From Bacteroidales bacterium (GTDB lineage Bacteria > Bacteroidota > Bacteroidia > Bacteroidales > Bacteroidaceae), in assembly GCA_029218405.1 (NCBI GenBank), contig JAQXRG010000055.1:1-64000 (forward strand): a stretch of 64,000 bases of DNA, in the 5' to 3' direction. Of this stretch, positions 1 to 64,000 are shown one piece after another. Position 1 is the first letter of the stretch. Each line of letters begins with the position of its first letter. The notes under the pieces were generated by a model. It did not search any database and was not told where the DNA came from. It saw only the letters and a program-made list of their open reading frames with translations. Both the position numbers and the translations under genes were made by a program.

Positions 1-1953
1 CATCTTCTCCACCATCTCGGCGCGGCTCGATGCGGAAGTCCATTCCTTGAACGGTTTCATCACAATCATCACGTCAGCGTCTTCCACCGACATAGGGTCG
101 GTAGGCACCTCTGCCGTACCAATCTTGGCCACCACGTGACGGATTTCAGGAAACTTCTCTTTCAGTACCCGTTCCGCCTCGACCGACACCTCGATGCTGC
201 GTGTGAGCGAGCTGCCCGCAGGCAGGGTCATCTGCATGGCAAAGTCCCCCTCATCAAGAGTCGGAATGAACTCCGCCCCCAAGCGAGTGAACAGCAACAG
301 CGAAGCCGCCAGCAAGGCAAAAGAAGTGCCAAGGGTGATCCCTACCCACCGCATGCAGTGATGCAACACCTTATTATATAAGCTGCCCAACTTTGCGAAG
401 AAGCGGTCGGCCAGCGTGGGACGGAGCGAAATGGTACGCTTCAAGAAAAGCGAGGCCATCATGGGCACATACGTGAGCGACAGCAGCAAAGCCCCGATGA
501 TGCAGAACACCAAGGTCTTCGCCATCGGTGTGAAATACTTTCCTTCGATACCGGTCAGGGTCAGGATAGGGAAAAACACTATCAAAATAATCAGGACGGC
601 GAACGTGGCACTCTTCACCACCCGTTCGGCACCCTGCCCTACCTCCTCGTTCATCTCCTCGACAGTCAGCGTGCGTCCCGACAAGCGACGGGTGTAGAGA
701 TGCGCCAGAATACCTTCGAGCAGGACAATCGAACCATCGACCACAATGCCAAAGTCAATGGCCCCGAGGCTCATCAGGTTGGCGGACACGCCGAAGATCC
801 GCATCAGGATGAAACCGAAGAGCATGGCCAAGGGAATGACAGAAGCCACGATGATGCCCGCACGTAGATTGCCGAGAAAGACGATGAGTACCAGGAAGAC
901 GATGATGGCTCCCTCGATGAGGTTGTAGATGACCGTAGAAATGTTACGGTTCACCAGTTCCGAACGGTTGAGGTAAGGCTCGATGGTCACGCCTTCGGGC
1001 AGCATCTTCTGCACCCTTGCCACTCGCTCCTCCAGGACCTGCGTCACCACGTTGGCGTTCGCCCCCTTGAGCATCATGGCGATACCGCCTACACATTCTC
1101 CCTCGCCGTCCATGGTCATGGCTCCGAAACGTTTGGGGGCACCGAAGCTCACCCGCCCGATGTCGCTCACATGAACCGGCATACCGCCCCGGTTGGCCAC
1201 CACGATGCGCTCCACGTCCTTGACGGACGAAATCATGCCTTCGGAACGGATGTAATAGGCACGGCCCGCCTTCTCGATGTAACTGCCCCCCGTGTTCTGA
1301 TTGTTCTTCGAGAGGGCCTCGAACACATCGGACAGCGTTATCTGGAGTGCGGAAATCACGTCGGGGTCAATGGCTATCTCGTACTGCTTCAGGTAACCGC
1401 CGAAACTGTTGATTTCCACAATGCCCGGAATGCCTGACAACTGACGCTTGACAATCCAGTCCTGGATGGTGCGCAGTTCCATCGCGTCGTAGTCCTCGCG
1501 GTGGCGCTCATCGACCCGCAGCACGTACTGGTAAATCTCGCCCAGCCCGGTGGTGATGGGCATCAGCTCGGGGGTGCCCAGCTCCGGCGGAATCTCTCCC
1601 GCCACGGTCTGTATCTGCTCGTTGATGAGCTGCCTGGCCTGGAGCGTCGGCACACTCTCCTTGAACACTACGGTGACCAATGACAGCCCGAAGCGCGACA
1701 CGGAGCGGATTTCCTCCACATTCATGATGTTGCTCATGGCTATCTCCACCGGCATCGTGATGAGCTGCTCCACCTCCTGCGGAGCCAGCGTGGGCGACAC
1801 GGTGACAATCTGCACCTGGTTATTGGTGATGTCGGGCACCGCGTCAATGGGCAGTGTCAGCATCGAAAAGATTCCACCTGCGAGCAGAAACAAGGTCGTC
1901 AGGGCGACGAAGAGTTTCGACCGGATGGAGAACCGTACAATCTTCGCAAACAT
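1..1953 (-). CDS. CusA/CzcA-family heavy-metal efflux RND transporter, N-terminal part (C-terminus runs off the window)
   Basis: Minus-strand translation from ATG at 1953: MFAKIVRFSIRSKLFVALTTLFLLAGGIFSMLTLPIDAVPDITNNQVQIVTVSPTLAPQEVEQLITMPVEIAMSNI..., the typical HME-RND N-terminus. Not in the ORF track because it is open at the window edge. Confidence 0.9.
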   Translation of the reverse strand, partial: MFAKIVRFSIRSKLFVALTTLFLLAGGIFSMLTLPIDAVPDITNNQVQIVTVSPTLAPQEVEQLITMPVEIAMSNIMNVEEIRSVSRFGLSLVTVVFKESVPTLQARQLINEQIQTVAGEIPPELGTPELMPITTGLGEIYQYVLRVDERHREDYDAMELRTIQDWIVKRQLSGIPGIVEINSFGGYLKQYEIAIDPDVISALQITLSDVFEALSKNNQNTGGSYIEKAGRAYYIRSEGMISSVKDVERIVVANRGGMPVHVSDIGRVSFGAPKRFGAMTMDGEGECVGGIAMMLKGANANVVTQVLEERVARVQKMLPEGVTIEPYLNRSELVNRNISTVIYNLIEGAIIVFLVLIVFLGNLRAGIIVASVIPLAMLFGFILMRIFGVSANLMSLGAIDFGIVVDGSIVLLEGILAHLYTRRLSGRTLTVEEMNEEVGQGAERVVKSATFAVLIILIVFFPILTLTGIEGKYFTPMAKTLVFCIIGALLLSLTYVPMMASLFLKRTISLRPTLADRFFAKLGSLYNKVLHHCMRWVGITLGTSFALLAASLLLFTRLGAEFIPTLDEGDFAMQMTLPAGSSLTRSIEVSVEAERVLKEKFPEIRHVVAKIGTAEVPTDPMSVEDADVMIVMKPFKEWTSASSRAEMVEKM

Positions 1954-2062
1954 ATCTCTATCTATTGATTTGTCGGACAAATATAGATGTTTTCTATATT
2001 GGGTATTCTCCGTACTGGAGAAAACTGCTACTATTTGTACGCGTTCTATACTGCCGCCCCGC

Positions 2063-2989
2063 TCACACCCGCTGCTCGGTGTTGTTGAGCTTCAGCATCC
2101 GCGGAGGCACGCAGCGCACGATGTTCTCCACCAGCAGGTCGCGCAGGGAGTGGCGCACAAAGTCGCGCGAGGTCATCAGCACAATCTGCCGGGTGGGAAT
2201 GGGCAAGGCAAACGGACGGACCAGCTCCTTCTGCACTCCGGAGAGCTGCTCCAAGGCCAGCTCGGGAATAAAGGTGACCCCCTGGCCGCCCTCCACCATG
2301 CGCATAAAGGTCTCGATGCTGCCAAGCGTGTAGGCTTCCTGTGCCTCGCGGGCCGACTTGAGCCGGCAGAACTTCACCAACTGGTCGCGGAAGCAATGCC
2401 CCTCATCGAGCAGCCATAGCTGCTCATCCTCCAGGTCGGCGGTACGGACCGAACGGCAGGCGAACAAAGGGTCCTCGCGCGACACATAGACGATGAACTG
2501 CTCGTAGTAGAGCGGCACTTGCTCGTAGTCCTCCATATCCGGCAGACTGACCAGCACCGCCGCATCGAGGGTTCCCTCGCGCAACGCCCGACAGATGTCC
2601 GCCGTCTTCAGCTCCGTCACCCGGAGGTCGGTTTCCGGATGCTCCTTCCGGAGCCGGGGGAAGAAACGAGGCAAGAGGTAAGGCGCAATGGTCGGCAGCA
2701 CCCCCAGCCGGAAAGTGCCTGCCAACGAATGACGCTCTTCATCGACGAGCTCTTTCACCCGGGCGGCGGCGGCCAACACCTCCTCGGCCTGCTCCACCAC
2801 CCGCAGTCCGATACGGGTCGGCGTGACCTGCTGTGAGGAGCGTTCGAAAAGCTTCAGTCCCAGCTCAGCCTCTAACTTCTGCACCATGGCGCTCAACGTA
2901 GGCTGAGTGACGCCACACTGTTCGGCAGCCCGCGCGAAATGGCGCATGCGACAGACTGCCACGATGTATTCAAGTTGTTGCAATGTCAT
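2063..2989 (-). CDS. oxyR: LysR-family hydrogen-peroxide-responsive regulator OxyR
   Basis: MTLQQLEYIVAVCRMRHFARAAEQCGVTQPTLSAMVQKLEAELGLKLFERSSQQVTPT, a LysR HTH. Effector domain contains an OxyR-like Cys segment (LLDEGHCFRDQLVKFC). First ATG at 2989; the longer ORF starts with TTG. Confidence 0.88.
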   Translation of the reverse strand: MTLQQLEYIVAVCRMRHFARAAEQCGVTQPTLSAMVQKLEAELGLKLFERSSQQVTPTRIGLRVVEQAEEVLAAAARVKELVDEERHSLAGTFRLGVLPTIAPYLLPRFFPRLRKEHPETDLRVTELKTADICRALREGTLDAAVLVSLPDMEDYEQVPLYYEQFIVYVSREDPLFACRSVRTADLEDEQLWLLDEGHCFRDQLVKFCRLKSAREAQEAYTLGSIETFMRMVEGGQGVTFIPELALEQLSGVQKELVRPFALPIPTRQIVLMTSRDFVRHSLRDLLVENIVRCVPPRMLKLNNTEQRV

Positions 2990-3010
2990 ACGGTTCAGCA
3001 ATTGTTTTTT

Positions 3011-3042
3011 CAAAGATAAATAGATTTCATCACACCTGCAAA
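3011..3042 (-). promoter_or_regulatory. Bacteroidetes-type promoter for oxyR (TTTG-N20-TATCTTTG)
   Basis: Minus strand: TTTG at 3042-3039, 20-nt spacer, TATCTTTG at 3018-3011, about 22 nt upstream of ATG 2989. Confidence 0.6.
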
Positions 3043-3066
3043 CGAGTCTGAATAGATTTCATCTAT
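3019..3066. promoter_or_regulatory. Two OxyR-box-like motifs (AATAGATTTCATC direct repeat, 32-bp spacing; second copy ATAGATTTCATCTAT)
   Basis: 3019-3031 and 3051-3063 are identical 13-mers. 3052-3066 fits ATAGnTnnnAnCTAT exactly. Confidence 0.6.
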
Positions 3067-3086
3067 CCTATCATCGGATTTGTCTG

Positions 3087-3117
3087 TTGGCAGTGAACAA
3101 AATTCTGTGTAAGTTTG
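3087..3117 (+). promoter_or_regulatory. Bacteroidetes-type promoter for the PTPS-like gene (TTG-N20-TAAGTTTG)
   Basis: TTG 3087-3089, TAAGTTTG 3110-3117. Confidence 0.6.
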
Positions 3118-3189
3118 TCCTATCAAAAAAGAAAAACCAAAAAGAAACAAACCGATTAACAACATTATTAATATTAAGGAGGAACAATT

Positions 3190-3753
3190 ATGAGAAGTAT
3201 TACTACATTTGACTTACAGTACGCACACCGTTTCTATGGATTCCAAGGCGAAGCCCAATACCTGCACGGCCACACCGGCGTGTTGACCATCGAGGTGGAA
3301 GACAGCGTAAACCCTGGTGTGAACATGGTCTATCCGTGTAACGAAATACAGAAAGTGGCATGGGACGTGCTGAAGAACTTCGACCACGCCCTCGTGCTCC
3401 GCGAGGATGACCCGTTGCTGCCTGCCATCCTCGACGTGTACGAAAAGCAAGGCATCAAGAACGGACACCCGCAGAACACCATGAAGGGAGCCGCTTTCAA
3501 GACCGAACTCTGCACCGCCTATCCCGACTGCCGCCTCGTGGTGACGAAGGAGACCCTGACGGTGGAAGGCATGATCAAGATGGTGTACGACCTGCTGAAG
3601 GACAAACTCAACATCGCCAAGCTGACCTTCACCAGTGGTGTGAACGCCGCTTCCTGCGAGTTTACCGACCGCAAGGAAATTGACCGTTGCCCGCTCTGCG
3701 GCATCGCTCTCGACGAGAACGGCGTCTGCCCCAAGTGCGGCTACCGCAAGTAA
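3190..3753 (+). CDS. 6-pyruvoyl-tetrahydropterin synthase/QueD-like protein with C-terminal zinc ribbon
   Basis: PTPS zinc ligands (AHRF...YLHGH), FDHALV dyad, and a C-terminal CPLC-N9-CPKC tail. The catalytic Cys position reads Ala (AQYLHGH). Confidence 0.85.
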   Translation: MRSITTFDLQYAHRFYGFQGEAQYLHGHTGVLTIEVEDSVNPGVNMVYPCNEIQKVAWDVLKNFDHALVLREDDPLLPAILDVYEKQGIKNGHPQNTMKGAAFKTELCTAYPDCRLVVTKETLTVEGMIKMVYDLLKDKLNIAKLTFTSGVNAASCEFTDRKEIDRCPLCGIALDENGVCPKCGYRK

Positions 3754-3788
3754 GCCCCTGACAGAAAGAGCCTCTCTCTTTCTGATAA

Positions 3789-3833
3789 CAAAGACACAAA
3801 GACCCGTCAGCCAACGACCTCTTTGTGTCTTTG
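3789..3833 (+). terminator. Hairpin after the PTPS gene (14-bp stem CAAAGACACAAAGA / TCTTTGTGTCTTTG)
   Basis: Perfect 14-bp inverted repeat with a 17-nt loop. Confidence 0.6.
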
Positions 3834-4183
3834 TGCTTTCAGGAGTCCATCTCCCCTTGGATCCATGAAAGATTTCTGTCGTCCATTAACGCATATTAAC
3901 CATCTATTCGTAGGAAAAACGAGGATTATTTCGTTCTTTTGCAATCTATCATCAAACTTCATGTATCACTTTTACAGAACAGCGTTATGAAACGGCTACT
4001 TTTTGACAGGTATTCAGAGCAGGCTCTGCAGGAGCTGCACCGCTATCGGGCCGTCATGTTCAGCCCGACCCCTTCTTCGTGCTTTCACCCTGCGAACCGC
4101 TGACGGCGCACGCAGCGGTCGTAGCGTGTTGTCTTACGTGCGTCCATCCCACCCTAATCATCAACAAAAAAAACGGTTATACA

Positions 4184-7100
4184 ATGAACACACCGACCAT
4201 TACCGAAGTACAAGAATGGGTAATGAAGCTCTACCAGACATGCGAAAGCACCATTACCGTCGAAGAACGTAAAGAACAAGAAAAATATGCCATCATGGTG
4301 CAACGCCCGCAGGACAAGAAATTCCTGGTGAAGATGCTCGATGAATCCTCCCAGATTCGTGACCGCAAAAAGCTGGCTTTGCGCATCAAGGCATTGATTG
4401 ACCTCTACGGCGTACCTCAGTTCCTCAACAAGCGCGACGCTCTCCTGTTCAAACTCTACCAAGCCTTTGGCTATCATTTCGACTTCATCGCCATCCCCAT
4501 CATCAAGCGCCGCCTGCGTTCGGACACCTCGAAAGTCATCATCGACGAGGCCCGTCCGCGCCTGACCGAGCACCTTGCCACCCGTTTCAAGGAGAAAATC
4601 GGACAGAACGTGAACCTGCTGGGTGAAGTGGTGCTGGGCAACGGCGAGGCCGACAAGCGCTACCAGCACTACTTAGAGGCACTGGAAAGCCCTGACATCA
4701 ACTATATTTCTGTAAAAATATCGGGCATCTACGCCCAGACGCACGCGCTGAACTACGAAGAGAGTTTCCCTGAACTGGTGCGCCGCATGTCGGAACTGTA
4801 CCAGAAGGCCATCGACTTCCCCTATGTGGACGAGAACGGACGGAAACGTGCCAAGTTCATCAACCTGGACATGGAGGAGTACAAGGACGCGCATTTCACC
4901 ATGCGCCTGTTCAAGCACGTGCTGAGCCTGCCGCAGTTCAAGAACTACGAGGCGGGCATCGTGGTACAGGCCTACCTGCCCGACGCATACGAGTTCCAGG
5001 GCGAACTGCTGGAGTTCGCCAAGGCCCGCGTGGCCGCCGGCGGCGCTCCCATCAAGATGCGTATCGTGAAAGGCTGTAACCTGGAGATGGAAACAGTCGT
5101 CTCTTCCCTGCGCGGCTGGCCGAACCCCGTGCGTAGCAGCAAGACGGAAGTGGACGCCAACTACCTCCACCTTCTGGAACGCGGCCTGAAGCCCGAGAAC
5201 GCCAAGGTGCTGCACATCGGCATGGCCTCGCACAACCTCTTCACCATCGCCTACGGTTACCTGCTCTCGCAGCGGTACGGCACCCCGAAGGACTGCTTCT
5301 GCTTCGAGATGCTGGAAGGAATGGCCAACCATGTGTGGCGCGCCCAGTCCCTCCTCGGCAACCATGTCATCCTCTATACACCGGTGGTAAAGGACGAGCA
5401 TTTCCTGAACGCCGTCTCCTACCTGGTCCGCCGCATGGACGAGAACACGGCCCCCGACAATTTCCTGACCCATTCCTTCAACCTGAAACCCGGCACCGAG
5501 ACCTGGCAGTTCCTGCAGCAGCAGTTTGAGGACGCTTACGCCCTGAAGGACAAGCTGACCCACATCCCGACCCGTACTCAGGACCGTCACCTGCCCTATG
5601 TGCCGGTGCCTCCCGCCGACGAACTGGAGAACGAGCCGGACACGGACTTCGACCGCGAAGTGAACCAGCAGTGGCAGCGCGAAATCTTTACCAAGTGGAA
5701 GAAATCAGAGAAGGACACGCCCGACATCCTGCCCCTCCAGATTGGCGTGAAGACCGTCATCACCGAAAAACGCCACCGTTACATGGACCGCTGCCAGGAT
5801 GACAAGGTCTGCGTGTGCGAAATGTCCATGGCCGGACAGAAAGAAATCCAGGAAATCCTGCACATCGCCGAGACTGACCCGGCCGGCTGGCGCAAGACCT
5901 CGTTAGAGGAACGCCACCGCATTATGTTCGCCGCGGCCAACAACCTGGGCAGCCTGCGCGGCGACCTCATCGGCTGCATGTGCGCCATTACCGGCAAGAC
6001 CGTGACGGAAGGCGATGTGGAAGTGTCGGAAGGTATTGACTATGCCCGCTTCTACACCACGACGATGAAGAAGTTCGCCGCGCTCGACGATGTGGAAATC
6101 GCCCCCAAGGGCACCATCCTCGTCATCTCGCCGTGGAACTTCCCTTGCGCCATCCCCGTGGGTGGTGTGGTAGCCGGACTGGCCGGCGGCAACACTGTCA
6201 TCCTGAAGCCCGCTACCGTAGCGGCCCCCGTCGCCTGGCTGTTTGCCAAGGCCTTCTGGGACGCTGGTGTTCCGAAAGAAGCCCTGCAGGTCATCATCAC
6301 CGACCGGGAGGCCCTGCAGACCCTGACCGCCTCGCCGGTGGTGAAACACGTCATCCTGACCGGCGGCACCGACACGGCCCGTGCCATCGCCAAAGCTGTG
6401 CCCGCCACCCCGCTGTCGGCAGAGACCGGCGGCAAGAACGTCATCATCCTCACCGCCTCGGGCGACCGCGACCATGCCATCATGAACATTGTCGCCTCCG
6501 CCTTCGGCAACGCCGGCCAGAAGTGCTCCGCCTGCTCCCTCCTGCTGGTCGAACAGTCGGTGTATGACGACAAGGACTTCCAGGACAAGCTGAAGGACGC
6601 CGCCACCAGTATGAAGGTGGGCAGTGTGTGGAACGCCGGCAACATCGTCGGTCCGATGATTACCAACGAGAACGAGAAACTGCTGAAAGCGCTGACCTTG
6701 GAGCCCGGCGAAAGCTGGCTGGTACCGCCCCGGTTCCTCGACGAAAAAAGATACATCCTGGCCCCGACCGTGAAGTGGGGCGTGAAGCCGGGCGGCTACT
6801 CCTTCCGCACCGAACTGTTCGGCCCGATGCTGAGCGTCTGCCCCATCCGCGACCTGCAGGAAGGCATCGACCTGGTGAACGGACTGGACTACGGACTGAC
6901 CTCCGGCCTGCAAAGCCTGGACGAGAACGAGCAGAAGCTGTGGAAGAACTCCATCCAGGCCGGTAACCTGTACATCAACCGAGGCATTACCGGTGCCATC
7001 GTCAACCGCCAGCCCTTCGGCGGCATGAAGCTGTCGGCTTTCGGCGGCGGCGTGAAGGCAGGAGGTCCCAACTACTGCGCCTGCTTTGTCCACATCACCG

Positions 7101-7618
7101 ACAAGCCCGGCAGCCGCACGGACTACAAGGCCAGCTACGAGAAAGCCTACCGGGAGGAATTCAGCCGTCCGCGGGACATCCATCACCTGTACGGCGAGCA
7201 GAACCTCTTCCGCTACCTGCCGCTGAAGAGCATGGTGCTCCGCCTCTTCCCCGGCGACACCGACGAGCAGGCCGCCAGGATAGCGTGCGCCGCCCGCCTG
7301 TGCGGCACGCCGCTCACCATCAGCTTCAACCCGTCGGATGACCGTTCGAAGACGTTGGCCGCCCTGAACTGTCCGCTGAAGAAAGAAAGCCTGTCTGACT
7401 TCCTCGGCTCCATGAACCGCTACGAGCGCATCCGTACCTGCCGCGCCGACCTGCCCGCTGAGATGTACGCTGCAGCGGCCGCCGCCGACAAGTACATCGC
7501 CACCGCCGCTCCGGTGAAGGACGGACGGGTAGAGCTCATCCACTACATCAAGGAGCAGAGCATCGCCTTCGAGTACCACCGGTACGGCAGTATCTCCGAA
7601 GTGCCGGCAGATGAATAA
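4184..7618 (+). CDS. putA: Bifunctional proline dehydrogenase / L-glutamate gamma-semialdehyde dehydrogenase
   Basis: N-terminal PRODH motifs and C-terminal ALDH motifs (ISPWNFPCAIPVGGVVAGLAGGNTVILKPA, GNAGQKCSACS). Start MNTPTITEVQEW at 4184. Confidence 0.93.
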   Translation: MNTPTITEVQEWVMKLYQTCESTITVEERKEQEKYAIMVQRPQDKKFLVKMLDESSQIRDRKKLALRIKALIDLYGVPQFLNKRDALLFKLYQAFGYHFDFIAIPIIKRRLRSDTSKVIIDEARPRLTEHLATRFKEKIGQNVNLLGEVVLGNGEADKRYQHYLEALESPDINYISVKISGIYAQTHALNYEESFPELVRRMSELYQKAIDFPYVDENGRKRAKFINLDMEEYKDAHFTMRLFKHVLSLPQFKNYEAGIVVQAYLPDAYEFQGELLEFAKARVAAGGAPIKMRIVKGCNLEMETVVSSLRGWPNPVRSSKTEVDANYLHLLERGLKPENAKVLHIGMASHNLFTIAYGYLLSQRYGTPKDCFCFEMLEGMANHVWRAQSLLGNHVILYTPVVKDEHFLNAVSYLVRRMDENTAPDNFLTHSFNLKPGTETWQFLQQQFEDAYALKDKLTHIPTRTQDRHLPYVPVPPADELENEPDTDFDREVNQQWQREIFTKWKKSEKDTPDILPLQIGVKTVITEKRHRYMDRCQDDKVCVCEMSMAGQKEIQEILHIAETDPAGWRKTSLEERHRIMFAAANNLGSLRGDLIGCMCAITGKTVTEGDVEVSEGIDYARFYTTTMKKFAALDDVEIAPKGTILVISPWNFPCAIPVGGVVAGLAGGNTVILKPATVAAPVAWLFAKAFWDAGVPKEALQVIITDREALQTLTASPVVKHVILTGGTDTARAIAKAVPATPLSAETGGKNVIILTASGDRDHAIMNIVASAFGNAGQKCSACSLLLVEQSVYDDKDFQDKLKDAATSMKVGSVWNAGNIVGPMITNENEKLLKALTLEPGESWLVPPRFLDEKRYILAPTVKWGVKPGGYSFRTELFGPMLSVCPIRDLQEGIDLVNGLDYGLTSGLQSLDENEQKLWKNSIQAGNLYINRGITGAIVNRQPFGGMKLSAFGGGVKAGGPNYCACFVHITDKPGSRTDYKASYEKAYREEFSRPRDIHHLYGEQNLFRYLPLKSMVLRLFPGDTDEQAARIACAARLCGTPLTISFNPSDDRSKTLAALNCPLKKESLSDFLGSMNRYERIRTCRADLPAEMYAAAAAADKYIATAAPVKDGRVELIHYIKEQSIAFEYHRYGSISEVPADE

Positions 7619-7649
7619 CACGATTGTCACCCGTTCATAGCAATTACCG

Positions 7650-7708
7650 GCTGCCCTCCCCCGAAAGATGGAATTATTTCCTTAATTCGGGAGGGGGCAG
7701 CATTTTTT
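7650..7708 (+). terminator. Rho-independent-type terminator of putA
   Basis: GCTGCCCTCCCCCGAA (7650-7665) / TTCGGGAGGGGGCAGC (7686-7701), followed by ATTTTTT. Confidence 0.85.
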
Positions 7709-7720
7709 CGGGCACAGAGG

Positions 7721-7751
7721 TTGGTAATGTTCGAGAACTTTCCTAACTTTG
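7721..7751 (+). promoter_or_regulatory. Promoter of mdh (TTG-N20-TAACTTTG)
   Basis: TTG 7721-7723, TAACTTTG 7744-7751. Confidence 0.6.
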
Positions 7752-7802
7752 TAGCGCGAGAAAGCCAATACACTTTTAACAACAACATAAAGAATTAATA
7801 TT

Positions 7803-8804
7803 ATGAAATTTGTAACAGACGAAAAACTGACCATTGTGGGTGCTGCAGGTATGATTGGTTCTAACATGGCACAGACCGCCATCATGATGGGGCTGACCCC
7901 GAACATCTGCTTGTACGACCCCTACGCTCCGGGATTGGAAGGCGTGGCTGAAGAACTCTACCACTGCGGCTTCGAAGGCGTGAACGTAACTTTCACCTCT
8001 GATATCAAGGAAGCGCTGACCGGTGCCAAGTATATCGTGAACTCGGGTGGCGCTGCCCGCAAGGCTGGCATGACCCGTGAAGACCTGCTGAAAGGCAACG
8101 CCGCTATCGCCGAAGAGTTCGGTAAGAACGTGAAGCAGTACTGCCCGGACGTGAAGCACATCGTCGTTATCTTCAACCCCGCTGACATCACGGGTCTGAT
8201 CACCCTGCTGTACGCTGGTCTGAAGCCTTCGCAGGTAACCACGCTGGCAGCCCTCGACTCTACCCGTCTGCGCAGCGAACTGGCCAAGTACTTCCAGGTA
8301 GGCATCGACGAAGTGGAAAACTGCCGTACTTACGGTGGCCACGGCGAACAGATGGCTGTCTTCGCTTCTACCGCCAAGGTAGCTGGCACTCCGCTGACCG
8401 ACATCATCGGTACCGACAAGCTCCCGAAGGAAACTTGGGCTGAAATCCAGCAGAAGGTGACCAAGGGTGGTGCCAACATCATCGCCCTGCGCGGACGTTC
8501 TTCGTTCCAGAGCCCCTCTTACGTCTCCATTGAAATGATCGGTGCCGCTATGGGTGGCAAGGCCTTCCGTTGGCCCGCAGGCACATACGTTTCCAACGAC
8601 AAGTACGACCACATCATGATGGCTTGGGAAACTTCCATCACTGCAGATGGTTGCATCTGCCAGCCCTTGAACGGAACAGCTGAAGAACAGGCTGCACTCG
8701 ACAAGAGCTACGCTCACCTGTGCGAACTGCGTGACGAAGTCATCGCCATGGGTGTGTTGCCTCCCGTTTCTGAATGGAACAAGCTGAACCCGAACATCAA
8801 GTAA
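7803..8804 (+). CDS. mdh: Malate dehydrogenase
   Basis: Lactate/malate dehydrogenase fold: LTIVGAAGMIGSNMAQTAIMMGL, NPADITGLITLLYAGLKPSQVTTLAALDSTRLRSELA. Confidence 0.9.
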   Translation: MKFVTDEKLTIVGAAGMIGSNMAQTAIMMGLTPNICLYDPYAPGLEGVAEELYHCGFEGVNVTFTSDIKEALTGAKYIVNSGGAARKAGMTREDLLKGNAAIAEEFGKNVKQYCPDVKHIVVIFNPADITGLITLLYAGLKPSQVTTLAALDSTRLRSELAKYFQVGIDEVENCRTYGGHGEQMAVFASTAKVAGTPLTDIIGTDKLPKETWAEIQQKVTKGGANIIALRGRSSFQSPSYVSIEMIGAAMGGKAFRWPAGTYVSNDKYDHIMMAWETSITADGCICQPLNGTAEEQAALDKSYAHLCELRDEVIAMGVLPPVSEWNKLNPNIK

Positions 8805-8859
8805 TCCGTAAGGGAATCAGAGAAGCATTCATTTCGCTTCCCCCTGCGGGAAGTCACAC

Positions 8860-8904
8860 AAAGCCAAATGTCTTGCTGAAGCCTCAGCAACGCATTTGGC
8901 TTTT
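8860..8904 (+). terminator. Terminator of mdh (AAAGCCAAATG...CATTTGGCTTT with internal TTGCTGA/TCAGCAA stem)
   Basis: Two stacked perfect stems separated by a small internal loop, then TTTT. Confidence 0.75.
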
Positions 8905-8967
8905 GACTCCTCTGCCTCCCGCCTGACTGTTCACCACTTATGTACTGCTTCACAAAACGCTTCCAAG

Positions 8968-11241
8968 TTGATTGACCAGACCACCATAGACCGTATCATG
9001 GACGCGGCACAGATTGTAGATGTCGTCTCCGAGTTTGTCACGCTGCGCCGCCGAGGCACCAGCTACATCGGCTTGTGCCCTTTCCACAACGAGAAAACCC
9101 CATCGTTCAGTGTGTCCCCCAGCAAAGGACTCTGCAAGTGTTTCAGCTGCGGCAAGGGAGGCAACGTGGTCCATTTCATCATGGAGCACGAACAGCTCTC
9201 CTATTACGAGGCGCTGAAATGGCTGGCCAAGAAGTACAACATCGAGGTGAAGGAACGCGAACTGACCGAGGAAGAGAAGCAAGCCCACAACCTACGCGAG
9301 AGCCTGTTTGTCGTCAACCAGTTCGCCAACGACTATTTCCGTCATACCTTGTACAATACCCTCGACGGACAACGCATCGGCATGACCTACCTGCGGGGAC
9401 GCGGTTTCCGGGATGACATCATCCAGAAGTTCCAGCTGGGCTACAGCACCGACCAACGCGATGCCCTGGCACGTACCGCCCTCCAGAAAGGATACCAGGA
9501 AGACTATCTGCTGAAGACAGGGATCTGCTACCGAAAGGAAGACGGAAGCCTGCGCGACCGGTTCTGGGGACGAGTCATCTTCCCGGTCCACACCCTCTCG
9601 GGAAAAGTGGTCGCTTTCGGCGGACGAGTGCTGAACGCGGCGACCAAGAACGTGCAGATGAAGTACGTCAACTCGCCGGAGAGCGAGATTTACCACAAGA
9701 GCCGCGAGCTGTACGGCATCTTCTTCGCCAAGCAGGCCATCATGCGGCAGGACCGCTGCTTCCTGGTAGAAGGATATACCGACGTGATTTCCATGCACCA
9801 AAGCGGCATCGAGAACGTGGTCGCCTCGTCGGGAACCGCCCTGACCCCCGAACAGATACGGCTCATCCACCGTTTCACCAACAACATCACTGTGCTCTAC
9901 GACGGCGATGGAGCCGGCATCAAGGCCAGCATCCGAGGCATTGACATGCTCCTGGAGGAAGGCATGAACGTGAAGGTCTGCCTGTTGCCCGACGGCGATG
10001 ACCCGGACAGCTTCGCTCGGAAGCACAACGCCACGGACTACCAGGCGTACATCAACACGCACGAAGTGGACTTCATCCGCTTCAAGTCGCAGCTCCTGCT
10101 GGAGGAAACCGGGAAAGACCCCATCAAACGTGCGTCGCTCATCAGCAGCATCGTGAAAAGCATTTCCGTCATCCCCGACAGTATCGTGCGTTCGGTGTAC
10201 ATCCGAGAATGCAGCCAGCAGCTGGCCATCGAAGAGAAAGTGCTGGTGGAGGCTACGGCCAAGCTGATTGAGCAGGCCCGCGAGAACCGGTTCAAGGAAC
10301 GCCAACGCCGCGAACAGCAGGAAGCCCGGAAGCTCCGGCAGACCGCAGCAGGGACAACAACCACAGGGACGACATTCCAGCCGGCAGCCGGCACCTCGGC
10401 AACCGGCCCCACAGGCGCAGCCGTCTCAGGTACCTTCTTGCCTCCGGAAGCCTCCGCTCCGGGAACCTCGTTCCCTCCGGAAGCCTCCGACCCAGGAGCA
10501 CCTTTTCCACTGACAGCCGCCGTCCCGGGAGCACCGTACCCGTCGGAAATCCCTGCCGCCATCGGCCCCGGACTGCCGGACGTACCCCCTCCCGACTTCC
10601 CGCCAGAAGCCACGAGCACTCCTCCCGCCGACGTGGATGAGTATTACAGCTCCTTCATTCCCCAACAGGGGAACGAGGAAAAAGTGTTCTATGCCAAAGA
10701 AGAGGAACTGGTACGGATGATTATCCGCTACGGAGAAAAAATTGTCTGTTACATGGAGACTGAAGAAGGAGAGCAACTGCCCCTGACTGTCATCCAATAC
10801 ATCTCTATGGGACTGAAAGAGGACGGACTGCAGTTTCACGATGCCCTGCACCGGCAACTCCTGAAAGAGGCTGAGCAACATGCGTCCGACCCCCTTTTCG
10901 TGGCCGAGCGCTACTTTATCCAGCATCCCGACCCGGCCATCAGCAGCCTGTCCGCCAACCTGGCGAACGAACGCTACCAGCTCAGCAAGTACCACTCGAA
11001 AGCCCAGAAGATTATCACCGATGAGGAACGGCTGCACGAACTGGTGCCCCGACTGCTGACCGACTTCAAGATGTCCATCGTAGATGAGGAGCTGAAGCAC
11101 ATCCTCCAAGCCTTGGGCGACCCGGCCGTTGCCGGCGACCCCCAGCGTTGCACAGAGGCGATGCAACGCTACAAAGACCTGCACGCCACGCAGAGCCTGT
11201 TGGCGCAACAGGCCGGCGACCGCGTGGTGCTGAAGGTCTGA
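8968..11241 (+). CDS. dnaG: DNA primase
   Basis: IDQTTIDRIMDAAQIVDVVSEFVTLRRRGTSYIGLCPFHNEKTPSFSVSP with CPFH and CFSCGKGG zinc motif, plus Toprim motif (FLVEGYTDVISMHQSGIENVVASSGTALT). Best homology start is TTG at 8968. Confidence 0.92.
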   Translation: MIDQTTIDRIMDAAQIVDVVSEFVTLRRRGTSYIGLCPFHNEKTPSFSVSPSKGLCKCFSCGKGGNVVHFIMEHEQLSYYEALKWLAKKYNIEVKERELTEEEKQAHNLRESLFVVNQFANDYFRHTLYNTLDGQRIGMTYLRGRGFRDDIIQKFQLGYSTDQRDALARTALQKGYQEDYLLKTGICYRKEDGSLRDRFWGRVIFPVHTLSGKVVAFGGRVLNAATKNVQMKYVNSPESEIYHKSRELYGIFFAKQAIMRQDRCFLVEGYTDVISMHQSGIENVVASSGTALTPEQIRLIHRFTNNITVLYDGDGAGIKASIRGIDMLLEEGMNVKVCLLPDGDDPDSFARKHNATDYQAYINTHEVDFIRFKSQLLLEETGKDPIKRASLISSIVKSISVIPDSIVRSVYIRECSQQLAIEEKVLVEATAKLIEQARENRFKERQRREQQEARKLRQTAAGTTTTGTTFQPAAGTSATGPTGAAVSGTFLPPEASAPGTSFPPEASDPGAPFPLTAAVPGAPYPSEIPAAIGPGLPDVPPPDFPPEATSTPPADVDEYYSSFIPQQGNEEKVFYAKEEELVRMIIRYGEKIVCYMETEEGEQLPLTVIQYISMGLKEDGLQFHDALHRQLLKEAEQHASDPLFVAERYFIQHPDPAISSLSANLANERYQLSKYHSKAQKIITDEERLHELVPRLLTDFKMSIVDEELKHILQALGDPAVAGDPQRCTEAMQRYKDLHATQSLLAQQAGDRVVLKV

Positions 11242-11242
11242 G

Positions 11243-11836
11243 TCACCCGTTCCGGCGAATCAGGTTCATGAACTCCTCGCGGGTCTTGGCCTGATTGAAC
11301 GCGCCGGTAAAATCCGAAGTGGTCGTCACGGAGTTCTGTTTCTCCACGCCACGCATCTGCATGCACATGTGCTTGGCCTCGACTACCACCATCACGCCCA
11401 GCGGATGCAGGGTCTCCTGGATGCACTCCTTGATTTGCAGGGTCATCCGCTCTTGCACCTGCAGCCGGTGCGAGAAGATGTCCACCACACGCGCAATCTT
11501 GCTCAATCCGGTGATATAGCCGTCCGGGATATAAGCCACATGCACCTTGCCGTAGAAAGGCAGGATATGATGCTCGCACATCGAGAAGAAGTCAATGTCC
11601 TTCACGATGACCATCTGCCGGTATTCCTCCTTGAACTTCGCGGCATTGAGCACCTCCTTCGGATCCACATCGTATCCACGGGTCAAGGTCAGCATTGCCT
11701 TCGCCACCCGCTCCGGGGTCTTCAGCAATCCTTCGCGTTCAGGATCCTCCCCCAACAACGACAGGATTTCGCGGTAATGCCCCATCAGCTGCTCCACCTT
11801 CTCGGCGGGCCACTGCATCAGATTCGTATCTATCAT
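11243..11836 (-). CDS. folE: GTP cyclohydrolase I
   Basis: [50 protein letters not shown]. Confidence 0.94.
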
Positions 11837-11837
11837 C

Positions 11838-12299
11838 TTATTCCATTGGTATGTTTATATTCTCTCGCACGATGGCGACTTCCTTGAATTTCCCGCTGCC
11901 CTTCAATTGGCGCATCGCGGCATACGCCTCCTCCATCGTCTTGTAATCGCCTACCCTGCACAGCCAACGCGGCGGCAGGAAGTACGTATAGACCGAAACA
12001 GCCGGAAACTCCTTCTTCACTTTATCGGCCACGGCTGTCGCCTCGTTACGGGCCGCACGCGAGTTGTTGCCCGCATACACCTGTACACGGTAGCCCTTCG
12101 CCTTCAGCTGGTTCTGCCCTTCCGTCTCCGCCGATGCCTGGTAACGTCGGCCTATCAGTGCGGCAATCTCCGCGCTCTGGTGGACCGTCACTTCCCCCTG
12201 GCCGATACGGCGGGTCTGCAGGTCATCCACAATGGTCTGCGCGTCCAGCGCGCCGGCGGCCGCCACCAGCATTATTCCTGCCAACAAATACTTTCTCAT
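11838..12299 (-). CDS. SPOR-domain secreted protein
   Basis: Signal peptide, then [18 protein letters not shown]...[22 protein letters not shown] (SPOR). Confidence 0.85.
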
Positions 12300-12312
12300 G
12301 TTCCTTCCTAAA

Positions 12313-12349
12313 AAAACTCAGGAACACAAAGAACGTGCCTTTGTGTTCC
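12313..12349 (-). terminator. Hairpin/terminator between tpiA and the SPOR gene (GGAACACAAAG / CTTTGTGTTCC)
   Basis: Perfect 11-bp inverted repeat (12321-12331 / 12339-12349). T-rich on the minus strand after it. Confidence 0.6.
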
Positions 12350-12366
12350 CTTGTCATTACTTCCGA

Positions 12367-13122
12367 TTAGTTAAAAGCGTCGATGATGCCCTTGAAATCA
12401 GCCACCTTCAGTGCGGCGCCACCGATCAGGCCACCGTCAACATCGGGGTTAGCGAACAGTTCCTTCGCATTCGAAGGCTTGCAGCTGCCACCATACAGGA
12501 TGGAGGTGTTGTCGGCCACTTCCTGGCCATACTTGGCAGCCACCAACGAGCGGATGTGCGCGTGGATTTCCTGTGCCTGAGCGGGAGTAGCGGTCTTACC
12601 GGTACCGATGGCCCAAACCGGCTCGTAAGCCAGGATTACCTTACCGAAGTCCTCTGCTGAGAGCGAGAAGACAGAAGCCAGCTGAGCTTCCACCACTTCG
12701 TTCTGCTTGTTGGCTTCGCGCTCTTCCAGCACTTCGCCGATGCAGAAGATGGGCTTCAGGTTGTTGGCCAATGCCAGCTTCACCTTTTCTTCCAGGATTT
12801 CAACAGTTTCGTGGTAGTAAGCACGACGTTCAGAGTGACCCAGGATAACGTACTGAGCCCCTGTAGAAGCTACCATGGCTGCAGAAACCTCACCCGTATA
12901 TGCGCCCGATACCTTGTCGGCACAGTTCTCGGCACCTACACCAATGATGGCACTGTCCACGATAGGAGTAACAGAAGCCAGGTGGATAAACGGAGTGCAG
13001 ATGATAACGTCGCAGTTGGGTTTCTCTGCGGTCAGTGCCTCGTTCAATTCTTTCGCCAAAGCGATACCTTCTTGCAGGGTCTTGTTCATTTTCCAGTTAC
13101 CTGCTACAATGTTCTTTCTCAT
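12367..13122 (-). CDS. tpiA: Triosephosphate isomerase
   Basis: [19 protein letters not shown]...[15 protein letters not shown]...[15 protein letters not shown]. Confidence 0.96.
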
Positions 13123-13142
13123 TTTGTTATATCATTAAAGGG

Positions 13143-14471
13143 TTAATGTTGTTCATTCTCAGTCTCTTGTCGGTCCTTCTGCCCACGTTGTCCCTTCCGC
13201 CGCTCCTTGCGTCCCAGCCAGGCCAGGTCGGCCAGCGAGAACATGACCAGCGGACCGAAGAACCACCCCAGCACCTCGCCGATTTTGCGGCTCACGCTCT
13301 TCCGGTTCACCTGCCCCAACGGCAGTTCGTCCAAGGGAGCGCTCAGCTGGAACTCGTCGGGGAAGTTGTTCACACTCCATTTGTTGAGCACTACCCCGCG
13401 CTGCAGCAAGACCAGTCCCGGATGCGAACGGACCATGGACTTCAGGGTCACGTCCTCCATCCATGCAAAGGGGTATTCCGCCCCCGTGTTCTCCTGCCAG
13501 TCGATGACGGCCTGACCCGACGAGGCCGTCACACACAAGAACCGGTAGCCATGCTCCACGCAGTAGTCATAGACCTCGTTCTGCAGATCCATCCCACTGT
13601 CGTCCGCCATTTGCAGGTAAGGAGCCACCAGCAGGAACGTATAATTCCCGTCCGCCAGCACTTCTTCGGACACTTCCGTCCCATCCTCCTGCAAAGTTAT
13701 TGAAAAATCACGAATCGGAGGCTCATATCCGGGCTCTTTTTCGATAGTTTTTGCTTCCACAAAGTGCCAGGTGGAGTCCGAAGGGTAATTATCGACGGTA
13801 AACTCCTCCTGCTGGCCGTCCTTTTCGCAGACATACACCGTTTCCAGCACCGAGAGCTTCTCGCCTTCGGGCACCTCCATCCCCTTGCGGATGTCCGCAC
13901 CGATGGCGAACGGGCTGAAGTCAAAGACAGGCAGCTCGCGCAGACAGTACAAGGAAAAGAAGATGATAAAGACAATGCCGTACAAGGCAATCAGCCAATC
14001 GACCTTATAAGTGACCAGCTTGAACAGCCACCGCTGCCCCCTGTGCACCACCAGGACAGCCGCCAGCAACACCACGTTCTTGAAAAAAGTCTCCCAGTTG
14101 GTCAGTACCACCGCATCGCCGAAACAGCCACAGTCCGAGATGGGATTGGCCACGGCCAACCAAAGGGTCAGCGGAGTCATCACCGCCATGAACAGCACCG
14201 ACAGCGAAGCGGTCGTCGCACGGCGGATGCCAAAAAACAAGGACAGTCCCAGCGAGAACTCGAAGACGGCCAAGGCCAGCCCCGCCAAAAACGGATAGGC
14301 CATCGGAAGCGACTCCACGCCCAGGGCCACTAAGTAATCCTGCAGCTTGTAATACGTGCCCCAAGGGTCGTTGGCCTTGACAAACCCTGAAGCGATGAAC
14401 ACCGCCCCTACCAAGAAGCGGCACAGGTTCACCCCTACCTTCCGGACGGTATGTACATAGCTATTCTCCAA
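13143..14471 (-). CDS. DoxX-like multi-TM protein (BT_3928-type)
   Basis: N-terminal DoxX-like TM region (LCRFLVGAVFIASGFVKANDPWGTYYKLQDYL...SDCGCFGDAVVLTNWETFFKN) with a C-terminal thioredoxin-like region. Located next to tpiA. Confidence 0.75.
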   Translation of the reverse strand: MENSYVHTVRKVGVNLCRFLVGAVFIASGFVKANDPWGTYYKLQDYLVALGVESLPMAYPFLAGLALAVFEFSLGLSLFFGIRRATTASLSVLFMAVMTPLTLWLAVANPISDCGCFGDAVVLTNWETFFKNVVLLAAVLVVHRGQRWLFKLVTYKVDWLIALYGIVFIIFFSLYCLRELPVFDFSPFAIGADIRKGMEVPEGEKLSVLETVYVCEKDGQQEEFTVDNYPSDSTWHFVEAKTIEKEPGYEPPIRDFSITLQEDGTEVSEEVLADGNYTFLLVAPYLQMADDSGMDLQNEVYDYCVEHGYRFLCVTASSGQAVIDWQENTGAEYPFAWMEDVTLKSMVRSHPGLVLLQRGVVLNKWSVNNFPDEFQLSAPLDELPLGQVNRKSVSRKIGEVLGWFFGPLVMFSLADLAWLGRKERRKGQRGQKDRQETENEQH

Positions 14472-15000
14472 ATTCCAGTTTGATTAGCCCGAACACCGCA
14501 TAGTTCATCATATCCATATAGTTGGCGTCAACCCCTTCAGACACCAACGTGGCACCGCTCAGTGCCTCAATCTGCTTGGTCCGGTAAATTTTCATCAGAA
14601 TCAAGTCAGTATAGGAAGAGGGGCGCATGCTCCGCCACGCCTCCCCATAGTCATGGTTCTTCGCCAGCATCAGTTCCAGCGCCTTGTGCGCCTGCTCATC
14701 GTACAGGTCAAGCGCCTGCTGCTCGGTCAGGTCATCCCTGTCGGAATAGCCCAATTTCAGTTGAATCAGCCCGATGATGCTGTAGTTGACAATCGCTATC
14801 CACTCCGGCCGAACCCCTTCATCCACCAGTGCCACCCCCGTCGTCTCGATGCTACGGATACGGTTGGCCTTGATGAAAATCTGGTCGGTGACCGATGTAG
14901 GACGCAGGATGCGCCACGCCGCCCCGTAGTCGTGCAGTTTCTTGGCGTACAAGTCCCGGCACAGCGCGACCACCTGTTCGAATTGCTGCCTCGTATCCAT
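14461..15000 (-). CDS. DUF1599-type protein with two tandem domain copies
   Basis: Internal duplication: AKKLHDYGAAWRILRPTSVTDQIFIKANRIRSIE / AKNHDYGEAWRSMRPSSYTDLILMKIYRTKQIE. Confidence 0.75.
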   Translation of the reverse strand: MDTRQQFEQVVALCRDLYAKKLHDYGAAWRILRPTSVTDQIFIKANRIRSIETTGVALVDEGVRPEWIAIVNYSIIGLIQLKLGYSDRDDLTEQQALDLYDEQAHKALELMLAKNHDYGEAWRSMRPSSYTDLILMKIYRTKQIEALSGATLVSEGVDANYMDMMNYAVFGLIKLEFGE

Positions 15001-15010
15001 CGTCTTCTTC

Positions 15011-15934
15011 TTATGAACACTTCAGCACCTGTCCGATGCGCAGGGTGGTGGTCCGTTTGATACCGTTCAGGCGGCACAGACGGTCGATGGAGATACGGTA
15101 CTTGCGCGAGATGCTTCCCAGCGTGTCCCCTTTCTTGATCTTGTGGTAACGGATGGCCGATTCGTCCGCCTCTTCCGCCACTGCGGCCACCGCCCCTTTC
15201 TTGCCCGAGCGGACAGCCGCCAAGGCACGTGTGCGCTGGTTGGCGTAGCGGTTGGCCCCGCGGATGAACAGATAGCTGTCGGCCACAATATCCTGGTTCG
15301 GGAAGTCAAAGATAAATTCAGGATTGATGACCTCACCGAGGAAGCGGGTCTCGAAGTGCAGGTGTGAGCCTGTGGAACGACCCGTGTTCCCGCCCAAGCC
15401 GATGGGATCGCCCGCCTTGACGTATTCGTCCTCCTTCACAATCTGTTTCGAGAGGTGTCCATAGACGGTCTCCAGTCCGTTGTCGTGGCGGATGACCACA
15501 TACTTTCCATAGCCCCTGCGCTCGTACTTCACCATGCGCACCCGTCCATCGAAGGCCGCGCGGATGGTGTCACCGATATAGACCTTGATGTCCAGTCCGT
15601 TGTGCATCCGTCGCCAGCGTGGACCGCATTTCGAGGTAATCTTTGTCTGGTGAGTAGGCATATAGAAGCCCGTGAGGTCGATGCGGAAACTGTCGGGGAC
15701 ACTTACCGTATTCCCGTACGCATGCACACGGTCATTGTTCCAATTGGGATAAAGGCTGTACGCCGGATAGACCGACTGTTCCACTTTAATCTGGCGAATC
15801 AGCGCCAGCGAGTCAACCGCCTTGAGCTTTCTGTCGATGGGAGCCTGACGGGCCAGCAAATCCTGTCCCGACACCTGGACACTGACCAGCGCCAAGGCGG
15901 CCATCGCAACTGTACGAATACGTTTTAAAATCAT
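15011..15934 (-). CDS. M23-family peptidoglycan metallopeptidase with C-terminal LysM
   Basis: SKCGPRWRRMHNGLDIKVYIGDTIRAAFDGRV...GSHLHFETRF, and LysM YHKIKKGDTLGSISRKYRISIDRLCRLNGI. Confidence 0.9.
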   Translation of the reverse strand: MILKRIRTVAMAALALVSVQVSGQDLLARQAPIDRKLKAVDSLALIRQIKVEQSVYPAYSLYPNWNNDRVHAYGNTVSVPDSFRIDLTGFYMPTHQTKITSKCGPRWRRMHNGLDIKVYIGDTIRAAFDGRVRMVKYERRGYGKYVVIRHDNGLETVYGHLSKQIVKEDEYVKAGDPIGLGGNTGRSTGSHLHFETRFLGEVINPEFIFDFPNQDIVADSYLFIRGANRYANQRTRALAAVRSGKKGAVAAVAEEADESAIRYHKIKKGDTLGSISRKYRISIDRLCRLNGIKRTTTLRIGQVLKCS

Positions 15935-16078
15935 TCTGTTCTCTATCTTTTTTTGGGGAAGGTATTGCTACCTGTCAGCATTCACTATACATTCATTCAA
16001 GCGCGTTGTCCCCTTCCGGCATCCTCCGGACAGCCCCAGCCAACTCGGCTCCGCACGGGGTACGGAACAAACACGTTT

Positions 16079-16109
16079 CAAAGATAAACATTTTCAGAGA
16101 AACGGCAAA
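16079..16109 (-). promoter_or_regulatory. Promoter of the M23 peptidase gene (TTTG-N19-TATCTTTG) implying a roughly 138-nt 5' UTR
   Basis: Minus strand TTTG at 16109-16106, spacer 19, TATCTTTG at 16086-16079. Confidence 0.5.
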
Positions 16110-16215
16110 ACCCGGTTAACTATTTTTCAAGTAAAATTTGTAAGATACCTTATTTGTATTGTATTTACACCGAAGTTTTATGTTGTACAACATACATTCC
16201 TTCCGAACATACCGG

Positions 16216-16863
16216 TCATTCCCCGCCTTCCCGTCGGAACTTCCCGTCCTTCCAGCTGTAGGCCACCGGCACTTTGCGCACATAGTTCCGGAGTTGCTCC
16301 CCCTTCTCCTTCTCCATATAATCGGGCGTCGTATAGACGAACGACAGCGAGTCGGAAGTCGCCGACAGCGAAGCCTTCATCAGCAGCATGTCTGCCTCCC
16401 GCCGGAGGTTCCTCATCGCATCGGTCTCCGCCTGCACAGTAGTAGGATAGAAGTCGTCCTCGACCGGGAGCGACACGAAGTCGGCCGTCGGCAGCGATTC
16501 CCAGCGCACCGAATAAAAGGCCACCCGGCTGTCAGCCACAGGTGCCTGGCAGGTATGAACCACACAGATGACATTCACTGAATCGTTCACCGGCAGCAGC
16601 TTCATCTCGACGGTGCTCATCGCCGTCTCTTTCAGCAACAAGTAGTTGTCCGTCAGCCGCAGCATCTCGGCCTTTCCTCCGAAACGGTCCTTCACTTCCG
16701 CCTTCATGCCGCCCTCCAGGAAGTCACCGAAATCCTCCCGGTTCACCTTGGTCAGCAACGGCGCCAGCGAATCGGGCATATTCACGAACAAGTTTTTCAG
16801 CTCCTGCGCCCTGACGGCAACTCCCGCCAGCAGCGCCACACACACTACAAGATATCTTTTCAT
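16216..16863 (-). CDS. DUF3256-type exported protein
   Basis: Signal peptide MKRYLVVCVALLAGVAVRAQ, then LKNLFVNMPDSLAPLLTKVNREDFGDF. Confidence 0.65.
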   Translation of the reverse strand: MKRYLVVCVALLAGVAVRAQELKNLFVNMPDSLAPLLTKVNREDFGDFLEGGMKAEVKDRFGGKAEMLRLTDNYLLLKETAMSTVEMKLLPVNDSVNVICVVHTCQAPVADSRVAFYSVRWESLPTADFVSLPVEDDFYPTTVQAETDAMRNLRREADMLLMKASLSATSDSLSFVYTTPDYMEKEKGEQLRNYVRKVPVAYSWKDGKFRREGGE

Positions 16864-17038
16864 CGTTCCAGTTACCATTTATGAGTTGCGAAGATACTAC
16901 AAGCCCGCTAACCTCCCAACAAAAAAAGGAGTTTTTAACGTCTTCACGGCACGTTTCGACGAAAGAAACCGTCCGATTGTTGTCTGAAAGCCAAAAAACC
17001 TTTACCTTTGCCGCATCAACCGATAATAATTGAGACGA

Positions 17039-17767
17039 ATGTTTACGCTGTTTCTTGGGGTACTCCTACTGACCATCGCCGCCAGCTTCATCCAGCGGGT
17101 AAGCGGCTTCGGGTTCGGCATCTTCGTGATGATGTTCTTCCCGTTTTTCCTGCCCACGTATGGCGAGTCGGTCATGCTGTCGGGACTGCTGGCAGGCACT
17201 ACCGCCCTGCTGGTCGCCCTCCGCCACCGCCAGGACATCCGCTGGGACGTGATGGGATGGGTAACGCTGCTCAACTTGTCGGTGTCTGCCGTATCCGTCG
17301 CCTACATGGCCTCCTGGAGCAACGAGCTGCTAAAACGTTGTCTCGGCGGCTTCCTCATCCTCATCGGCCTCTATTTCCTGTTCGGATCCGGACTGTCCCG
17401 CCTGAGCTTCCGGTCGAGGACATCGCAGTGCCTCGTCGGAGCCGTTAGCGGCCTCATGGGCGGCATGTTCGCCATGCCGGGTCCTGCGGTCGTTATCTTC
17501 TGCATCCGCTCCCTCCCCGACAAGCGGCAGTACATGGCCACCATGCAGGCCTTCTCGGTGGTCTTCAACGTGTTCTACACCTTTGTCCGTGCCCGGGCCG
17601 GCTTCTGGTCCGACCTCACCCTTCCCCTGTGGGGCATCGGCCTGCTGGGGGTCGTGGCCGGTTCATGGGTCGGCGCCCGCTGCTTCGAGCGCATCAGCTC
17701 CGCCAGCCTGAAACGGATGGTGTATCTCCTGATGCTGGCCAGCGGGGCGGTGGCCTTAGTGGGATAA
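17039..17767 (+). CDS. TauE/SafE (TSUP) family membrane permease
   Basis: Repeated TM segments with IAASFIQRVSGFGFGIFVMMFFPFFLP and GAVSGLMGGMFAMPGPAVVIF. Confidence 0.85.
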   Translation: MFTLFLGVLLLTIAASFIQRVSGFGFGIFVMMFFPFFLPTYGESVMLSGLLAGTTALLVALRHRQDIRWDVMGWVTLLNLSVSAVSVAYMASWSNELLKRCLGGFLILIGLYFLFGSGLSRLSFRSRTSQCLVGAVSGLMGGMFAMPGPAVVIFCIRSLPDKRQYMATMQAFSVVFNVFYTFVRARAGFWSDLTLPLWGIGLLGVVAGSWVGARCFERISSASLKRMVYLLMLASGAVALVG

Positions 17768-17801
17768 ATGTCGCCTGTTTCCAACTATTTTTCTTTTTTT
17801 A

Positions 17802-17831
17802 TTGTCAGTTCAGAAAAGTTGTATAACTTTG
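17802..17831 (+). promoter_or_regulatory. Promoter of the susC-like gene (TTG-N19-TAACTTTG)
   Basis: TTG 17802-17804, TAACTTTG 17824-17831. Confidence 0.6.
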
Positions 17832-17932
17832 CATTGGAAGATAAGGAAACGGTTTTCCTTCTGCTGCTCCTGTAAGAGCCGTAGGGAAACTTACGCCTTA
17901 CTCCTTTATTAATAATCTTAATACACTTTTTT

Positions 17933-20900
17933 ATGTTAAAGCGATTCAAATCTGTTGGCTTGCTGTTAGCAATGGGGGGGGGTATTTCAATAATACCCAA
18001 TCCTTTATCAGCAGCCGAAGTGGCCTCGGCCATCGTCCAGCAAACCGGGACTTGTAAGGGTATAGTTAAAGACGCGACCGGTGAGGCCATCATCGGGGCT
18101 TCTGTACTCGTGAAAGGTTCAACAAACGGTACCATCACTGACTTTGACGGTAATTTCGAGTTGAGTGATGTAAAAAAAGGAAGTGTTTTAGTCATCTCCT
18201 ACATCGGATATGTGACCCAAGAGGTCAAATATACCGGACAGCCCATCCAAGTCAGCCTGAAGGAAGACAACATGAACCTGGAAGAAGTGGTTGTCGTAGG
18301 TTACGGTACCCAGAAAAAGACCAACCTGACCGGCTCGGTGGCCAATGTAAACAACAAACTCATCGAGAGCCGTCCCATCACTTCCGTTTCCGCCGGTCTG
18401 CAGGGCCTGCTGCCGGGTGTGACAGTCACCCAGCGAAGCGGACAGCCGGGTTCGGACAATGGTACTATCCGTGTACGCGGTACAGGTACATTCAACGTGG
18501 CCGACCCGATGGTGATTGTCGATGGAGTGGAATCGACCATGAACGACATCGATGCCAATGACATCGAGTCCATCTCCGTGCTGAAGGACGCGGCGTCTTC
18601 GGCCATCTACGGCTCGAAAGCCGCCAACGGTGTCATTCTGATTACCACCAAGCGCGGTAAGGCCGGCCAAAGCGTAGTCAACTACTCCGGCATGTTTGGC
18701 TGGCAGTCAGCTACTGAACTTCCGGAATACTGTACGTCAGCCGAATACGCTAAGCTGACCAACCGTGCGTTGCAGAACAACGGCTACTCTCCCCGCTACA
18801 CTGAGGAGGAAATCCAAAAGTTTGCCAACGGCTCAGACCCGTACAACTACCCCAATACCAACTGGCAGGATTTGCTGTACACCGAATCGGGATTCCAGAC
18901 CCAGCACAACATCAGCGTGAACGGTGGAACGGAAGCCATGCGCTACATGGCCTCGGTCGGCTACCAAGGACAGGATGGTATCATCCGTAACGCGTCGAAA
19001 GACCAGTACAACATGCGACTGAACCTCGACGGAAAGCCCAAGAGCTTCCTGGAGACCTCTTTCAGCCTGTCGTACACCCGGATTGACTTGACGGAACCCA
19101 ACAACCCCTACACAGGTGCCGACCTCGGCCAGTTCTTCCGTCAGGTAAACATGATTTCCCCCATGGTACCTTATAAAAAAGAAGATGGTTCCTATGGCAC
19201 CATCGGTGACGGTAACCCCATCGCCTGGCTGGACAACAACTCTACCACCAACCGTATCCGTCACAACTTGCAAGCCATCGGGTCGGTCAAGCTGATTCTC
19301 TTGCCACAATTGTCGGTGAAAGCGATGGGCTCCTACAAGTTCTACTACGAGGATTTCCACGCAATGGTGAAATGCCTGAAGTTCACGGACACCTGGACAC
19401 AGGGCTCAATGGACAAGCTCACCGAACGCGACACGCACTACGACCGGGTGACGGGTGACATCATCGCTGAGTACAAGGACAGTTTCGGATCGCACAACCT
19501 GCAAGTGATGGGAGGCTACCATGCCGAACTCTACAAGTACAAGACCACCCAGGCCTATCGCCAGAACTTCCCGAGCAACCAGCTCACCGACCTGAATGCC
19601 GGCGGTACCGCCAACATGAGCAACTCAGGCTACAGCCGCGAGCTGGCCATGCTGTCATGGTTCGGACGTGTGAACTATGACTTCGCCGGCAAGTACCTGT
19701 TGGAAGCCAACCTGCGTTATGACGGAACCTCCCGTTTTGCCCGCGGCAACCGTTGGGGCACATTCCCTTCAGTCTCTGCCGGCTGGAGAATCTCCGAAGA
19801 AAGTTTCTTCGAACCGATGAAGGACATTGTGAACAGCGCCAAGCTGCGTGCCTCATGGGGTAAGCTGGGCAACCAGGATATCGGTCAGGGCTACTATCCC
19901 ACCGTATCCACATTGACGTTGGGCAAGAACTACCCCTTCGGCGGAGCCATCCAGTCGGGTGCCTACACGCAGTACGCAGCCAACCAAGCCCTGCAGTGGG
20001 AAGGTACCACGACATGGGGCATCGGTCTCGACTTCACGCTGTGGAACCGCTTGAACGTGACGATGGACTACTATAACAAGACCACAGACGGCGTGCTGAT
20101 GGCCGTATCTACCCCCGTGACCTACGCCCTGCAGAGCTATTACGACAATGTGGGCAAGGTCAACAACAAAGGTTTCGAGCTGGCGCTTGACTACCGCGAC
20201 CGCTTCGGAGATGTTGAGTTCAACGCAGGAGCCAACATCGCCTTCAACAAGAACAAGATCCAGTCGATGGGCGAAGTGAGCGAACAGATCAACGGCGGCG
20301 ACGGTTACACCTACATCATGCGTGAAGGGGAAGCGATGAACAGCTTCTACGGCTACGAGTCCGCCGGCCTCTTCCAGTCGTGGGACGACATCAAGAGCTG
20401 GCCGGGCATCAAGGATCTTGGCAACGGACAGTACGCTTACGCTTTCAACACAGGCTACAAGGTACAGCCGGGCGACATCAAGTACGTTGACCAGGACAAG
20501 GACGGCCAAGTGACCACCGCCGACCGCAAGGTGCTGGGTTCTTGGGATCCGGGCATCACCTTCGGTTTCAACTTAGGCGCCAACTACAAGGGTTGGGACA
20601 TCATGGCCTTCTTCCAGGGGGCTACGGACGTGAAAGGCTACCTCGGCATTGAAGCTGTGGGATCCATCGACGGTAATGCAGCCAAACCTGCCAAACTGTG
20701 GTTAGACAGCTGGACCGAAGACAATAAGGGCGCGAAGTATCCGCGTGTCACCACCACCCTCTATGGCGTGAGCATGCCGAACACCTGCTCCGACTTCTGG
20801 ATGCAGGACGCCACTTATCTCCGCCTGAAAAACCTGCAGGTAGGTTACACATTCCCGAAAGCCTGGACCAGCAAGCTGGGAATCTCCAAGCTGAGAGTGT

Positions 20901-21031
20901 ACTACTCCGGACAGAACATCCTGACCTTTACGGGCTTCCTGAAAGGATGGGATCCCGAAGCGCCGGCTGGCCGAGGCAACTACTACCCGCAGACACAAGT
21001 TCATTCGTTCGGTCTGAACCTGACTTTCTAA
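17933..21031 (+). CDS. SusC/RagA-family TonB-linked outer membrane protein
   Basis: CarboxypepD-like N-terminus (GIVKDATGEAIIGASVLVKGSTNGTITDFDGNFEL), plug (VVVGYGTQKKTNLTGSVANV), C-terminal beta-barrel ending VHSFGLNLTF. Confidence 0.95.
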   Translation: MLKRFKSVGLLLAMGGGISIIPNPLSAAEVASAIVQQTGTCKGIVKDATGEAIIGASVLVKGSTNGTITDFDGNFELSDVKKGSVLVISYIGYVTQEVKYTGQPIQVSLKEDNMNLEEVVVVGYGTQKKTNLTGSVANVNNKLIESRPITSVSAGLQGLLPGVTVTQRSGQPGSDNGTIRVRGTGTFNVADPMVIVDGVESTMNDIDANDIESISVLKDAASSAIYGSKAANGVILITTKRGKAGQSVVNYSGMFGWQSATELPEYCTSAEYAKLTNRALQNNGYSPRYTEEEIQKFANGSDPYNYPNTNWQDLLYTESGFQTQHNISVNGGTEAMRYMASVGYQGQDGIIRNASKDQYNMRLNLDGKPKSFLETSFSLSYTRIDLTEPNNPYTGADLGQFFRQVNMISPMVPYKKEDGSYGTIGDGNPIAWLDNNSTTNRIRHNLQAIGSVKLILLPQLSVKAMGSYKFYYEDFHAMVKCLKFTDTWTQGSMDKLTERDTHYDRVTGDIIAEYKDSFGSHNLQVMGGYHAELYKYKTTQAYRQNFPSNQLTDLNAGGTANMSNSGYSRELAMLSWFGRVNYDFAGKYLLEANLRYDGTSRFARGNRWGTFPSVSAGWRISEESFFEPMKDIVNSAKLRASWGKLGNQDIGQGYYPTVSTLTLGKNYPFGGAIQSGAYTQYAANQALQWEGTTTWGIGLDFTLWNRLNVTMDYYNKTTDGVLMAVSTPVTYALQSYYDNVGKVNNKGFELALDYRDRFGDVEFNAGANIAFNKNKIQSMGEVSEQINGGDGYTYIMREGEAMNSFYGYESAGLFQSWDDIKSWPGIKDLGNGQYAYAFNTGYKVQPGDIKYVDQDKDGQVTTADRKVLGSWDPGITFGFNLGANYKGWDIMAFFQGATDVKGYLGIEAVGSIDGNAAKPAKLWLDSWTEDNKGAKYPRVTTTLYGVSMPNTCSDFWMQDATYLRLKNLQVGYTFPKAWTSKLGISKLRVYYSGQNILTFTGFLKGWDPEAPAGRGNYYPQTQVHSFGLNLTF

Positions 21032-21056
21032 TTATTCACCTTAAACAGCATTTGAT

Positions 21057-22667
21057 ATGAAAAAGTTTTTAAAATATTGCTTGCTTTTAGCAGTTCCGGC
21101 AGCCTTGTCTAGCTGCTCTGAAGATTTCTTGGATAGAGCTCCGGGCGACGCCCTGTCTCCCGCCACGTTCTGGAAGACAGAAGCGGATGCCGACCTGGCG
21201 TTGACGGGCTGCTACCGTCAGAATGCCAGCCCGTACCGTATTGAGGAAATGTGGTATTGGGACTGCACCTCCGACAATCAGTACAACTTCCATACGCACG
21301 AAGGCTACCGCTGCATCGGCAACGGCACCATGGCTCCGTCGGGTGTCAGCATCGTCAACTACTTCAATTTTCTGGGTATCCGCACGTTCAATGAATACCT
21401 GAAAATGGAGAACACCATCGAGTTCTCGTCCGAGGCCAAACGCGAACAGTACCGCGCGGAAGTACGCACCCTGCGGGCCATGCAGTACTTCTGGAAGGTG
21501 ATGTGCTATGGCGACTTCCCCTTCACGGAAGACGTGTTCGCCTCTATCGAGGAATCCATGGTTCCACGCACGCCGAAAGAAGAAATCCTAGCGTTCGTGA
21601 AGAAAGAGCTGAGTGAAAGCATCAACGCGTTGCCCAAGACCGCTGTGGCCGGACGACTGACCCGTGGAGCCGCACAGGCATTCCTTGCCCGCGTGAGCCT
21701 CATCACCGGCGACTATGCACAAGCCGCCACCACGGCACAAGCCATCATGACGGAAGGCAGCTACTCCATGCCCGACCTCTCTTATGAGGAGTCGTTCCTG
21801 AAGGCCAACCAGTACAACTCGGAAGTCATCTTCACCACCGAGCACAACAAGGCAGGCGGCTACAGCATGTGGTTCGGCCCCTATATCTCCAATGGTTACG
21901 GCGGCTGGTCATCCATCGTTCCGACCCAGAGCCTCGTGGATGCTTACGAGACCAAGAACGGTCTGACCATTGATGAAGACCCGGCGTATGACAAGACCAA
22001 TCCGTATGTGAACCGTGACCCGCGCCTGCGTGCCACTATCCTGTATCCCGGACAAGCCTATGGCATTTACGAAGGCAGCGGATTCCCTTCCATCGTACCG
22101 GGCAGCGGCGACTACGGACCCGATGCCAACAACTGTACGCATACGGGCTACAACTTCAAGAAGTTCTACAGCGACTTGAGCGAGTATGACAATGACCCCT
22201 GGGATGCTGAGCGCAACTTCCCCGTGCTCCGCTACGCCGAAGTGCTGCTGACCTATGCGGAAGCCAAAATCGAGCAGAACCAGATAGACAATTCCGTTTA
22301 CGCGGCCATCAACCAGGTGCGCCACCGTGCCGGAATGCCGGATGTCGATGAAGCCAAATACAACAACCAGGCCAAACTGCGCGAACTGGTGCGTCGCGAA
22401 CGCCGCGTAGAGCTGGCGTATGAAGGGCTGCGCCGTTGGGACATCCTGCGCTGGGGAATCGCCAATGAGGTCATGAACCAGCCTGTAACCCGTCCGGAAG
22501 GCCAACTGCTGACCACGAAGAACGCGGAGGGTGACTTCAATGTGAACATCACCGGTTCTACCATTGAAGAAAACCGTACGTTCACCGTTGGCAAACACGA
22601 GGTGCTTCCCATCCCGCAGAGCGCCATCGACGCCAACCCGAACCTGAAACAGAACGACAACTACTAA
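21057..22667 (+). CDS. SusD/RagB-family nutrient-binding lipoprotein
   Basis: Lipobox LSSCSEDFLDRAPGDALSPATFWKTEADADLALTGCY. C-terminal VRRERRVELAYEGLRRWDILRW. Confidence 0.95.
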   Translation: MKKFLKYCLLLAVPAALSSCSEDFLDRAPGDALSPATFWKTEADADLALTGCYRQNASPYRIEEMWYWDCTSDNQYNFHTHEGYRCIGNGTMAPSGVSIVNYFNFLGIRTFNEYLKMENTIEFSSEAKREQYRAEVRTLRAMQYFWKVMCYGDFPFTEDVFASIEESMVPRTPKEEILAFVKKELSESINALPKTAVAGRLTRGAAQAFLARVSLITGDYAQAATTAQAIMTEGSYSMPDLSYEESFLKANQYNSEVIFTTEHNKAGGYSMWFGPYISNGYGGWSSIVPTQSLVDAYETKNGLTIDEDPAYDKTNPYVNRDPRLRATILYPGQAYGIYEGSGFPSIVPGSGDYGPDANNCTHTGYNFKKFYSDLSEYDNDPWDAERNFPVLRYAEVLLTYAEAKIEQNQIDNSVYAAINQVRHRAGMPDVDEAKYNNQAKLRELVRRERRVELAYEGLRRWDILRWGIANEVMNQPVTRPEGQLLTTKNAEGDFNVNITGSTIEENRTFTVGKHEVLPIPQSAIDANPNLKQNDNY

Positions 22668-22706
22668 TCACGACGCTGTCACAACGACAGTTGTTTGAAT
22701 AAAGAA

Positions 22707-22770
22707 CGCCAAAGGGAGCCAGAGCTGTGAACGCCCATCAACGGGCAAGCCGCCTCTTCTCTCTTTGGCG
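22707..22770. terminator. Convergent/bidirectional hairpin between susD-like and dus genes
   Basis: CGCCAAAG (22707-22714) / CTTTGGCG (22763-22770) with an inner GCCC...GGGC stem. Confidence 0.5.
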
Positions 22771-22779
22771 CTCATCGTT

Positions 22780-23721
22780 TTACTGCCCCAACGCTTCCCG
22801 CACGCCCGCCAGATACGCCTCTAACCGGTTGGCCTTCAGGATGACCTTGCGTTGCCGCTTGGGCAAGTCGGGCAAGAGGTAGTCCCACATGGTCCGCAAC
22901 TTCTGCAGCAGCTGCGCCTCACCGCCTTCTATCCGCTCGCTGCACGCCGCCACCCATTGCCGGTGCCACAACGCGGTGTAAGCAATCAGCTCCTCCTCCG
23001 TCGCCTCCTTGCCCCTACGAATCTCCAGTGCGAGCGTGGGACGAGCCAGCAATCCTCTGCCCAGCATCAGTCCCGCTAACCGCGGATAGGCCCGCAGCAC
23101 CTCCTGCGCCTGCGCGAGCGAGCGGAGGTCGCCGTTATACACCAACGGCTTGGTGCACCGTTCGTAGAACGCCGCAAACTGATCACGGTCCACCTCTCCC
23201 CGGTACTGCTGCCGGCCCACACGCGGATGCACAGTCAGCCGCCGCACCACCGAACCGTTGAACAACGGCAACAACGCCTCCCATTCGTTAGGCCGCTCCG
23301 CTCCGAGGCGCATCTTCACCGAAAAGCCAATGTCGGGGAAGTCCCGCATCGCCTCCAACAGTGCCCACACGCGGTCCGGACAAGGCAGTAGGCCGGCTCC
23401 CTTCCCCTTGCGCACGAGCACCGGGAAAGGACACCCCATGTTCACCTCCACCTCGCGGTAGCCCCACCCGTCCAACACGCTGACCAACCGGCGGAACTCC
23501 TCCGGCTCCGCGACCAGCACCTGGGGCACTAATCGCTCCACGTGGTTCGCGGCCGGGTCCATCTCCCGCCGGTCCTTGTTGCGGAGCCCGTCCTTCTCCC
23601 ACCGCACGAAAGGAGCGCCATACACATCCACACCCCCTATCGTGCGACGGTGCGCCTCGCGCCACGCCAGCTCTGTATATCCCTGCAAGGGGGCGGCATA
23701 TAACAAAAATTCAGATTTCAT
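22780..23721 (-). CDS. tRNA-dihydrouridine synthase family protein
   Basis: MKSEFLLYAAPLQGYTELAWREAHRR...VEVNMGCPFPVLVRKGKGAGLL...LTVHPRVGRQQYRGEVD. Confidence 0.88.
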   Translation of the reverse strand: MKSEFLLYAAPLQGYTELAWREAHRRTIGGVDVYGAPFVRWEKDGLRNKDRREMDPAANHVERLVPQVLVAEPEEFRRLVSVLDGWGYREVEVNMGCPFPVLVRKGKGAGLLPCPDRVWALLEAMRDFPDIGFSVKMRLGAERPNEWEALLPLFNGSVVRRLTVHPRVGRQQYRGEVDRDQFAAFYERCTKPLVYNGDLRSLAQAQEVLRAYPRLAGLMLGRGLLARPTLALEIRRGKEATEEELIAYTALWHRQWVAACSERIEGGEAQLLQKLRTMWDYLLPDLPKRQRKVILKANRLEAYLAGVREALGQ

Positions 23722-23794
23722 GGTCTTTTTGTGCCAAAGATAAGGCATTATTCGTAATTTTGCGGCCTGTAAGACCAACTAAAACAAAAATGCA

Positions 23795-25393
23795 ATGAAA
23801 AAAGGAATTATCTGCGCACTGATGTGCCTCGCCGCCTTCGCCCACCCGGCTGCGGCACAAGACACCGATGACGACGGGCTCTCCTTCTTCAAGGAGCGCG
23901 TCAAGACCTTGGGCTCCGATGAGTTCGGAGGACGCAAGCCGCTCACGCCGTACGAGACGAAAACCATCCACTACATCGCCGACGAATTCCGGAAGCTGGG
24001 ACTGCAGCCCGCCAACGGCGACAGTTACTTCCAGGAAGTCCGCGAGATCGCCACAATGACCCGGCCCAAGAACAACCGAATCACCGTCAAGGGCAGCAAG
24101 GGGAAGACCGATCTGCGCTTCGGCAACGACGTAGTGATATGGACCAACCGGGGCACGGAAAAAATTGTCATCCCCACCACCGACCTGGTGTTTGTAGGCT
24201 TCGGCATCCATGCGCCCGAATACGGCTGGGACGACTACAAGGACATTGACGTGAAGGGAAAAATCGTCATCGCCATGGTGAACGACCCCGGCTTCTACGA
24301 CCCCCAGCTCTTCCGGGGCAAGAACATGACCTACTACGGACGCTGGACCTACAAGCACGAGGAGGCCGAACGGCAGGGAGCCGCCGGCGTGCTGGTGCTG
24401 CACAACAAGGCCGCCGCTTCCTACGGCTGGGAGGTCTGCATGTCCTCGCACGTGCAGAAGAACATCGGACTCTGCGACGAGACCCTCAACGCCAATGCCA
24501 TCGGCCTGAAAGGCTGGCTGGCCGAAGAGGCCTGCCGCCGCATCTTCGCCGCCAGTGGCACCGATTTCGAGGCCGCCCTTGCCGCCGCCAAGCGGCCGGG
24601 CTTCAAGAGCATCGCGCTCAACGCCAAGAGCAAGGTGGAGCTCAACGTGCAGTACGAGACCGGGCTGTCACACAACGTGGCCGCCGTCCTGCCGGGCACC
24701 GACCTCCAGCACCAGTACATCGTGTGCACCGCCCACTGGGACCACTTCGGCATCGGCACGCCCGTGAACGGCGACAGCATCTACAACGGTGCCAGCGACA
24801 ATGCCTCGGGAGTGGCCGCGCTGATGTGGCTGGCCCGCAAGTACCAGCAGCTGCCTGTCCGTCCGCGCCGTTCCCTGGTCTTCGTGGCCGTCACTTCCGA
24901 AGAATGCGGCCTGCTCGGCTCGCAGCATTACTGTGAGCACCCGCTCTTTCCCCTGGAACAGACCGCCCTCAACCTGAACTTCGACGGCTGCGCTCCCGCC
25001 GCGCGCACCCACGACGTGAACCTCCGGGCAGCGGGCAAGACGAACCTCGACGCGCTGGTGGTGGCCATGGCCTCGGCACAAGGACGGCGGGTCAACATCC
25101 TCACCGAGGACCCCGCGGGCGGCTTCTTCCGCTCCGACCACTTCAACTTTGTGAAAAAGGGAGTGCCCACCGTGCTGGCCGGAGGCGGGAAAGACTATGT
25201 GGACAAGGCCCGTCAGGAGGCGAAACCAAAGGTGTACCGTTACCACCAGCCAAACGATGAGTACGACGAGTCGTGGTGGGACTTTGACGGCACGATGGAG
25301 AACCTGAACCTGATGTTCGGCATCGGGCTGGCCGTCGCCAACGCCGACGGAATGCCTGTCTGGCTGCCCGGAGCTGACTTCCAGCGTCCCTGA
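23795..25393 (+). CDS. M28-family zinc aminopeptidase, secreted, with PA-like domain
   Basis: Signal peptide; TAHWDHFGIG...YNGASDNASGVAALMWLAR...VTSEECGLLGSQHYCEHP. Confidence 0.9.
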   Translation: MKKGIICALMCLAAFAHPAAAQDTDDDGLSFFKERVKTLGSDEFGGRKPLTPYETKTIHYIADEFRKLGLQPANGDSYFQEVREIATMTRPKNNRITVKGSKGKTDLRFGNDVVIWTNRGTEKIVIPTTDLVFVGFGIHAPEYGWDDYKDIDVKGKIVIAMVNDPGFYDPQLFRGKNMTYYGRWTYKHEEAERQGAAGVLVLHNKAAASYGWEVCMSSHVQKNIGLCDETLNANAIGLKGWLAEEACRRIFAASGTDFEAALAAAKRPGFKSIALNAKSKVELNVQYETGLSHNVAAVLPGTDLQHQYIVCTAHWDHFGIGTPVNGDSIYNGASDNASGVAALMWLARKYQQLPVRPRRSLVFVAVTSEECGLLGSQHYCEHPLFPLEQTALNLNFDGCAPAARTHDVNLRAAGKTNLDALVVAMASAQGRRVNILTEDPAGGFFRSDHFNFVKKGVPTVLAGGGKDYVDKARQEAKPKVYRYHQPNDEYDESWWDFDGTMENLNLMFGIGLAVANADGMPVWLPGADFQRP

Positions 25394-25419
25394 GCCGGAC
25401 TATCGCTGCGGCAGCTCCA

Positions 25420-26253
25420 CTACCGCCGCCGCAGCTCCACCACCACGACCTCGGACGGGGTGAACAGCCGGATGTCGCGGCGCGAAGTGCCGATGCCATT
25501 GCTGACAATCACCGGAATGCCCTCACTGTTGCGCCGGCGGCCCGTCAGGAAACGGTTGCCATACTTCGAGAACCGCGCCAGCGACCAGCGGCGGAACAGG
25601 CTCACCTGTCCGCCGTGGGTATGTCCGGCCAGGGCCAAGTCGGTGTGCGTCACCGGCACGTCCTCCACATAGTCGGGCGTATGGGTGAGCAGCACCACAA
25701 AGTCCTCGTCGTGCAAGGCCAGCGTGGGCGACACTCCGTTGCGGCGCAGGTCGAAGGGATTGCGAACACCGGCCACCAGCAGCCGGTCCGCCCCTCGGCG
25801 CAGGGTGTCCACCCGGTGCTCTATTAGCCGCACGCCGTGCTCCCACATCGCCTTGCGCACCAGCGAGTCGGCCTCCCCCCGCTCATGGTTGCCCATCACG
25901 GCCAGGGTGCCGAACTCGGTCCTGACCTGCCCCAGGGCTTCGAAAAGCTCGTCCATATCGCCCCCTTCGCGGCCTCGGTAGTCGCCGCCCAGCAGCAAGA
26001 CATCGGCCGCCACCCCCTGCAGCACGGCCACTAACCCCTGCAGCCGCTTGCGGCCGAAACGGCTTTCGTAATGGAAATCGGTGGCAAACGCCAGTCGGAA
26101 CCCGTCGAACGCCTGCGGGACCTGCGGACTGCACAGCTCGTAGCGCTTCACCCTTCCCACCGCCCCATGGCGTGAAAAAGAAGCGGTGGCGCACGATGCC
26201 AACAACATCGCGGCGACCACCGCCCCAAAACAACTGTATCTCTTTTTTCGCAT
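25420..26253 (-). CDS. Metallophosphoesterase
   Basis: FATDFHYES...LLLGGDYRGREG...VMGNHERGEADS...LALAGHTHGGQV. Confidence 0.88.
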   Translation of the reverse strand: MRKKRYSCFGAVVAAMLLASCATASFSRHGAVGRVKRYELCSPQVPQAFDGFRLAFATDFHYESRFGRKRLQGLVAVLQGVAADVLLLGGDYRGREGGDMDELFEALGQVRTEFGTLAVMGNHERGEADSLVRKAMWEHGVRLIEHRVDTLRRGADRLLVAGVRNPFDLRRNGVSPTLALHDEDFVVLLTHTPDYVEDVPVTHTDLALAGHTHGGQVSLFRRWSLARFSKYGNRFLTGRRRNSEGIPVIVSNGIGTSRRDIRLFTPSEVVVVELRRR

Positions 26254-26280
26254 GTACTATAAGGATAAAGGCATTCGCAG

Positions 26281-27387
26281 CTAAGGATGACGGCGTTCGT
26301 CAGGATATTCAGTCAGCCTCCCCCGGCACAGGTCGTCGGCCATGTGGAGAATCAGGTCATGGAACGCCAATTTCCCGGCAATCGAGCGCGGCAACTGCCG
26401 GTAGCCGACCGCCGCCCCCAGGATATGGCCCGTCACAGAGCCGGTCGCGCTGCTGTGGCCGGCATGGTTCACCGCCGCCCGCATCGCTTCCGCCCCTTTG
26501 CCGAAATGCTTCAACGCACAATAAATCGCGATGGCCAGCACTTCCTCGGCGGTCTCTCCCCTGCCCAACGACTCCACCGCCTCTACGTTCGACCGATAGG
26601 AAGCCGACAGCCCCACCGCCCGTTCCACCAGCCGGGACAGGTATTCCACCGATTTCAGTTCGTCAGGAAACAGACGCACCAGCGTGTCCAGCCCTTCACG
26701 AACATAGCTGGTCAGACGGGTGCGGGTAGGCCATCCGTCCCTGACCAGCCGGTAGATGACGTGCGCCTCCAGTGCCGCCGACAGGTAGCCCAACGGATGG
26801 TGGTGTGTGATGCGCGCCACGTCGGCCGCCAGCCTGTCGGCCTCCTCGATGCCCTTCCCGGTCACGACCGCATACAGGGGCACCGGGGCCACGCGCGTCA
26901 CCGCGCCGTGTCCGTTGCTCCGGTTGACATAGTCCTTGCCCTCGAAAATCGTTCTCAAGGCCAGCAGGCTCGTGTTGTCGGGCGTGCACCGCTGGTTCAG
27001 TCCCGGCACCTGGCGTAGCCAGCACCGCTCGAAGCGGGTGTTCTTCCAGCCCGACTGCTCCAAATACCATTCCACGTACGCATATGTAATCACCTCCAGC
27101 ATCGTCAGGCCGTTTTCCGGTTCATACAGCATCCCCCACACCGTGTAGAGCGTCAGCTGGGTGCTGTCGGATACCGGCGCTTTTCCTCCCTGATGCCCCA
27201 CCATCTGCCACAGATGGTCCGTGTCCAGACAGGTAATGCCTCTCGGCCCGTAGCGTTGCTGGATTTTCTCGTACGACCGCAAGCCATTCACCGGGAAGCC
27301 GAGTGCATCACCTACAGCCCCTCCCAGCACCGAACCTCTAATGCGGTCCTGCAAACCGTTGAAATCCATGCTCATACTCTTTTCCAT
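26281..27387 (-). CDS. ADP-ribosylglycohydrolase (DraG/ARH) fold protein with degenerate metal-binding motifs
   Basis: RIRGSVLGGAVGDALGFPV; SDSTQLTL where SDDTQMT is typical; AGHSSATGSVTGHILGA where GDSDSTGAIAG is typical. Confidence 0.82.
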   Translation of the reverse strand: MEKSMSMDFNGLQDRIRGSVLGGAVGDALGFPVNGLRSYEKIQQRYGPRGITCLDTDHLWQMVGHQGGKAPVSDSTQLTLYTVWGMLYEPENGLTMLEVITYAYVEWYLEQSGWKNTRFERCWLRQVPGLNQRCTPDNTSLLALRTIFEGKDYVNRSNGHGAVTRVAPVPLYAVVTGKGIEEADRLAADVARITHHHPLGYLSAALEAHVIYRLVRDGWPTRTRLTSYVREGLDTLVRLFPDELKSVEYLSRLVERAVGLSASYRSNVEAVESLGRGETAEEVLAIAIYCALKHFGKGAEAMRAAVNHAGHSSATGSVTGHILGAAVGYRQLPRSIAGKLAFHDLILHMADDLCRGRLTEYPDERRHP

Positions 27388-27548
27388 CTCTCTAAAATGT
27401 TCTATTCAAGTAGGTTCATCGGATTTACCCCCCCCATCACCCTTCACGTCTCATCCACACATAAGGAAATCCTTCTTTATGTTTTCCCTACAAATTTACG
27501 GAAAAACGTCCACTCAGCCAACACTTTTCAGAAAATTTCACCTTCCGA

Positions 27549-27579
27549 TTGATAAATTCTATAAAAAAGACTATCTTTG
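27549..27579 (+). promoter_or_regulatory. Promoter of menA (TTG-N20-TATCTTTG)
   Basis: TTG 27549-27551, TATCTTTG 27572-27579. Confidence 0.6.
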
Positions 27580-27608
27580 CATCCCGTTCAACCAACACTA
27601 CAGTGACC

Positions 27609-28490
27609 ATGAAGACCAATTCCTTCCAAGCCTGGCTGCTGGCGGCCCGTCCGAAAACCCTGACCGGAGCCGCCATCCCCGTCATGACCGGCTGCGCCCT
27701 GGCTCATTGGCAAGGCTGCCTCCAGCTGGCCCCCGCCCTGCTCTGCTTCGCCTTCGCCTTCCTGATGCAGATTGACGCCAACTTCGTGAACGACCTCTAC
27801 GACTTCCTGAAAGGCAGCGACCGGGGCGACCGTCTGGGTCCCGAACGGGCCTGCGCCCAAGGCTGGATCAGTCCCCGGCACATGCGGTGGGGCATCCTTA
27901 TCACCACCCTGTTGGCGGCGGCCTGCGGCCTGAGCCTGCTGGCCTACGGCGGCCTGTGGATGATACCCGTAGGCCTGGCCTGCATGGTGTTCGCCTTCCT
28001 CTACACGGCCGGCCCCTATCCCTTAGCCTACCACGGCTGGGGCGACGTGCTGGTGGTGGTGTTCTTCGGCTTCGTGCCCGTGGGCTGCACCTTCCTCGTC
28101 ATGGTCCACCGGTGGGACACGTCTGTCACCCTTGCCTCGCTGGCCTGCGGCTTGGTGATTGACACCCTGCTGATGGTCAACAATTTCCGCGACCGCGAGC
28201 AGGACGCGCTGAGCGGCAAGCGAACGCTGGTAGTCCGTTTCGGCGCCCGTTTCGGCCTGGTGTTCTACTACCTGCTAGGGATGGCCGCCTGCTGGTGCTG
28301 CTTCTATTTCCTCACCTGCGGAAAGCCCTGGGCCGCCCTGCTGCCCCAGTTCTACCTGCTGCCCCACATCCTCACCACACTGAAGATGGCCCGCATCCAC
28401 CGCGGCCGCGAGCTGAACCTCGTGCTGAGCGAGACCTCGCGGAACATGCTCCTCTTCGGCCTACTGCTGACAGCCGGACTGGTGCTGTAA
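27609..28490 (+). CDS. menA: 1,4-dihydroxy-2-naphthoate polyprenyltransferase
   Basis: WLLAARPKTLTGAAIPVMTGCALAH...QIDANFVNDLYDFLKGSDRGDRLGPERACAQGWIS...NNFRDREQDALSGKRTLVVRFG. Confidence 0.9.
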   Translation: MKTNSFQAWLLAARPKTLTGAAIPVMTGCALAHWQGCLQLAPALLCFAFAFLMQIDANFVNDLYDFLKGSDRGDRLGPERACAQGWISPRHMRWGILITTLLAAACGLSLLAYGGLWMIPVGLACMVFAFLYTAGPYPLAYHGWGDVLVVVFFGFVPVGCTFLVMVHRWDTSVTLASLACGLVIDTLLMVNNFRDREQDALSGKRTLVVRFGARFGLVFYYLLGMAACWCCFYFLTCGKPWAALLPQFYLLPHILTTLKMARIHRGRELNLVLSETSRNMLLFGLLLTAGLVL

Positions 28491-28801
28491 GGAGGACGAA
28501 AGGTGGCTTAATGACCTAATGACAACGTTCCCGTTCCGAGGCGATGTTTCGAGAAAGTGTTTCGAGGACAAAGCCAGGGCATCCTACCACCGTGGGACCA
28601 TCCTAAGGCCTCTCCACGACCGGTCCGGATTTTGCAGACTCGACTATTTTTATTATTATTACCTTTGTAAAATCATCGGTCAAAAGCATTCATTCACGAC
28701 CCCATTCCAGAACGTTTCGTCAGCCAATTGAGCAGTAGCCAGCCGGATGGGATGACGCTATGGCCAGCAACGCACTACATTTTATTCACTTCAAAAAAAA
28801 C

Positions 28802-29506
28802 ATGACTATGGACATGATTACAGAATTATCACTGAGACTGGGTACAGCTCTTTTATTAGGTGGAGTCATTGGTGTCGAACGAGAATGGCGTTCCAAAGAT
28901 GCCGGCTTTCGCACTCACTTCCTTGTCGCCTTAGGAAGTGCATTATTTTGTATTGTATCCGAATATGGATTTGGAGGAAACTTAAAGGACACGTCACGAA
29001 TGGCGGCGCAGGTTGTCTCCGGCATCGGATTTTTGGGTGCCGGAACCATCATCTTCCAAAAGAATGTGATACGTGGTCTTACCACAGCCGCCGGATTATG
29101 GGTAACAGCCGCCATTGGGCTGACTTGCGGAACAGGAATGTATGCAATCGCCGCCATTGCAACAGGAATGGTGATAGTGGGTTAAGAGGTGATAAACGCC
29201 TTGATTCCTCCTATTGGCACTACCACCGTCATGCTTACTTTTACAGCGACTTCAAAAGAGCGTATCAAAAATGTCGTAAATCAAATAAAGGACGACTGCA
29301 TAGAATTGTATTCGTATGAACTCAAGAATCACCGCACTTCTCAAGGTGAAATCTTTGAGGCGAACATAGAAATGAAAGTAAGACGTGGCAATCACAATGA
29401 ACGTCTGATTGATTATATGGATGAATCCACTTTAAAAAGTCGGCTGCTCGACCAATATTTATTAATATTAGGAGCCTCCCCCCGAAAAAAGAGCTGTAAG
29501 ACGTGA
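28802..29506 (+). pseudogene. MgtC/SapB-family membrane protein interrupted by an in-frame TAA at 29183-29185
   Basis: MgtC TM domain (LSLRLGTALLLGGVIGVEREWRSKDAGFRTHFLVALGSALF...GIGFLGAGTIIF), then TAA, then in-frame EVINALIPPIGTTTVMLTFTATSKERIKNVVNQIKDD. Confidence 0.8.
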
Positions 29507-29560
29507 GGAGCTGAAAAGAACGGATGTAAATCTTGCAGACGCTTGACTTACACCCGTTAT

Positions 29561-29648
29561 TGGCGGAGAGACAGGGATTCGAACCCCGGGTACCTCGCGG
29601 TACAACGGTTTTCAAGACCGCCGCAATCGACCACTCTGCCACCTCTCC
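29561..29648 (-). tRNA. tRNA-Ser(TGA), 3' CCA encoded
   Basis: Minus strand GGAGAGGTGGCAGAGTGGTCGATTGCGGCGGTCTTGAAAACCG...GGTTCGAATCCCTGTCTCTCCGCCA. Anticodon loop CTTGAAA, long variable arm. Confidence 0.95.
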
Positions 29649-29687
29649 TGGACTTCTTCGAGAAATGTCTTCCTCAGAAAATCGGTG

Positions 29688-29718
29688 CAAAGGTAAGGTT
29701 TTTTTCTGAATCTGCAAA
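29688..29718 (-). promoter_or_regulatory. Promoter of tRNA-Ser (TTTG-N19-TACCTTTG)
   Basis: Minus strand TTTG at 29718-29715, TACCTTTG at 29695-29688. Confidence 0.6.
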
Positions 29719-29737
29719 CCTTTCACGATTTTTTTCC

Positions 29738-29768
29738 TTTGCCACATCGTTTTTTTACGTTATCTTTG
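29738..29768 (+). promoter_or_regulatory. Promoter of the AAA-ATPase/PD-(D/E)XK gene (TTTG-N19-TATCTTTG)
   Basis: TTTG 29738-29741, TATCTTTG 29761-29768. Confidence 0.6.
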
Positions 29769-29798
29769 CCGAAGGCTAACAGTAAACAATGAATGAAT

Positions 29799-31397
29799 AT
29801 GAAGTACCCGATAGGAATACAGAGTTTTGAGCGGATTAGAGAGGACGGGTTTGTCTATGTGGACAAGACCGCATTAGTGTATGACCTCGTCAGCGACGGG
29901 ACGATTTATTTCCTCGGACGGCCCCGCCGCTTCGGAAAGAGCCTGCTCGTCTCGACCTTAGAAAACTATTTCCTCGGGCACAAGGAGCTTTTCCGCGGAC
30001 TCGCCATCGACTCGTTAGAGCAGGAATGGGCGGAATATCCTGTCTTCCATGTCGATTTCAACGGAGTCAACTTCACACAGCCCCACGCCTTGGAGGACAC
30101 CCTACAAGACTTCGTGGAAAAGGCCGGGAAGGCGTACGGCATAACGTCCTCGCAAGCGCAGTTCGGATTGCGCTTCAAGGAGATACTGGAGGCCGCCCAC
30201 GAGCAGACTGGCCGCCGGGTTGTCGTGCTCATCGACGAATACGACAAGCCCCTGTTAGACGTGATGAACACGGGCATTCCCTCGCCTGTCATCGCCGGGG
30301 ACATCCAGACCCTGGAGGACTACAACCGGGAAATCTTAAAAGGCTTCTACAGCGTGTTCAAGCTTGCTGACAAGCACCTGCGGTTCGTGTTGCTGACCGG
30401 CGTGACGAAGTTCTCACAAATCAGTGTGTTCAGCGGGTTCAACCAACCGAAGGATATCAGCTACGATGCCCGCTACGACGCGCTCTGCGGCATCACCAAG
30501 GACGAACTGCTCACCGTCTTCAAGGAGCAGATCCGGGAACTGGGCGAGATGAACGGCATGACGGAGGAGGAGGCCATCGACAAGCTGACACACAAGTACG
30601 ACGGCTATCACTTCAGCAAACGGATGAAGGATATCTTCAACCCGTTCAGTATCCTTAACTGCTTAGACTCTAAAGATTTTCAAAACTATTGGTTCGCCAC
30701 CGGAACCCCCACCTACCTCATGCGCCTGATGGCCGACAACCGGGAGAACATCAACGAGCTGGCGGGGAAGGAATACCCTGCCGCCGAGTTCGTGGACTAC
30801 AAGGCTACCCGGCAGAAACCGCTGCCCATGCTCTACCAAAGCGGATACCTGACCATCAAGGGCTATGACCCGGACTTTAATGTCTATCGCCTGGACTTCC
30901 CTAACGAGGAGGTGCGAAGCGGAATGGTGGCCCTGCTCGCGTCCGACTATTTCAGTAACGAGAACTATTCCAGTTCCTGGATTATTGATGTCACACGGAC
31001 ACTCCGTAAAGGCGACCTGGAGAAGTTCAAGCTCCAGCTCACCGCCTTCCTGGCCAACGTCTCCTACCGCTTCCAGCGCAAACAGGATGTCCGTGAGTGC
31101 GAGCGGCACTTCCAGTACACCTTCTACCTCATCCTGCAGCTGCTCGGCAAGTACAACACCTATGTGGAGAAGGAGACCAGCCAGGGACGCATCGACTGCG
31201 TGTTGGAGTGTCCCGGTTACGTCTATATCTTCGAATTCAAGCTCAACTCCACTGCCGGGGCGGCTCTGCAGCAGATTGACAACAAAGGCTACGCGCTGTC
31301 CTACGCCGCCGACACGCGGAAGCTGTACAAGGTGGGGGTCAGCTTCTCCTCGGAGACAGGTACCGTCAACGACTTTGACTACTGTACTCGCGAGTAA
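29799..31397 (+). CDS. AAA-ATPase-like protein with C-terminal PD-(D/E)XK nuclease domain (DUF1703 family)
   Basis: MKYPIGIQSFERIREDGFVYVDKTALVYDLVSDGTIYFLGRPRRFGKSLLVSTLENYF; C-terminal GRIDCVLECPGYVYIFEFKL. Confidence 0.92.
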   Translation: MKYPIGIQSFERIREDGFVYVDKTALVYDLVSDGTIYFLGRPRRFGKSLLVSTLENYFLGHKELFRGLAIDSLEQEWAEYPVFHVDFNGVNFTQPHALEDTLQDFVEKAGKAYGITSSQAQFGLRFKEILEAAHEQTGRRVVVLIDEYDKPLLDVMNTGIPSPVIAGDIQTLEDYNREILKGFYSVFKLADKHLRFVLLTGVTKFSQISVFSGFNQPKDISYDARYDALCGITKDELLTVFKEQIRELGEMNGMTEEEAIDKLTHKYDGYHFSKRMKDIFNPFSILNCLDSKDFQNYWFATGTPTYLMRLMADNRENINELAGKEYPAAEFVDYKATRQKPLPMLYQSGYLTIKGYDPDFNVYRLDFPNEEVRSGMVALLASDYFSNENYSSSWIIDVTRTLRKGDLEKFKLQLTAFLANVSYRFQRKQDVRECERHFQYTFYLILQLLGKYNTYVEKETSQGRIDCVLECPGYVYIFEFKLNSTAGAALQQIDNKGYALSYAADTRKLYKVGVSFSSETGTVNDFDYCTRE

Positions 31398-31472
31398 GCT
31401 GAAGCGCGCTGAACACCCTCACTCAGGTGCTCCACAACGGAGATTTTCCGCACGCCTTTTCCGGCTCAGGAC

Positions 31473-31503
31473 TTGGTGTTTCTGCCAAAAATACGTAAAT
31501 TTG
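31473..31503 (+). promoter_or_regulatory. Promoter of the dsbD-like gene (TTG-N20-TAAATTTG)
   Basis: TTG 31473-31475, TAAATTTG 31496-31503. Confidence 0.55.
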
Positions 31504-31560
31504 CGCCCTGTAAGCAGAATACGAACGAAAACAAGTATTAACTCATATCCACACATCGCA

Positions 31561-33588
31561 ATGACGAAAAAGATTCTACTCAGTTGGCTGTTCATGGCCA
31601 TGCTCTGCCTGCCGGCACTGGCGCAAATCCAGGATCCGGTGAAGTTCAAGACAGAATGGAAAGCGCTTTCGGAAGAGGAAGCGGAAATCATCTTCACGGG
31701 TGCCATCGACGAAGGATGGCATGTGTATTCCACCGACCTGGGGGACGGAGGTCCGACACAGGCTGCGCTGAACATCGAAGTGCTCAACGGCGCACGGCTG
31801 GAAGGCAAGCTGACCCCCCGCGGCAAAGAAGTGGACAAGATGGACCCAGTGTTCGACATGCGGGTGCGCTATTTTGAGAAACAGGCCGTCTTCGTGCAGA
31901 AAGTGAAGCTGTTGGGCGGCGACTACCGCATTGCGGGCTATCTGGAATACGGCGCATGCAACGACGAGAACTGCCTGCCACCCGCCGCAGTGGAGTTCAC
32001 CTTTAACGGACAGGCGAAGGGAACCGCAGCGGCCGCCCTCCCCACGGATGGAGAAAACGCAGCCGCAGCGGACGGAGCAAACGCTACAGCGGACGGACAA
32101 GGAGCCGCCACAGAGCAGGCCGGACCGGACACCGCCGCCACAGCCCTGCAAGGCACCGCCGACTACTGGCGGCCGGTGGTAAGCGAGCTGCGGGCCATGG
32201 GCGAGCAGGTACAGGCCAGCGACCTTTCCTGGTTCTACATCTTCGGCATGGGCTTCGTGGGCGGTCTGCTGGCCTTGTTCACGCCCTGTGTATGGCCCAT
32301 CATCCCGATGACCGTCAGCTTCTTCCTGAAGCGCACCAAGGACAAGAAGAAGGGCATCCGCGACGCATGGACCTACGGCGCGTCCATCGTGGTCATCTAC
32401 CTGACACTGGGGCTGGCCATCACCCTGATTTTTGGCGCCAGCGCCCTGAACGCCCTCTCCACCAACGCTGTCTTCAACATCCTGTTCTGCCTGATGCTGG
32501 TGGTGTTCGCCGCCTCGTTCTTCGGCGCGTTCGAGATTACCCTGCCCTCGAAGTGGAGCAACGCGGTGGACAGCAAGGCCGAGCAGACCACGGGCCTGCT
32601 GAGCATCTTCCTCATGGCCTTCACGCTGTCACTGGTGTCCTTCTCCTGCACGGGCCCCATCATCGGCTTCCTGCTGGTAGAGGTGTCCACCACCGGCAGT
32701 GTGGTCGCCCCCGCCATCGGCATGCTGGGCTTTGCCCTGGCCTTGGCCCTGCCGTTCACCCTCTTCGCGCTTTTCCCCTCCTGGCTGAAGTCGATGCCGA
32801 AGTCGGGCGGCTGGATGAACGTCATCAAGGTGACGCTGGGCTTCTTAGAGCTGGCCTTCGCGCTGAAGTTCCTCTCGGTGGCCGACCTGGCCTACGGCTG
32901 GCGGCTGCTGGACCGCGAGACCTTCCTCGCCCTGTGGATTGTCATCTTCGGCCTGCTGGGCTTCTACCTGCTGGGCAAGGTCAAGTTCCCGCACGACGAT
33001 GATGACACGAAGGTGAGCGTGCCCCGCTTCTTCATGGCCCTCTTCTCGCTGGCCTTCGCCGTCTATATGATTCCGGGCCTGTGGGGCGCCCCGCTGAAGG
33101 CGGTCAGCGCATTCGCGCCGCCCATGCAGACCCAGGACTTCAACCTCTACAAGAACGAGGTGCACGCACAGTTCACCGACTTCGACGCGGGCATGGCCTA
33201 CGCCCGCCAGCAGCGCAAGCCGGTGATGCTGGACTTCACGGGCTTCGGCTGCGTGAACTGCCGGAAGATGGAGCTGGCTGTATGGACCGACCCAAAGGTG
33301 AGCAAGCTGATGAACGAGGACTACGTGCTGATTACGCTCTACGTGGACGAGAAGACGAAACTGCCCGAGCCCATAAAGATCATGGAGAACGGACAGGAGC
33401 GCACGCTGCGCACCGTGGGCGACAAGTGGAGCTACCTGCAACGCTCGAAGTTCGGTGCCAACGCACAACCGTTCTACGTACTGATTGACAACGACGGAAT
33501 GCCGCTCAACGCTTCCTACTCGTACGACGAGGAGGTGCAGAAGTACGTGGAGTTCCTAGAGACGGGACTGAAGAACTACAAGAAATAA
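31561..33588 (+). CDS. DsbD-family protein-disulfide reductase
   Basis: Signal peptide, DsbD alpha-like domain, TM domain (FVGGLLALFTPCVWPIIPMTVSFF), C-terminal thioredoxin motif FTGFGCVNCRKME. Confidence 0.92.
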   Translation: MTKKILLSWLFMAMLCLPALAQIQDPVKFKTEWKALSEEEAEIIFTGAIDEGWHVYSTDLGDGGPTQAALNIEVLNGARLEGKLTPRGKEVDKMDPVFDMRVRYFEKQAVFVQKVKLLGGDYRIAGYLEYGACNDENCLPPAAVEFTFNGQAKGTAAAALPTDGENAAAADGANATADGQGAATEQAGPDTAATALQGTADYWRPVVSELRAMGEQVQASDLSWFYIFGMGFVGGLLALFTPCVWPIIPMTVSFFLKRTKDKKKGIRDAWTYGASIVVIYLTLGLAITLIFGASALNALSTNAVFNILFCLMLVVFAASFFGAFEITLPSKWSNAVDSKAEQTTGLLSIFLMAFTLSLVSFSCTGPIIGFLLVEVSTTGSVVAPAIGMLGFALALALPFTLFALFPSWLKSMPKSGGWMNVIKVTLGFLELAFALKFLSVADLAYGWRLLDRETFLALWIVIFGLLGFYLLGKVKFPHDDDDTKVSVPRFFMALFSLAFAVYMIPGLWGAPLKAVSAFAPPMQTQDFNLYKNEVHAQFTDFDAGMAYARQQRKPVMLDFTGFGCVNCRKMELAVWTDPKVSKLMNEDYVLITLYVDEKTKLPEPIKIMENGQERTLRTVGDKWSYLQRSKFGANAQPFYVLIDNDGMPLNASYSYDEEVQKYVEFLETGLKNYKK

Positions 33589-33622
33589 ACCACGGCCACT
33601 ATCCTAAAAGAAGAGAGAGCGT

Positions 33623-34918
33623 ATGATAGAGAAATCGGAAAGAGAACAGATTATCGCCCTGATAAAGCGAGAGGTGGTGCCCGCCATCGGCTGTACGGAG
33701 CCCATCGCCGTGGCCCTGTGCGTGGCCCGTGCCACGGAACTGCTGGAAAGCCGCCCGGAACAAATCCGGGTGGCGCTCAGCGCGAACATCCTGAAAAACG
33801 CCATGGGAGTGGGCATCCCCGGCACCGGCGGCATGATAGGGCTGCCCATCGCCATCGCGCTGGGAACCCTCATCGGCAAGTCGGCCTACCAGCTGGAGGT
33901 CCTGAAGGACAGCACACCGGAAGCGGTGGAGGAAGGCAAACGGCTCATCGGCGAGAACATCATCCACATCGCCCTGAAGGAGGGCATCGAGGAGAAGCTT
34001 TACATCGAGGTGACCTGCCAGGCCGACGGGCATACGGCCACCGCCATCATCAGCGGCGGACACACCCGCTTCGTCCACGAGAGCCGTGACGGGGTCACCC
34101 TGCTCGACCGCCAGGGGGGCGTGACCGAGGAAAGCGGGGAGAAAGCGCCCGAACTGACCCTGCGGAAGGTGTTCGAGTTTGCCGACACCACACCCATCGA
34201 AGAGATTGCCTTCATCGGGGAGGCCAAGCGACTGAACAAAGCGGCCGCCGAACAGTCGTTCAAGGCTCGCTACGGCCATGAGCTGGGACGTACGCTGCGC
34301 GGCAGCCAGAGCGAGCGGACTTTCTTAGACAACAACACGTTCACGCACATCCTTTCCTACACGTCGGGGGCTTGCGACGCGCGTATGGCAGGCGCCATGA
34401 TTCCGGTGATGAGCAACTCGGGCAGCGGCAACCAAGGCATTGCCGCCACCGTGCCGGTGGTGGTCTATGCCGAGGACAACCACAAGACCGAGGAGGAGCT
34501 GACGCGCGCCCTGATCCTGAGCCACCTCACCGCCATCTACATCAAGCAGAGCCTGGGCCGGCTGTCGGCCCTCTGCGGCTGCGTGGTGGCCGCCACGGGC
34601 AGTAGCTGCGGCATCACTTACCTGATGGGAGGGCGCTACGAGCAGGTATCGTATGCGGTGCAGAACATGATCGCCACGCTGACGGGCATGATCTGCGACG
34701 GCGCAAAACCGAGCTGTGCCCTGAAGCTGACCAGCGGCGTATCGACGGCGGTCCTCTCGGCCATCCTCGCCATGGAGCAGAAATGTGTGACTTCGGTCGA
34801 GGGCATCGTGGAGAAGGACGTGGATCGCAGTATCCGGAACCTGACGCACATCGGCAGCGTGGGCATGAACGAGACCGACCGCATGGTGCTCGACATCATG
34901 ACGCACAAGCAACCGTAA
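33623..34918 (+). CDS. L-cysteine desulfidase / serine dehydratase alpha-like protein (UPF0597/CyuA family)
   Basis: VVPAIGCTEPIAVALCVARATELL...MPVMSNSGSGNQGIAATVPV-like region (AMIPVMSNSGSGNQGIAATVPVVVYAED). Confidence 0.85.
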   Translation: MIEKSEREQIIALIKREVVPAIGCTEPIAVALCVARATELLESRPEQIRVALSANILKNAMGVGIPGTGGMIGLPIAIALGTLIGKSAYQLEVLKDSTPEAVEEGKRLIGENIIHIALKEGIEEKLYIEVTCQADGHTATAIISGGHTRFVHESRDGVTLLDRQGGVTEESGEKAPELTLRKVFEFADTTPIEEIAFIGEAKRLNKAAAEQSFKARYGHELGRTLRGSQSERTFLDNNTFTHILSYTSGACDARMAGAMIPVMSNSGSGNQGIAATVPVVVYAEDNHKTEEELTRALILSHLTAIYIKQSLGRLSALCGCVVAATGSSCGITYLMGGRYEQVSYAVQNMIATLTGMICDGAKPSCALKLTSGVSTAVLSAILAMEQKCVTSVEGIVEKDVDRSIRNLTHIGSVGMNETDRMVLDIMTHKQP

Positions 34919-34937
34919 CCAACGTGACGCTACGGAC

Positions 34938-35603
34938 ATGGACGCTACCGACTATTTGCACGAACTGATTGCCGAAGGGGAGCACCTACACCAGGATTTC
35001 AAGTTCGCCATCTCCGACGCCCGCAAGATAGCCCGGAGCCTGTCCGCCTTCGCCAACACCGGGGGCGGACGGCTGTTGGTGGGCGTGAAGGACAACGGGC
35101 GAATCGCCGGCGTGCGCTCGGAGGAGGAGATGTACATGATCGAGGCGGCCGCCTCCCTGTACTGCCGCCCTGCCGCCGAAATCCATACGTATATATATAA
35201 GGTAGAGGGGAAGGATGTCCTCGTGGTGGAAATCCCGGAGCACGCAGTGAAGCCTGTCTGCGCAGTGGACGAGGAGGGAAAGGCGTGGGCGTACGTCCGT
35301 GTGGCCGACGAGAACATCCTGGCCAATGCCGTCCACCTGAACATCTGGAAGCACGAGCGGCAGGAGACGGAGGTGGTGATGACCTACACCGAACAGGAAC
35401 AACGGCTGCTCGACGTACTGGGACAACGGGGAGCTCTCTCGCTGAACCAGTGCTCCAAGGTCATGGGCACGGACCGCCGCTCCCTCTGCCAGCTGCTGGC
35501 CGACTTCATCCGCTTCGGCCTGGTGGAGCAGGTCTTCACCGGACACCGCTTCCACTACCGCCTGCGGACATCCGCCACTGACCTTCCGCCGGGCGAACCC
35601 TGA
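34938..35603 (+). CDS. AlbA_2/Schlafen-like ATP-binding protein
   Basis: EHLHQDFKFAISDARKIARSLSAFANTGGGRLLVGVKDNGRIAGV, with a C-terminal winged-helix-like region. Confidence 0.8.
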   Translation: MDATDYLHELIAEGEHLHQDFKFAISDARKIARSLSAFANTGGGRLLVGVKDNGRIAGVRSEEEMYMIEAAASLYCRPAAEIHTYIYKVEGKDVLVVEIPEHAVKPVCAVDEEGKAWAYVRVADENILANAVHLNIWKHERQETEVVMTYTEQEQRLLDVLGQRGALSLNQCSKVMGTDRRSLCQLLADFIRFGLVEQVFTGHRFHYRLRTSATDLPPGEP

Positions 35604-35744
35604 ACAAATCCTGAACGGCCGCAGAATGCCCCCCTAACGGACAAACAGCGTGCTCCTGACCCGCCCACAGAATGAACAAACGATAATCCCTTCATCCCGA
35701 ACAGACCAACAATGATTTTCACTGACCCAAACAACTGAACGAAT

Positions 35745-37145
35745 ATGGAAATCTTTCAATCTCTCATTAACGGGGCGAACGACCTACTTTGGACGTATGT
35801 CCTCATCGCCCTGCTCATCGGTTGCGGACTGTGGTTCAGCCTCCGCACCCGCTTCGTACAATTCCGCCTGTTCCGCGAGATGATCCGCACCCTGGGCGAG
35901 TCCGCCCCCAGCACGGACGGCCACGAGCGGCACATCTCTTCCTTCCAGGCCTTCACCATCTCCTTGGCCAGCCGGGTGGGGACGGGCAACCTGGCCGGCG
36001 TGGCCACCGCCATCACCGTGGGCGGTCCGGGTGCCATCTTCTGGATGTGGGTCATCGCCCTCATCGGCGCCAGCAGCTCCTTCGTCGAGTCCACCCTGGC
36101 CCAGCTGTTCAAGGTGAGAGGCGAGACATCCTTCATCGGCGGACCGGCCTACTACATGGAGAAGGGGCTGAAGAAACGCTGGATGGGCGTGCTGTTCGCC
36201 GTGCTCATCACCCTGACCTTCGGCTTCGCCTTCAACTCGGTGCAAAGTAACACCCTCTGCGCTGCCTTCGAACACGCCTTCGGGACAGACCCACTCTGGA
36301 TGGGCCTGGGACTCACCGCAGCCACCCTGCTCATCATTTTCGGAGGCGTGCACCGCATCGCCCGTGTGAGCAGCCTCATCGTGCCTGTGATGGCCGTGGG
36401 CTACCTGCTGCTGGCCTTGCTGATTGTCGTCATGAACCTGGAGCACCTGCCCGCCGTCCTGACACAGATTGTGGAGAACGCCTTCGGCCTCCACCAGGCC
36501 GTGGGCGGCACGTTGGGTGCCGCCCTGATGCAGGGCATCCGCCGCGGCCTGTTCAGCAACGAGGCCGGTATGGGCTCGGCCCCCAACGCCGCCGCCACCG
36601 CCCATGTGGGCCACCCGGTGCAGCAAGGGTTCATCCAGACCCTGGGCGTCTTCTCGGACACCCTGCTCATCTGCTCCTGCACCGCCTTCATCATCCTGTG
36701 CAGTGGGGTGGACACAACGACGACCGCCGACGGCGTACAGCTGACGCAGACCGCCCTGACCTCGCAAGTGGGCAGCATCGGAGCCTCCTACGTGGCCGTC
36801 GCCCTGATGTTCTTCGCCTACAGCTCCATCCTGGGCAACTACTACTACGGCGAAGCCAACCTGCAGTTCATCACCCGAAAGAAGTGGGTGCTGCAGACCT
36901 ACCGCCTGCTGGCGGGCAGCATGGTGCTGTTCGGAGCGGTGGCCAGCCTCAACGTGGTGTGGAGCTTGGCCGACCTGTTCATGGCACTGATGGCCCTCTG
37001 CAACCTGACAGCCATCCTGCTGCTGGGCAAATACGCCTTCCGCCTGCTCGATGACTACTGCCGCCAGAAACGCGCGGGAGTGAAGAATCCGGTCTTCCGG
37101 AAAGAGCAGATGAAAGATATTGCGCCCGACATAACGTGTTGGTGA
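35745..37145 (+). CDS. AGCS-family sodium:alanine/glycine symporter
   Basis: SLASRVGTGNLAGVATAITVGGPGAIFWMWVIALIGASSSFVESTLAQLFK...GLFSNEAGMGSAPNAAA. Confidence 0.93.
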   Translation: MEIFQSLINGANDLLWTYVLIALLIGCGLWFSLRTRFVQFRLFREMIRTLGESAPSTDGHERHISSFQAFTISLASRVGTGNLAGVATAITVGGPGAIFWMWVIALIGASSSFVESTLAQLFKVRGETSFIGGPAYYMEKGLKKRWMGVLFAVLITLTFGFAFNSVQSNTLCAAFEHAFGTDPLWMGLGLTAATLLIIFGGVHRIARVSSLIVPVMAVGYLLLALLIVVMNLEHLPAVLTQIVENAFGLHQAVGGTLGAALMQGIRRGLFSNEAGMGSAPNAAATAHVGHPVQQGFIQTLGVFSDTLLICSCTAFIILCSGVDTTTTADGVQLTQTALTSQVGSIGASYVAVALMFFAYSSILGNYYYGEANLQFITRKKWVLQTYRLLAGSMVLFGAVASLNVVWSLADLFMALMALCNLTAILLLGKYAFRLLDDYCRQKRAGVKNPVFRKEQMKDIAPDITCW

Positions 37146-37193
37146 CATTTTTCATGTATATTTGCAACCTGAATATAAAACCTCAATAGAACT

Positions 37194-37817
37194 ATGAGCA
37201 TATTTTCGAAACTGTTCGGCAAGAAACCTGCCGAAGAAGAGACCGTAAGAGTGGGCGGCATGGAAGACTTCATGACCCTTATCCGTGTGTACTACCAAGC
37301 CGTCATGGCCGCACAGTTAGGCATCAGCAACATCAACTTCCTGCCCGATATGGCCGTGTTCAAACGCACGCTGAAGATTCCCACCCAAAACAACAAGCTG
37401 GGCATCGCCGAGCGGTCGCGCTGCAAGAAGATGCTGGCCGACCTGTACGGACTGGAGGACGTGTTCTTCAAAGAGATTGACAGCTCCATCAAGAAGAACT
37501 GCCGCAACGTGAACGACATCAAGACCTACCTCTTCCTGTTTCAGGGCTTCAGCCAGGACCTGATGATGGTCATCGGCAACCTGATGCAGTGGAAGTTCCG
37601 CATGCCGGGCGTGTTCAAGAAACTGCTGCGCAACATGACAGAAAAGACCGTGCACGACATCCTGACCAAGTACGACTGGAAGGATGACGGGGTGCGCAAG
37701 ACCTGCAACAACATCCGCCAGTACCAGCACACGCTGGGCTACAGCGAGGCATGGATGACCGACTACGTCTATCAAATCGTGCTCCTGGCCAAGAAGGAGC
37801 CCAAGCCGCAGGCATAA
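37194..37817 (+). CDS. Conserved hypothetical protein (soluble, helical)
   Basis: Intact 207-aa ORF starting MSIFSKLFGKKPAEEE, tightly abutting the next gene. Confidence 0.7.
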   Translation: MSIFSKLFGKKPAEEETVRVGGMEDFMTLIRVYYQAVMAAQLGISNINFLPDMAVFKRTLKIPTQNNKLGIAERSRCKKMLADLYGLEDVFFKEIDSSIKKNCRNVNDIKTYLFLFQGFSQDLMMVIGNLMQWKFRMPGVFKKLLRNMTEKTVHDILTKYDWKDDGVRKTCNNIRQYQHTLGYSEAWMTDYVYQIVLLAKKEPKPQA

Positions 37818-38450
37818 ATGGAGACAGTACCTGAAATGGAGGCCGTACCTGAAAGCCACCCGTTGGAGCCGTTCCTGCCGGAGGAGGCTGTCCTGCTCAT
37901 GCTGGGCAGCTTCCCGCCGCAACGGAAGCGGTGGAGCATGGACTTCTTCTACCCCAACCTGCAGAACGACATGTGGCGCATCTTCGGCCACTGCTTCTTC
38001 GGGGACAAGGCCCACTTTCTGCTGCCGGGACAGAAGGCGTTCGACAAGGAGCGCATCATCGAGTTCCTGACCCGGCAGGGCATCGCGCTCTACGACACGG
38101 CCTGCACCGTGCGCCGGCTGCAGGACAACGCCTCGGACAAGTTCCTGGAAATCGTGGAACCTACCAACATCCGGCACCTACTGCGGCAACTGCCCCAGTG
38201 CAAGGCCATCGCCACCACCGGACAGAAAGCGACGGACACGCTGAGGGCCGGACTGGACATCGCGGAGGAACCGCCCGTGGGCGGAAGCGTCGCCTTCGAA
38301 GTGGACGGACGACAGCTCCGGCTCTACCGGATGCCGTCGAGCAGCCGTGCCTACCCGCTGAAACTGGAAAAGAAGGCGGAGACCTACGGACGGATGTTCC
38401 ATGAACTGGGCATCCTCCCCTACGGAATCTCTCTTCCTCTCCCGGAATGA
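37818..38450 (+). CDS. Uracil-DNA glycosylase-superfamily protein (Mug-like)
   Basis: LMLGSFPPQRKRWSMDFFYPNLQNDMWRIFG...GIALYDTACTVRRLQDNASD...CKAIATTGQKA. Confidence 0.7.
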   Translation: METVPEMEAVPESHPLEPFLPEEAVLLMLGSFPPQRKRWSMDFFYPNLQNDMWRIFGHCFFGDKAHFLLPGQKAFDKERIIEFLTRQGIALYDTACTVRRLQDNASDKFLEIVEPTNIRHLLRQLPQCKAIATTGQKATDTLRAGLDIAEEPPVGGSVAFEVDGRQLRLYRMPSSSRAYPLKLEKKAETYGRMFHELGILPYGISLPLPE

Positions 38451-38550
38451 TTCTTCCCTTCGAAATGATTCTTCCCTTTGGAACGATTCTTCCTCCGGAT
38501 TGATTCTTCCCTTTGGGACGGTTTTTCCCGCCGGATGATTCTTCCCTCCG
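38447..38550. repeat. Degenerate tandem repeat, about 6 copies of a 16-19 bp unit (ATGATTCTTCCCTTTGGA-like)
   Basis: ATGATTCTTCCCTTCGAA|ATGATTCTTCCCTTTGGA|ACGATTCTTCCTCCGG|ATTGATTCTTCCCTTTGGG|ACGGTTTTTCCCGCCGG|ATGATTCTTCCCTCCGG. Confidence 0.85.
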
Positions 38551-38680
38551 GCGCCCCGCCCGATGACTTCGGAAAGACAGAACGCCCCGTCAGTCCCTGT
38601 ACGCAGTCCAGGAGGACGGTACGGAAGGTCCCTGGAGGGCTTACGCCGCGGCTCTTTTCTAAATTTTTTTCCGAAAACGC

Positions 38681-38710
38681 TTGCAGAATCGAAAAAATGT
38701 CGTACCTTTG
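38681..38710 (+). promoter_or_regulatory. Promoter of tRNA-Trp (TTG-N19-TACCTTTG)
   Basis: TTG 38681-38683, TACCTTTG 38703-38710, 11 nt upstream of the tRNA. Confidence 0.7.
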
Positions 38711-38721
38711 CAACCGCAAAC

Positions 38722-38794
38722 ACGGGAATAGCTCAGTTGGTAGAGCATCGGTCTCCAAAACCGAGTGTCGGGAGTTCGAGCCTCTCTTCCCGTG
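38722..38794 (+). tRNA. tRNA-Trp(CCA)
   Basis: ACGGGAATAGCTCAGTTGGTAGAGCATCGGTCTCCAAAACCGAGTGTCGGGAGTTCGAGCCTCTCTTCCCGTG; anticodon loop CTCCAAA; 73 nt, CCA not encoded. Confidence 0.95.
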
Positions 38795-38958
38795 CAGAAG
38801 AGGACGGTTATCCGCCCTCTTTTTTCGTAGAATACCCCCAATTTCTATCAGAATTTCCCCGAAAATAAAAAAAAACGAGGTTCCTACTCGAAATTTCAGC
38901 AAAAAATTTTCAGATTTCCAACGAATCCACTATATTTGTGTAGAATTTCGGTAAAGTA

Positions 38959-39252
38959 ATGACGGACGAAGACAAAAAGCGATTGAACACCTTTGAAGGA
39001 AAGCTAAGACACCTGTTGTATCTGTACGACGAGGAGAAAAAGAAAAACGCCGCCCTGAAGAAGCTGCTGGCTGAAAAAGAGGCCGAACTGCAGCGCGTGG
39101 ACAATAGCCGAAAAGAATTGGAAGCCAGCTATACCTATTTGAAAGCCGCCCGTATCGTCAGTATCAACGACAACGAACTGCGTGATACCAAACAACGATT
39201 GGCGAGGCTTGTGCGTGAAGTCGACAAATGCATCGCTTTGCTGAACGAATGA
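38959..39252 (+). CDS. Small coiled-coil protein upstream of zapA
   Basis: 97 aa with heptad-rich LLYLYDEEKKKNAALKKLLAEKEAELQRVDNSRKELEASY. ZapB-like position and size. Confidence 0.65.
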   Translation: MTDEDKKRLNTFEGKLRHLLYLYDEEKKKNAALKKLLAEKEAELQRVDNSRKELEASYTYLKAARIVSINDNELRDTKQRLARLVREVDKCIALLNE

Positions 39253-39276
39253 CAAGAACAGTAAATACGACTCATC

Positions 39277-39576
39277 ATGGACGACCCGAAAAGAATGAGA
39301 ATTCATCTGCTCATTGACAACGACCGGTACCCGCTCGTCATCCAACGGGAAGACGAACAGCTCTATCGGGACGCTGCCAAACAGATAGACTATAAACTCA
39401 ACAGATACCGCAGGGAATACCCTGACTTCAGCGCGTCAAAGCACTGGGCAATGACGGCTCTCGAACTGGCTTTCGAGAACATGACCTTGAAAGACCGGAA
39501 CGATACCCGCCCGCTGCTGGACAAACTGAAGGAGTTGGAAGCCGACATGGACCGGCTCATCAACGGACAGGAATGA
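39277..39576 (+). CDS. zapA: Cell division protein ZapA
   Basis: RMRIHLLIDNDRYPLVIQREDEQLYRDAAKQIDYKLNRYRREYPDFSASKHWAMTALELAFENM. Confidence 0.82.
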   Translation: MDDPKRMRIHLLIDNDRYPLVIQREDEQLYRDAAKQIDYKLNRYRREYPDFSASKHWAMTALELAFENMTLKDRNDTRPLLDKLKELEADMDRLINGQE

Positions 39577-39631
39577 ACGGACGGCAGCTGGGGGAAGAAG
39601 GGCCAGAAGGCTTTTTCAACGGGAAACTATC

Positions 39632-39694
39632 ACGCATAGGTTGTACAACCGGAGACGGATACATCCGTCCGGAGTGCGGCGTATGCGTTTTTTT
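39632..39694 (+). ncRNA. Candidate structured RNA / complex terminator between zapA and rny
   Basis: ACGCATA (39632-39638) pairs with TATGCGT (39682-39688), enclosing GGTTGTACAACC and the GACGGA-TACA-TCCGTC hairpin, followed by a T7 run. Confidence 0.45.
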
Positions 39695-39721
39695 ATATAT
39701 TTTAATAACTAACTTAATGTA

Positions 39722-41254
39722 ATGGCAACAGTAATATTTGTAGTAGTGGCGTTCCTCGCAGGAGGGGCCCTGGCATATTGCTTCTTCAAGTATGGATTGA
39801 AACAGCGGTATGACAAAATATTGAAGGAGGCGGAAAACGAGGCAGAAGTCATCAAAAAGAACAAACTGCTCGAAGTAAAGGAAAAATTCCTCAACAAGAA
39901 GGCGGACCTGGAGAAGGAAGTGGCCCTGCGCAACCAGCGCATCCAGCAGGCCGAGAACAAACTGAAACAGCGCGAACTGGTGCTGAACCAGAAGAACGAG
40001 GAACTGCAACGCAAACGGAACGAGACCGAGGCCATCAAGGAGAACCTTGACGCGCAACTGGTCATCGTGGAGAAGAAGAAGGAAGAACTGGACCAGCTGC
40101 AGAGCCAGGAACGGGAAAAGCTGGAGGCTATCTCCGGACTCTCGGCCGAGGAGGCCAAGGAACGCCTCGTGGAGTCCTTGAAGGAAGAGGCGAAGACGCA
40201 GGCACAGTCGTACATCAACGACATCATGGACGACGCCAAGATGTCGGCCAACCGCGAGGCCAAGCGCATCGTCATCCAGTCCATCCAACGGGTGGCCACC
40301 GAAACGGCCATCGAGAACTCGGTGACGGTGTTCCACATCGAGTCGGACGAAATCAAGGGACGCATCATCGGCCGCGAAGGCCGCAACATCCGTGCCCTCG
40401 AAGCCGCCACTGGCGTGGAAATCGTGGTGGACGACACCCCGGAAGCCATCGTCCTCTCGGCCTTCGACCCTGTACGGCGTGAAATCGCGCGTCTGGCCCT
40501 GCACCAGTTGGTGACCGACGGCCGTATCCACCCGGCACGCATCGAGGAAGTGGTGGCGAAAGTGCGCAAGCAAGTGGAAGACGAAATCATCGAAACGGGT
40601 AAGCGCACCACCATCGACCTGGGTATCCATGGCTTGCATCCGGAACTCATCCGCATCATCGGTAAGATGAAGTACCGTTCCTCCTATGGCCAGAACCTGC
40701 TGCAACACGCCCGGGAAACGGCCAACCTCTGTGCCGTCATGGCTTCGGAACTGGGCCTGAACCCCAAGAAGGCCAAACGTGCCGGACTGCTGCACGACAT
40801 CGGCAAGGTGCCCGACGAGGAGCCCGAACTGCCGCACGCCCTGCTGGGTATGAAACTGGCGGAGAAATACAAGGAGAAGCCGGACATCTGCAACGCCATC
40901 GGTGCTCACCACGACGAAGTGGAGATGACCAGCCTGCTGGCTCCCATCGTACAGGTGTGCGACGCTATCTCTGGTGCACGCCCGGGAGCACGCCGCGAAA
41001 TTGTGGAAGCTTACATCAAGCGCCTGAACGACCTGGAACAGCTGGCCATGTCCTATCCCGGCGTGACCAAGACCTACGCCATCCAGGCAGGTCGCGAGCT
41101 TCGCGTCATTGTGGGAGCAGACAAGATTGACGACAAGCAGACGGAAAATCTCTCTACCGAAATCGCCAAGAAGATTCAGGACGAAATGACCTATCCGGGA
41201 CAGGTGAAGATTACGGTCATCCGCGAGACTCGTGCGGTAAGCTTCGCGAAATAA
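39722..41254 (+). CDS. rny: Ribonuclease Y
   Basis: N-terminal TM and coiled coil, KH ([44 protein letters not shown]), HD (AGLLHDIGK). Confidence 0.95.
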
Positions 41255-41329
41255 ACAATCGGAAGGAACTCGAAAGAAGGAGTTGGCGGAAGCCCTGCAA
41301 AAGCACCGCTGACTCCCTCTTTTTGCGTC

Positions 41330-42199
41330 TTACTCTCCGGCCAATGTCACCAGCACCGGCGCATGGTCGGAAAGGAAGCCCTCGTTCTCCTGTTCGGCCA
41401 ACACTCCGTAGCGCAGTACCTTCCATTCCCCACCGAGGAAGACATAGTCGATGCGCTCCCGCTCGTTCATCGGCACACGACCGAAATCATGGAACGTCCA
41501 GTCGGGCCCATACACGACAGGGGAGACCGTTCGTGCGTCCGTCAGGTGCTTGGGATTCCCGGCATCGGTCACCTGGCGGACCACTTCCGAAGCAGGGTCG
41601 GCGTTGAAGTCACCCGTCACCACCACCGGCAGTCCGGCTCCCAGTTCCTGCACCTTGTCCAGCACTAAGGCCACGCCCTGGCGGCGGGCTTCCACTCCCA
41701 CATGGTCCAAGTGAGTGTTCAGAGCCAGCAAGACGGTTCCTGTGCGCTTGTCCTTCAGTTTCGCCCAAGCCGCGATGCGCTCACAAGCACCGTCCCATCC
41801 CTTCGAGCCGGCCACCTCCGGGGTCTCGCTCAGCCAGAAATTGCCACTGTCCAGCAGTTCGAAGCGATCCTTCTTGTACCACAAGGCACTGTATTCTCCC
41901 TTCTGCTGACCATCCTCACGGCCTACTCCCACCACTCCATAATCGGGCAGCCGCTCCTGCAGGTCGAGCAACTGGCCGTGCAGCACCTCCTGGGTACCCA
42001 CAATCTCCGCATCGTAGAAACGGATGGCCCCTGCCACCCGGTCCTTGCGGAACCGCCAGTTGTTCAGGCTGTCCGCCGGGTTGTCATACCTCACATTAAA
42101 ACTCATCACATCCACCGGCTCGGCCGTGAATGCACTCTTCTGGCCTCCCGCACAGGCAACCGCCAGCAGCGGGAACGCTAAAAATGTCCATCTTTTCAT
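41330..42199 (-). CDS. Endonuclease/exonuclease/phosphatase family lipoprotein
   Basis: Lipobox-like LLAVACAGG; VMSFNVRYDNPADSLNNWRFRKD...VTGDFNADPASE...SDHAPVLVTL. Confidence 0.85.
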   Translation of the reverse strand: MKRWTFLAFPLLAVACAGGQKSAFTAEPVDVMSFNVRYDNPADSLNNWRFRKDRVAGAIRFYDAEIVGTQEVLHGQLLDLQERLPDYGVVGVGREDGQQKGEYSALWYKKDRFELLDSGNFWLSETPEVAGSKGWDGACERIAAWAKLKDKRTGTVLLALNTHLDHVGVEARRQGVALVLDKVQELGAGLPVVVTGDFNADPASEVVRQVTDAGNPKHLTDARTVSPVVYGPDWTFHDFGRVPMNERERIDYVFLGGEWKVLRYGVLAEQENEGFLSDHAPVLVTLAGE

Positions 42200-42289
42200 G
42201 TCTTTCTTATCTTAGGTGTCCTACAAAGATACGGTTTTTCAGAAATATTCCCTATCTTTGTCGCACGAAAAAAATAACAGACGAAGAAT

Positions 42290-43165
42290 ATGATACAATC
42301 CATGACCGGATATGGCAAGGCTACCGCCACATTCGGAGACAAGAAAATCAATGCCGAAATCAAGTCATTGAACAGTAAGGCACTGGACCTCTCCACCCGC
42401 ATCGCTCCGATCTACCGGGAGAAGGAGATGGAGATTCGCGCCCTGTTGTCACAAACCCTCGAACGAGGAAAAGTGGATTTCTGCCTGTGGGTGGAGAAAG
42501 ATGCCTCAGCGACAGCGACTCCCATCAACGCCGCCTTGGTAGAGAACTACTACCAGCAGATAAAGTCCCTGTCGGACAACCTGCAGATTCCCCTGCCCGC
42601 CGACTGGTTCACGACCCTGCTGCGGATGCCCGATGTGCTGACCCGCGTGGACGTGCAGGAACTCGACGAGGAAGAATGGGCCGTCGCCCGCCGTGTGGTG
42701 CAGGAGGCCATCCAGCAACTGGTGGACTTCCGCCTGCAGGAAGGTGCCGCCTTGGAAAAGAAATTCAACGAGAAAATCGACAATATCGAACGGCTGCTCC
42801 ACTCCATCGAACCGTACGAGAAAGAACGGGTCCAGAAAATCCGTGAACGCATCACGGACGCCTTGGAGAAGACCCTCAGCGTGGACTACGATAAGAACCG
42901 GCTGGAGCAGGAACTCATCTACTACATCGAGAAATTAGACATCAACGAGGAAAAGCAGCGCCTCGCCAACCACCTGAACTATTTCCGCGAGACACTGGCG
43001 GACGGCCATGGCCAAGGCAAGAAACTCGGCTTCATCGCCCAGGAGATGGGACGCGAAATCAATACCACCGGCAGCAAGTCGAACCACGCCGAGATGCAGA
43101 ACATCGTCGTGCAGATGAAAGACGAGCTGGAACAAATCAAGGAACAGGTGCTGAACGTCATGTGA
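42290..43165 (+). CDS. YicC-family endoribonuclease-like protein
   Basis: MIQSMTGYGKATATFGDKKINAEIKSLNSKALDLSTRIAP...LGFIAQEMGREINTTGSKSNHAEMQNIVVQMKDELEQIKEQVLNV. Confidence 0.92.
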   Translation: MIQSMTGYGKATATFGDKKINAEIKSLNSKALDLSTRIAPIYREKEMEIRALLSQTLERGKVDFCLWVEKDASATATPINAALVENYYQQIKSLSDNLQIPLPADWFTTLLRMPDVLTRVDVQELDEEEWAVARRVVQEAIQQLVDFRLQEGAALEKKFNEKIDNIERLLHSIEPYEKERVQKIRERITDALEKTLSVDYDKNRLEQELIYYIEKLDINEEKQRLANHLNYFRETLADGHGQGKKLGFIAQEMGREINTTGSKSNHAEMQNIVVQMKDELEQIKEQVLNVM

Positions 43166-43198
43166 CCCTGCCATCAAGAACCCTTAACAACAACCTAT

Positions 43199-43771
43199 AT
43201 GTCTGGAAAACTGATTATCTTCTCCGCCCCATCGGGGTCTGGAAAATCCACCCTCATCAACTACCTGCTGCAGCACCATCCGGAGTTGCGGCTGCGGTTC
43301 TCCATCTCCGCCACCAGCCGTCCGCCGCGTGGCACCGAACAGGACGGAGTGGAATACTTCTTCCTCTCTCCCGAAGAGTTCAAGCGGCGCATCGCCGCCG
43401 ATGAGTTCCTGGAATACGAGGAGGTCTATGCCGACCGCTTCTACGGCACCCTGAAAGCACAAGTGGAAAAACAGCTGTCGGAAGGACAGAACATCATCTT
43501 CGACGTAGATGTGGTGGGCGGCTGCAACATCAAAAAGTTCTACGGCGAACGGGCACTCTCGGTCTTCATCCAGCCTCCTTCGGTCGAGGAACTGCGCCGA
43601 CGGCTGGAAGGCCGTGCCACCGACACGCCCGAAGTCATCGAAAGCCGCATCGCCAAAGCGGAATATGAACTGGGCTTCGCCCCGAAATTCGATGTGGTCA
43701 TCGTCAACGATGACCTGGAGAAAGCGGAAGCCAAGGTGCTCGACACCTTGACCCGGTTCCTGAACGCCTGA
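43199..43771 (+). CDS. gmk: Guanylate kinase
   Basis: [22 protein letters not shown]...[28 protein letters not shown]. Confidence 0.95.
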
Positions 43772-43773
43772 CC

Positions 43774-44400
43774 ATGGAAACGACACGGATAAAAACCGGC
43801 ATCTTCGGCGGCTCGTTCAATCCTCCGCACATCGGACACCTGGCCTTGGCCAACTACCTGTGCGAGTACGGAGGACTGGACGAGGTATGGATGGTGGTCT
43901 CCCCCCAAAACCCGTTCAAGCAGAACATGCAGCTGATGGACGATGACCTCCGCTTGGCCATGGTACAGGCGGCCACCGCCGGTTATCCCAAACTGAAAGC
44001 CTGCGACGTGGAGTTCCACCTGCCCCGTCCCTCGTACATGATTACGACCCTCCGGCAGCTGGAGGCCGACTTTCCCGACCGTTGGTTCAGCCTCATCATC
44101 GGCGCCGACAACTGGGCGTCCTTCGGCCGCTGGAAAGCCTCCGATGAGATTCTCCGCGACTTCGAGGTCGTGGTCTATCCTCGTCCGGGCTACGACATCG
44201 ACCCTTCCCGGTTGCCGGAACACGTACGCATAGTGCCGACACCCCTGCTCGAAATCAGCTCAACTTTCATCCGTCAGGCACTGGAAGAGGGGAAGGACGT
44301 GCGTTACTTCTTGCACCCTACCACCTGGGAGCTGCTGACGGAAGGCGACCGCTTCACGCCTCTCACCGCTTCCGCCTCCAACGGATTGTCGGGCCAGTAG
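43774..44400 (+). CDS. nadD: Nicotinate-nucleotide adenylyltransferase
   Basis: [22 protein letters not shown]...[36 protein letters not shown]...[14 protein letters not shown]. Confidence 0.93.
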
Positions 44401-46799
44401 TGCTTGGGATAGCGGCGGCGCAGCTCCTTGCGGACCTCAAAGTAGGTCCCCGACCAGAAACTGCGGAGGTCCTGGGTCAGCTGTACGGGCTTGAACCCCG
44501 GTGAGAGCAGTTCCATCAGCACCGGACGGCGGCCATCGTCCACACGGGGAGTGTCGGTCAGTCCGAAGCACTCCTGCAGCCGGACACACACCACGGGGGC
44601 CTCCGCTCCCTGACGGTAGTCCACGCGGATGCGGCTGCCGGTGGGCACCTGAAGGTGGGAAGGCGCCAAACGGTCCACCGCCACCTGCTGCTCGTAGGAC
44701 AACTGCCCCCACACGACTTCGCAAAGAGGAATCCGACGGAGTTCCGTTCCGGTGGAGGCCTTGCCGGCATACAGGGGCAGCCATTCATCGGCCGACGCCA
44801 GCAGCGCGTCGGTGGAAAGGTCGGGCAATTCCAGTTCCGGATGCCATTCGGCCACGGCGGCGATACGCCGCTGCAACCGTTGCACTTCCTCGTCCACTTC
44901 CAGCCAGCTCCGTCCTTCCTTACGGACAGCGGCACAAAGCACCTTCAGCCGTTCTTCATCGGGCACAGTGGCCATCGGACGCGCGGCCACCAACAGGCAG
45001 CCTACCCGCTGTTCGAGCTGGGCCACGACGCGCCCTTCCTTGCTGTCCCAAAAGAGGGCGGGACGTTCGACGGCCAGTGCCTCGACCGTCATCCTATCCA
45101 TCGGAGCCGCCAGGAAAATTCGGGTACCGACGGACGCCACCGCCAACAGTTCGCAGGCGGCCAAGGGGTCTTTGTCATCGATGGTCACCGTCATCCCTCC
45201 CGCCAGCTTGTAGCGGGCGTGACCGGCCACTCGGGCGATGCGCTCCGGATAGGCCACGGCCACCAACCGGCCCACGTCGTAAGGGTCGGGCGGCGTGTTG
45301 TCTTCGGCTACCTGTCCACCCGCCATCCGGCGGTACTGGACAGCGGCAGCGGCCATCCGGCTCCATCCGCCACGGGCCCCCTTCCGGCGTTCTTCCCGCA
45401 AGCGGAGAACGCGGGCGCAAAGATCGGCCGTTCCAGCCTGTGCCAACGGGTCACGTTCCTCTAAAAGCGCGGCAATGTCCGCCGCCAAGGCCTTCAAGGA
45501 AGCCGTGTCCGCCTTCACCATCATCTGCGCCATCCGCGGATGGCAAGGCAAGGCCGCCAACTGCCGCCCGTGACGGGTCAGCCGGTCGTGCTCATCCAAC
45601 GCGCCCAGCCAGCGCAACACCTGCCGGGCCTGCCCCACGTGAGCGGCAGGAGGCGGCGTGAGCCAAGGCAGCCGTTCCACCTCTCCCCCGCCCCAGGCGG
45701 CAATATCGAGCAACATGGATGCCAGGTCAGCCTCACAGATTTCTGGGGTCCGGCATTCGGCCATCCGCTGCTCGGTAGCCTTCGACCACAGCCGGTAACA
45801 CGTTCCCTCGGCCACGCGCCCCGCGCGACCGCTGCGCTGCTGGGCCATGTCCATGGAAATGCGGACGGTCTCCATCCGGCTCAGTCCGCTACGAGGGTCA
45901 AAGACCATCGTGCGGCAGAATCCGGCATCAATGACAGTACGAACCCCCTCGATGGTCAAGGAAGTCTCTGCCACAGGGGTGGCCAACACCACTTTCCGCT
46001 CACCCGGGGCGGAGGGAGCGATGGCGGTCCGCTGCTCCTGCGGCGACAACAGCCCGTACAACGGATAGACCTGGGTCGTCCCCAACGTATTCTCTAACAG
46101 TTCCCTGCACTGAATGATTTCTCCCTGTCCGGGCAAGAACGCCAAGATGTCCCCCTCGTGCTCACGATGCGCCCGGCTGACAGCCCGTGCCACCTGCAGG
46201 GCGCACTGCCGTTCGTCCGCTTCCTCGCCGTAGCGGATGGCCACCGGAAACATCCGCCCCTCGCTTTCCACCAACGGCGCGTCCAGTGCCTGACAGAGCG
46301 TGTCGGTATCCATCGTGGCGGACATCAGGACGATGCGAAGGTCGGGCCGGAGCACGCGCTGCGCCTCGCGGGTCAAGGCCAGCGCCACATCACTCTGCAG
46401 GCTCCGCTCGTGAAACTCGTCGAAAACGACCACCGACACGCCGTCGAGCGTGGCGTCCTCCACCAACAAACGGGTCAGGATGCCTTCCGTCAGTACCTCC
46501 ACCCGGGTGTCCGCCGACACTTTCCGTTCGAAGCGTACCCGATAACCGACGGTCTGGCCCACCGGCTCGCCCAGCATGAAGGCCATGCGCTCGGCAATCT
46601 GCCGCGCCGCTATCCGCCGGGGCTCCAGCACCAGCACCTTGCCCTCGACCGCCTGCAGGAGGGTGAGCGGAAGCAAGGTGGACTTGCCCGCCCCGGGAGG
46701 AGCGGTGACAATCAGGCGCGCGTGGGTCTCTAACCGACGGTTGACCGTATCGGCGATGGCTCCTGCCGGCAGCTCACGAAGGTACTTCTCTAACCGCAT
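44304..46799 (-). CDS. hrpB: ATP-dependent helicase HrpB
   Basis: [22 protein letters not shown]...[24 protein letters not shown]...[19 protein letters not shown]. Confidence 0.93.
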
Positions 46800-46802
46800 G
46801 GC

Positions 46803-47627
46803 TTATTCCCCGCTTTTTTCCTGCATCTTCCGCTGCACAAACTGGATTTTCAGCCGCGCCTCCTGCTGTTGCTGGCGAATCTGCTCCATGCCGGAAAGGA
46901 TTCGTGCCAAATCGGCTACTGCCACCACCGCCTTCACGTCAGAAGGTTGCATCACCGTCTTGTAGTTGCGGTCGCCCACGAACTCCAGACGGAGCGGCTT
47001 CTTGTCCTGATTCGCCACAATGAACGCCACCACACCGCCGTCAGCTCCCAGCTTATAATCCGCCTTCTCGACGGCACGTCCCAGGTCGGTGGTCTCATAG
47101 CTGTCGGGCGACATTGGTGTCTCGGCGTACGTGTCGCCCGACACGCTCACCTTGACCGACGTATGGTGGATGCCGCTCCCGCAATAGATGGAGGTTAGCG
47201 ACATCTCTCCCCGCTCGCTGACCTGCGCGCGGAGAAACGAGCGGCCGGTGTTCTTCTCCACCACCTGCGTGGGATAGAAATAGTTGCCGATTTCCTGATA
47301 GGCCGTGTCCTTTTCGAGCACGAACTGCCCCTTGATGGAATCGAAAGCAGCCTGCTTCCGCTCCATCAGGCTGTCTAAGTAAGCCAATGTCTTCCGCTGC
47401 TCGTCAAGCTCCACCCGCTGCATCAGTCCGATGGCTGCCTTCCGCGCGTCGAACGCCTTGGGATACGTGTTGCGGAGGCTGTCAATCCGCAGCTTGGCGA
47501 TACTGTAGTCGCCCTCGGCATACGCCGATTCGGCCTGCTCCAGCAACTGGGCGGCCTTCTTTCCGTCGCTGTCACAGCCTCCCAGGAGGAAGGCTGCCGC
47601 GACCAGCCATAGCATTTTCTTGTTCAT
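46803..47627 (-). CDS. Lipoprotein, conserved hypothetical
   Basis: MNKKMLWLVAAAFLLGGCDSDGKKAAQLLEQAESAYAEGDYSIAKLRIDSL (lipobox LLGGC). Confidence 0.75.
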   Translation of the reverse strand: MNKKMLWLVAAAFLLGGCDSDGKKAAQLLEQAESAYAEGDYSIAKLRIDSLRNTYPKAFDARKAAIGLMQRVELDEQRKTLAYLDSLMERKQAAFDSIKGQFVLEKDTAYQEIGNYFYPTQVVEKNTGRSFLRAQVSERGEMSLTSIYCGSGIHHTSVKVSVSGDTYAETPMSPDSYETTDLGRAVEKADYKLGADGGVVAFIVANQDKKPLRLEFVGDRNYKTVMQPSDVKAVVAVADLARILSGMEQIRQQQQEARLKIQFVQRKMQEKSGE

Positions 47628-47742
47628 AGTGTGCGATGTATATTGTTTCGAGTGGATGCAAAAATACAATTTTTAATTGGCATTTCCCCTCATGACTCCT
47701 CTTTTTTTTGTAATTTTGCGGCCCAATCAGAACAGAAAATAC

Positions 47743-49158
47743 ATGAATTTGAAAGAGCATTTCACAGGAAAGATATTCCGTTTGATTTCCGAGACCGCCG
47801 ATGAGATGGGCTTGGAGTGTTATGTGGTGGGGGGCTATGTACGCGACCTGCTGCTGCAACGCCCCTCGAAAGACATTGACGTGGTGGTGGTGGGCAGCGG
47901 CATTGAGATGGCGCAAGCCTTGGGCCGGAAACTGGGCAAGGGCGCTCACGTGTCGGTATTCAGGAACTTCGGCACGGCACAGGTGAAATACCGCGACACG
48001 GAAGTGGAATTTGTGGGCGCGCGCAAAGAATCGTACAGCCACGACAGCCGCAAGCCAGTGGTGGAGGACGGAACCTTGGAGGATGACCAGAACCGGCGGG
48101 ACTTTACCATCAACGCTATGGCCGTGTGCCTCAACCAGGAACGGTTCGGCGAACTGGTGGACCCGTTCGGAGGGGTAGAGGACCTGGAGGACCGCATCAT
48201 CCGTACTCCGCTCGACCCTGACATCACCTTCAGCGATGACCCCCTGCGCATGATGCGCTGCATCCGGTTCGCCACACAGCTGAACTTCTACATCGAAGAC
48301 GAGACCTTCGAGGCGCTGGAGCGTAACCGCGAACGCATCGGAATCATCTCGAAGGAGCGCATCGCCGACGAGCTGAACAAGATTCTGCTGGCGCCTGTCC
48401 CTTCCAAAGGGTTCGTGGACCTGGACCGCTGCGGCCTGCTGGCACTGATTTTCCCCGAACTGACAGCCCTGCAAGGCGTGGAGGTGAAGAACGGACGGGG
48501 ACACAAGGACAATTTCTACCATACCTTGGAGGTGGTGGACAACATCGCCCGCGTCAGCGACAACCTGTGGCTCCGCTGGGCCACCTTGCTGCACGACATC
48601 GGCAAGCCCCGCACCAAGCGGTGGGAACCGAAGGCGGGTTGGACGTTCCACAACCACAACTACATCGGCGAACGGATGATTCCGGACTTGTTCCGCCGCA
48701 TGAAACTGCCGATGAACGAGAAGATGAAGTACGTACAGAAGCTGGTGGGACTGCACATGCGTCCCATCGTCATCGCCGACGAGGAGGTGACCGACTCCGC
48801 CGTACGCCGGCTGCTCTTCGAGGCAGGTGATGACATCGACGACCTGATGATGCTGTGCGAGGCGGACATCACCTCGAAGAACGAGGCCCGCAAGCAACGC
48901 TTTCTCGACAACTTCAAGCTGGTGCGCCAGAAACTGAAAGACCTGGAGGAAAAGGACCGCATCCGCAACTTCCAGCCACCGGTGGACGGGGCGGAAATCA
49001 TGCAGGTGTTCGGTCTGGAGCCGTGTCGCGAGGTCGGTACGCTGAAGAGCGCCATCAAGGATGCGATCCTCGATGGCGTCATCCCCAACGAGCACGATGC
49101 CGCGTATGCGTTCTTGTTGGCGAAAGCGGCGGAAATGGGACTTTCGCCGAAGGCGTAA
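47743..49158 (+). CDS. CCA tRNA nucleotidyltransferase / poly(A) polymerase family with HD domain
   Basis: CYVVGGYVRDLLLQRPSKDIDVVVVGSG...RRDFTINAMAV...RWATLLHDIGKPRTKR. Confidence 0.92.
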   Translation: MNLKEHFTGKIFRLISETADEMGLECYVVGGYVRDLLLQRPSKDIDVVVVGSGIEMAQALGRKLGKGAHVSVFRNFGTAQVKYRDTEVEFVGARKESYSHDSRKPVVEDGTLEDDQNRRDFTINAMAVCLNQERFGELVDPFGGVEDLEDRIIRTPLDPDITFSDDPLRMMRCIRFATQLNFYIEDETFEALERNRERIGIISKERIADELNKILLAPVPSKGFVDLDRCGLLALIFPELTALQGVEVKNGRGHKDNFYHTLEVVDNIARVSDNLWLRWATLLHDIGKPRTKRWEPKAGWTFHNHNYIGERMIPDLFRRMKLPMNEKMKYVQKLVGLHMRPIVIADEEVTDSAVRRLLFEAGDDIDDLMMLCEADITSKNEARKQRFLDNFKLVRQKLKDLEEKDRIRNFQPPVDGAEIMQVFGLEPCREVGTLKSAIKDAILDGVIPNEHDAAYAFLLAKAAEMGLSPKA

Positions 49159-50457
49159 TCAGAGGTCCTCACAGTCGGCCAGCTGGGCCAGCTTCATGCT
49201 GTTGGAGCCTTTGACAAGGATGCAGCAGTCTTGTGGGGGAGCCTGATGGAGCAGTTCCTTCACCTGGCCTACCTGTCCACATACCGGATAGGGAGGGCAG
49301 GTGGCGGCAAACTCCGAGCCGACCAGGATGACTCGGTCGAAGGCGCATGCCTGCAGCTCGTCCACAATCCGGCGGTGCTCACGGGCACTGCTCTCTCCCA
49401 GTTCCTTCATGTCGCCCAAAATGACCATCTTCTGCGGGGCATTCATCCGGCAGAAGTTCCGCAAGGCCGCCATCATGCTGGTAGGATTGGCATTGTAAGC
49501 ATCGATAATCAGGCGGTTACGTCCCGTATCCTTCAGTTGCGAACGGTTGTTGTGGGGCTCGTATGCGGCCAGTGCCTCACAGATGTGTGCGTCGGACACC
49601 CCGAAATAGCGTCCCACTGCCACGGCGGCTAAGGCATTGTCGAGGTTGTAGGCTCCGATGAGCTGCGTCTGAACCTCGTGCGTCGCCCCATCGGCCGTCC
49701 AGCGGAACCGCAGGAAGGGCGAGCAATCCACCACTTCCCCACTTACCGCCAGTCCGGCCGTCTGTCCGTAGCGGACACAGGGGAAGCCATGCGCCATCTC
49801 GTTCAGGTAAGGATTCTCGTTCTGCAAGAACACCACCGACCGCTCCCGGGTGCGGAGAAAGTCGTACAGTTCCCCTTTGGTGCGGACCACCCCTTCCAAC
49901 GAGCCGAAGCCCTGCAGGTGAGCCAGTCCTACATTGGTAATCAATCCATAGTCCGGCTCGGCGATTTCCACCAGTTCCTGGATGTCCCCGGGATGGCTGG
50001 CTCCCATCTCCACCACGGCCACCTCATCGTCTGCCGTCAGCCGCAGCAAGGTCAGGGGCACGCCAATGGCGTTGTTCAGGTTGCCCTGTGTGGCCAATGT
50101 ACGGTATTTCTGCCGCAACACCGCCGCCAGCAGTTCCTTGGTAGTGGTCTTTCCATTGGTACCGGTCACCCCGATGATACGGGTGCCCAAGCGGCGGCGG
50201 TGAAAACGGGCCAGCTGCTGCAGGGTCCGCAATCCGTCCTCCACGAACACAATCTCCGGGCGGGCAGGGTCGGCATACGCACCCTCATCCACCAGCGCAT
50301 ACCGGCAGCCGGCAGCCAATGCCTGCGCCGCAAACGCGTTGCCATTAAAATTCTCTCCTTTCAGGGCGATAAACATCGACCCCTCCGGACAGCGGCGGCT
50401 GTCGGTGGTCACCTCGCCGCACGCCTCGAACAATCGGTATAGTTCTTCTATTTCCAT
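49159..50457 (-). CDS. murF: UDP-N-acetylmuramoyl-tripeptide--D-alanyl-D-alanine ligase
   Basis: GVTGTNGKTTTKELLAAVLRQKYRTLATQGNLNNAIGVPLTLL...IIDAYNANPTSMMAALRNF. Confidence 0.94.
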   Translation of the reverse strand: MEIEELYRLFEACGEVTTDSRRCPEGSMFIALKGENFNGNAFAAQALAAGCRYALVDEGAYADPARPEIVFVEDGLRTLQQLARFHRRRLGTRIIGVTGTNGKTTTKELLAAVLRQKYRTLATQGNLNNAIGVPLTLLRLTADDEVAVVEMGASHPGDIQELVEIAEPDYGLITNVGLAHLQGFGSLEGVVRTKGELYDFLRTRERSVVFLQNENPYLNEMAHGFPCVRYGQTAGLAVSGEVVDCSPFLRFRWTADGATHEVQTQLIGAYNLDNALAAVAVGRYFGVSDAHICEALAAYEPHNNRSQLKDTGRNRLIIDAYNANPTSMMAALRNFCRMNAPQKMVILGDMKELGESSAREHRRIVDELQACAFDRVILVGSEFAATCPPYPVCGQVGQVKELLHQAPPQDCCILVKGSNSMKLAQLADCEDL

Positions 50458-50488
50458 GCTCTCGTTATAGTAGATGATTGATGAAACG

Positions 50489-51706
50489 TCACTTGACAAA
50501 CACACACTTCATGACATTGGCGGGCGGACGCTGGTTGTCCAGCTCGTTCTTCATGAAGTCCATATAGGGAGCCACGTGCTCAAAGAACTGGTGGTACCCC
50601 TTGCACAGGTAGTTGAGCCCGAAATTACCGTACTTATCACGCACGAAACGGTTCTTGGGACACTCCCCGTGGCAGGCGAAGAGGAACTTGCACTCCTGGC
50701 ACTGGGCCGGCAACCGCTCGCTCTTCATCCGCGAGAACTCCTTCTGCTGGTCCGAATACATCATCTCGGTGATGGTCCGCTCGCGCAGGTTGCCCAGACG
50801 GTGCTCGGGATAGACAAAGTGATCGCACGAATAAAGGTCGCCGTTGAACTCCATCGCTCCGGCATGTCCGCACTCCTTGGCGAGGATGCACACGCCGGGA
50901 GCCTGACCGCACCAGTTGGCCAAGGTTGCGTCGAACAACTGCACGAAATACTCGCCCACATCGTGGTGGACCCATTCGTCAAAAATGGTACAGAGGAAGT
51001 TCCCCCACTGCTCCGGACGGATGGAGAAGTCCATCAGCTCACCGCCTTCCTGCATGCCCGGTGCCAGCCGCAGGCCGTCCGCACGCGTCATGTTGCGCTC
51101 CACAATCGGCGAGAACTGGATGTAATGACAACCTATCTGCTTGAAGAAACGGTAGAACTCCAACGGATAGTCGGCATTATAGTCGTTCACCACCGCCAGC
51201 GCATTCCATTCCACCCCATGCTTGTTCAGCAGCTCGATGCCCTTCATCACCTGACGGAAGGTCGGCTTGCCGGTCGCCGTGCGGCGGTATTCGTCGTGGA
51301 ACTCCTGCGGGCCGTCGATGCTCAGTCCCACCAAGAAGTGGTTCTCCTTGAAGAAGCGGCACCATTCGTCGGTGAGCAAAGTCCCGTTGGTCTGGATGCA
51401 GTTGTCAATCTGCCGTCCTCCGGCGTACCGACGCTGCAGTTCCAGTGCGCGTTGATAGAACGAGAGAGGTCGCATCAGGGTCTCGCCGCCGTGCCAGGTA
51501 AAGAGCACCTCGGGGGTGAGCTGCGCCTCGATGTATTCCTTGACGAACTTCTCCAACAGCTCGTCGGTGATGACATGGTTCTTCACATCCGTGTACAGAT
51601 GGTTCTTCTCCAAGTAATAGCAATACTTGCAGCGCAGGTTACACAGCGAACCGGCGGGTTTCAGCATGACGTACAGGGGTCGTGCGAAAGGAAACAGGGT
51701 ATTCAT
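50489..51706 (-). CDS. Radical SAM anaerobic sulfatase-maturating enzyme
   Basis: MLKPAGSLCNLRCKYCYYLEKNHLY...FTWHGGETLMRPLSFYQRALELQRRY; C-terminal SPASM Cys cluster (CGHAGAMEFNGDLYSCDHFVYPE...CQECKFLFACHGECPKNRF). Confidence 0.9.
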   Translation of the reverse strand: MNTLFPFARPLYVMLKPAGSLCNLRCKYCYYLEKNHLYTDVKNHVITDELLEKFVKEYIEAQLTPEVLFTWHGGETLMRPLSFYQRALELQRRYAGGRQIDNCIQTNGTLLTDEWCRFFKENHFLVGLSIDGPQEFHDEYRRTATGKPTFRQVMKGIELLNKHGVEWNALAVVNDYNADYPLEFYRFFKQIGCHYIQFSPIVERNMTRADGLRLAPGMQEGGELMDFSIRPEQWGNFLCTIFDEWVHHDVGEYFVQLFDATLANWCGQAPGVCILAKECGHAGAMEFNGDLYSCDHFVYPEHRLGNLRERTITEMMYSDQQKEFSRMKSERLPAQCQECKFLFACHGECPKNRFVRDKYGNFGLNYLCKGYHQFFEHVAPYMDFMKNELDNQRPPANVMKCVFVK

Positions 51707-51888
51707 GGTATTCAGTTCTTTTACGTTATGGTTGGATACTCTCATGGTCAGTCACTCTAATATGCGGGAGCAAAGATAACGACTTCGGTGGAAAGAACCA
51801 TCATCCACAGAAATAATTTACAGGACAAGAGCACGAAAAAACCAATTATTGTCGCTACCTTTGCGGAGTTTTCTAACCCAACAGAACG

Positions 51889-52740
51889 ATGAGACAAAAG
51901 AACCGATTTATCAACGTGAACGGACGACTGATGGACCTCTCCACCCCACAGGTGATGGGCATCCTGAACGTGACGCCCGACTCTTTTTACAGCGGCAGCC
52001 GCAAGCAGACGGAAACGGAAATCGCGGAACGGGCCGACCAAATCCTTGCCGAAGGCGGTAGCATCATCGACATCGGCGCCTACTCGTCGCGCCCCAACGC
52101 CGAACACATCCCGGCGGAAGAAGAAATGCGACGGCTGCGCAACGGACTGAAAATCATCTTCCGCCGCCATCCCGAAGCCGTAGTGTCGGTGGACACGTTC
52201 CGTGCCGATGTGGCTCGCATGTGCGTGGAGGAATACGGAGTGGCTCTCATCAACGACATCGCCGCCGGCGAAATGGATGCCGACATGTTCCGCACCGTGG
52301 CCCAGCTTCGCGTACCTTATATTATGATGCACATGCAGGGCACCCCACAGGACATGCAGCAGCACCCTCACTACGACAACATTGTGAAAGAGGTGATGTA
52401 CTACTTCTCGGAGAAAGTGGCGAAGCTGCGTGACCTGGGCGCGAAAGACATCCTCCTCGACCCGGGCTTCGGCTTTGGCAAGACACTGGACCACAACTAC
52501 GAACTGCTGGCCGGGATGCAGGAGCTGTCCTCGTTCGGCCTGCCCATACTGGTGGGCGTTTCGCGGAAGTCCATGATATACAAGCTGCTGGGAGGAACCC
52601 CAGAGGACGCGCTGAACGGCACGACGGTCATCGACACCCTCTGCTTGCAGAAGGGAGCGGACATCCTGCGCGTACACGATGTGAAGGCGGCGGTGGAAGC
52701 CGTGCGGATTGTAACGAAGATGAACCAGTTCACCCATTAA
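51889..52740 (+). CDS. folP: Dihydropteroate synthase
   Basis: PQVMGILNVTPDSFYSGSRKQT...IIDIGAYSSRPNAEHI...ILLDPGFGFGKTLDHNYELL. Confidence 0.95.
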   Translation: MRQKNRFINVNGRLMDLSTPQVMGILNVTPDSFYSGSRKQTETEIAERADQILAEGGSIIDIGAYSSRPNAEHIPAEEEMRRLRNGLKIIFRRHPEAVVSVDTFRADVARMCVEEYGVALINDIAAGEMDADMFRTVAQLRVPYIMMHMQGTPQDMQQHPHYDNIVKEVMYYFSEKVAKLRDLGAKDILLDPGFGFGKTLDHNYELLAGMQELSSFGLPILVGVSRKSMIYKLLGGTPEDALNGTTVIDTLCLQKGADILRVHDVKAAVEAVRIVTKMNQFTH

Positions 52741-52752
52741 CCGCATACGGCC

Positions 52753-53529
52753 ATGCCATTCGATTTCAGCCTTATCGGGATGAAAGACATCCTGGACATC
52801 CTGCTGGTGGCCTACCTGCTCTACAAGAGCTACCAGCTCATGAAATCCTCCGGATCGCTCAACGTGTTCGTGGGCATCCTCGTGTTCATCGTCATCTGGA
52901 TCATCGTGTCGCAGGTGCTGCAGATGCGGCTGCTCGGCTCCATCTTTGACAAGTTGGTGAGCGTGGGGGCCCTGGCACTGATTGTCCTCTTCCAGGACGA
53001 GATCCGTCACTTCCTGCTCACGCTCGGCTCGCGCCACCACACCATCAGCATCCTGCGCTTCTTCCGGGGAGACCGGGAAGGGGAAGCCAGCAAGGAAGAC
53101 ATCATGCCCATCGTCATGGCGTGCATGAGCATGGGAAAAGGCAAGGTGGGCGCCCTCATCGTCATCGAGAAGAATTTCCCCTTGGACGACATCGTGCGCA
53201 CGGGCGACGTGATTGACGCGAACATCAACCAGCGGCTCATCGAGAACATCTTCTTCAAGAACAGTCCGCTGCACGACGGGGCGATGATCATCAGCAACAA
53301 GCGCATCAAAGCGGCGGGCTGCATCCTGCCGGTTTCGCACAACCTGGACATTCCCAAGGAGCTGGGACTGCGCCACCGGGCGGCCATGGGGGTCTCGCAG
53401 GAAACGGACGCAATGGCCATCATCGTGTCCGAGGAAACAGGAAACATCTCCATCGCCTACCAAGGACGGTTCTACCTGCGCCTCACCGCCGAGGAGCTGG
53501 AACGAAAGCTGACGGAAGGCGCGAAATAA
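52753..53529 (+). CDS. cdaA: Diadenylate cyclase CdaA
   Basis: N-terminal TMs; DAC motifs NSPLHDGAMII and LRHRAAMGVSQETDA. Confidence 0.94.
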   Translation: MPFDFSLIGMKDILDILLVAYLLYKSYQLMKSSGSLNVFVGILVFIVIWIIVSQVLQMRLLGSIFDKLVSVGALALIVLFQDEIRHFLLTLGSRHHTISILRFFRGDREGEASKEDIMPIVMACMSMGKGKVGALIVIEKNFPLDDIVRTGDVIDANINQRLIENIFFKNSPLHDGAMIISNKRIKAAGCILPVSHNLDIPKELGLRHRAAMGVSQETDAMAIIVSEETGNISIAYQGRFYLRLTAEELERKLTEGAK

Positions 53530-53629
53530 CCGCGCGCCCACTGAATCCGCCCGTTTGCATAGAATTTTCACCATTTTGCCCGCATTCTCGGTTTTTAGTT
53601 GTATCTTTGGCCACAAAACCTTGAAAGAA

Positions 53630-54391
53630 ATGAAAACAATTCTATTGCAAACTGATATTGAATGGGCAAATCCCGTGGCAAATGTCCGCCAAGCGGACGC
53701 AATCATCGACCGCTATCCCGATGGGGACTTGTTCATCCTGCCGGAAATGTTCTCCACCGGGTTCTGCACCCAGCCGCAAGGCATCGCTGAACCGGCGGAC
53801 TGCGACACGGTGGCGTGGATGAAGCGCAAGGCGGCGGAACGCCAGTGCGCCATCGCGGGCAGTATCGCCATCGAACAGGACGGACGGTTCTACAACCGCT
53901 TCCACTTCGTGCATCCCGACGGACAGGTGGACTGCTACGACAAGCATCACCTCTTCACGTACGGCGGCGAGCACAAGCAGTTCACACCCGGCACGGAACG
54001 GGTCATCGTGCGGCACGACGGCGTGCGCATCCTGTTGCAGATCTGTTACGACCTGCGTTTCCCGGTCTTCGCCCGCAACCGGAAAGACTACGACATGATA
54101 CTGTACGTGGCCAGCTGGCCCATTCCCCGCATCGAGGTGTGGAAGACACTCCTCCGTGCCCGCGCCATCGAAAACCAATGCTTCGTGGCCGCTGTGAACC
54201 GCACCGGCCATGACCCGTACTGCCAGTACAACGGCGGCAGCGCGGTCATCGACCCGTACGGCAAGACCTTAGCTGCCTGTGCGGACGGTACGGCATGCGA
54301 AGCGGTGGCGGACATTGACCTGACGGTCCTTGAAGCTTTCCGGGAGAAATTCCCGGTACTGGACGACGCGGATCCTTTCGTCCGCTCGTAA
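53630..54391 (+). CDS. Nitrilase-superfamily amidohydrolase (omega-amidase/YafV-like)
   Basis: Glu-Lys-Cys triad: LILPEMFSTGF, YDKHHLFTYGGEH, LLQICYDLRFPVFARN. Confidence 0.88.
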   Translation: MKTILLQTDIEWANPVANVRQADAIIDRYPDGDLFILPEMFSTGFCTQPQGIAEPADCDTVAWMKRKAAERQCAIAGSIAIEQDGRFYNRFHFVHPDGQVDCYDKHHLFTYGGEHKQFTPGTERVIVRHDGVRILLQICYDLRFPVFARNRKDYDMILYVASWPIPRIEVWKTLLRARAIENQCFVAAVNRTGHDPYCQYNGGSAVIDPYGKTLAACADGTACEAVADIDLTVLEAFREKFPVLDDADPFVRS

Positions 54392-54423
54392 CGTATTCCT
54401 CCCCATGACTAATCCAACTGCTT

Positions 54424-56046
54424 ATGGAAAACAAGACGATACATTTACTGCTGGGCGACCAGGCCATTGCGCTGGGCGCCCTACATGCCGGCATTTCAGG
54501 AGTATATGCTTATCCCGGAACGCCCTCGACTGAAATCACTGAATTTATCCAAGCCTCTCCCCTGGCCCGCGAGCGTGGACTCCACAGCTCTTGGTGCACC
54601 AACGAGAAGACCGCCATGGAGGCGGCGCTCGGCGTGTCGTACGTCGGCAAGCGAGCCTTGGTCTGCATGAAACACGTAGGCATGAACGTCTGCGCCGACG
54701 CGTTTGTCAACGCCGGGATGACCGGCGTGAACGGTGGCATCGTGGTGGTAGCGGCCGATGACCCATCCATGCACTCGTCGCAGAACGAACAGGACTCCCG
54801 GTTCTACGGGAAGTTTGCCATGGTGCCCATCCTGGAGCCCTCGTCGCAACAGGAGGCGTACGACATGATGGACTTCGCCTACGACCTCTCGGAAACGGTC
54901 GGACTGCCCGTGTTGCTGCGCATCACGACCCGCATGGCCCACTCACGGGCCAATGTCGCTGTCAAGGAGACCGCCGCACCGGTGGCCTGCACCGGAAAAG
55001 CCTCCGTCCCCACCGACTGGGTGCTGCTGCCCGGCAATGCCCGCCGCCGTTACCTGAAGGTCATCGAGGCACAGACGGACCTGCTGGAACGTGCGGAGCA
55101 CTCGCCTTTCAACCGCTTCACCTTCCCCACCGACGGAAAAGCCGCAAAGGGAATCGTGGCGTGTGGCATCGGCTACAACTACGTGATGGAAAACTATCCG
55201 GACGGCTGCCCCTTCCCGTTGGTCAAGGTGGCGCAGTACCCACTGCCGACAGAAGCCCTCACCCGCCTGGCCAACGCCTGTGAAGAACTGTGGGTCGTCG
55301 AAGAAGGACAGCCCTTCGTGGAAGAACAGCTGAAGGGAATCCTTCCCTCCACCTATACGGTAAAGGGCCGCTTGAGCGGTGACCTGCCCCGTACGGGAGA
55401 ACTGACTCCCGACACAGTACGCAAGGCGTTGGGACTGCCGTGCGAAGAAGTGTTCGCAACGGCCCAGCACGTGGTTCCCCGTCCGCCCGCTCTCTGCAAC
55501 GGCTGCGGCCACCGCGACGTGTACGATGCCCTGAACCGGGTCATCGCCGGCTATCCCGACGCAAAAGTATTCGGCGACATCGGCTGCTACACCCTCGGTG
55601 CCCTGCCCCCGTTCCGCGCGCTGAACAGCTGTGTGGATATGGGTGCTTCCATCACCATGGCGAAAGGGGCCGCTGACGCCGGCTGCTTCCCCTCGATAGC
55701 GGTCATCGGCGACTCCACCTTCACCCATTCGGGCATGACCGGCCTGCTGGATGCCGTGAACGACCGTGCGAACATCACCGTCATTATCTCGGACAACCTG
55801 ACCACCGCCATGACCGGCGGACAGGACTCGGCAGGCACCAACAAGTTCGAGGCCATCTGCCTGGGACTGGGCGTGGAGCCTGAACACGTACGGGTGGTGG
55901 TGCCCTTGCCCAAGAACATGGAGGAAATCACCCGCATCCTGCGCGAGGAAATCGACTACAACGGAGTGTCGGTCATCATCCCCCGCCGGGAGTGCATGCA
56001 GACCCTGAACCGTAAGTTGAAACAGAAAAGAGCAGCAAAGAAATGA
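54424..56046 (+). CDS. iorA: Indolepyruvate (2-oxoacid) ferredoxin oxidoreductase alpha subunit, lacking the C-terminal 4Fe-4S domain
   Basis: GDQAIALGALHAGISGVYAYPGTPSTEITEF...RPPALCNGCGHRDVYDALNRV...DIGCYTLGALPPF; no CxxCxxC motif at the end. Confidence 0.88.
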   Translation: MENKTIHLLLGDQAIALGALHAGISGVYAYPGTPSTEITEFIQASPLARERGLHSSWCTNEKTAMEAALGVSYVGKRALVCMKHVGMNVCADAFVNAGMTGVNGGIVVVAADDPSMHSSQNEQDSRFYGKFAMVPILEPSSQQEAYDMMDFAYDLSETVGLPVLLRITTRMAHSRANVAVKETAAPVACTGKASVPTDWVLLPGNARRRYLKVIEAQTDLLERAEHSPFNRFTFPTDGKAAKGIVACGIGYNYVMENYPDGCPFPLVKVAQYPLPTEALTRLANACEELWVVEEGQPFVEEQLKGILPSTYTVKGRLSGDLPRTGELTPDTVRKALGLPCEEVFATAQHVVPRPPALCNGCGHRDVYDALNRVIAGYPDAKVFGDIGCYTLGALPPFRALNSCVDMGASITMAKGAADAGCFPSIAVIGDSTFTHSGMTGLLDAVNDRANITVIISDNLTTAMTGGQDSAGTNKFEAICLGLGVEPEHVRVVVPLPKNMEEITRILREEIDYNGVSVIIPRRECMQTLNRKLKQKRAAKK

Positions 56047-56639
56047 AAACAGACATCATACTTTCCGGTGTGGGTGGACAGGGCATCCTGTCCATCGCCA
56101 CCATCATCGGGGAAGCGGCTACCCGAATGGGACTGAACCTGAAACAAGCCGAAGTACACGGAATGAGCCAGCGGGGCGGGGACGTACAGTCAAACCTCCG
56201 GCTGAGCGACGCGCCCATCGCCTCCGACCTCATCGCCTTGGGCAACGCCGACCTCATCCTCTCGCTGGAACCGATGGAAGCCTTGCGGTACCTGCCCTAC
56301 CTCTCGAAGGAAGGGTGGATCATCACTTCCTCGGCCCCCTTTGTGAATATTCCCAACTACCCGGACGTGGACGCGCTGCTGGCCGAACTGGACGCGCAGC
56401 CGCACGTGGTGGCCTTGGATGTGGAACAGCTGGCCAAGGAGCACCAGATGCCCAAGTCGGCGAACGTCATCCTGCTGGGGGCCGCCGCGGCGTTCCTGAA
56501 GGTGCTCGACGCCCCCACCTTGCGGGAAAGCGTGGCACGCATCTTTGCCGTGAAGGGAGAGGCGGTAGTCAGCCTGAACCAGCAGGCGTTCGACCTGGGT
56601 TATGACTATGTGAAACAACTTCATGCCCAATGCCTATGA
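56043..56639 (+). CDS. iorB: Indolepyruvate oxidoreductase beta subunit
   Basis: IILSGVGGQGILSIATIIGEAATRMGLNLKQAEVHGMSQRGGDVQSNLRLSD. ATGA overlap with iorA. Confidence 0.9.
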   Translation: MKTDIILSGVGGQGILSIATIIGEAATRMGLNLKQAEVHGMSQRGGDVQSNLRLSDAPIASDLIALGNADLILSLEPMEALRYLPYLSKEGWIITSSAPFVNIPNYPDVDALLAELDAQPHVVALDVEQLAKEHQMPKSANVILLGAAAAFLKVLDAPTLRESVARIFAVKGEAVVSLNQQAFDLGYDYVKQLHAQCL

Positions 56640-57976
56640 GCCGCGTATTCTCCGAAGAACTGGTCGCCCAGGTGGCCCGTGACATGAAAGTGGCGGACCT
56701 GGCGAACGCCACCATCGGCGACGTGCTGCTGGTGGCCTCCCGGCTGGAAGAACTGACGGGCATTCCTTTTATCCGCATGGACCAGGGCTCGCCGGGACTG
56801 CCCGCCAACCGCATCGGCATTGCTGCCGAGAAGGCCGCCCTCGACAAGGGACTGGGTGCGCAGTATCCGGCTGCCGCCGGTGTGCCCGAACTGAAGGAAG
56901 CCGCCTCACGGTTCGTCAAGGCCTTCGTCAACATCGACATCTCGCCCCGCGCCTGCATCCCGACCACCGGGTCGGTGTGCGCGTCCTTCGGGGCGTTCAT
57001 CGCCTGCACCCAACGGATACCCGGCAAGGACAAGGTGCTGTTCATTGACCCCGGCTTCCCCATCCAAAAGTCACAACTGCGCATCCTGGGCATCGGCTGG
57101 GAGCTGTTCGACATCCACGACTACCGGGGCACGGCCCTGAAAGACAAGCTGGAGAGTTTCCTCCAGCGGGGCGACATCGCCGCCATTGTCTATTCCAACC
57201 CGAACAACCCGGCGTGGATTTGCCTGGAAGAGGAAGAACTGCGGACCATCGGTGAGCTGGCCACCCGCTACGATGTCATCGTACTGGAAGACCAGGCCTA
57301 CTTCTGCATGGACTTCCGTCATCCCTATGGACGGCCCTACCAGGCTCCCTTCGTGCCGACCGTAGCCCGCTACACCGACAACTACATCCTGATGCTGTCG
57401 GCCTCGAAAATCTTCAGCTATGCCGGCCAACGCATCGCACTGGCCTGTGTGTCCGACGCGCTGTTCGACCGCCAGTTCCCGGCCTTTGCCCAGCGCTACG
57501 AGAACACCGGCGTGTTCGGCCCCACGTTCATCGCCTCCATCCTCTACATGATTACCTCGGGCTGCACCGCCACCACCCAGTACGGCATGGCGGAGATGCT
57601 CGAACGCTCGGTCAGCGGCGACATTGATTTTGTGGAAGACACCCGCGAATATGAACGCCGTGCCAGCCGCATGAAGAAAATCTTCACCGACCACGGCTTC
57701 CACATCGTCTATTCACACGACGTGACCGACAAGGTGGGCGACGGTTTCTTCTTCACCCTGGGCTATCCCGGACTGAGCGGCGGTGAACTGCTGAAGGAAT
57801 TGATGTACTACGGCGTGAGCAGCATCTCCCTGTCCACCACGGGCAGCGAGCAGGACGGCGTGCGGGCCTGCACGTCGCGGATGCGCGAGGAGCTTTACCC
57901 CGTGCTGGAAGAACGGATGAAGGCCTTCGAAGCGGACCACCCGAACAACGAATCCGAACTTTACCCTAAACCCTAA
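56636..57976 (+). CDS. PLP-dependent class I/II aminotransferase
   Basis: IVYSNPNNPAWICLEEEELRTIGELATRYDVIVLEDQAYFCMDF...LSASKIFSYAGQRIALACV. ATGA overlap with iorB. Confidence 0.9.
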   Translation: MSRVFSEELVAQVARDMKVADLANATIGDVLLVASRLEELTGIPFIRMDQGSPGLPANRIGIAAEKAALDKGLGAQYPAAAGVPELKEAASRFVKAFVNIDISPRACIPTTGSVCASFGAFIACTQRIPGKDKVLFIDPGFPIQKSQLRILGIGWELFDIHDYRGTALKDKLESFLQRGDIAAIVYSNPNNPAWICLEEEELRTIGELATRYDVIVLEDQAYFCMDFRHPYGRPYQAPFVPTVARYTDNYILMLSASKIFSYAGQRIALACVSDALFDRQFPAFAQRYENTGVFGPTFIASILYMITSGCTATTQYGMAEMLERSVSGDIDFVEDTREYERRASRMKKIFTDHGFHIVYSHDVTDKVGDGFFFTLGYPGLSGGELLKELMYYGVSSISLSTTGSEQDGVRACTSRMREELYPVLEERMKAFEADHPNNESELYPKP

Positions 57977-57986
57977 CAACTGAAAT

Positions 57987-59288
57987 ATGATCTGGAACCC
58001 CAACAAAGAATGTATGCCACGCGAGCAGATGCGTGAGCTGCAAGGCAAACGCTTACAGAAACTGGTAAGCTACGTGTACCACAACGTACCGTTCTACCGC
58101 CACAAGATGCAGGAGATGGATCTCTCGCCTGAAGACATCCGTAGCATCGACGATATCGTGAAACTGCCCTTCACCACCAAGCAAGACCTGCGCGACAACT
58201 ATCCGTACGGACTGCAGGCCGCCCCTGCGTCGGAGATTGTCCGTGTGCATGCCTCATCGGGCACGACCGGCAACCCGACCATCGTAGGCTATACGCGCCG
58301 CGACCTGGCAATATGGTCGGAAGTGATGTCGCGCAGCCTCACCGCCTATGGTGTGACACGCCACGATACTTTCTCCGTCAGCTACGGCTACGGACTGTTC
58401 ACCGGCGGACTCGGCGCCCACTACGGCGTGGAGAACATGGGTGCCACCGTCATCCCGGCCTCGACCGGCAATACGGAAAAGCACCTGCGACTCATCCGTG
58501 ACCTGAACATCACAGGCATCGCCTGCACGCCGTCGTACGCCCTCTACTTAGCCGAGGTCACCGAACGCATGGGACTGAGCAAGGACGACCTGAGCCTGCG
58601 CATCGGTGCCTTCGGTGCGGAACCCTGGACGGAGAACATGCGACAGGAAATCCAGCAGCGCCTGGGGCTGAAAGGCTACAACCTCTACGGCCTGAGCGAA
58701 ATCATGGGCCCGGGCGTGTCGTACGAATGCGAGGAACAGCACGGGTCGCACATCAACGAAGACCATTTCTTCCCTGAAATCATCGACCCTGACACCCTGG
58801 AGCCGCTGCCCGTCGGACAGACCGGCGAACTGGTGTTCACCACCCTGACCAAGGAAGGCATGCCCCTGTTGCGCTACCGCACCAAGGACCTCTGCGCCCT
58901 GATGGAAGGCGAATGCCCCTGTGGCCGTACCAACGTCCGCATGACCCCCATCATGGGCCGCAGCGACGACATGCTCATCATCCGTGGCATCAACGTCTTC
59001 CCCTCGCAGGTGGAAAGCGTCATCCTGGAGATGAAGGAATTCGAGCCGCAGTACCTGCTGGTAGTGGACCGCAAGAACAACCTCGACACCCTCGAAGTGC
59101 AGGTGGAGGTACGCCGCGACTTCTTCAGCGACGACATCGGCACCATGCTGGGCCTGAAGAAAAAGCTCTCGGACAAGCTGAAGAGCGTGCTCTCCATCAG
59201 TGCCGAAGTGAAACTGGTAGAGCCCAACAGCATCCAGCGCAGCGAAGGAAAGTCGAAGCGCGTGATTGACAAACGTAAACTGGTTTAA
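57987..59288 (+). CDS. Phenylacetate--CoA ligase-family enzyme
   Basis: VRVHASSGTTGNPTIVGYTRRDLAIWSEVMSRSL...YNLYGLSEIMGPGVSYECEEQHGSHINEDHFFPEI. Confidence 0.93.
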   Translation: MIWNPNKECMPREQMRELQGKRLQKLVSYVYHNVPFYRHKMQEMDLSPEDIRSIDDIVKLPFTTKQDLRDNYPYGLQAAPASEIVRVHASSGTTGNPTIVGYTRRDLAIWSEVMSRSLTAYGVTRHDTFSVSYGYGLFTGGLGAHYGVENMGATVIPASTGNTEKHLRLIRDLNITGIACTPSYALYLAEVTERMGLSKDDLSLRIGAFGAEPWTENMRQEIQQRLGLKGYNLYGLSEIMGPGVSYECEEQHGSHINEDHFFPEIIDPDTLEPLPVGQTGELVFTTLTKEGMPLLRYRTKDLCALMEGECPCGRTNVRMTPIMGRSDDMLIIRGINVFPSQVESVILEMKEFEPQYLLVVDRKNNLDTLEVQVEVRRDFFSDDIGTMLGLKKKLSDKLKSVLSISAEVKLVEPNSIQRSEGKSKRVIDKRKLV

Positions 59289-59307
59289 CCTTAAAAACAG
59301 AAGCGAT

Positions 59308-59724
59308 ATGACAGTGAAACAATTATCCGTCTTCTTGGAGAACAAGACCGGAAGAATCAACGAAGTGGTACGTACCTTGGGGCAGAACGGCATCAACATG
59401 CATGCCTTCAGCATGGCGGAGACCGCCGACTTCGGCATCCTGCGCCTGATTGTATCGGACGTGGAAAAGGCCGTGGAAGTGCTGCGTGCCCGCGACTTCG
59501 CGGTGATGTCCACCGACGTACTCTGCCTGAGTTGCGCCAACACCCCCGGCTCCTTAGCCACCATTCTGGAGTACTTGGCCGAAGAGAACATCTTCATCGA
59601 GTACATGTATGCCTTCGCGCAGAACGAGGCCGCCCATGTGGTCATCAAGCCGAACGACCTGCCACACTGCATCAGCCTACTGCAGGAGAAGCAGTGCGAA
59701 CTGCTGACCCAAGAGAACCTGTAA
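59308..59724 (+). CDS. Tandem ACT-domain protein
   Basis: MTVKQLSVFLENKTGRINEVVRTLGQNGINMHAFSMAETADFGILRLIV...NTPGSLATILEYLAEENIFIEYMYAFAQ. Confidence 0.9.
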   Translation: MTVKQLSVFLENKTGRINEVVRTLGQNGINMHAFSMAETADFGILRLIVSDVEKAVEVLRARDFAVMSTDVLCLSCANTPGSLATILEYLAEENIFIEYMYAFAQNEAAHVVIKPNDLPHCISLLQEKQCELLTQENL

Positions 59725-59753
59725 AGCCGGTGCCAACGGCACCGACAGGCATA

Positions 59754-59785
59754 AAAAAAGGATGCTCCAATGAGCATCCTTTTTT
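59754..59785. terminator. Bidirectional terminator (AAAAAAGGATGCTC-CAAT-GAGCATCCTTTTTT)
   Basis: Perfect 14-bp stem with A6/T6 flanks. Preceded by a GGTGCC-AAC-GGCACC hairpin at 59729-59743. Confidence 0.92.
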
Positions 59786-59802
59786 ATATCCAAAGAATCG
59801 GA

Positions 59803-60267
59803 TTACATACGCTGAGTAGCAGAGTAGTTAATCTTCAACGCATATGCCTGACGCAAAGCCTGCTTCACTTCGGTCACGATACCCATCTTGGTCTTGGCAT
59901 CCACCTTCAGCGAAACCGTCATGTACGGCTTGTCCTCTTCCTTCATGTTCTCACGTTCCTGGTAAATGTAGTCCTGCACTTCCGAAGATTCTGCGAACTT
60001 ATCGTTCAGCTGGATACGGTCAGAGGTACCCATCTTCTTCTGGAACTCAGGCATCGGCTTACCAATGTAGATGAACGATACCAACGATTTCTTCTCCAGC
60101 TTTTCGAGCTCAGTAGCCTGCGGCACTTTGAATTGAACCTTCAAAGTAACTTCACGCATGGTTGTTACAATCATGAAGAAGAACAACATGGTAAAGATAA
60201 GGTCGGGCAACGAAGAAGTATTCAGCTCCGGCATGCCCCGCTTACCTGTCTTATTAAATTTTCCCAT
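59803..60267 (-). CDS. ExbD/TolR-family biopolymer transport protein
   Basis: GMPELNTSSLPDLIFTMLFFFMIVTTMREV. Confidence 0.88.
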   Translation of the reverse strand: MGKFNKTGKRGMPELNTSSLPDLIFTMLFFFMIVTTMREVTLKVQFKVPQATELEKLEKKSLVSFIYIGKPMPEFQKKMGTSDRIQLNDKFAESSEVQDYIYQERENMKEEDKPYMTVSLKVDAKTKMGIVTEVKQALRQAYALKINYSATQRM

Positions 60268-60269
60268 AA

Positions 60270-60857
60270 TTATTTTCCTCCATACTTTTTAGGTTCTGCC
60301 TCAGAAATCTTCTGCGGATAGTACTGTGCGATAGCGTCCTTCTCGTCTTCGGAACAGTCAGCCAAGTCCTTGCCGAACTGCTTGGAAGCGAGTTCCTGAC
60401 GCAATTCGTTGTAGGCTGCCACCAGTTCGTTCTGCACCTGGAGGTACGCTTCGTAGCTGGTACCCACGTCATTCTGCACAGAGATAACATGCTTTTCAGT
60501 AATCATCACGTCACCGAAGAAGGGGATGTTCTTCGCATGCTTTTCGGGCATGTTCTCATCATCGTTCGGATTGGCAATGAATTCCTTTGCTTTTGCTCTC
60601 AGTTGGCTTATCTCGGCCCATTCTCCGCCCACCATCAGCTGGTCGTCCTTGTTGAGGCGGACCTGGAGAACGTTGCGCTCCTTAACAATAATATCGTCCT
60701 TCTGTTCCTTGTTCTCGGGGGGAGGCGGCAGGCGTCTCGCGAGACCACGGTCAGTATCCATTGATGTTGTTGTCAGGAAGAAAATAAGCAACATGAAGGC
60801 AATATCCGCCGTAGAACTGGAATTGATTCCCGGCATCGTTTTTTTCTTTCTTGCCAT
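60270..60857 (-). CDS. ExbD/TolR-family biopolymer transport protein
   Basis: MPGINSSSTADIAFMLLIFFLTTTSMDTDRGLARRLPPPPE. Confidence 0.9.
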   Translation of the reverse strand: MARKKKTMPGINSSSTADIAFMLLIFFLTTTSMDTDRGLARRLPPPPENKEQKDDIIVKERNVLQVRLNKDDQLMVGGEWAEISQLRAKAKEFIANPNDDENMPEKHAKNIPFFGDVMITEKHVISVQNDVGTSYEAYLQVQNELVAAYNELRQELASKQFGKDLADCSEDEKDAIAQYYPQKISEAEPKKYGGK

Positions 60858-60877
60858 TTTACTTACTTTCTAAACGT

Positions 60878-61339
60878 TTACTTTTTAAAGATACCTGTCA
60901 GGTTCAGGATAGTAGCCACGGCTGCAATCGTGAACAATCCATAAATGGAGTACAACATCATGTCGGACAACTTCAGCAGGGAAGCGTCAGTGAAAGTCTC
61001 ACCGCTGGCCATCAGCAGGGGTTCTGCAGAGCTCATGCCGTAAGCGATGATGAGCACCACTGCGAACAGAGCCAGTCCCAGCAAGGACTTCACGGCAGCC
61101 TTCGGGTTGTCTTTCAAAGAGATTCCAAACTGTGCCAAAGCACCCAAAACAGTTACAAGCACACACAAACCAAACATCACGTACATGAAGTACATCAGGG
61201 TTTCAGTGTTCTCGGGGGCGTTGTATTCGCCTACCGGATTCGTGTATCCTACTCCGAAGAACAGTCCCAATACAAGTAAAGTCAATGCAATAAGGACATA
61301 GAAAACGTAGTAGGACGCTTTATATGATAACTTAGCCAT
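60878..61339 (-). CDS. Small membrane protein of the ExbB/ExbD operon
   Basis: Four predicted TM segments, between the exbB-like and exbD-like genes. Confidence 0.75.
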   Translation of the reverse strand: MAKLSYKASYYVFYVLIALTLLVLGLFFGVGYTNPVGEYNAPENTETLMYFMYVMFGLCVLVTVLGALAQFGISLKDNPKAAVKSLLGLALFAVVLIIAYGMSSAEPLLMASGETFTDASLLKLSDMMLYSIYGLFTIAAVATILNLTGIFKK

Positions 61340-61346
61340 GTCCTAA

Positions 61347-62117
61347 TTATTTTTTATATTTCAAGTTATACTTCATGATGATATCCAACAAGGTGATAGA
61401 AGAATCTTCCATCTGGCTTGTGATAGCTTCAATCTTAGACAAGATGTAGTTGTAGAATACCTGAAGAACCAATGCTACGATCAAACCGAAGATAGTAGTG
61501 ATCAAGGCCACCTTCATACCACCTGCTACGACTGTCGGAGAGATATCACCAGCCTGCTGGATCTTATCGAAGGCCATGACCATACCAACGACGGTACCGA
61601 TAAATCCGAGAGACGGAGCCATTGCGATGAACAGGGTAATCCAAGAGCAACCCTTTTCAAGGTAACCGGCCTGCACACCACCGTAAGATACTACCGAACG
61701 TTCAACAACGTCCAGACCTTCGTCGATTCTCATCAGACCCTGGTAGCAGATAGAAGCAACCGGACCGCGAGTGTTGCGGCAGATGGTCTTGGCACCTTCT
61801 ACGTCACCCTTTTCCAAAGCGGCTTCTACTTTACCCATCAACTTTTTAGCATTCACTTCAGCCAAGCTCAAATAGATGATACGTTCGATACAGAAAGCCA
61901 GACCGATGACCAAAGCGATGGCAGGCAGTGACATAAAGCCAGCGTCACCTTCGATAAACTTGGTCTTCAACTCTTTGTGCAAACCACCTTCTTCAGCGGC
62001 TACAGTTGCTGTCTGTTCTGTTGCTTCCGGAGCTGTTTCGTCCTGAGCCATAGCTGTCAGAGTCGTTCCAAACGAGAGGACTCCCATCACTGCAAGAATT
62101 GCGAATAACTTTTTCAT
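61347..62117 (-). CDS. MotA/TolQ/ExbB proton channel family protein
   Basis: SLPAIALVIGLAFCIERIIYLSLAEVNAKKL...APSLGFIGTVVGMVMAFDKIQQAGDISPTVVAGGMKVALITTIFGLIVALV. Confidence 0.92.
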   Translation of the reverse strand: MKKLFAILAVMGVLSFGTTLTAMAQDETAPEATEQTATVAAEEGGLHKELKTKFIEGDAGFMSLPAIALVIGLAFCIERIIYLSLAEVNAKKLMGKVEAALEKGDVEGAKTICRNTRGPVASICYQGLMRIDEGLDVVERSVVSYGGVQAGYLEKGCSWITLFIAMAPSLGFIGTVVGMVMAFDKIQQAGDISPTVVAGGMKVALITTIFGLIVALVLQVFYNYILSKIEAITSQMEDSSITLLDIIMKYNLKYKK

Positions 62118-62193
62118 TGTGTGTCTAATTTTTTAAGATTAATTAATTAATAGTTATAAATAGTTATTATTCTCTTTCCTTGTTTCATTCTTG

Positions 62194-62281
62194 CGGAGAG
62201 AACGGGATTCGAACCCGTGATACGCTTTTGGCGTATACACGCTTTCCAGGCGTGCCTCTTCAACCACTCGAGCATCTCTCC
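62194..62281 (-). tRNA. tRNA-Ser(GGA)
   Basis: Minus strand GGAGAGATGCTCGAGTGGTTGAAGAGGCACGCCTGGAAAGCGTG...GGGTTCGAATCCCGTTCTCTCCG; anticodon loop CTGGAAA, long variable arm. Confidence 0.95.
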
Positions 62282-62449
62282 TTTTACATCCTCTGAAGGA
62301 CCTCATTTCTTAAATCGGGTGCAAATTACAAATAAATTCGCAAACCGCAAGCGATTTCAGTCACAAATGTATTCTTTTTTTTCGTCTTCTCTACTATTCT
62401 GCCCACAAAAGTTTTTCATTTAGGCTAAAATTAATATACTTTAAAAACT

Positions 62450-63232
62450 TCACCCCTCAATTTTGAACACTTTTAAGGCATTTTGGGTCGTTCGGCGTGT
62501 AACCTCCTCCAGCGACACCCGGTAAACCTGAGCCAGTCGGGCCGCCACCTCCACCACGTACGCGCTCTCGTTCCGCTTTCCCCGATGGGGCACCGGAGCC
62601 AGGTACGGAGCGTCTGTCTCCACCACCACCCGGTCCAGCGGCACCGCCTGCAGCGCCTCGCCCACGGTGCTTTTCTTAAAGGTCACCACTCCGTTCACGC
62701 CGAGCATGAACCCTTCGTAATCGAGCAGCCGGGCCACCAGTTCCTCATCGCCACCGGTAAAGCTGTGAAAGATGCCCGTCAGTCCTTCCTTTTTATAAGG
62801 AGCCAGCACCTCCAACAGTTCAGCATAGGCTTCCCGACAGTGGAGCACCAAGGGAAGGCGGTGCTCCAAGGCCCACCACACCTGCACGTCGAGCGCCTTC
62901 ATCTGTTCCACCTTGTAGGTCTTGTCCCAGTAAAGGTCCATGCCTACCTCGCCGATGCCATAGAAACGGGTGTCGCCGTGCAGCCACGCCTCTACCCTCG
63001 CCAACCGCTCCTGCCAGTCGGCCCCCACCGACGTAGGATGGAGTCCTATCATCGGATAACAGCCGGGATGCGACGTACAGAGCCGGAGCATCGGTTCCAC
63101 CGTCGTGTCGTCGATGTTGGGCATGAACAGTCGGGTGACCCCCGCCTGAAACGCACGGGCCACCACCGCATCACGGTCCTCGTCGAACTCTTCGGTGTAC
63201 AAGTGGGTATGGGTGTCAACCAGTGTCAGCAT
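62450..63232 (-). CDS. TatD-family metal-dependent hydrolase
   Basis: LVDTHTHLYTEEFDEDRDAVVARAFQAGV...GIGEVGMDLYWD...VVETDAPYLAPVPHRGKRNESAYV. Confidence 0.93.
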   Translation of the reverse strand: MLTLVDTHTHLYTEEFDEDRDAVVARAFQAGVTRLFMPNIDDTTVEPMLRLCTSHPGCYPMIGLHPTSVGADWQERLARVEAWLHGDTRFYGIGEVGMDLYWDKTYKVEQMKALDVQVWWALEHRLPLVLHCREAYAELLEVLAPYKKEGLTGIFHSFTGGDEELVARLLDYEGFMLGVNGVVTFKKSTVGEALQAVPLDRVVVETDAPYLAPVPHRGKRNESAYVVEVAARLAQVYRVSLEEVTRRTTQNALKVFKIEG

Positions 63233-63239
63233 CGTCGGT

Positions 63240-64000
63240 TCAAAGTTGGCGGTTCATCAATTGGCCGACATAGTCCTTCAGCGGCTGCTTCAGGGCGGCC
63301 TCTACCCCTACCTCCTCCAGGCTCTGCAGCCCTTCGGCATAGTAGGCGGCAATCTTCTCCCGGCACCGCTCCGCGATACCTACCTTATTATATAGTGCGG
63401 TGACCGCCACGATCTTTTCCGCAGGGTCTGCGTCCGTAGCCGCCAACCAGCCTTCGAGGGCCTTCCGGTCATCGGGCTCCGCCAGCTGCAAGGCCGTAAT
63501 CAGCATATAGGTCTTCTTGTTGCACAGGATGTCACCACCGATTTTCTTGCCGAACGTGGCCGGGTCGCCATAGACATCCAGGTAGTCGTCCTGCAGCTGG
63601 AAAGCCAGCCCCATCCGTTCTCCGAAGCGGTACAGTCGTTCGGCGTCCTCCGCCGGCGCTCCTCCCAGCACGGCACCCATCTTGAGCGCACCGGCGAGCA
63701 GCACCGATGTCTTGAGCCGGATCATCTCGATATACTCTTCCACGGTCACATCGTCGCGCCGTTCGAACTCCATGTCCCATTGCTGTCCCTCGCAGATTTC
63801 CAGCGCGGTCTGTCCGAACACCTCCATCACCTGCGGGAGTGCCTCCGCCGAGCATTCCTGCGCCAGAAAGCGGTAGGAAAGAATCAGCATTGCATCACCC
63901 GAGAGGATGGCCGTGTTCGCGTCCCATTTCTTGTGGACGGTCGGCACGCCCCGGCGCATATCGGCGTTGTCCATCAGGTCATCGTGCAGCAACGTGAAGT
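63240..64000 (-). CDS. Polyprenyl (isoprenyl) diphosphate synthase, N-terminus beyond the window
   Basis: LLHDDLMDNADMRRGVPTVHKKW (first Asp-rich motif) and FQLQDDYLDVYGDPATFGKKIGGDI (second). Confidence 0.93.
   Translation of the reverse strand, partial: FTLLHDDLMDNADMRRGVPTVHKKWDANTAILSGDAMLILSYRFLAQECSAEALPQVMEVFGQTALEICEGQQWDMEFERRDDVTVEEYIEMIRLKTSVLLAGALKMGAVLGGAPAEDAERLYRFGERMGLAFQLQDDYLDVYGDPATFGKKIGGDILCNKKTYMLITALQLAEPDDRKALEGWLAATDADPAEKIVAVTALYNKVGIAERCREKIAAYYAEGLQSLEEVGVEAALKQPLKDYVGQLMNRQL

Follow-up and report, generated by a model that had tools for sequence, protein, structure and literature searches.

In Escherichia coli, the peroxide sensor OxyR relies on the cysteines C199 and C208, and its operators (katG, ahpC, dps, oxyS) consist of a tandem of two half-sites of the form ATAGnTnnnAnCTAT, the proximal of which is located in the −35/−33 region; the consensus spacing between the half-sites is 22 bp. 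Half-sites near −63 and −42 are the usual layout of LysR-type activation. Homologous regulators from the same order as the bacterium considered here are the OxyR proteins of Bacteroides fragilis, Porphyromonas gingivalis, and Prevotella intermedia, and in Prevotella, oxyR is reported to be located near or divergent to ahpCF (PMC7999485). PerR–rubrerythrin regulons have been described in B. thetaiotaomicron (BT0215–BT0216; PMC12596196) and C. difficile (rbr–perR–sor–CD0828; PMC11980386).

The locus described here was found in a 64-kb stretch of DNA, referred to below as the window, in which oxyR (2063–2989, minus strand) is divergent from a PTPS-like gene (3190–3753, plus strand). The 308-amino-acid product of the former is a LysR-type peroxide sensor, containing GHCFRDQLVKFC with C199 and C208, and its assignment to OxyR is based on its domains (an N-terminal LysR HTH, PF00126, and a LysR substrate domain, PF03466), its redox cysteines, which were present in 15 of 15 OxyRs compared, and its nearest relatives. 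The closest solved structure was that of P. gingivalis OxyR (3ho7, E = 1.4e-67), and the top NCBIfam model was PRK11151 (OxyR), with a score of 226.8 bits, which is below the equivalog cut-off of that model (329).

In terms of the intergenic sequence, the 13-mer AATAGATTTCATC occurs at 3019–3031 and 3051–3063, 32 bp apart, exactly as the earlier note had reported, and these are its only zero-mismatch copies in the window. The sequence ATAGATTTCATCTAT at 3052–3066 (plus strand; W1), also recognized in that note, is an exact OxyR half-site of the form ATAGnTnnnAnCTAT; no other exact match occurs in the window, and the 2.71-Mb genome holds just one more, on contig C104, away from oxyR. Shuffled 20,000 times at the dinucleotide level, the 200-bp intergenic region produced the exact 15-mer half-site pattern in two cases and an exact 13-bp repeat of any sequence in 37. 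A chance motif is ruled out by the conservation, OxyR co-occurrence, and target genes described below. The site had been read as a half-operator ending about 20 bp short of the −33 TTG; instead, a second half-site, ATCGGATTTGTCTGT at 3073–3087 (plus strand; W2), was overlooked. It follows W1 by 21 bp, or roughly two helix turns, so that the full tandem spans 3052–3087 and overlaps the −33 box.

The promoter elements of both genes are where they had been placed. The PTPS-like promoter has a −33 TTG at 3087–3089 and, 20 bp after it, a −7 box, TAAGTTTG, at 3110–3117 (both plus strand); the T-T pair of the former and the nAnnTTTG of the latter were invariant in 28 aligned loci. The oxyR promoter, on the minus strand, was identified from its sequence as a TTTG −33 box at 3039–3042 and, 20 bp away, a −7 box, TATCTTTG, at 3011–3018. 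If transcription of the PTPS-like gene starts about 5 bp past its −7 box, as we assume, W1 is centered near −63 and W2 near −42, touching the −33 element.

From this position of the operator, we infer activation by peroxide; OxyR would be the bound protein and H2O2 the signal. An OxyR tetramer produced from the divergent gene would bind two ATAG(N7)CTAT-type half-sites with centers 21 bp apart, the promoter-proximal one touching the −33 element of the PTPS-like promoter. Because of this contact, OxyR oxidized by H2O2 (C199–C208 disulfide) would be able to reach RNA polymerase and switch the PTPS-like gene on. The PTPS-like protein would thus belong to the peroxide regulon, as the only member detected in the draft genome. 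Judged from the sequence, we consider it highly probable that 3052–3087 is a complete tandem OxyR operator and that the PTPS-like protein is a peroxide regulon member switched by H2O2.

To characterize the operator beyond this locus, three models were used: R1, trained on PTPS promoters and run on the genomes of 60 relatives; R2, restricted to the operator; and R3, built from non-PTPS sites only, which were chosen through R1, so that R3 is supporting and not fully independent. R1 matches with E < 1e-4 were found in 19 of 26 OxyR-positive genomes and in 0 of 34 OxyR-negative genomes (p = 3e-10; p = 4e-9 without the three training genomes). No R1 site was found in two genomes with a stop in the OxyR-like frame (G014 and G017), and no strong site in the OxyR-positive genomes G005 and G035. 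Among the 28 non-PTPS R1 matches at the same threshold, 22 precede classical peroxide or redox genes, encoding thioredoxin (trx, seven), superoxide reductase (five), dps (three), ahpC (two), peroxiredoxin (two), tpx (two), and SOD (one); of the other six, some are at contig ends and the rest precede an HlyIII-family gene or unnamed genes. Gene identity played no part in selecting these sites, and the motif, which in OxyR-bearing genomes precedes other peroxide genes, is thus identified as the OxyR operator. With R3, the best match in the 64-kb window was the PTPS site (E = 3.5e-5), and the top 15 matches in 706 kb were PTPS promoters. OxyR-type sites were also observed before an HlyIII-family gene in genome G010 (L167) and directly before a small rubredoxin-like gene in genome G009 (L173:991–1272). 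Within the window, a one-mismatch OxyR half-site, ATAGATGTTTTCTAT, is located at 1983–1997, upstream of an RND efflux gene and overlapping its −7 box (TATATTTG, minus strand); neither R2 nor R3 recovers it as an operator.

These targets bear on an alternative in which reduced OxyR represses the PTPS-like gene, or in which a constitutive PTPS-like gene is merely tuned by the OxyR site. The overlap between the operator and the −33 box would suit such a role, and OxyR is reported to act as a repressor in some bacteria (e.g., PMC3306370). However, the same geometry is found at the ahpC, dps, trx, and tpx promoters, and the PTPS-like gene is linked elsewhere to perR-like genes or rubrerythrin, which together make repression or tuning improbable. 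In model species, OxyR induces the homologues of these four genes (ahpC, dps, trx, and tpx).

The conservation of the operator was followed by scanning 84,980 genomes with the PTPS-like protein and taking the best 80 of 332 loci, each with at least 87% identity. Among these 80, oxyR is directly divergent from the PTPS-like gene in 14 distinct loci, including the window. When the orthologous oxyR–PTPS intergenic regions were aligned, as the earlier note had suggested, the motif proved to be conserved: the tandem operator and promoter are kept in 12 of the 14 divergons, as a composite of W1 (ATAGAnnnnnTCTAT), 6 bp, W2 (ATnnnnnnnTCTGT), TTG or TTTG, about 20 bp, and TAnnTTTG. The 21-bp register between W1 and W2 was unchanged across 28 aligned loci. 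The composite also precedes the PTPS-like gene in 17 checked loci without an adjacent oxyR. An OxyR with no less than 50% identity was encoded in 14 of these 17 genomes (in one case as a fragment at a contig end), compared with 2 of 33 genomes with an operator-less PTPS-like gene (Fisher p = 7e-8, in counts that include many close relatives and are not independent events). The operator-positive PTPS genomes without an OxyR match were the drafts represented by L040, L079, and L111. In L076, the operator is located between oxyR and an operon that runs rubrerythrin, flavin reductase with a rubredoxin domain (named by reading its sequence), and PTPS. One relative (G013) carries two oxyR/PTPS divergons (contigs C56 and C110), both with the operator, whose OxyRs are 85% and 63% identical to that of the window.

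The canonical operator is absent in two divergons (L060 and L068). In L060, the recognition helix of OxyR is altered (AHSTLCYMVQ vs. TQPTLSAMIQ) and the intergenic region (L060:3950–4171) lacks ATAG half-sites; its best direct repeat is of another word, ATTCGAAnCCATC, with exactly the 21-bp spacing and at the same place before the PTPS-like gene. This looks like one example of regulator–operator co-evolution.

The site might instead serve mainly in the autoregulation of oxyR, the PTPS-like gene being an incidental neighbor, as in many LysR divergons. The location of the site between both genes fits this idea, as do the extra copy within the oxyR promoter spacer and an oxyR-type −7 box that lies 29–33 bp from W1 in six or more of the 12 divergons with the operator. 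However, the operator precedes the PTPS-like gene in the 17 loci without an adjacent oxyR, and its register is locked to the −33 and −7 boxes of that gene, whereas its distance to oxyR varies from 29 to 73 bp, so we regard this explanation as very improbable. OxyR may nevertheless regulate its own gene from the main operator at 3052–3087 as well as the PTPS-like gene.

The extra copy was assessed separately. As the earlier note had stated, it is degenerate and located within the oxyR promoter spacer; it spans 3019–3034 (plus strand) and fits 7 of 10 consensus positions. One close relative (L046) has a counterpart, likewise 32 bp away, with 5 of 10 consensus positions, indicating partial sharing, and no counterpart was found in the other divergons. 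It scored only E = 3–7 in 64 kb (R2 and R3) and is at most a candidate repressor site. Its 32-bp spacing corresponds to three helix turns and could matter. The proposal that OxyR represses itself while controlling the PTPS-like gene thus divides into two parts: self-repression through the 3019 copy was not supported, whereas control of the PTPS-like gene was, by the conserved operator, the PTPS loci without an adjacent oxyR, the co-occurrence with OxyR, and the operator shared with ahpC, dps, trx, tpx, and other genes of relatives. It is very likely that OxyR, with both C199 and C208 present, controls this gene. That another LysR-type or different regulator binds the site is the least probable explanation of all, for although three operator-positive genomes had no OxyR match and similar dyad sites are common to LysR proteins, the fit to the OxyR half-site is exact, oxyR adjoins the operator in 12 loci, the 34 OxyR-negative genomes contained no strong site, and the targets are peroxide genes.

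The PTPS-like protein is composed of 187 amino acids, with a T-fold (COG0720) and a C-terminal CxxC...CxxC zinc ribbon. Its membership of the COG0720/PTPS fold was supported by a match to the Pfam PTPS family (PF01242; E = 8e-12; 45.6 bits against a cut-off of 22.4) and by a Foldseek match between its predicted model (pLDDT 71) and QueD (E = 6e-5); a search of solved structures with the sequence alone gave nothing, and one with a profile gave only E = 0.04. The protein is 87–94% identical in 37 other loci, and GEAQYLHGH is present in 38 of 38 aligned copies. The catalytic signatures of the known families are replaced: Ala22 stands for the Cys of the QueD/PTPS-I motif CxxxHGH (AQYLHGH, 38 of 38 aligned), Gln23 for the Glu of the PTPS-III motif ExxHGH (QYLHGH; PMC5041015), and QGEAQ is at the place of the PTPS-IV signature FGPAQ (PMC5445326); the motif CxxxxxHGH is also absent from the protein. 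The Zn-binding His triad (H13, H26, and H28) and D65–H66 are kept, and from the predicted secondary structure, Ser149 appears to stand where QueD has its pterin-binding Glu. The protein is annotated as a pterin/queuosine enzyme but is probably not one. Most members of the genus encode a separate canonical QueD. The genomes G000, G013, and G018 (L221–L223) contain QueC and a QueF-like gene; no canonical QueD was found in them, and their sole COG0720 member is the PTPS-like protein. The use of this protein as a QueD substitute in the window lineage is possible, but is disfavored by the missing Cys and Glu. Downstream of the gene, an RNA hairpin at 3762–3784 (plus strand; −10.9 kcal/mol, z = −3.2) has no T-run, and the terminator scan did not report it; it is compatible with a one-gene transcript. 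The stretch that separates the PTPS-like gene from putA contains, at 3762–3830, two strong RNA hairpins with a combined z of −6.5 and no T-run.

In the window genome, the PTPS site was the only clear OxyR site, with both R1 (E = 1e-10; next match, 0.014) and R2 (E = 1.6e-6; next match, 0.22). AhpC and a 1-Cys peroxiredoxin were not found in this draft, and the closest relatives by OxyR, G013 and G018, lacked AhpC and contained only oxyR/PTPS operators with R2; these three genomes are 83–92% complete, so the absences are provisional. At many operator-less loci, in lineages poor in OxyR, the PTPS-like protein (at least 87% identical) is encoded behind a Fur-family gene or rubrerythrin. The loci linked to Fur-family genes carry Bacteroides, Alistipes, and Clostridia labels, and the context of these genes suggests that they are perR, not fur. 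Several loci with neither gene have PerR-box-like palindromes upstream (e.g., L065 and L075, 13 of 14 positions; L041, 12 of 14). The PTPS-like protein is 87–94% identical across loci labeled Bacteroidales, Clostridia, and Victivallales (L035–L114), where the regulators differ. This combination points either to a recent horizontal spread of the protein or to extreme constraint on it; some lineage labels may be binning errors.

More tentatively, and with slightly less than even confidence, we suggest that this T-fold protein, without the known PTPS/QueD catalytic residues and with a gained zinc ribbon, is an unrecognized peroxide-defense protein of anaerobic gut bacteria, which is near-invariant and has been passed between OxyR control (Prevotella-like bacteria) and PerR control (Bacteroides, Alistipes, and Clostridia), and which is the sole OxyR output in the window lineage, where no AhpC was found. 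No paper was found, in the literature searched, that mentions this PTPS-like gene by name together with OxyR, PerR, or rubrerythrin. A peroxide-stress role is assigned, through its regulation, to a very conserved protein, and a direct test of the role of COG0720 paralogues without the catalytic cysteine is offered. The peroxide regulons of Prevotella-like bacteria have been little studied, and the analysis also yields a 40-bp model of the OxyR operator that can be used in this group.

Compared with QueD (PTPS-I) and PTPS-II, -III, and -IV, the PTPS-like protein has the T-fold, His triad, and D65–H66 in common, but differs from the COG0720 enzymes in its QGEAQYLHGH sequence (to which the FGPAQ of PTPS-IV is nearest), an insert, and the zinc ribbon. 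Whereas the Prevotella oxyR is associated with ahpCF, the divergent partner of the window oxyR is the PTPS-like gene, and no AhpC was found in its genome. The PerR–rubrerythrin regulons resemble the other loci of this protein, where its gene is preceded by a Fur/PerR-family gene, rubrerythrin, or PerR-box-like sites; however, PerR is a repressor, whereas the sensor in the window is OxyR, an activator. Relative to the operators of E. coli, with which it shares the tandem half-sites, the position of the proximal half, and the C199/C208 sensor, the operator described here is distinguished by its 21-bp spacing, its Bacteroidetes −33/−7 promoter, and its PTPS-like target.
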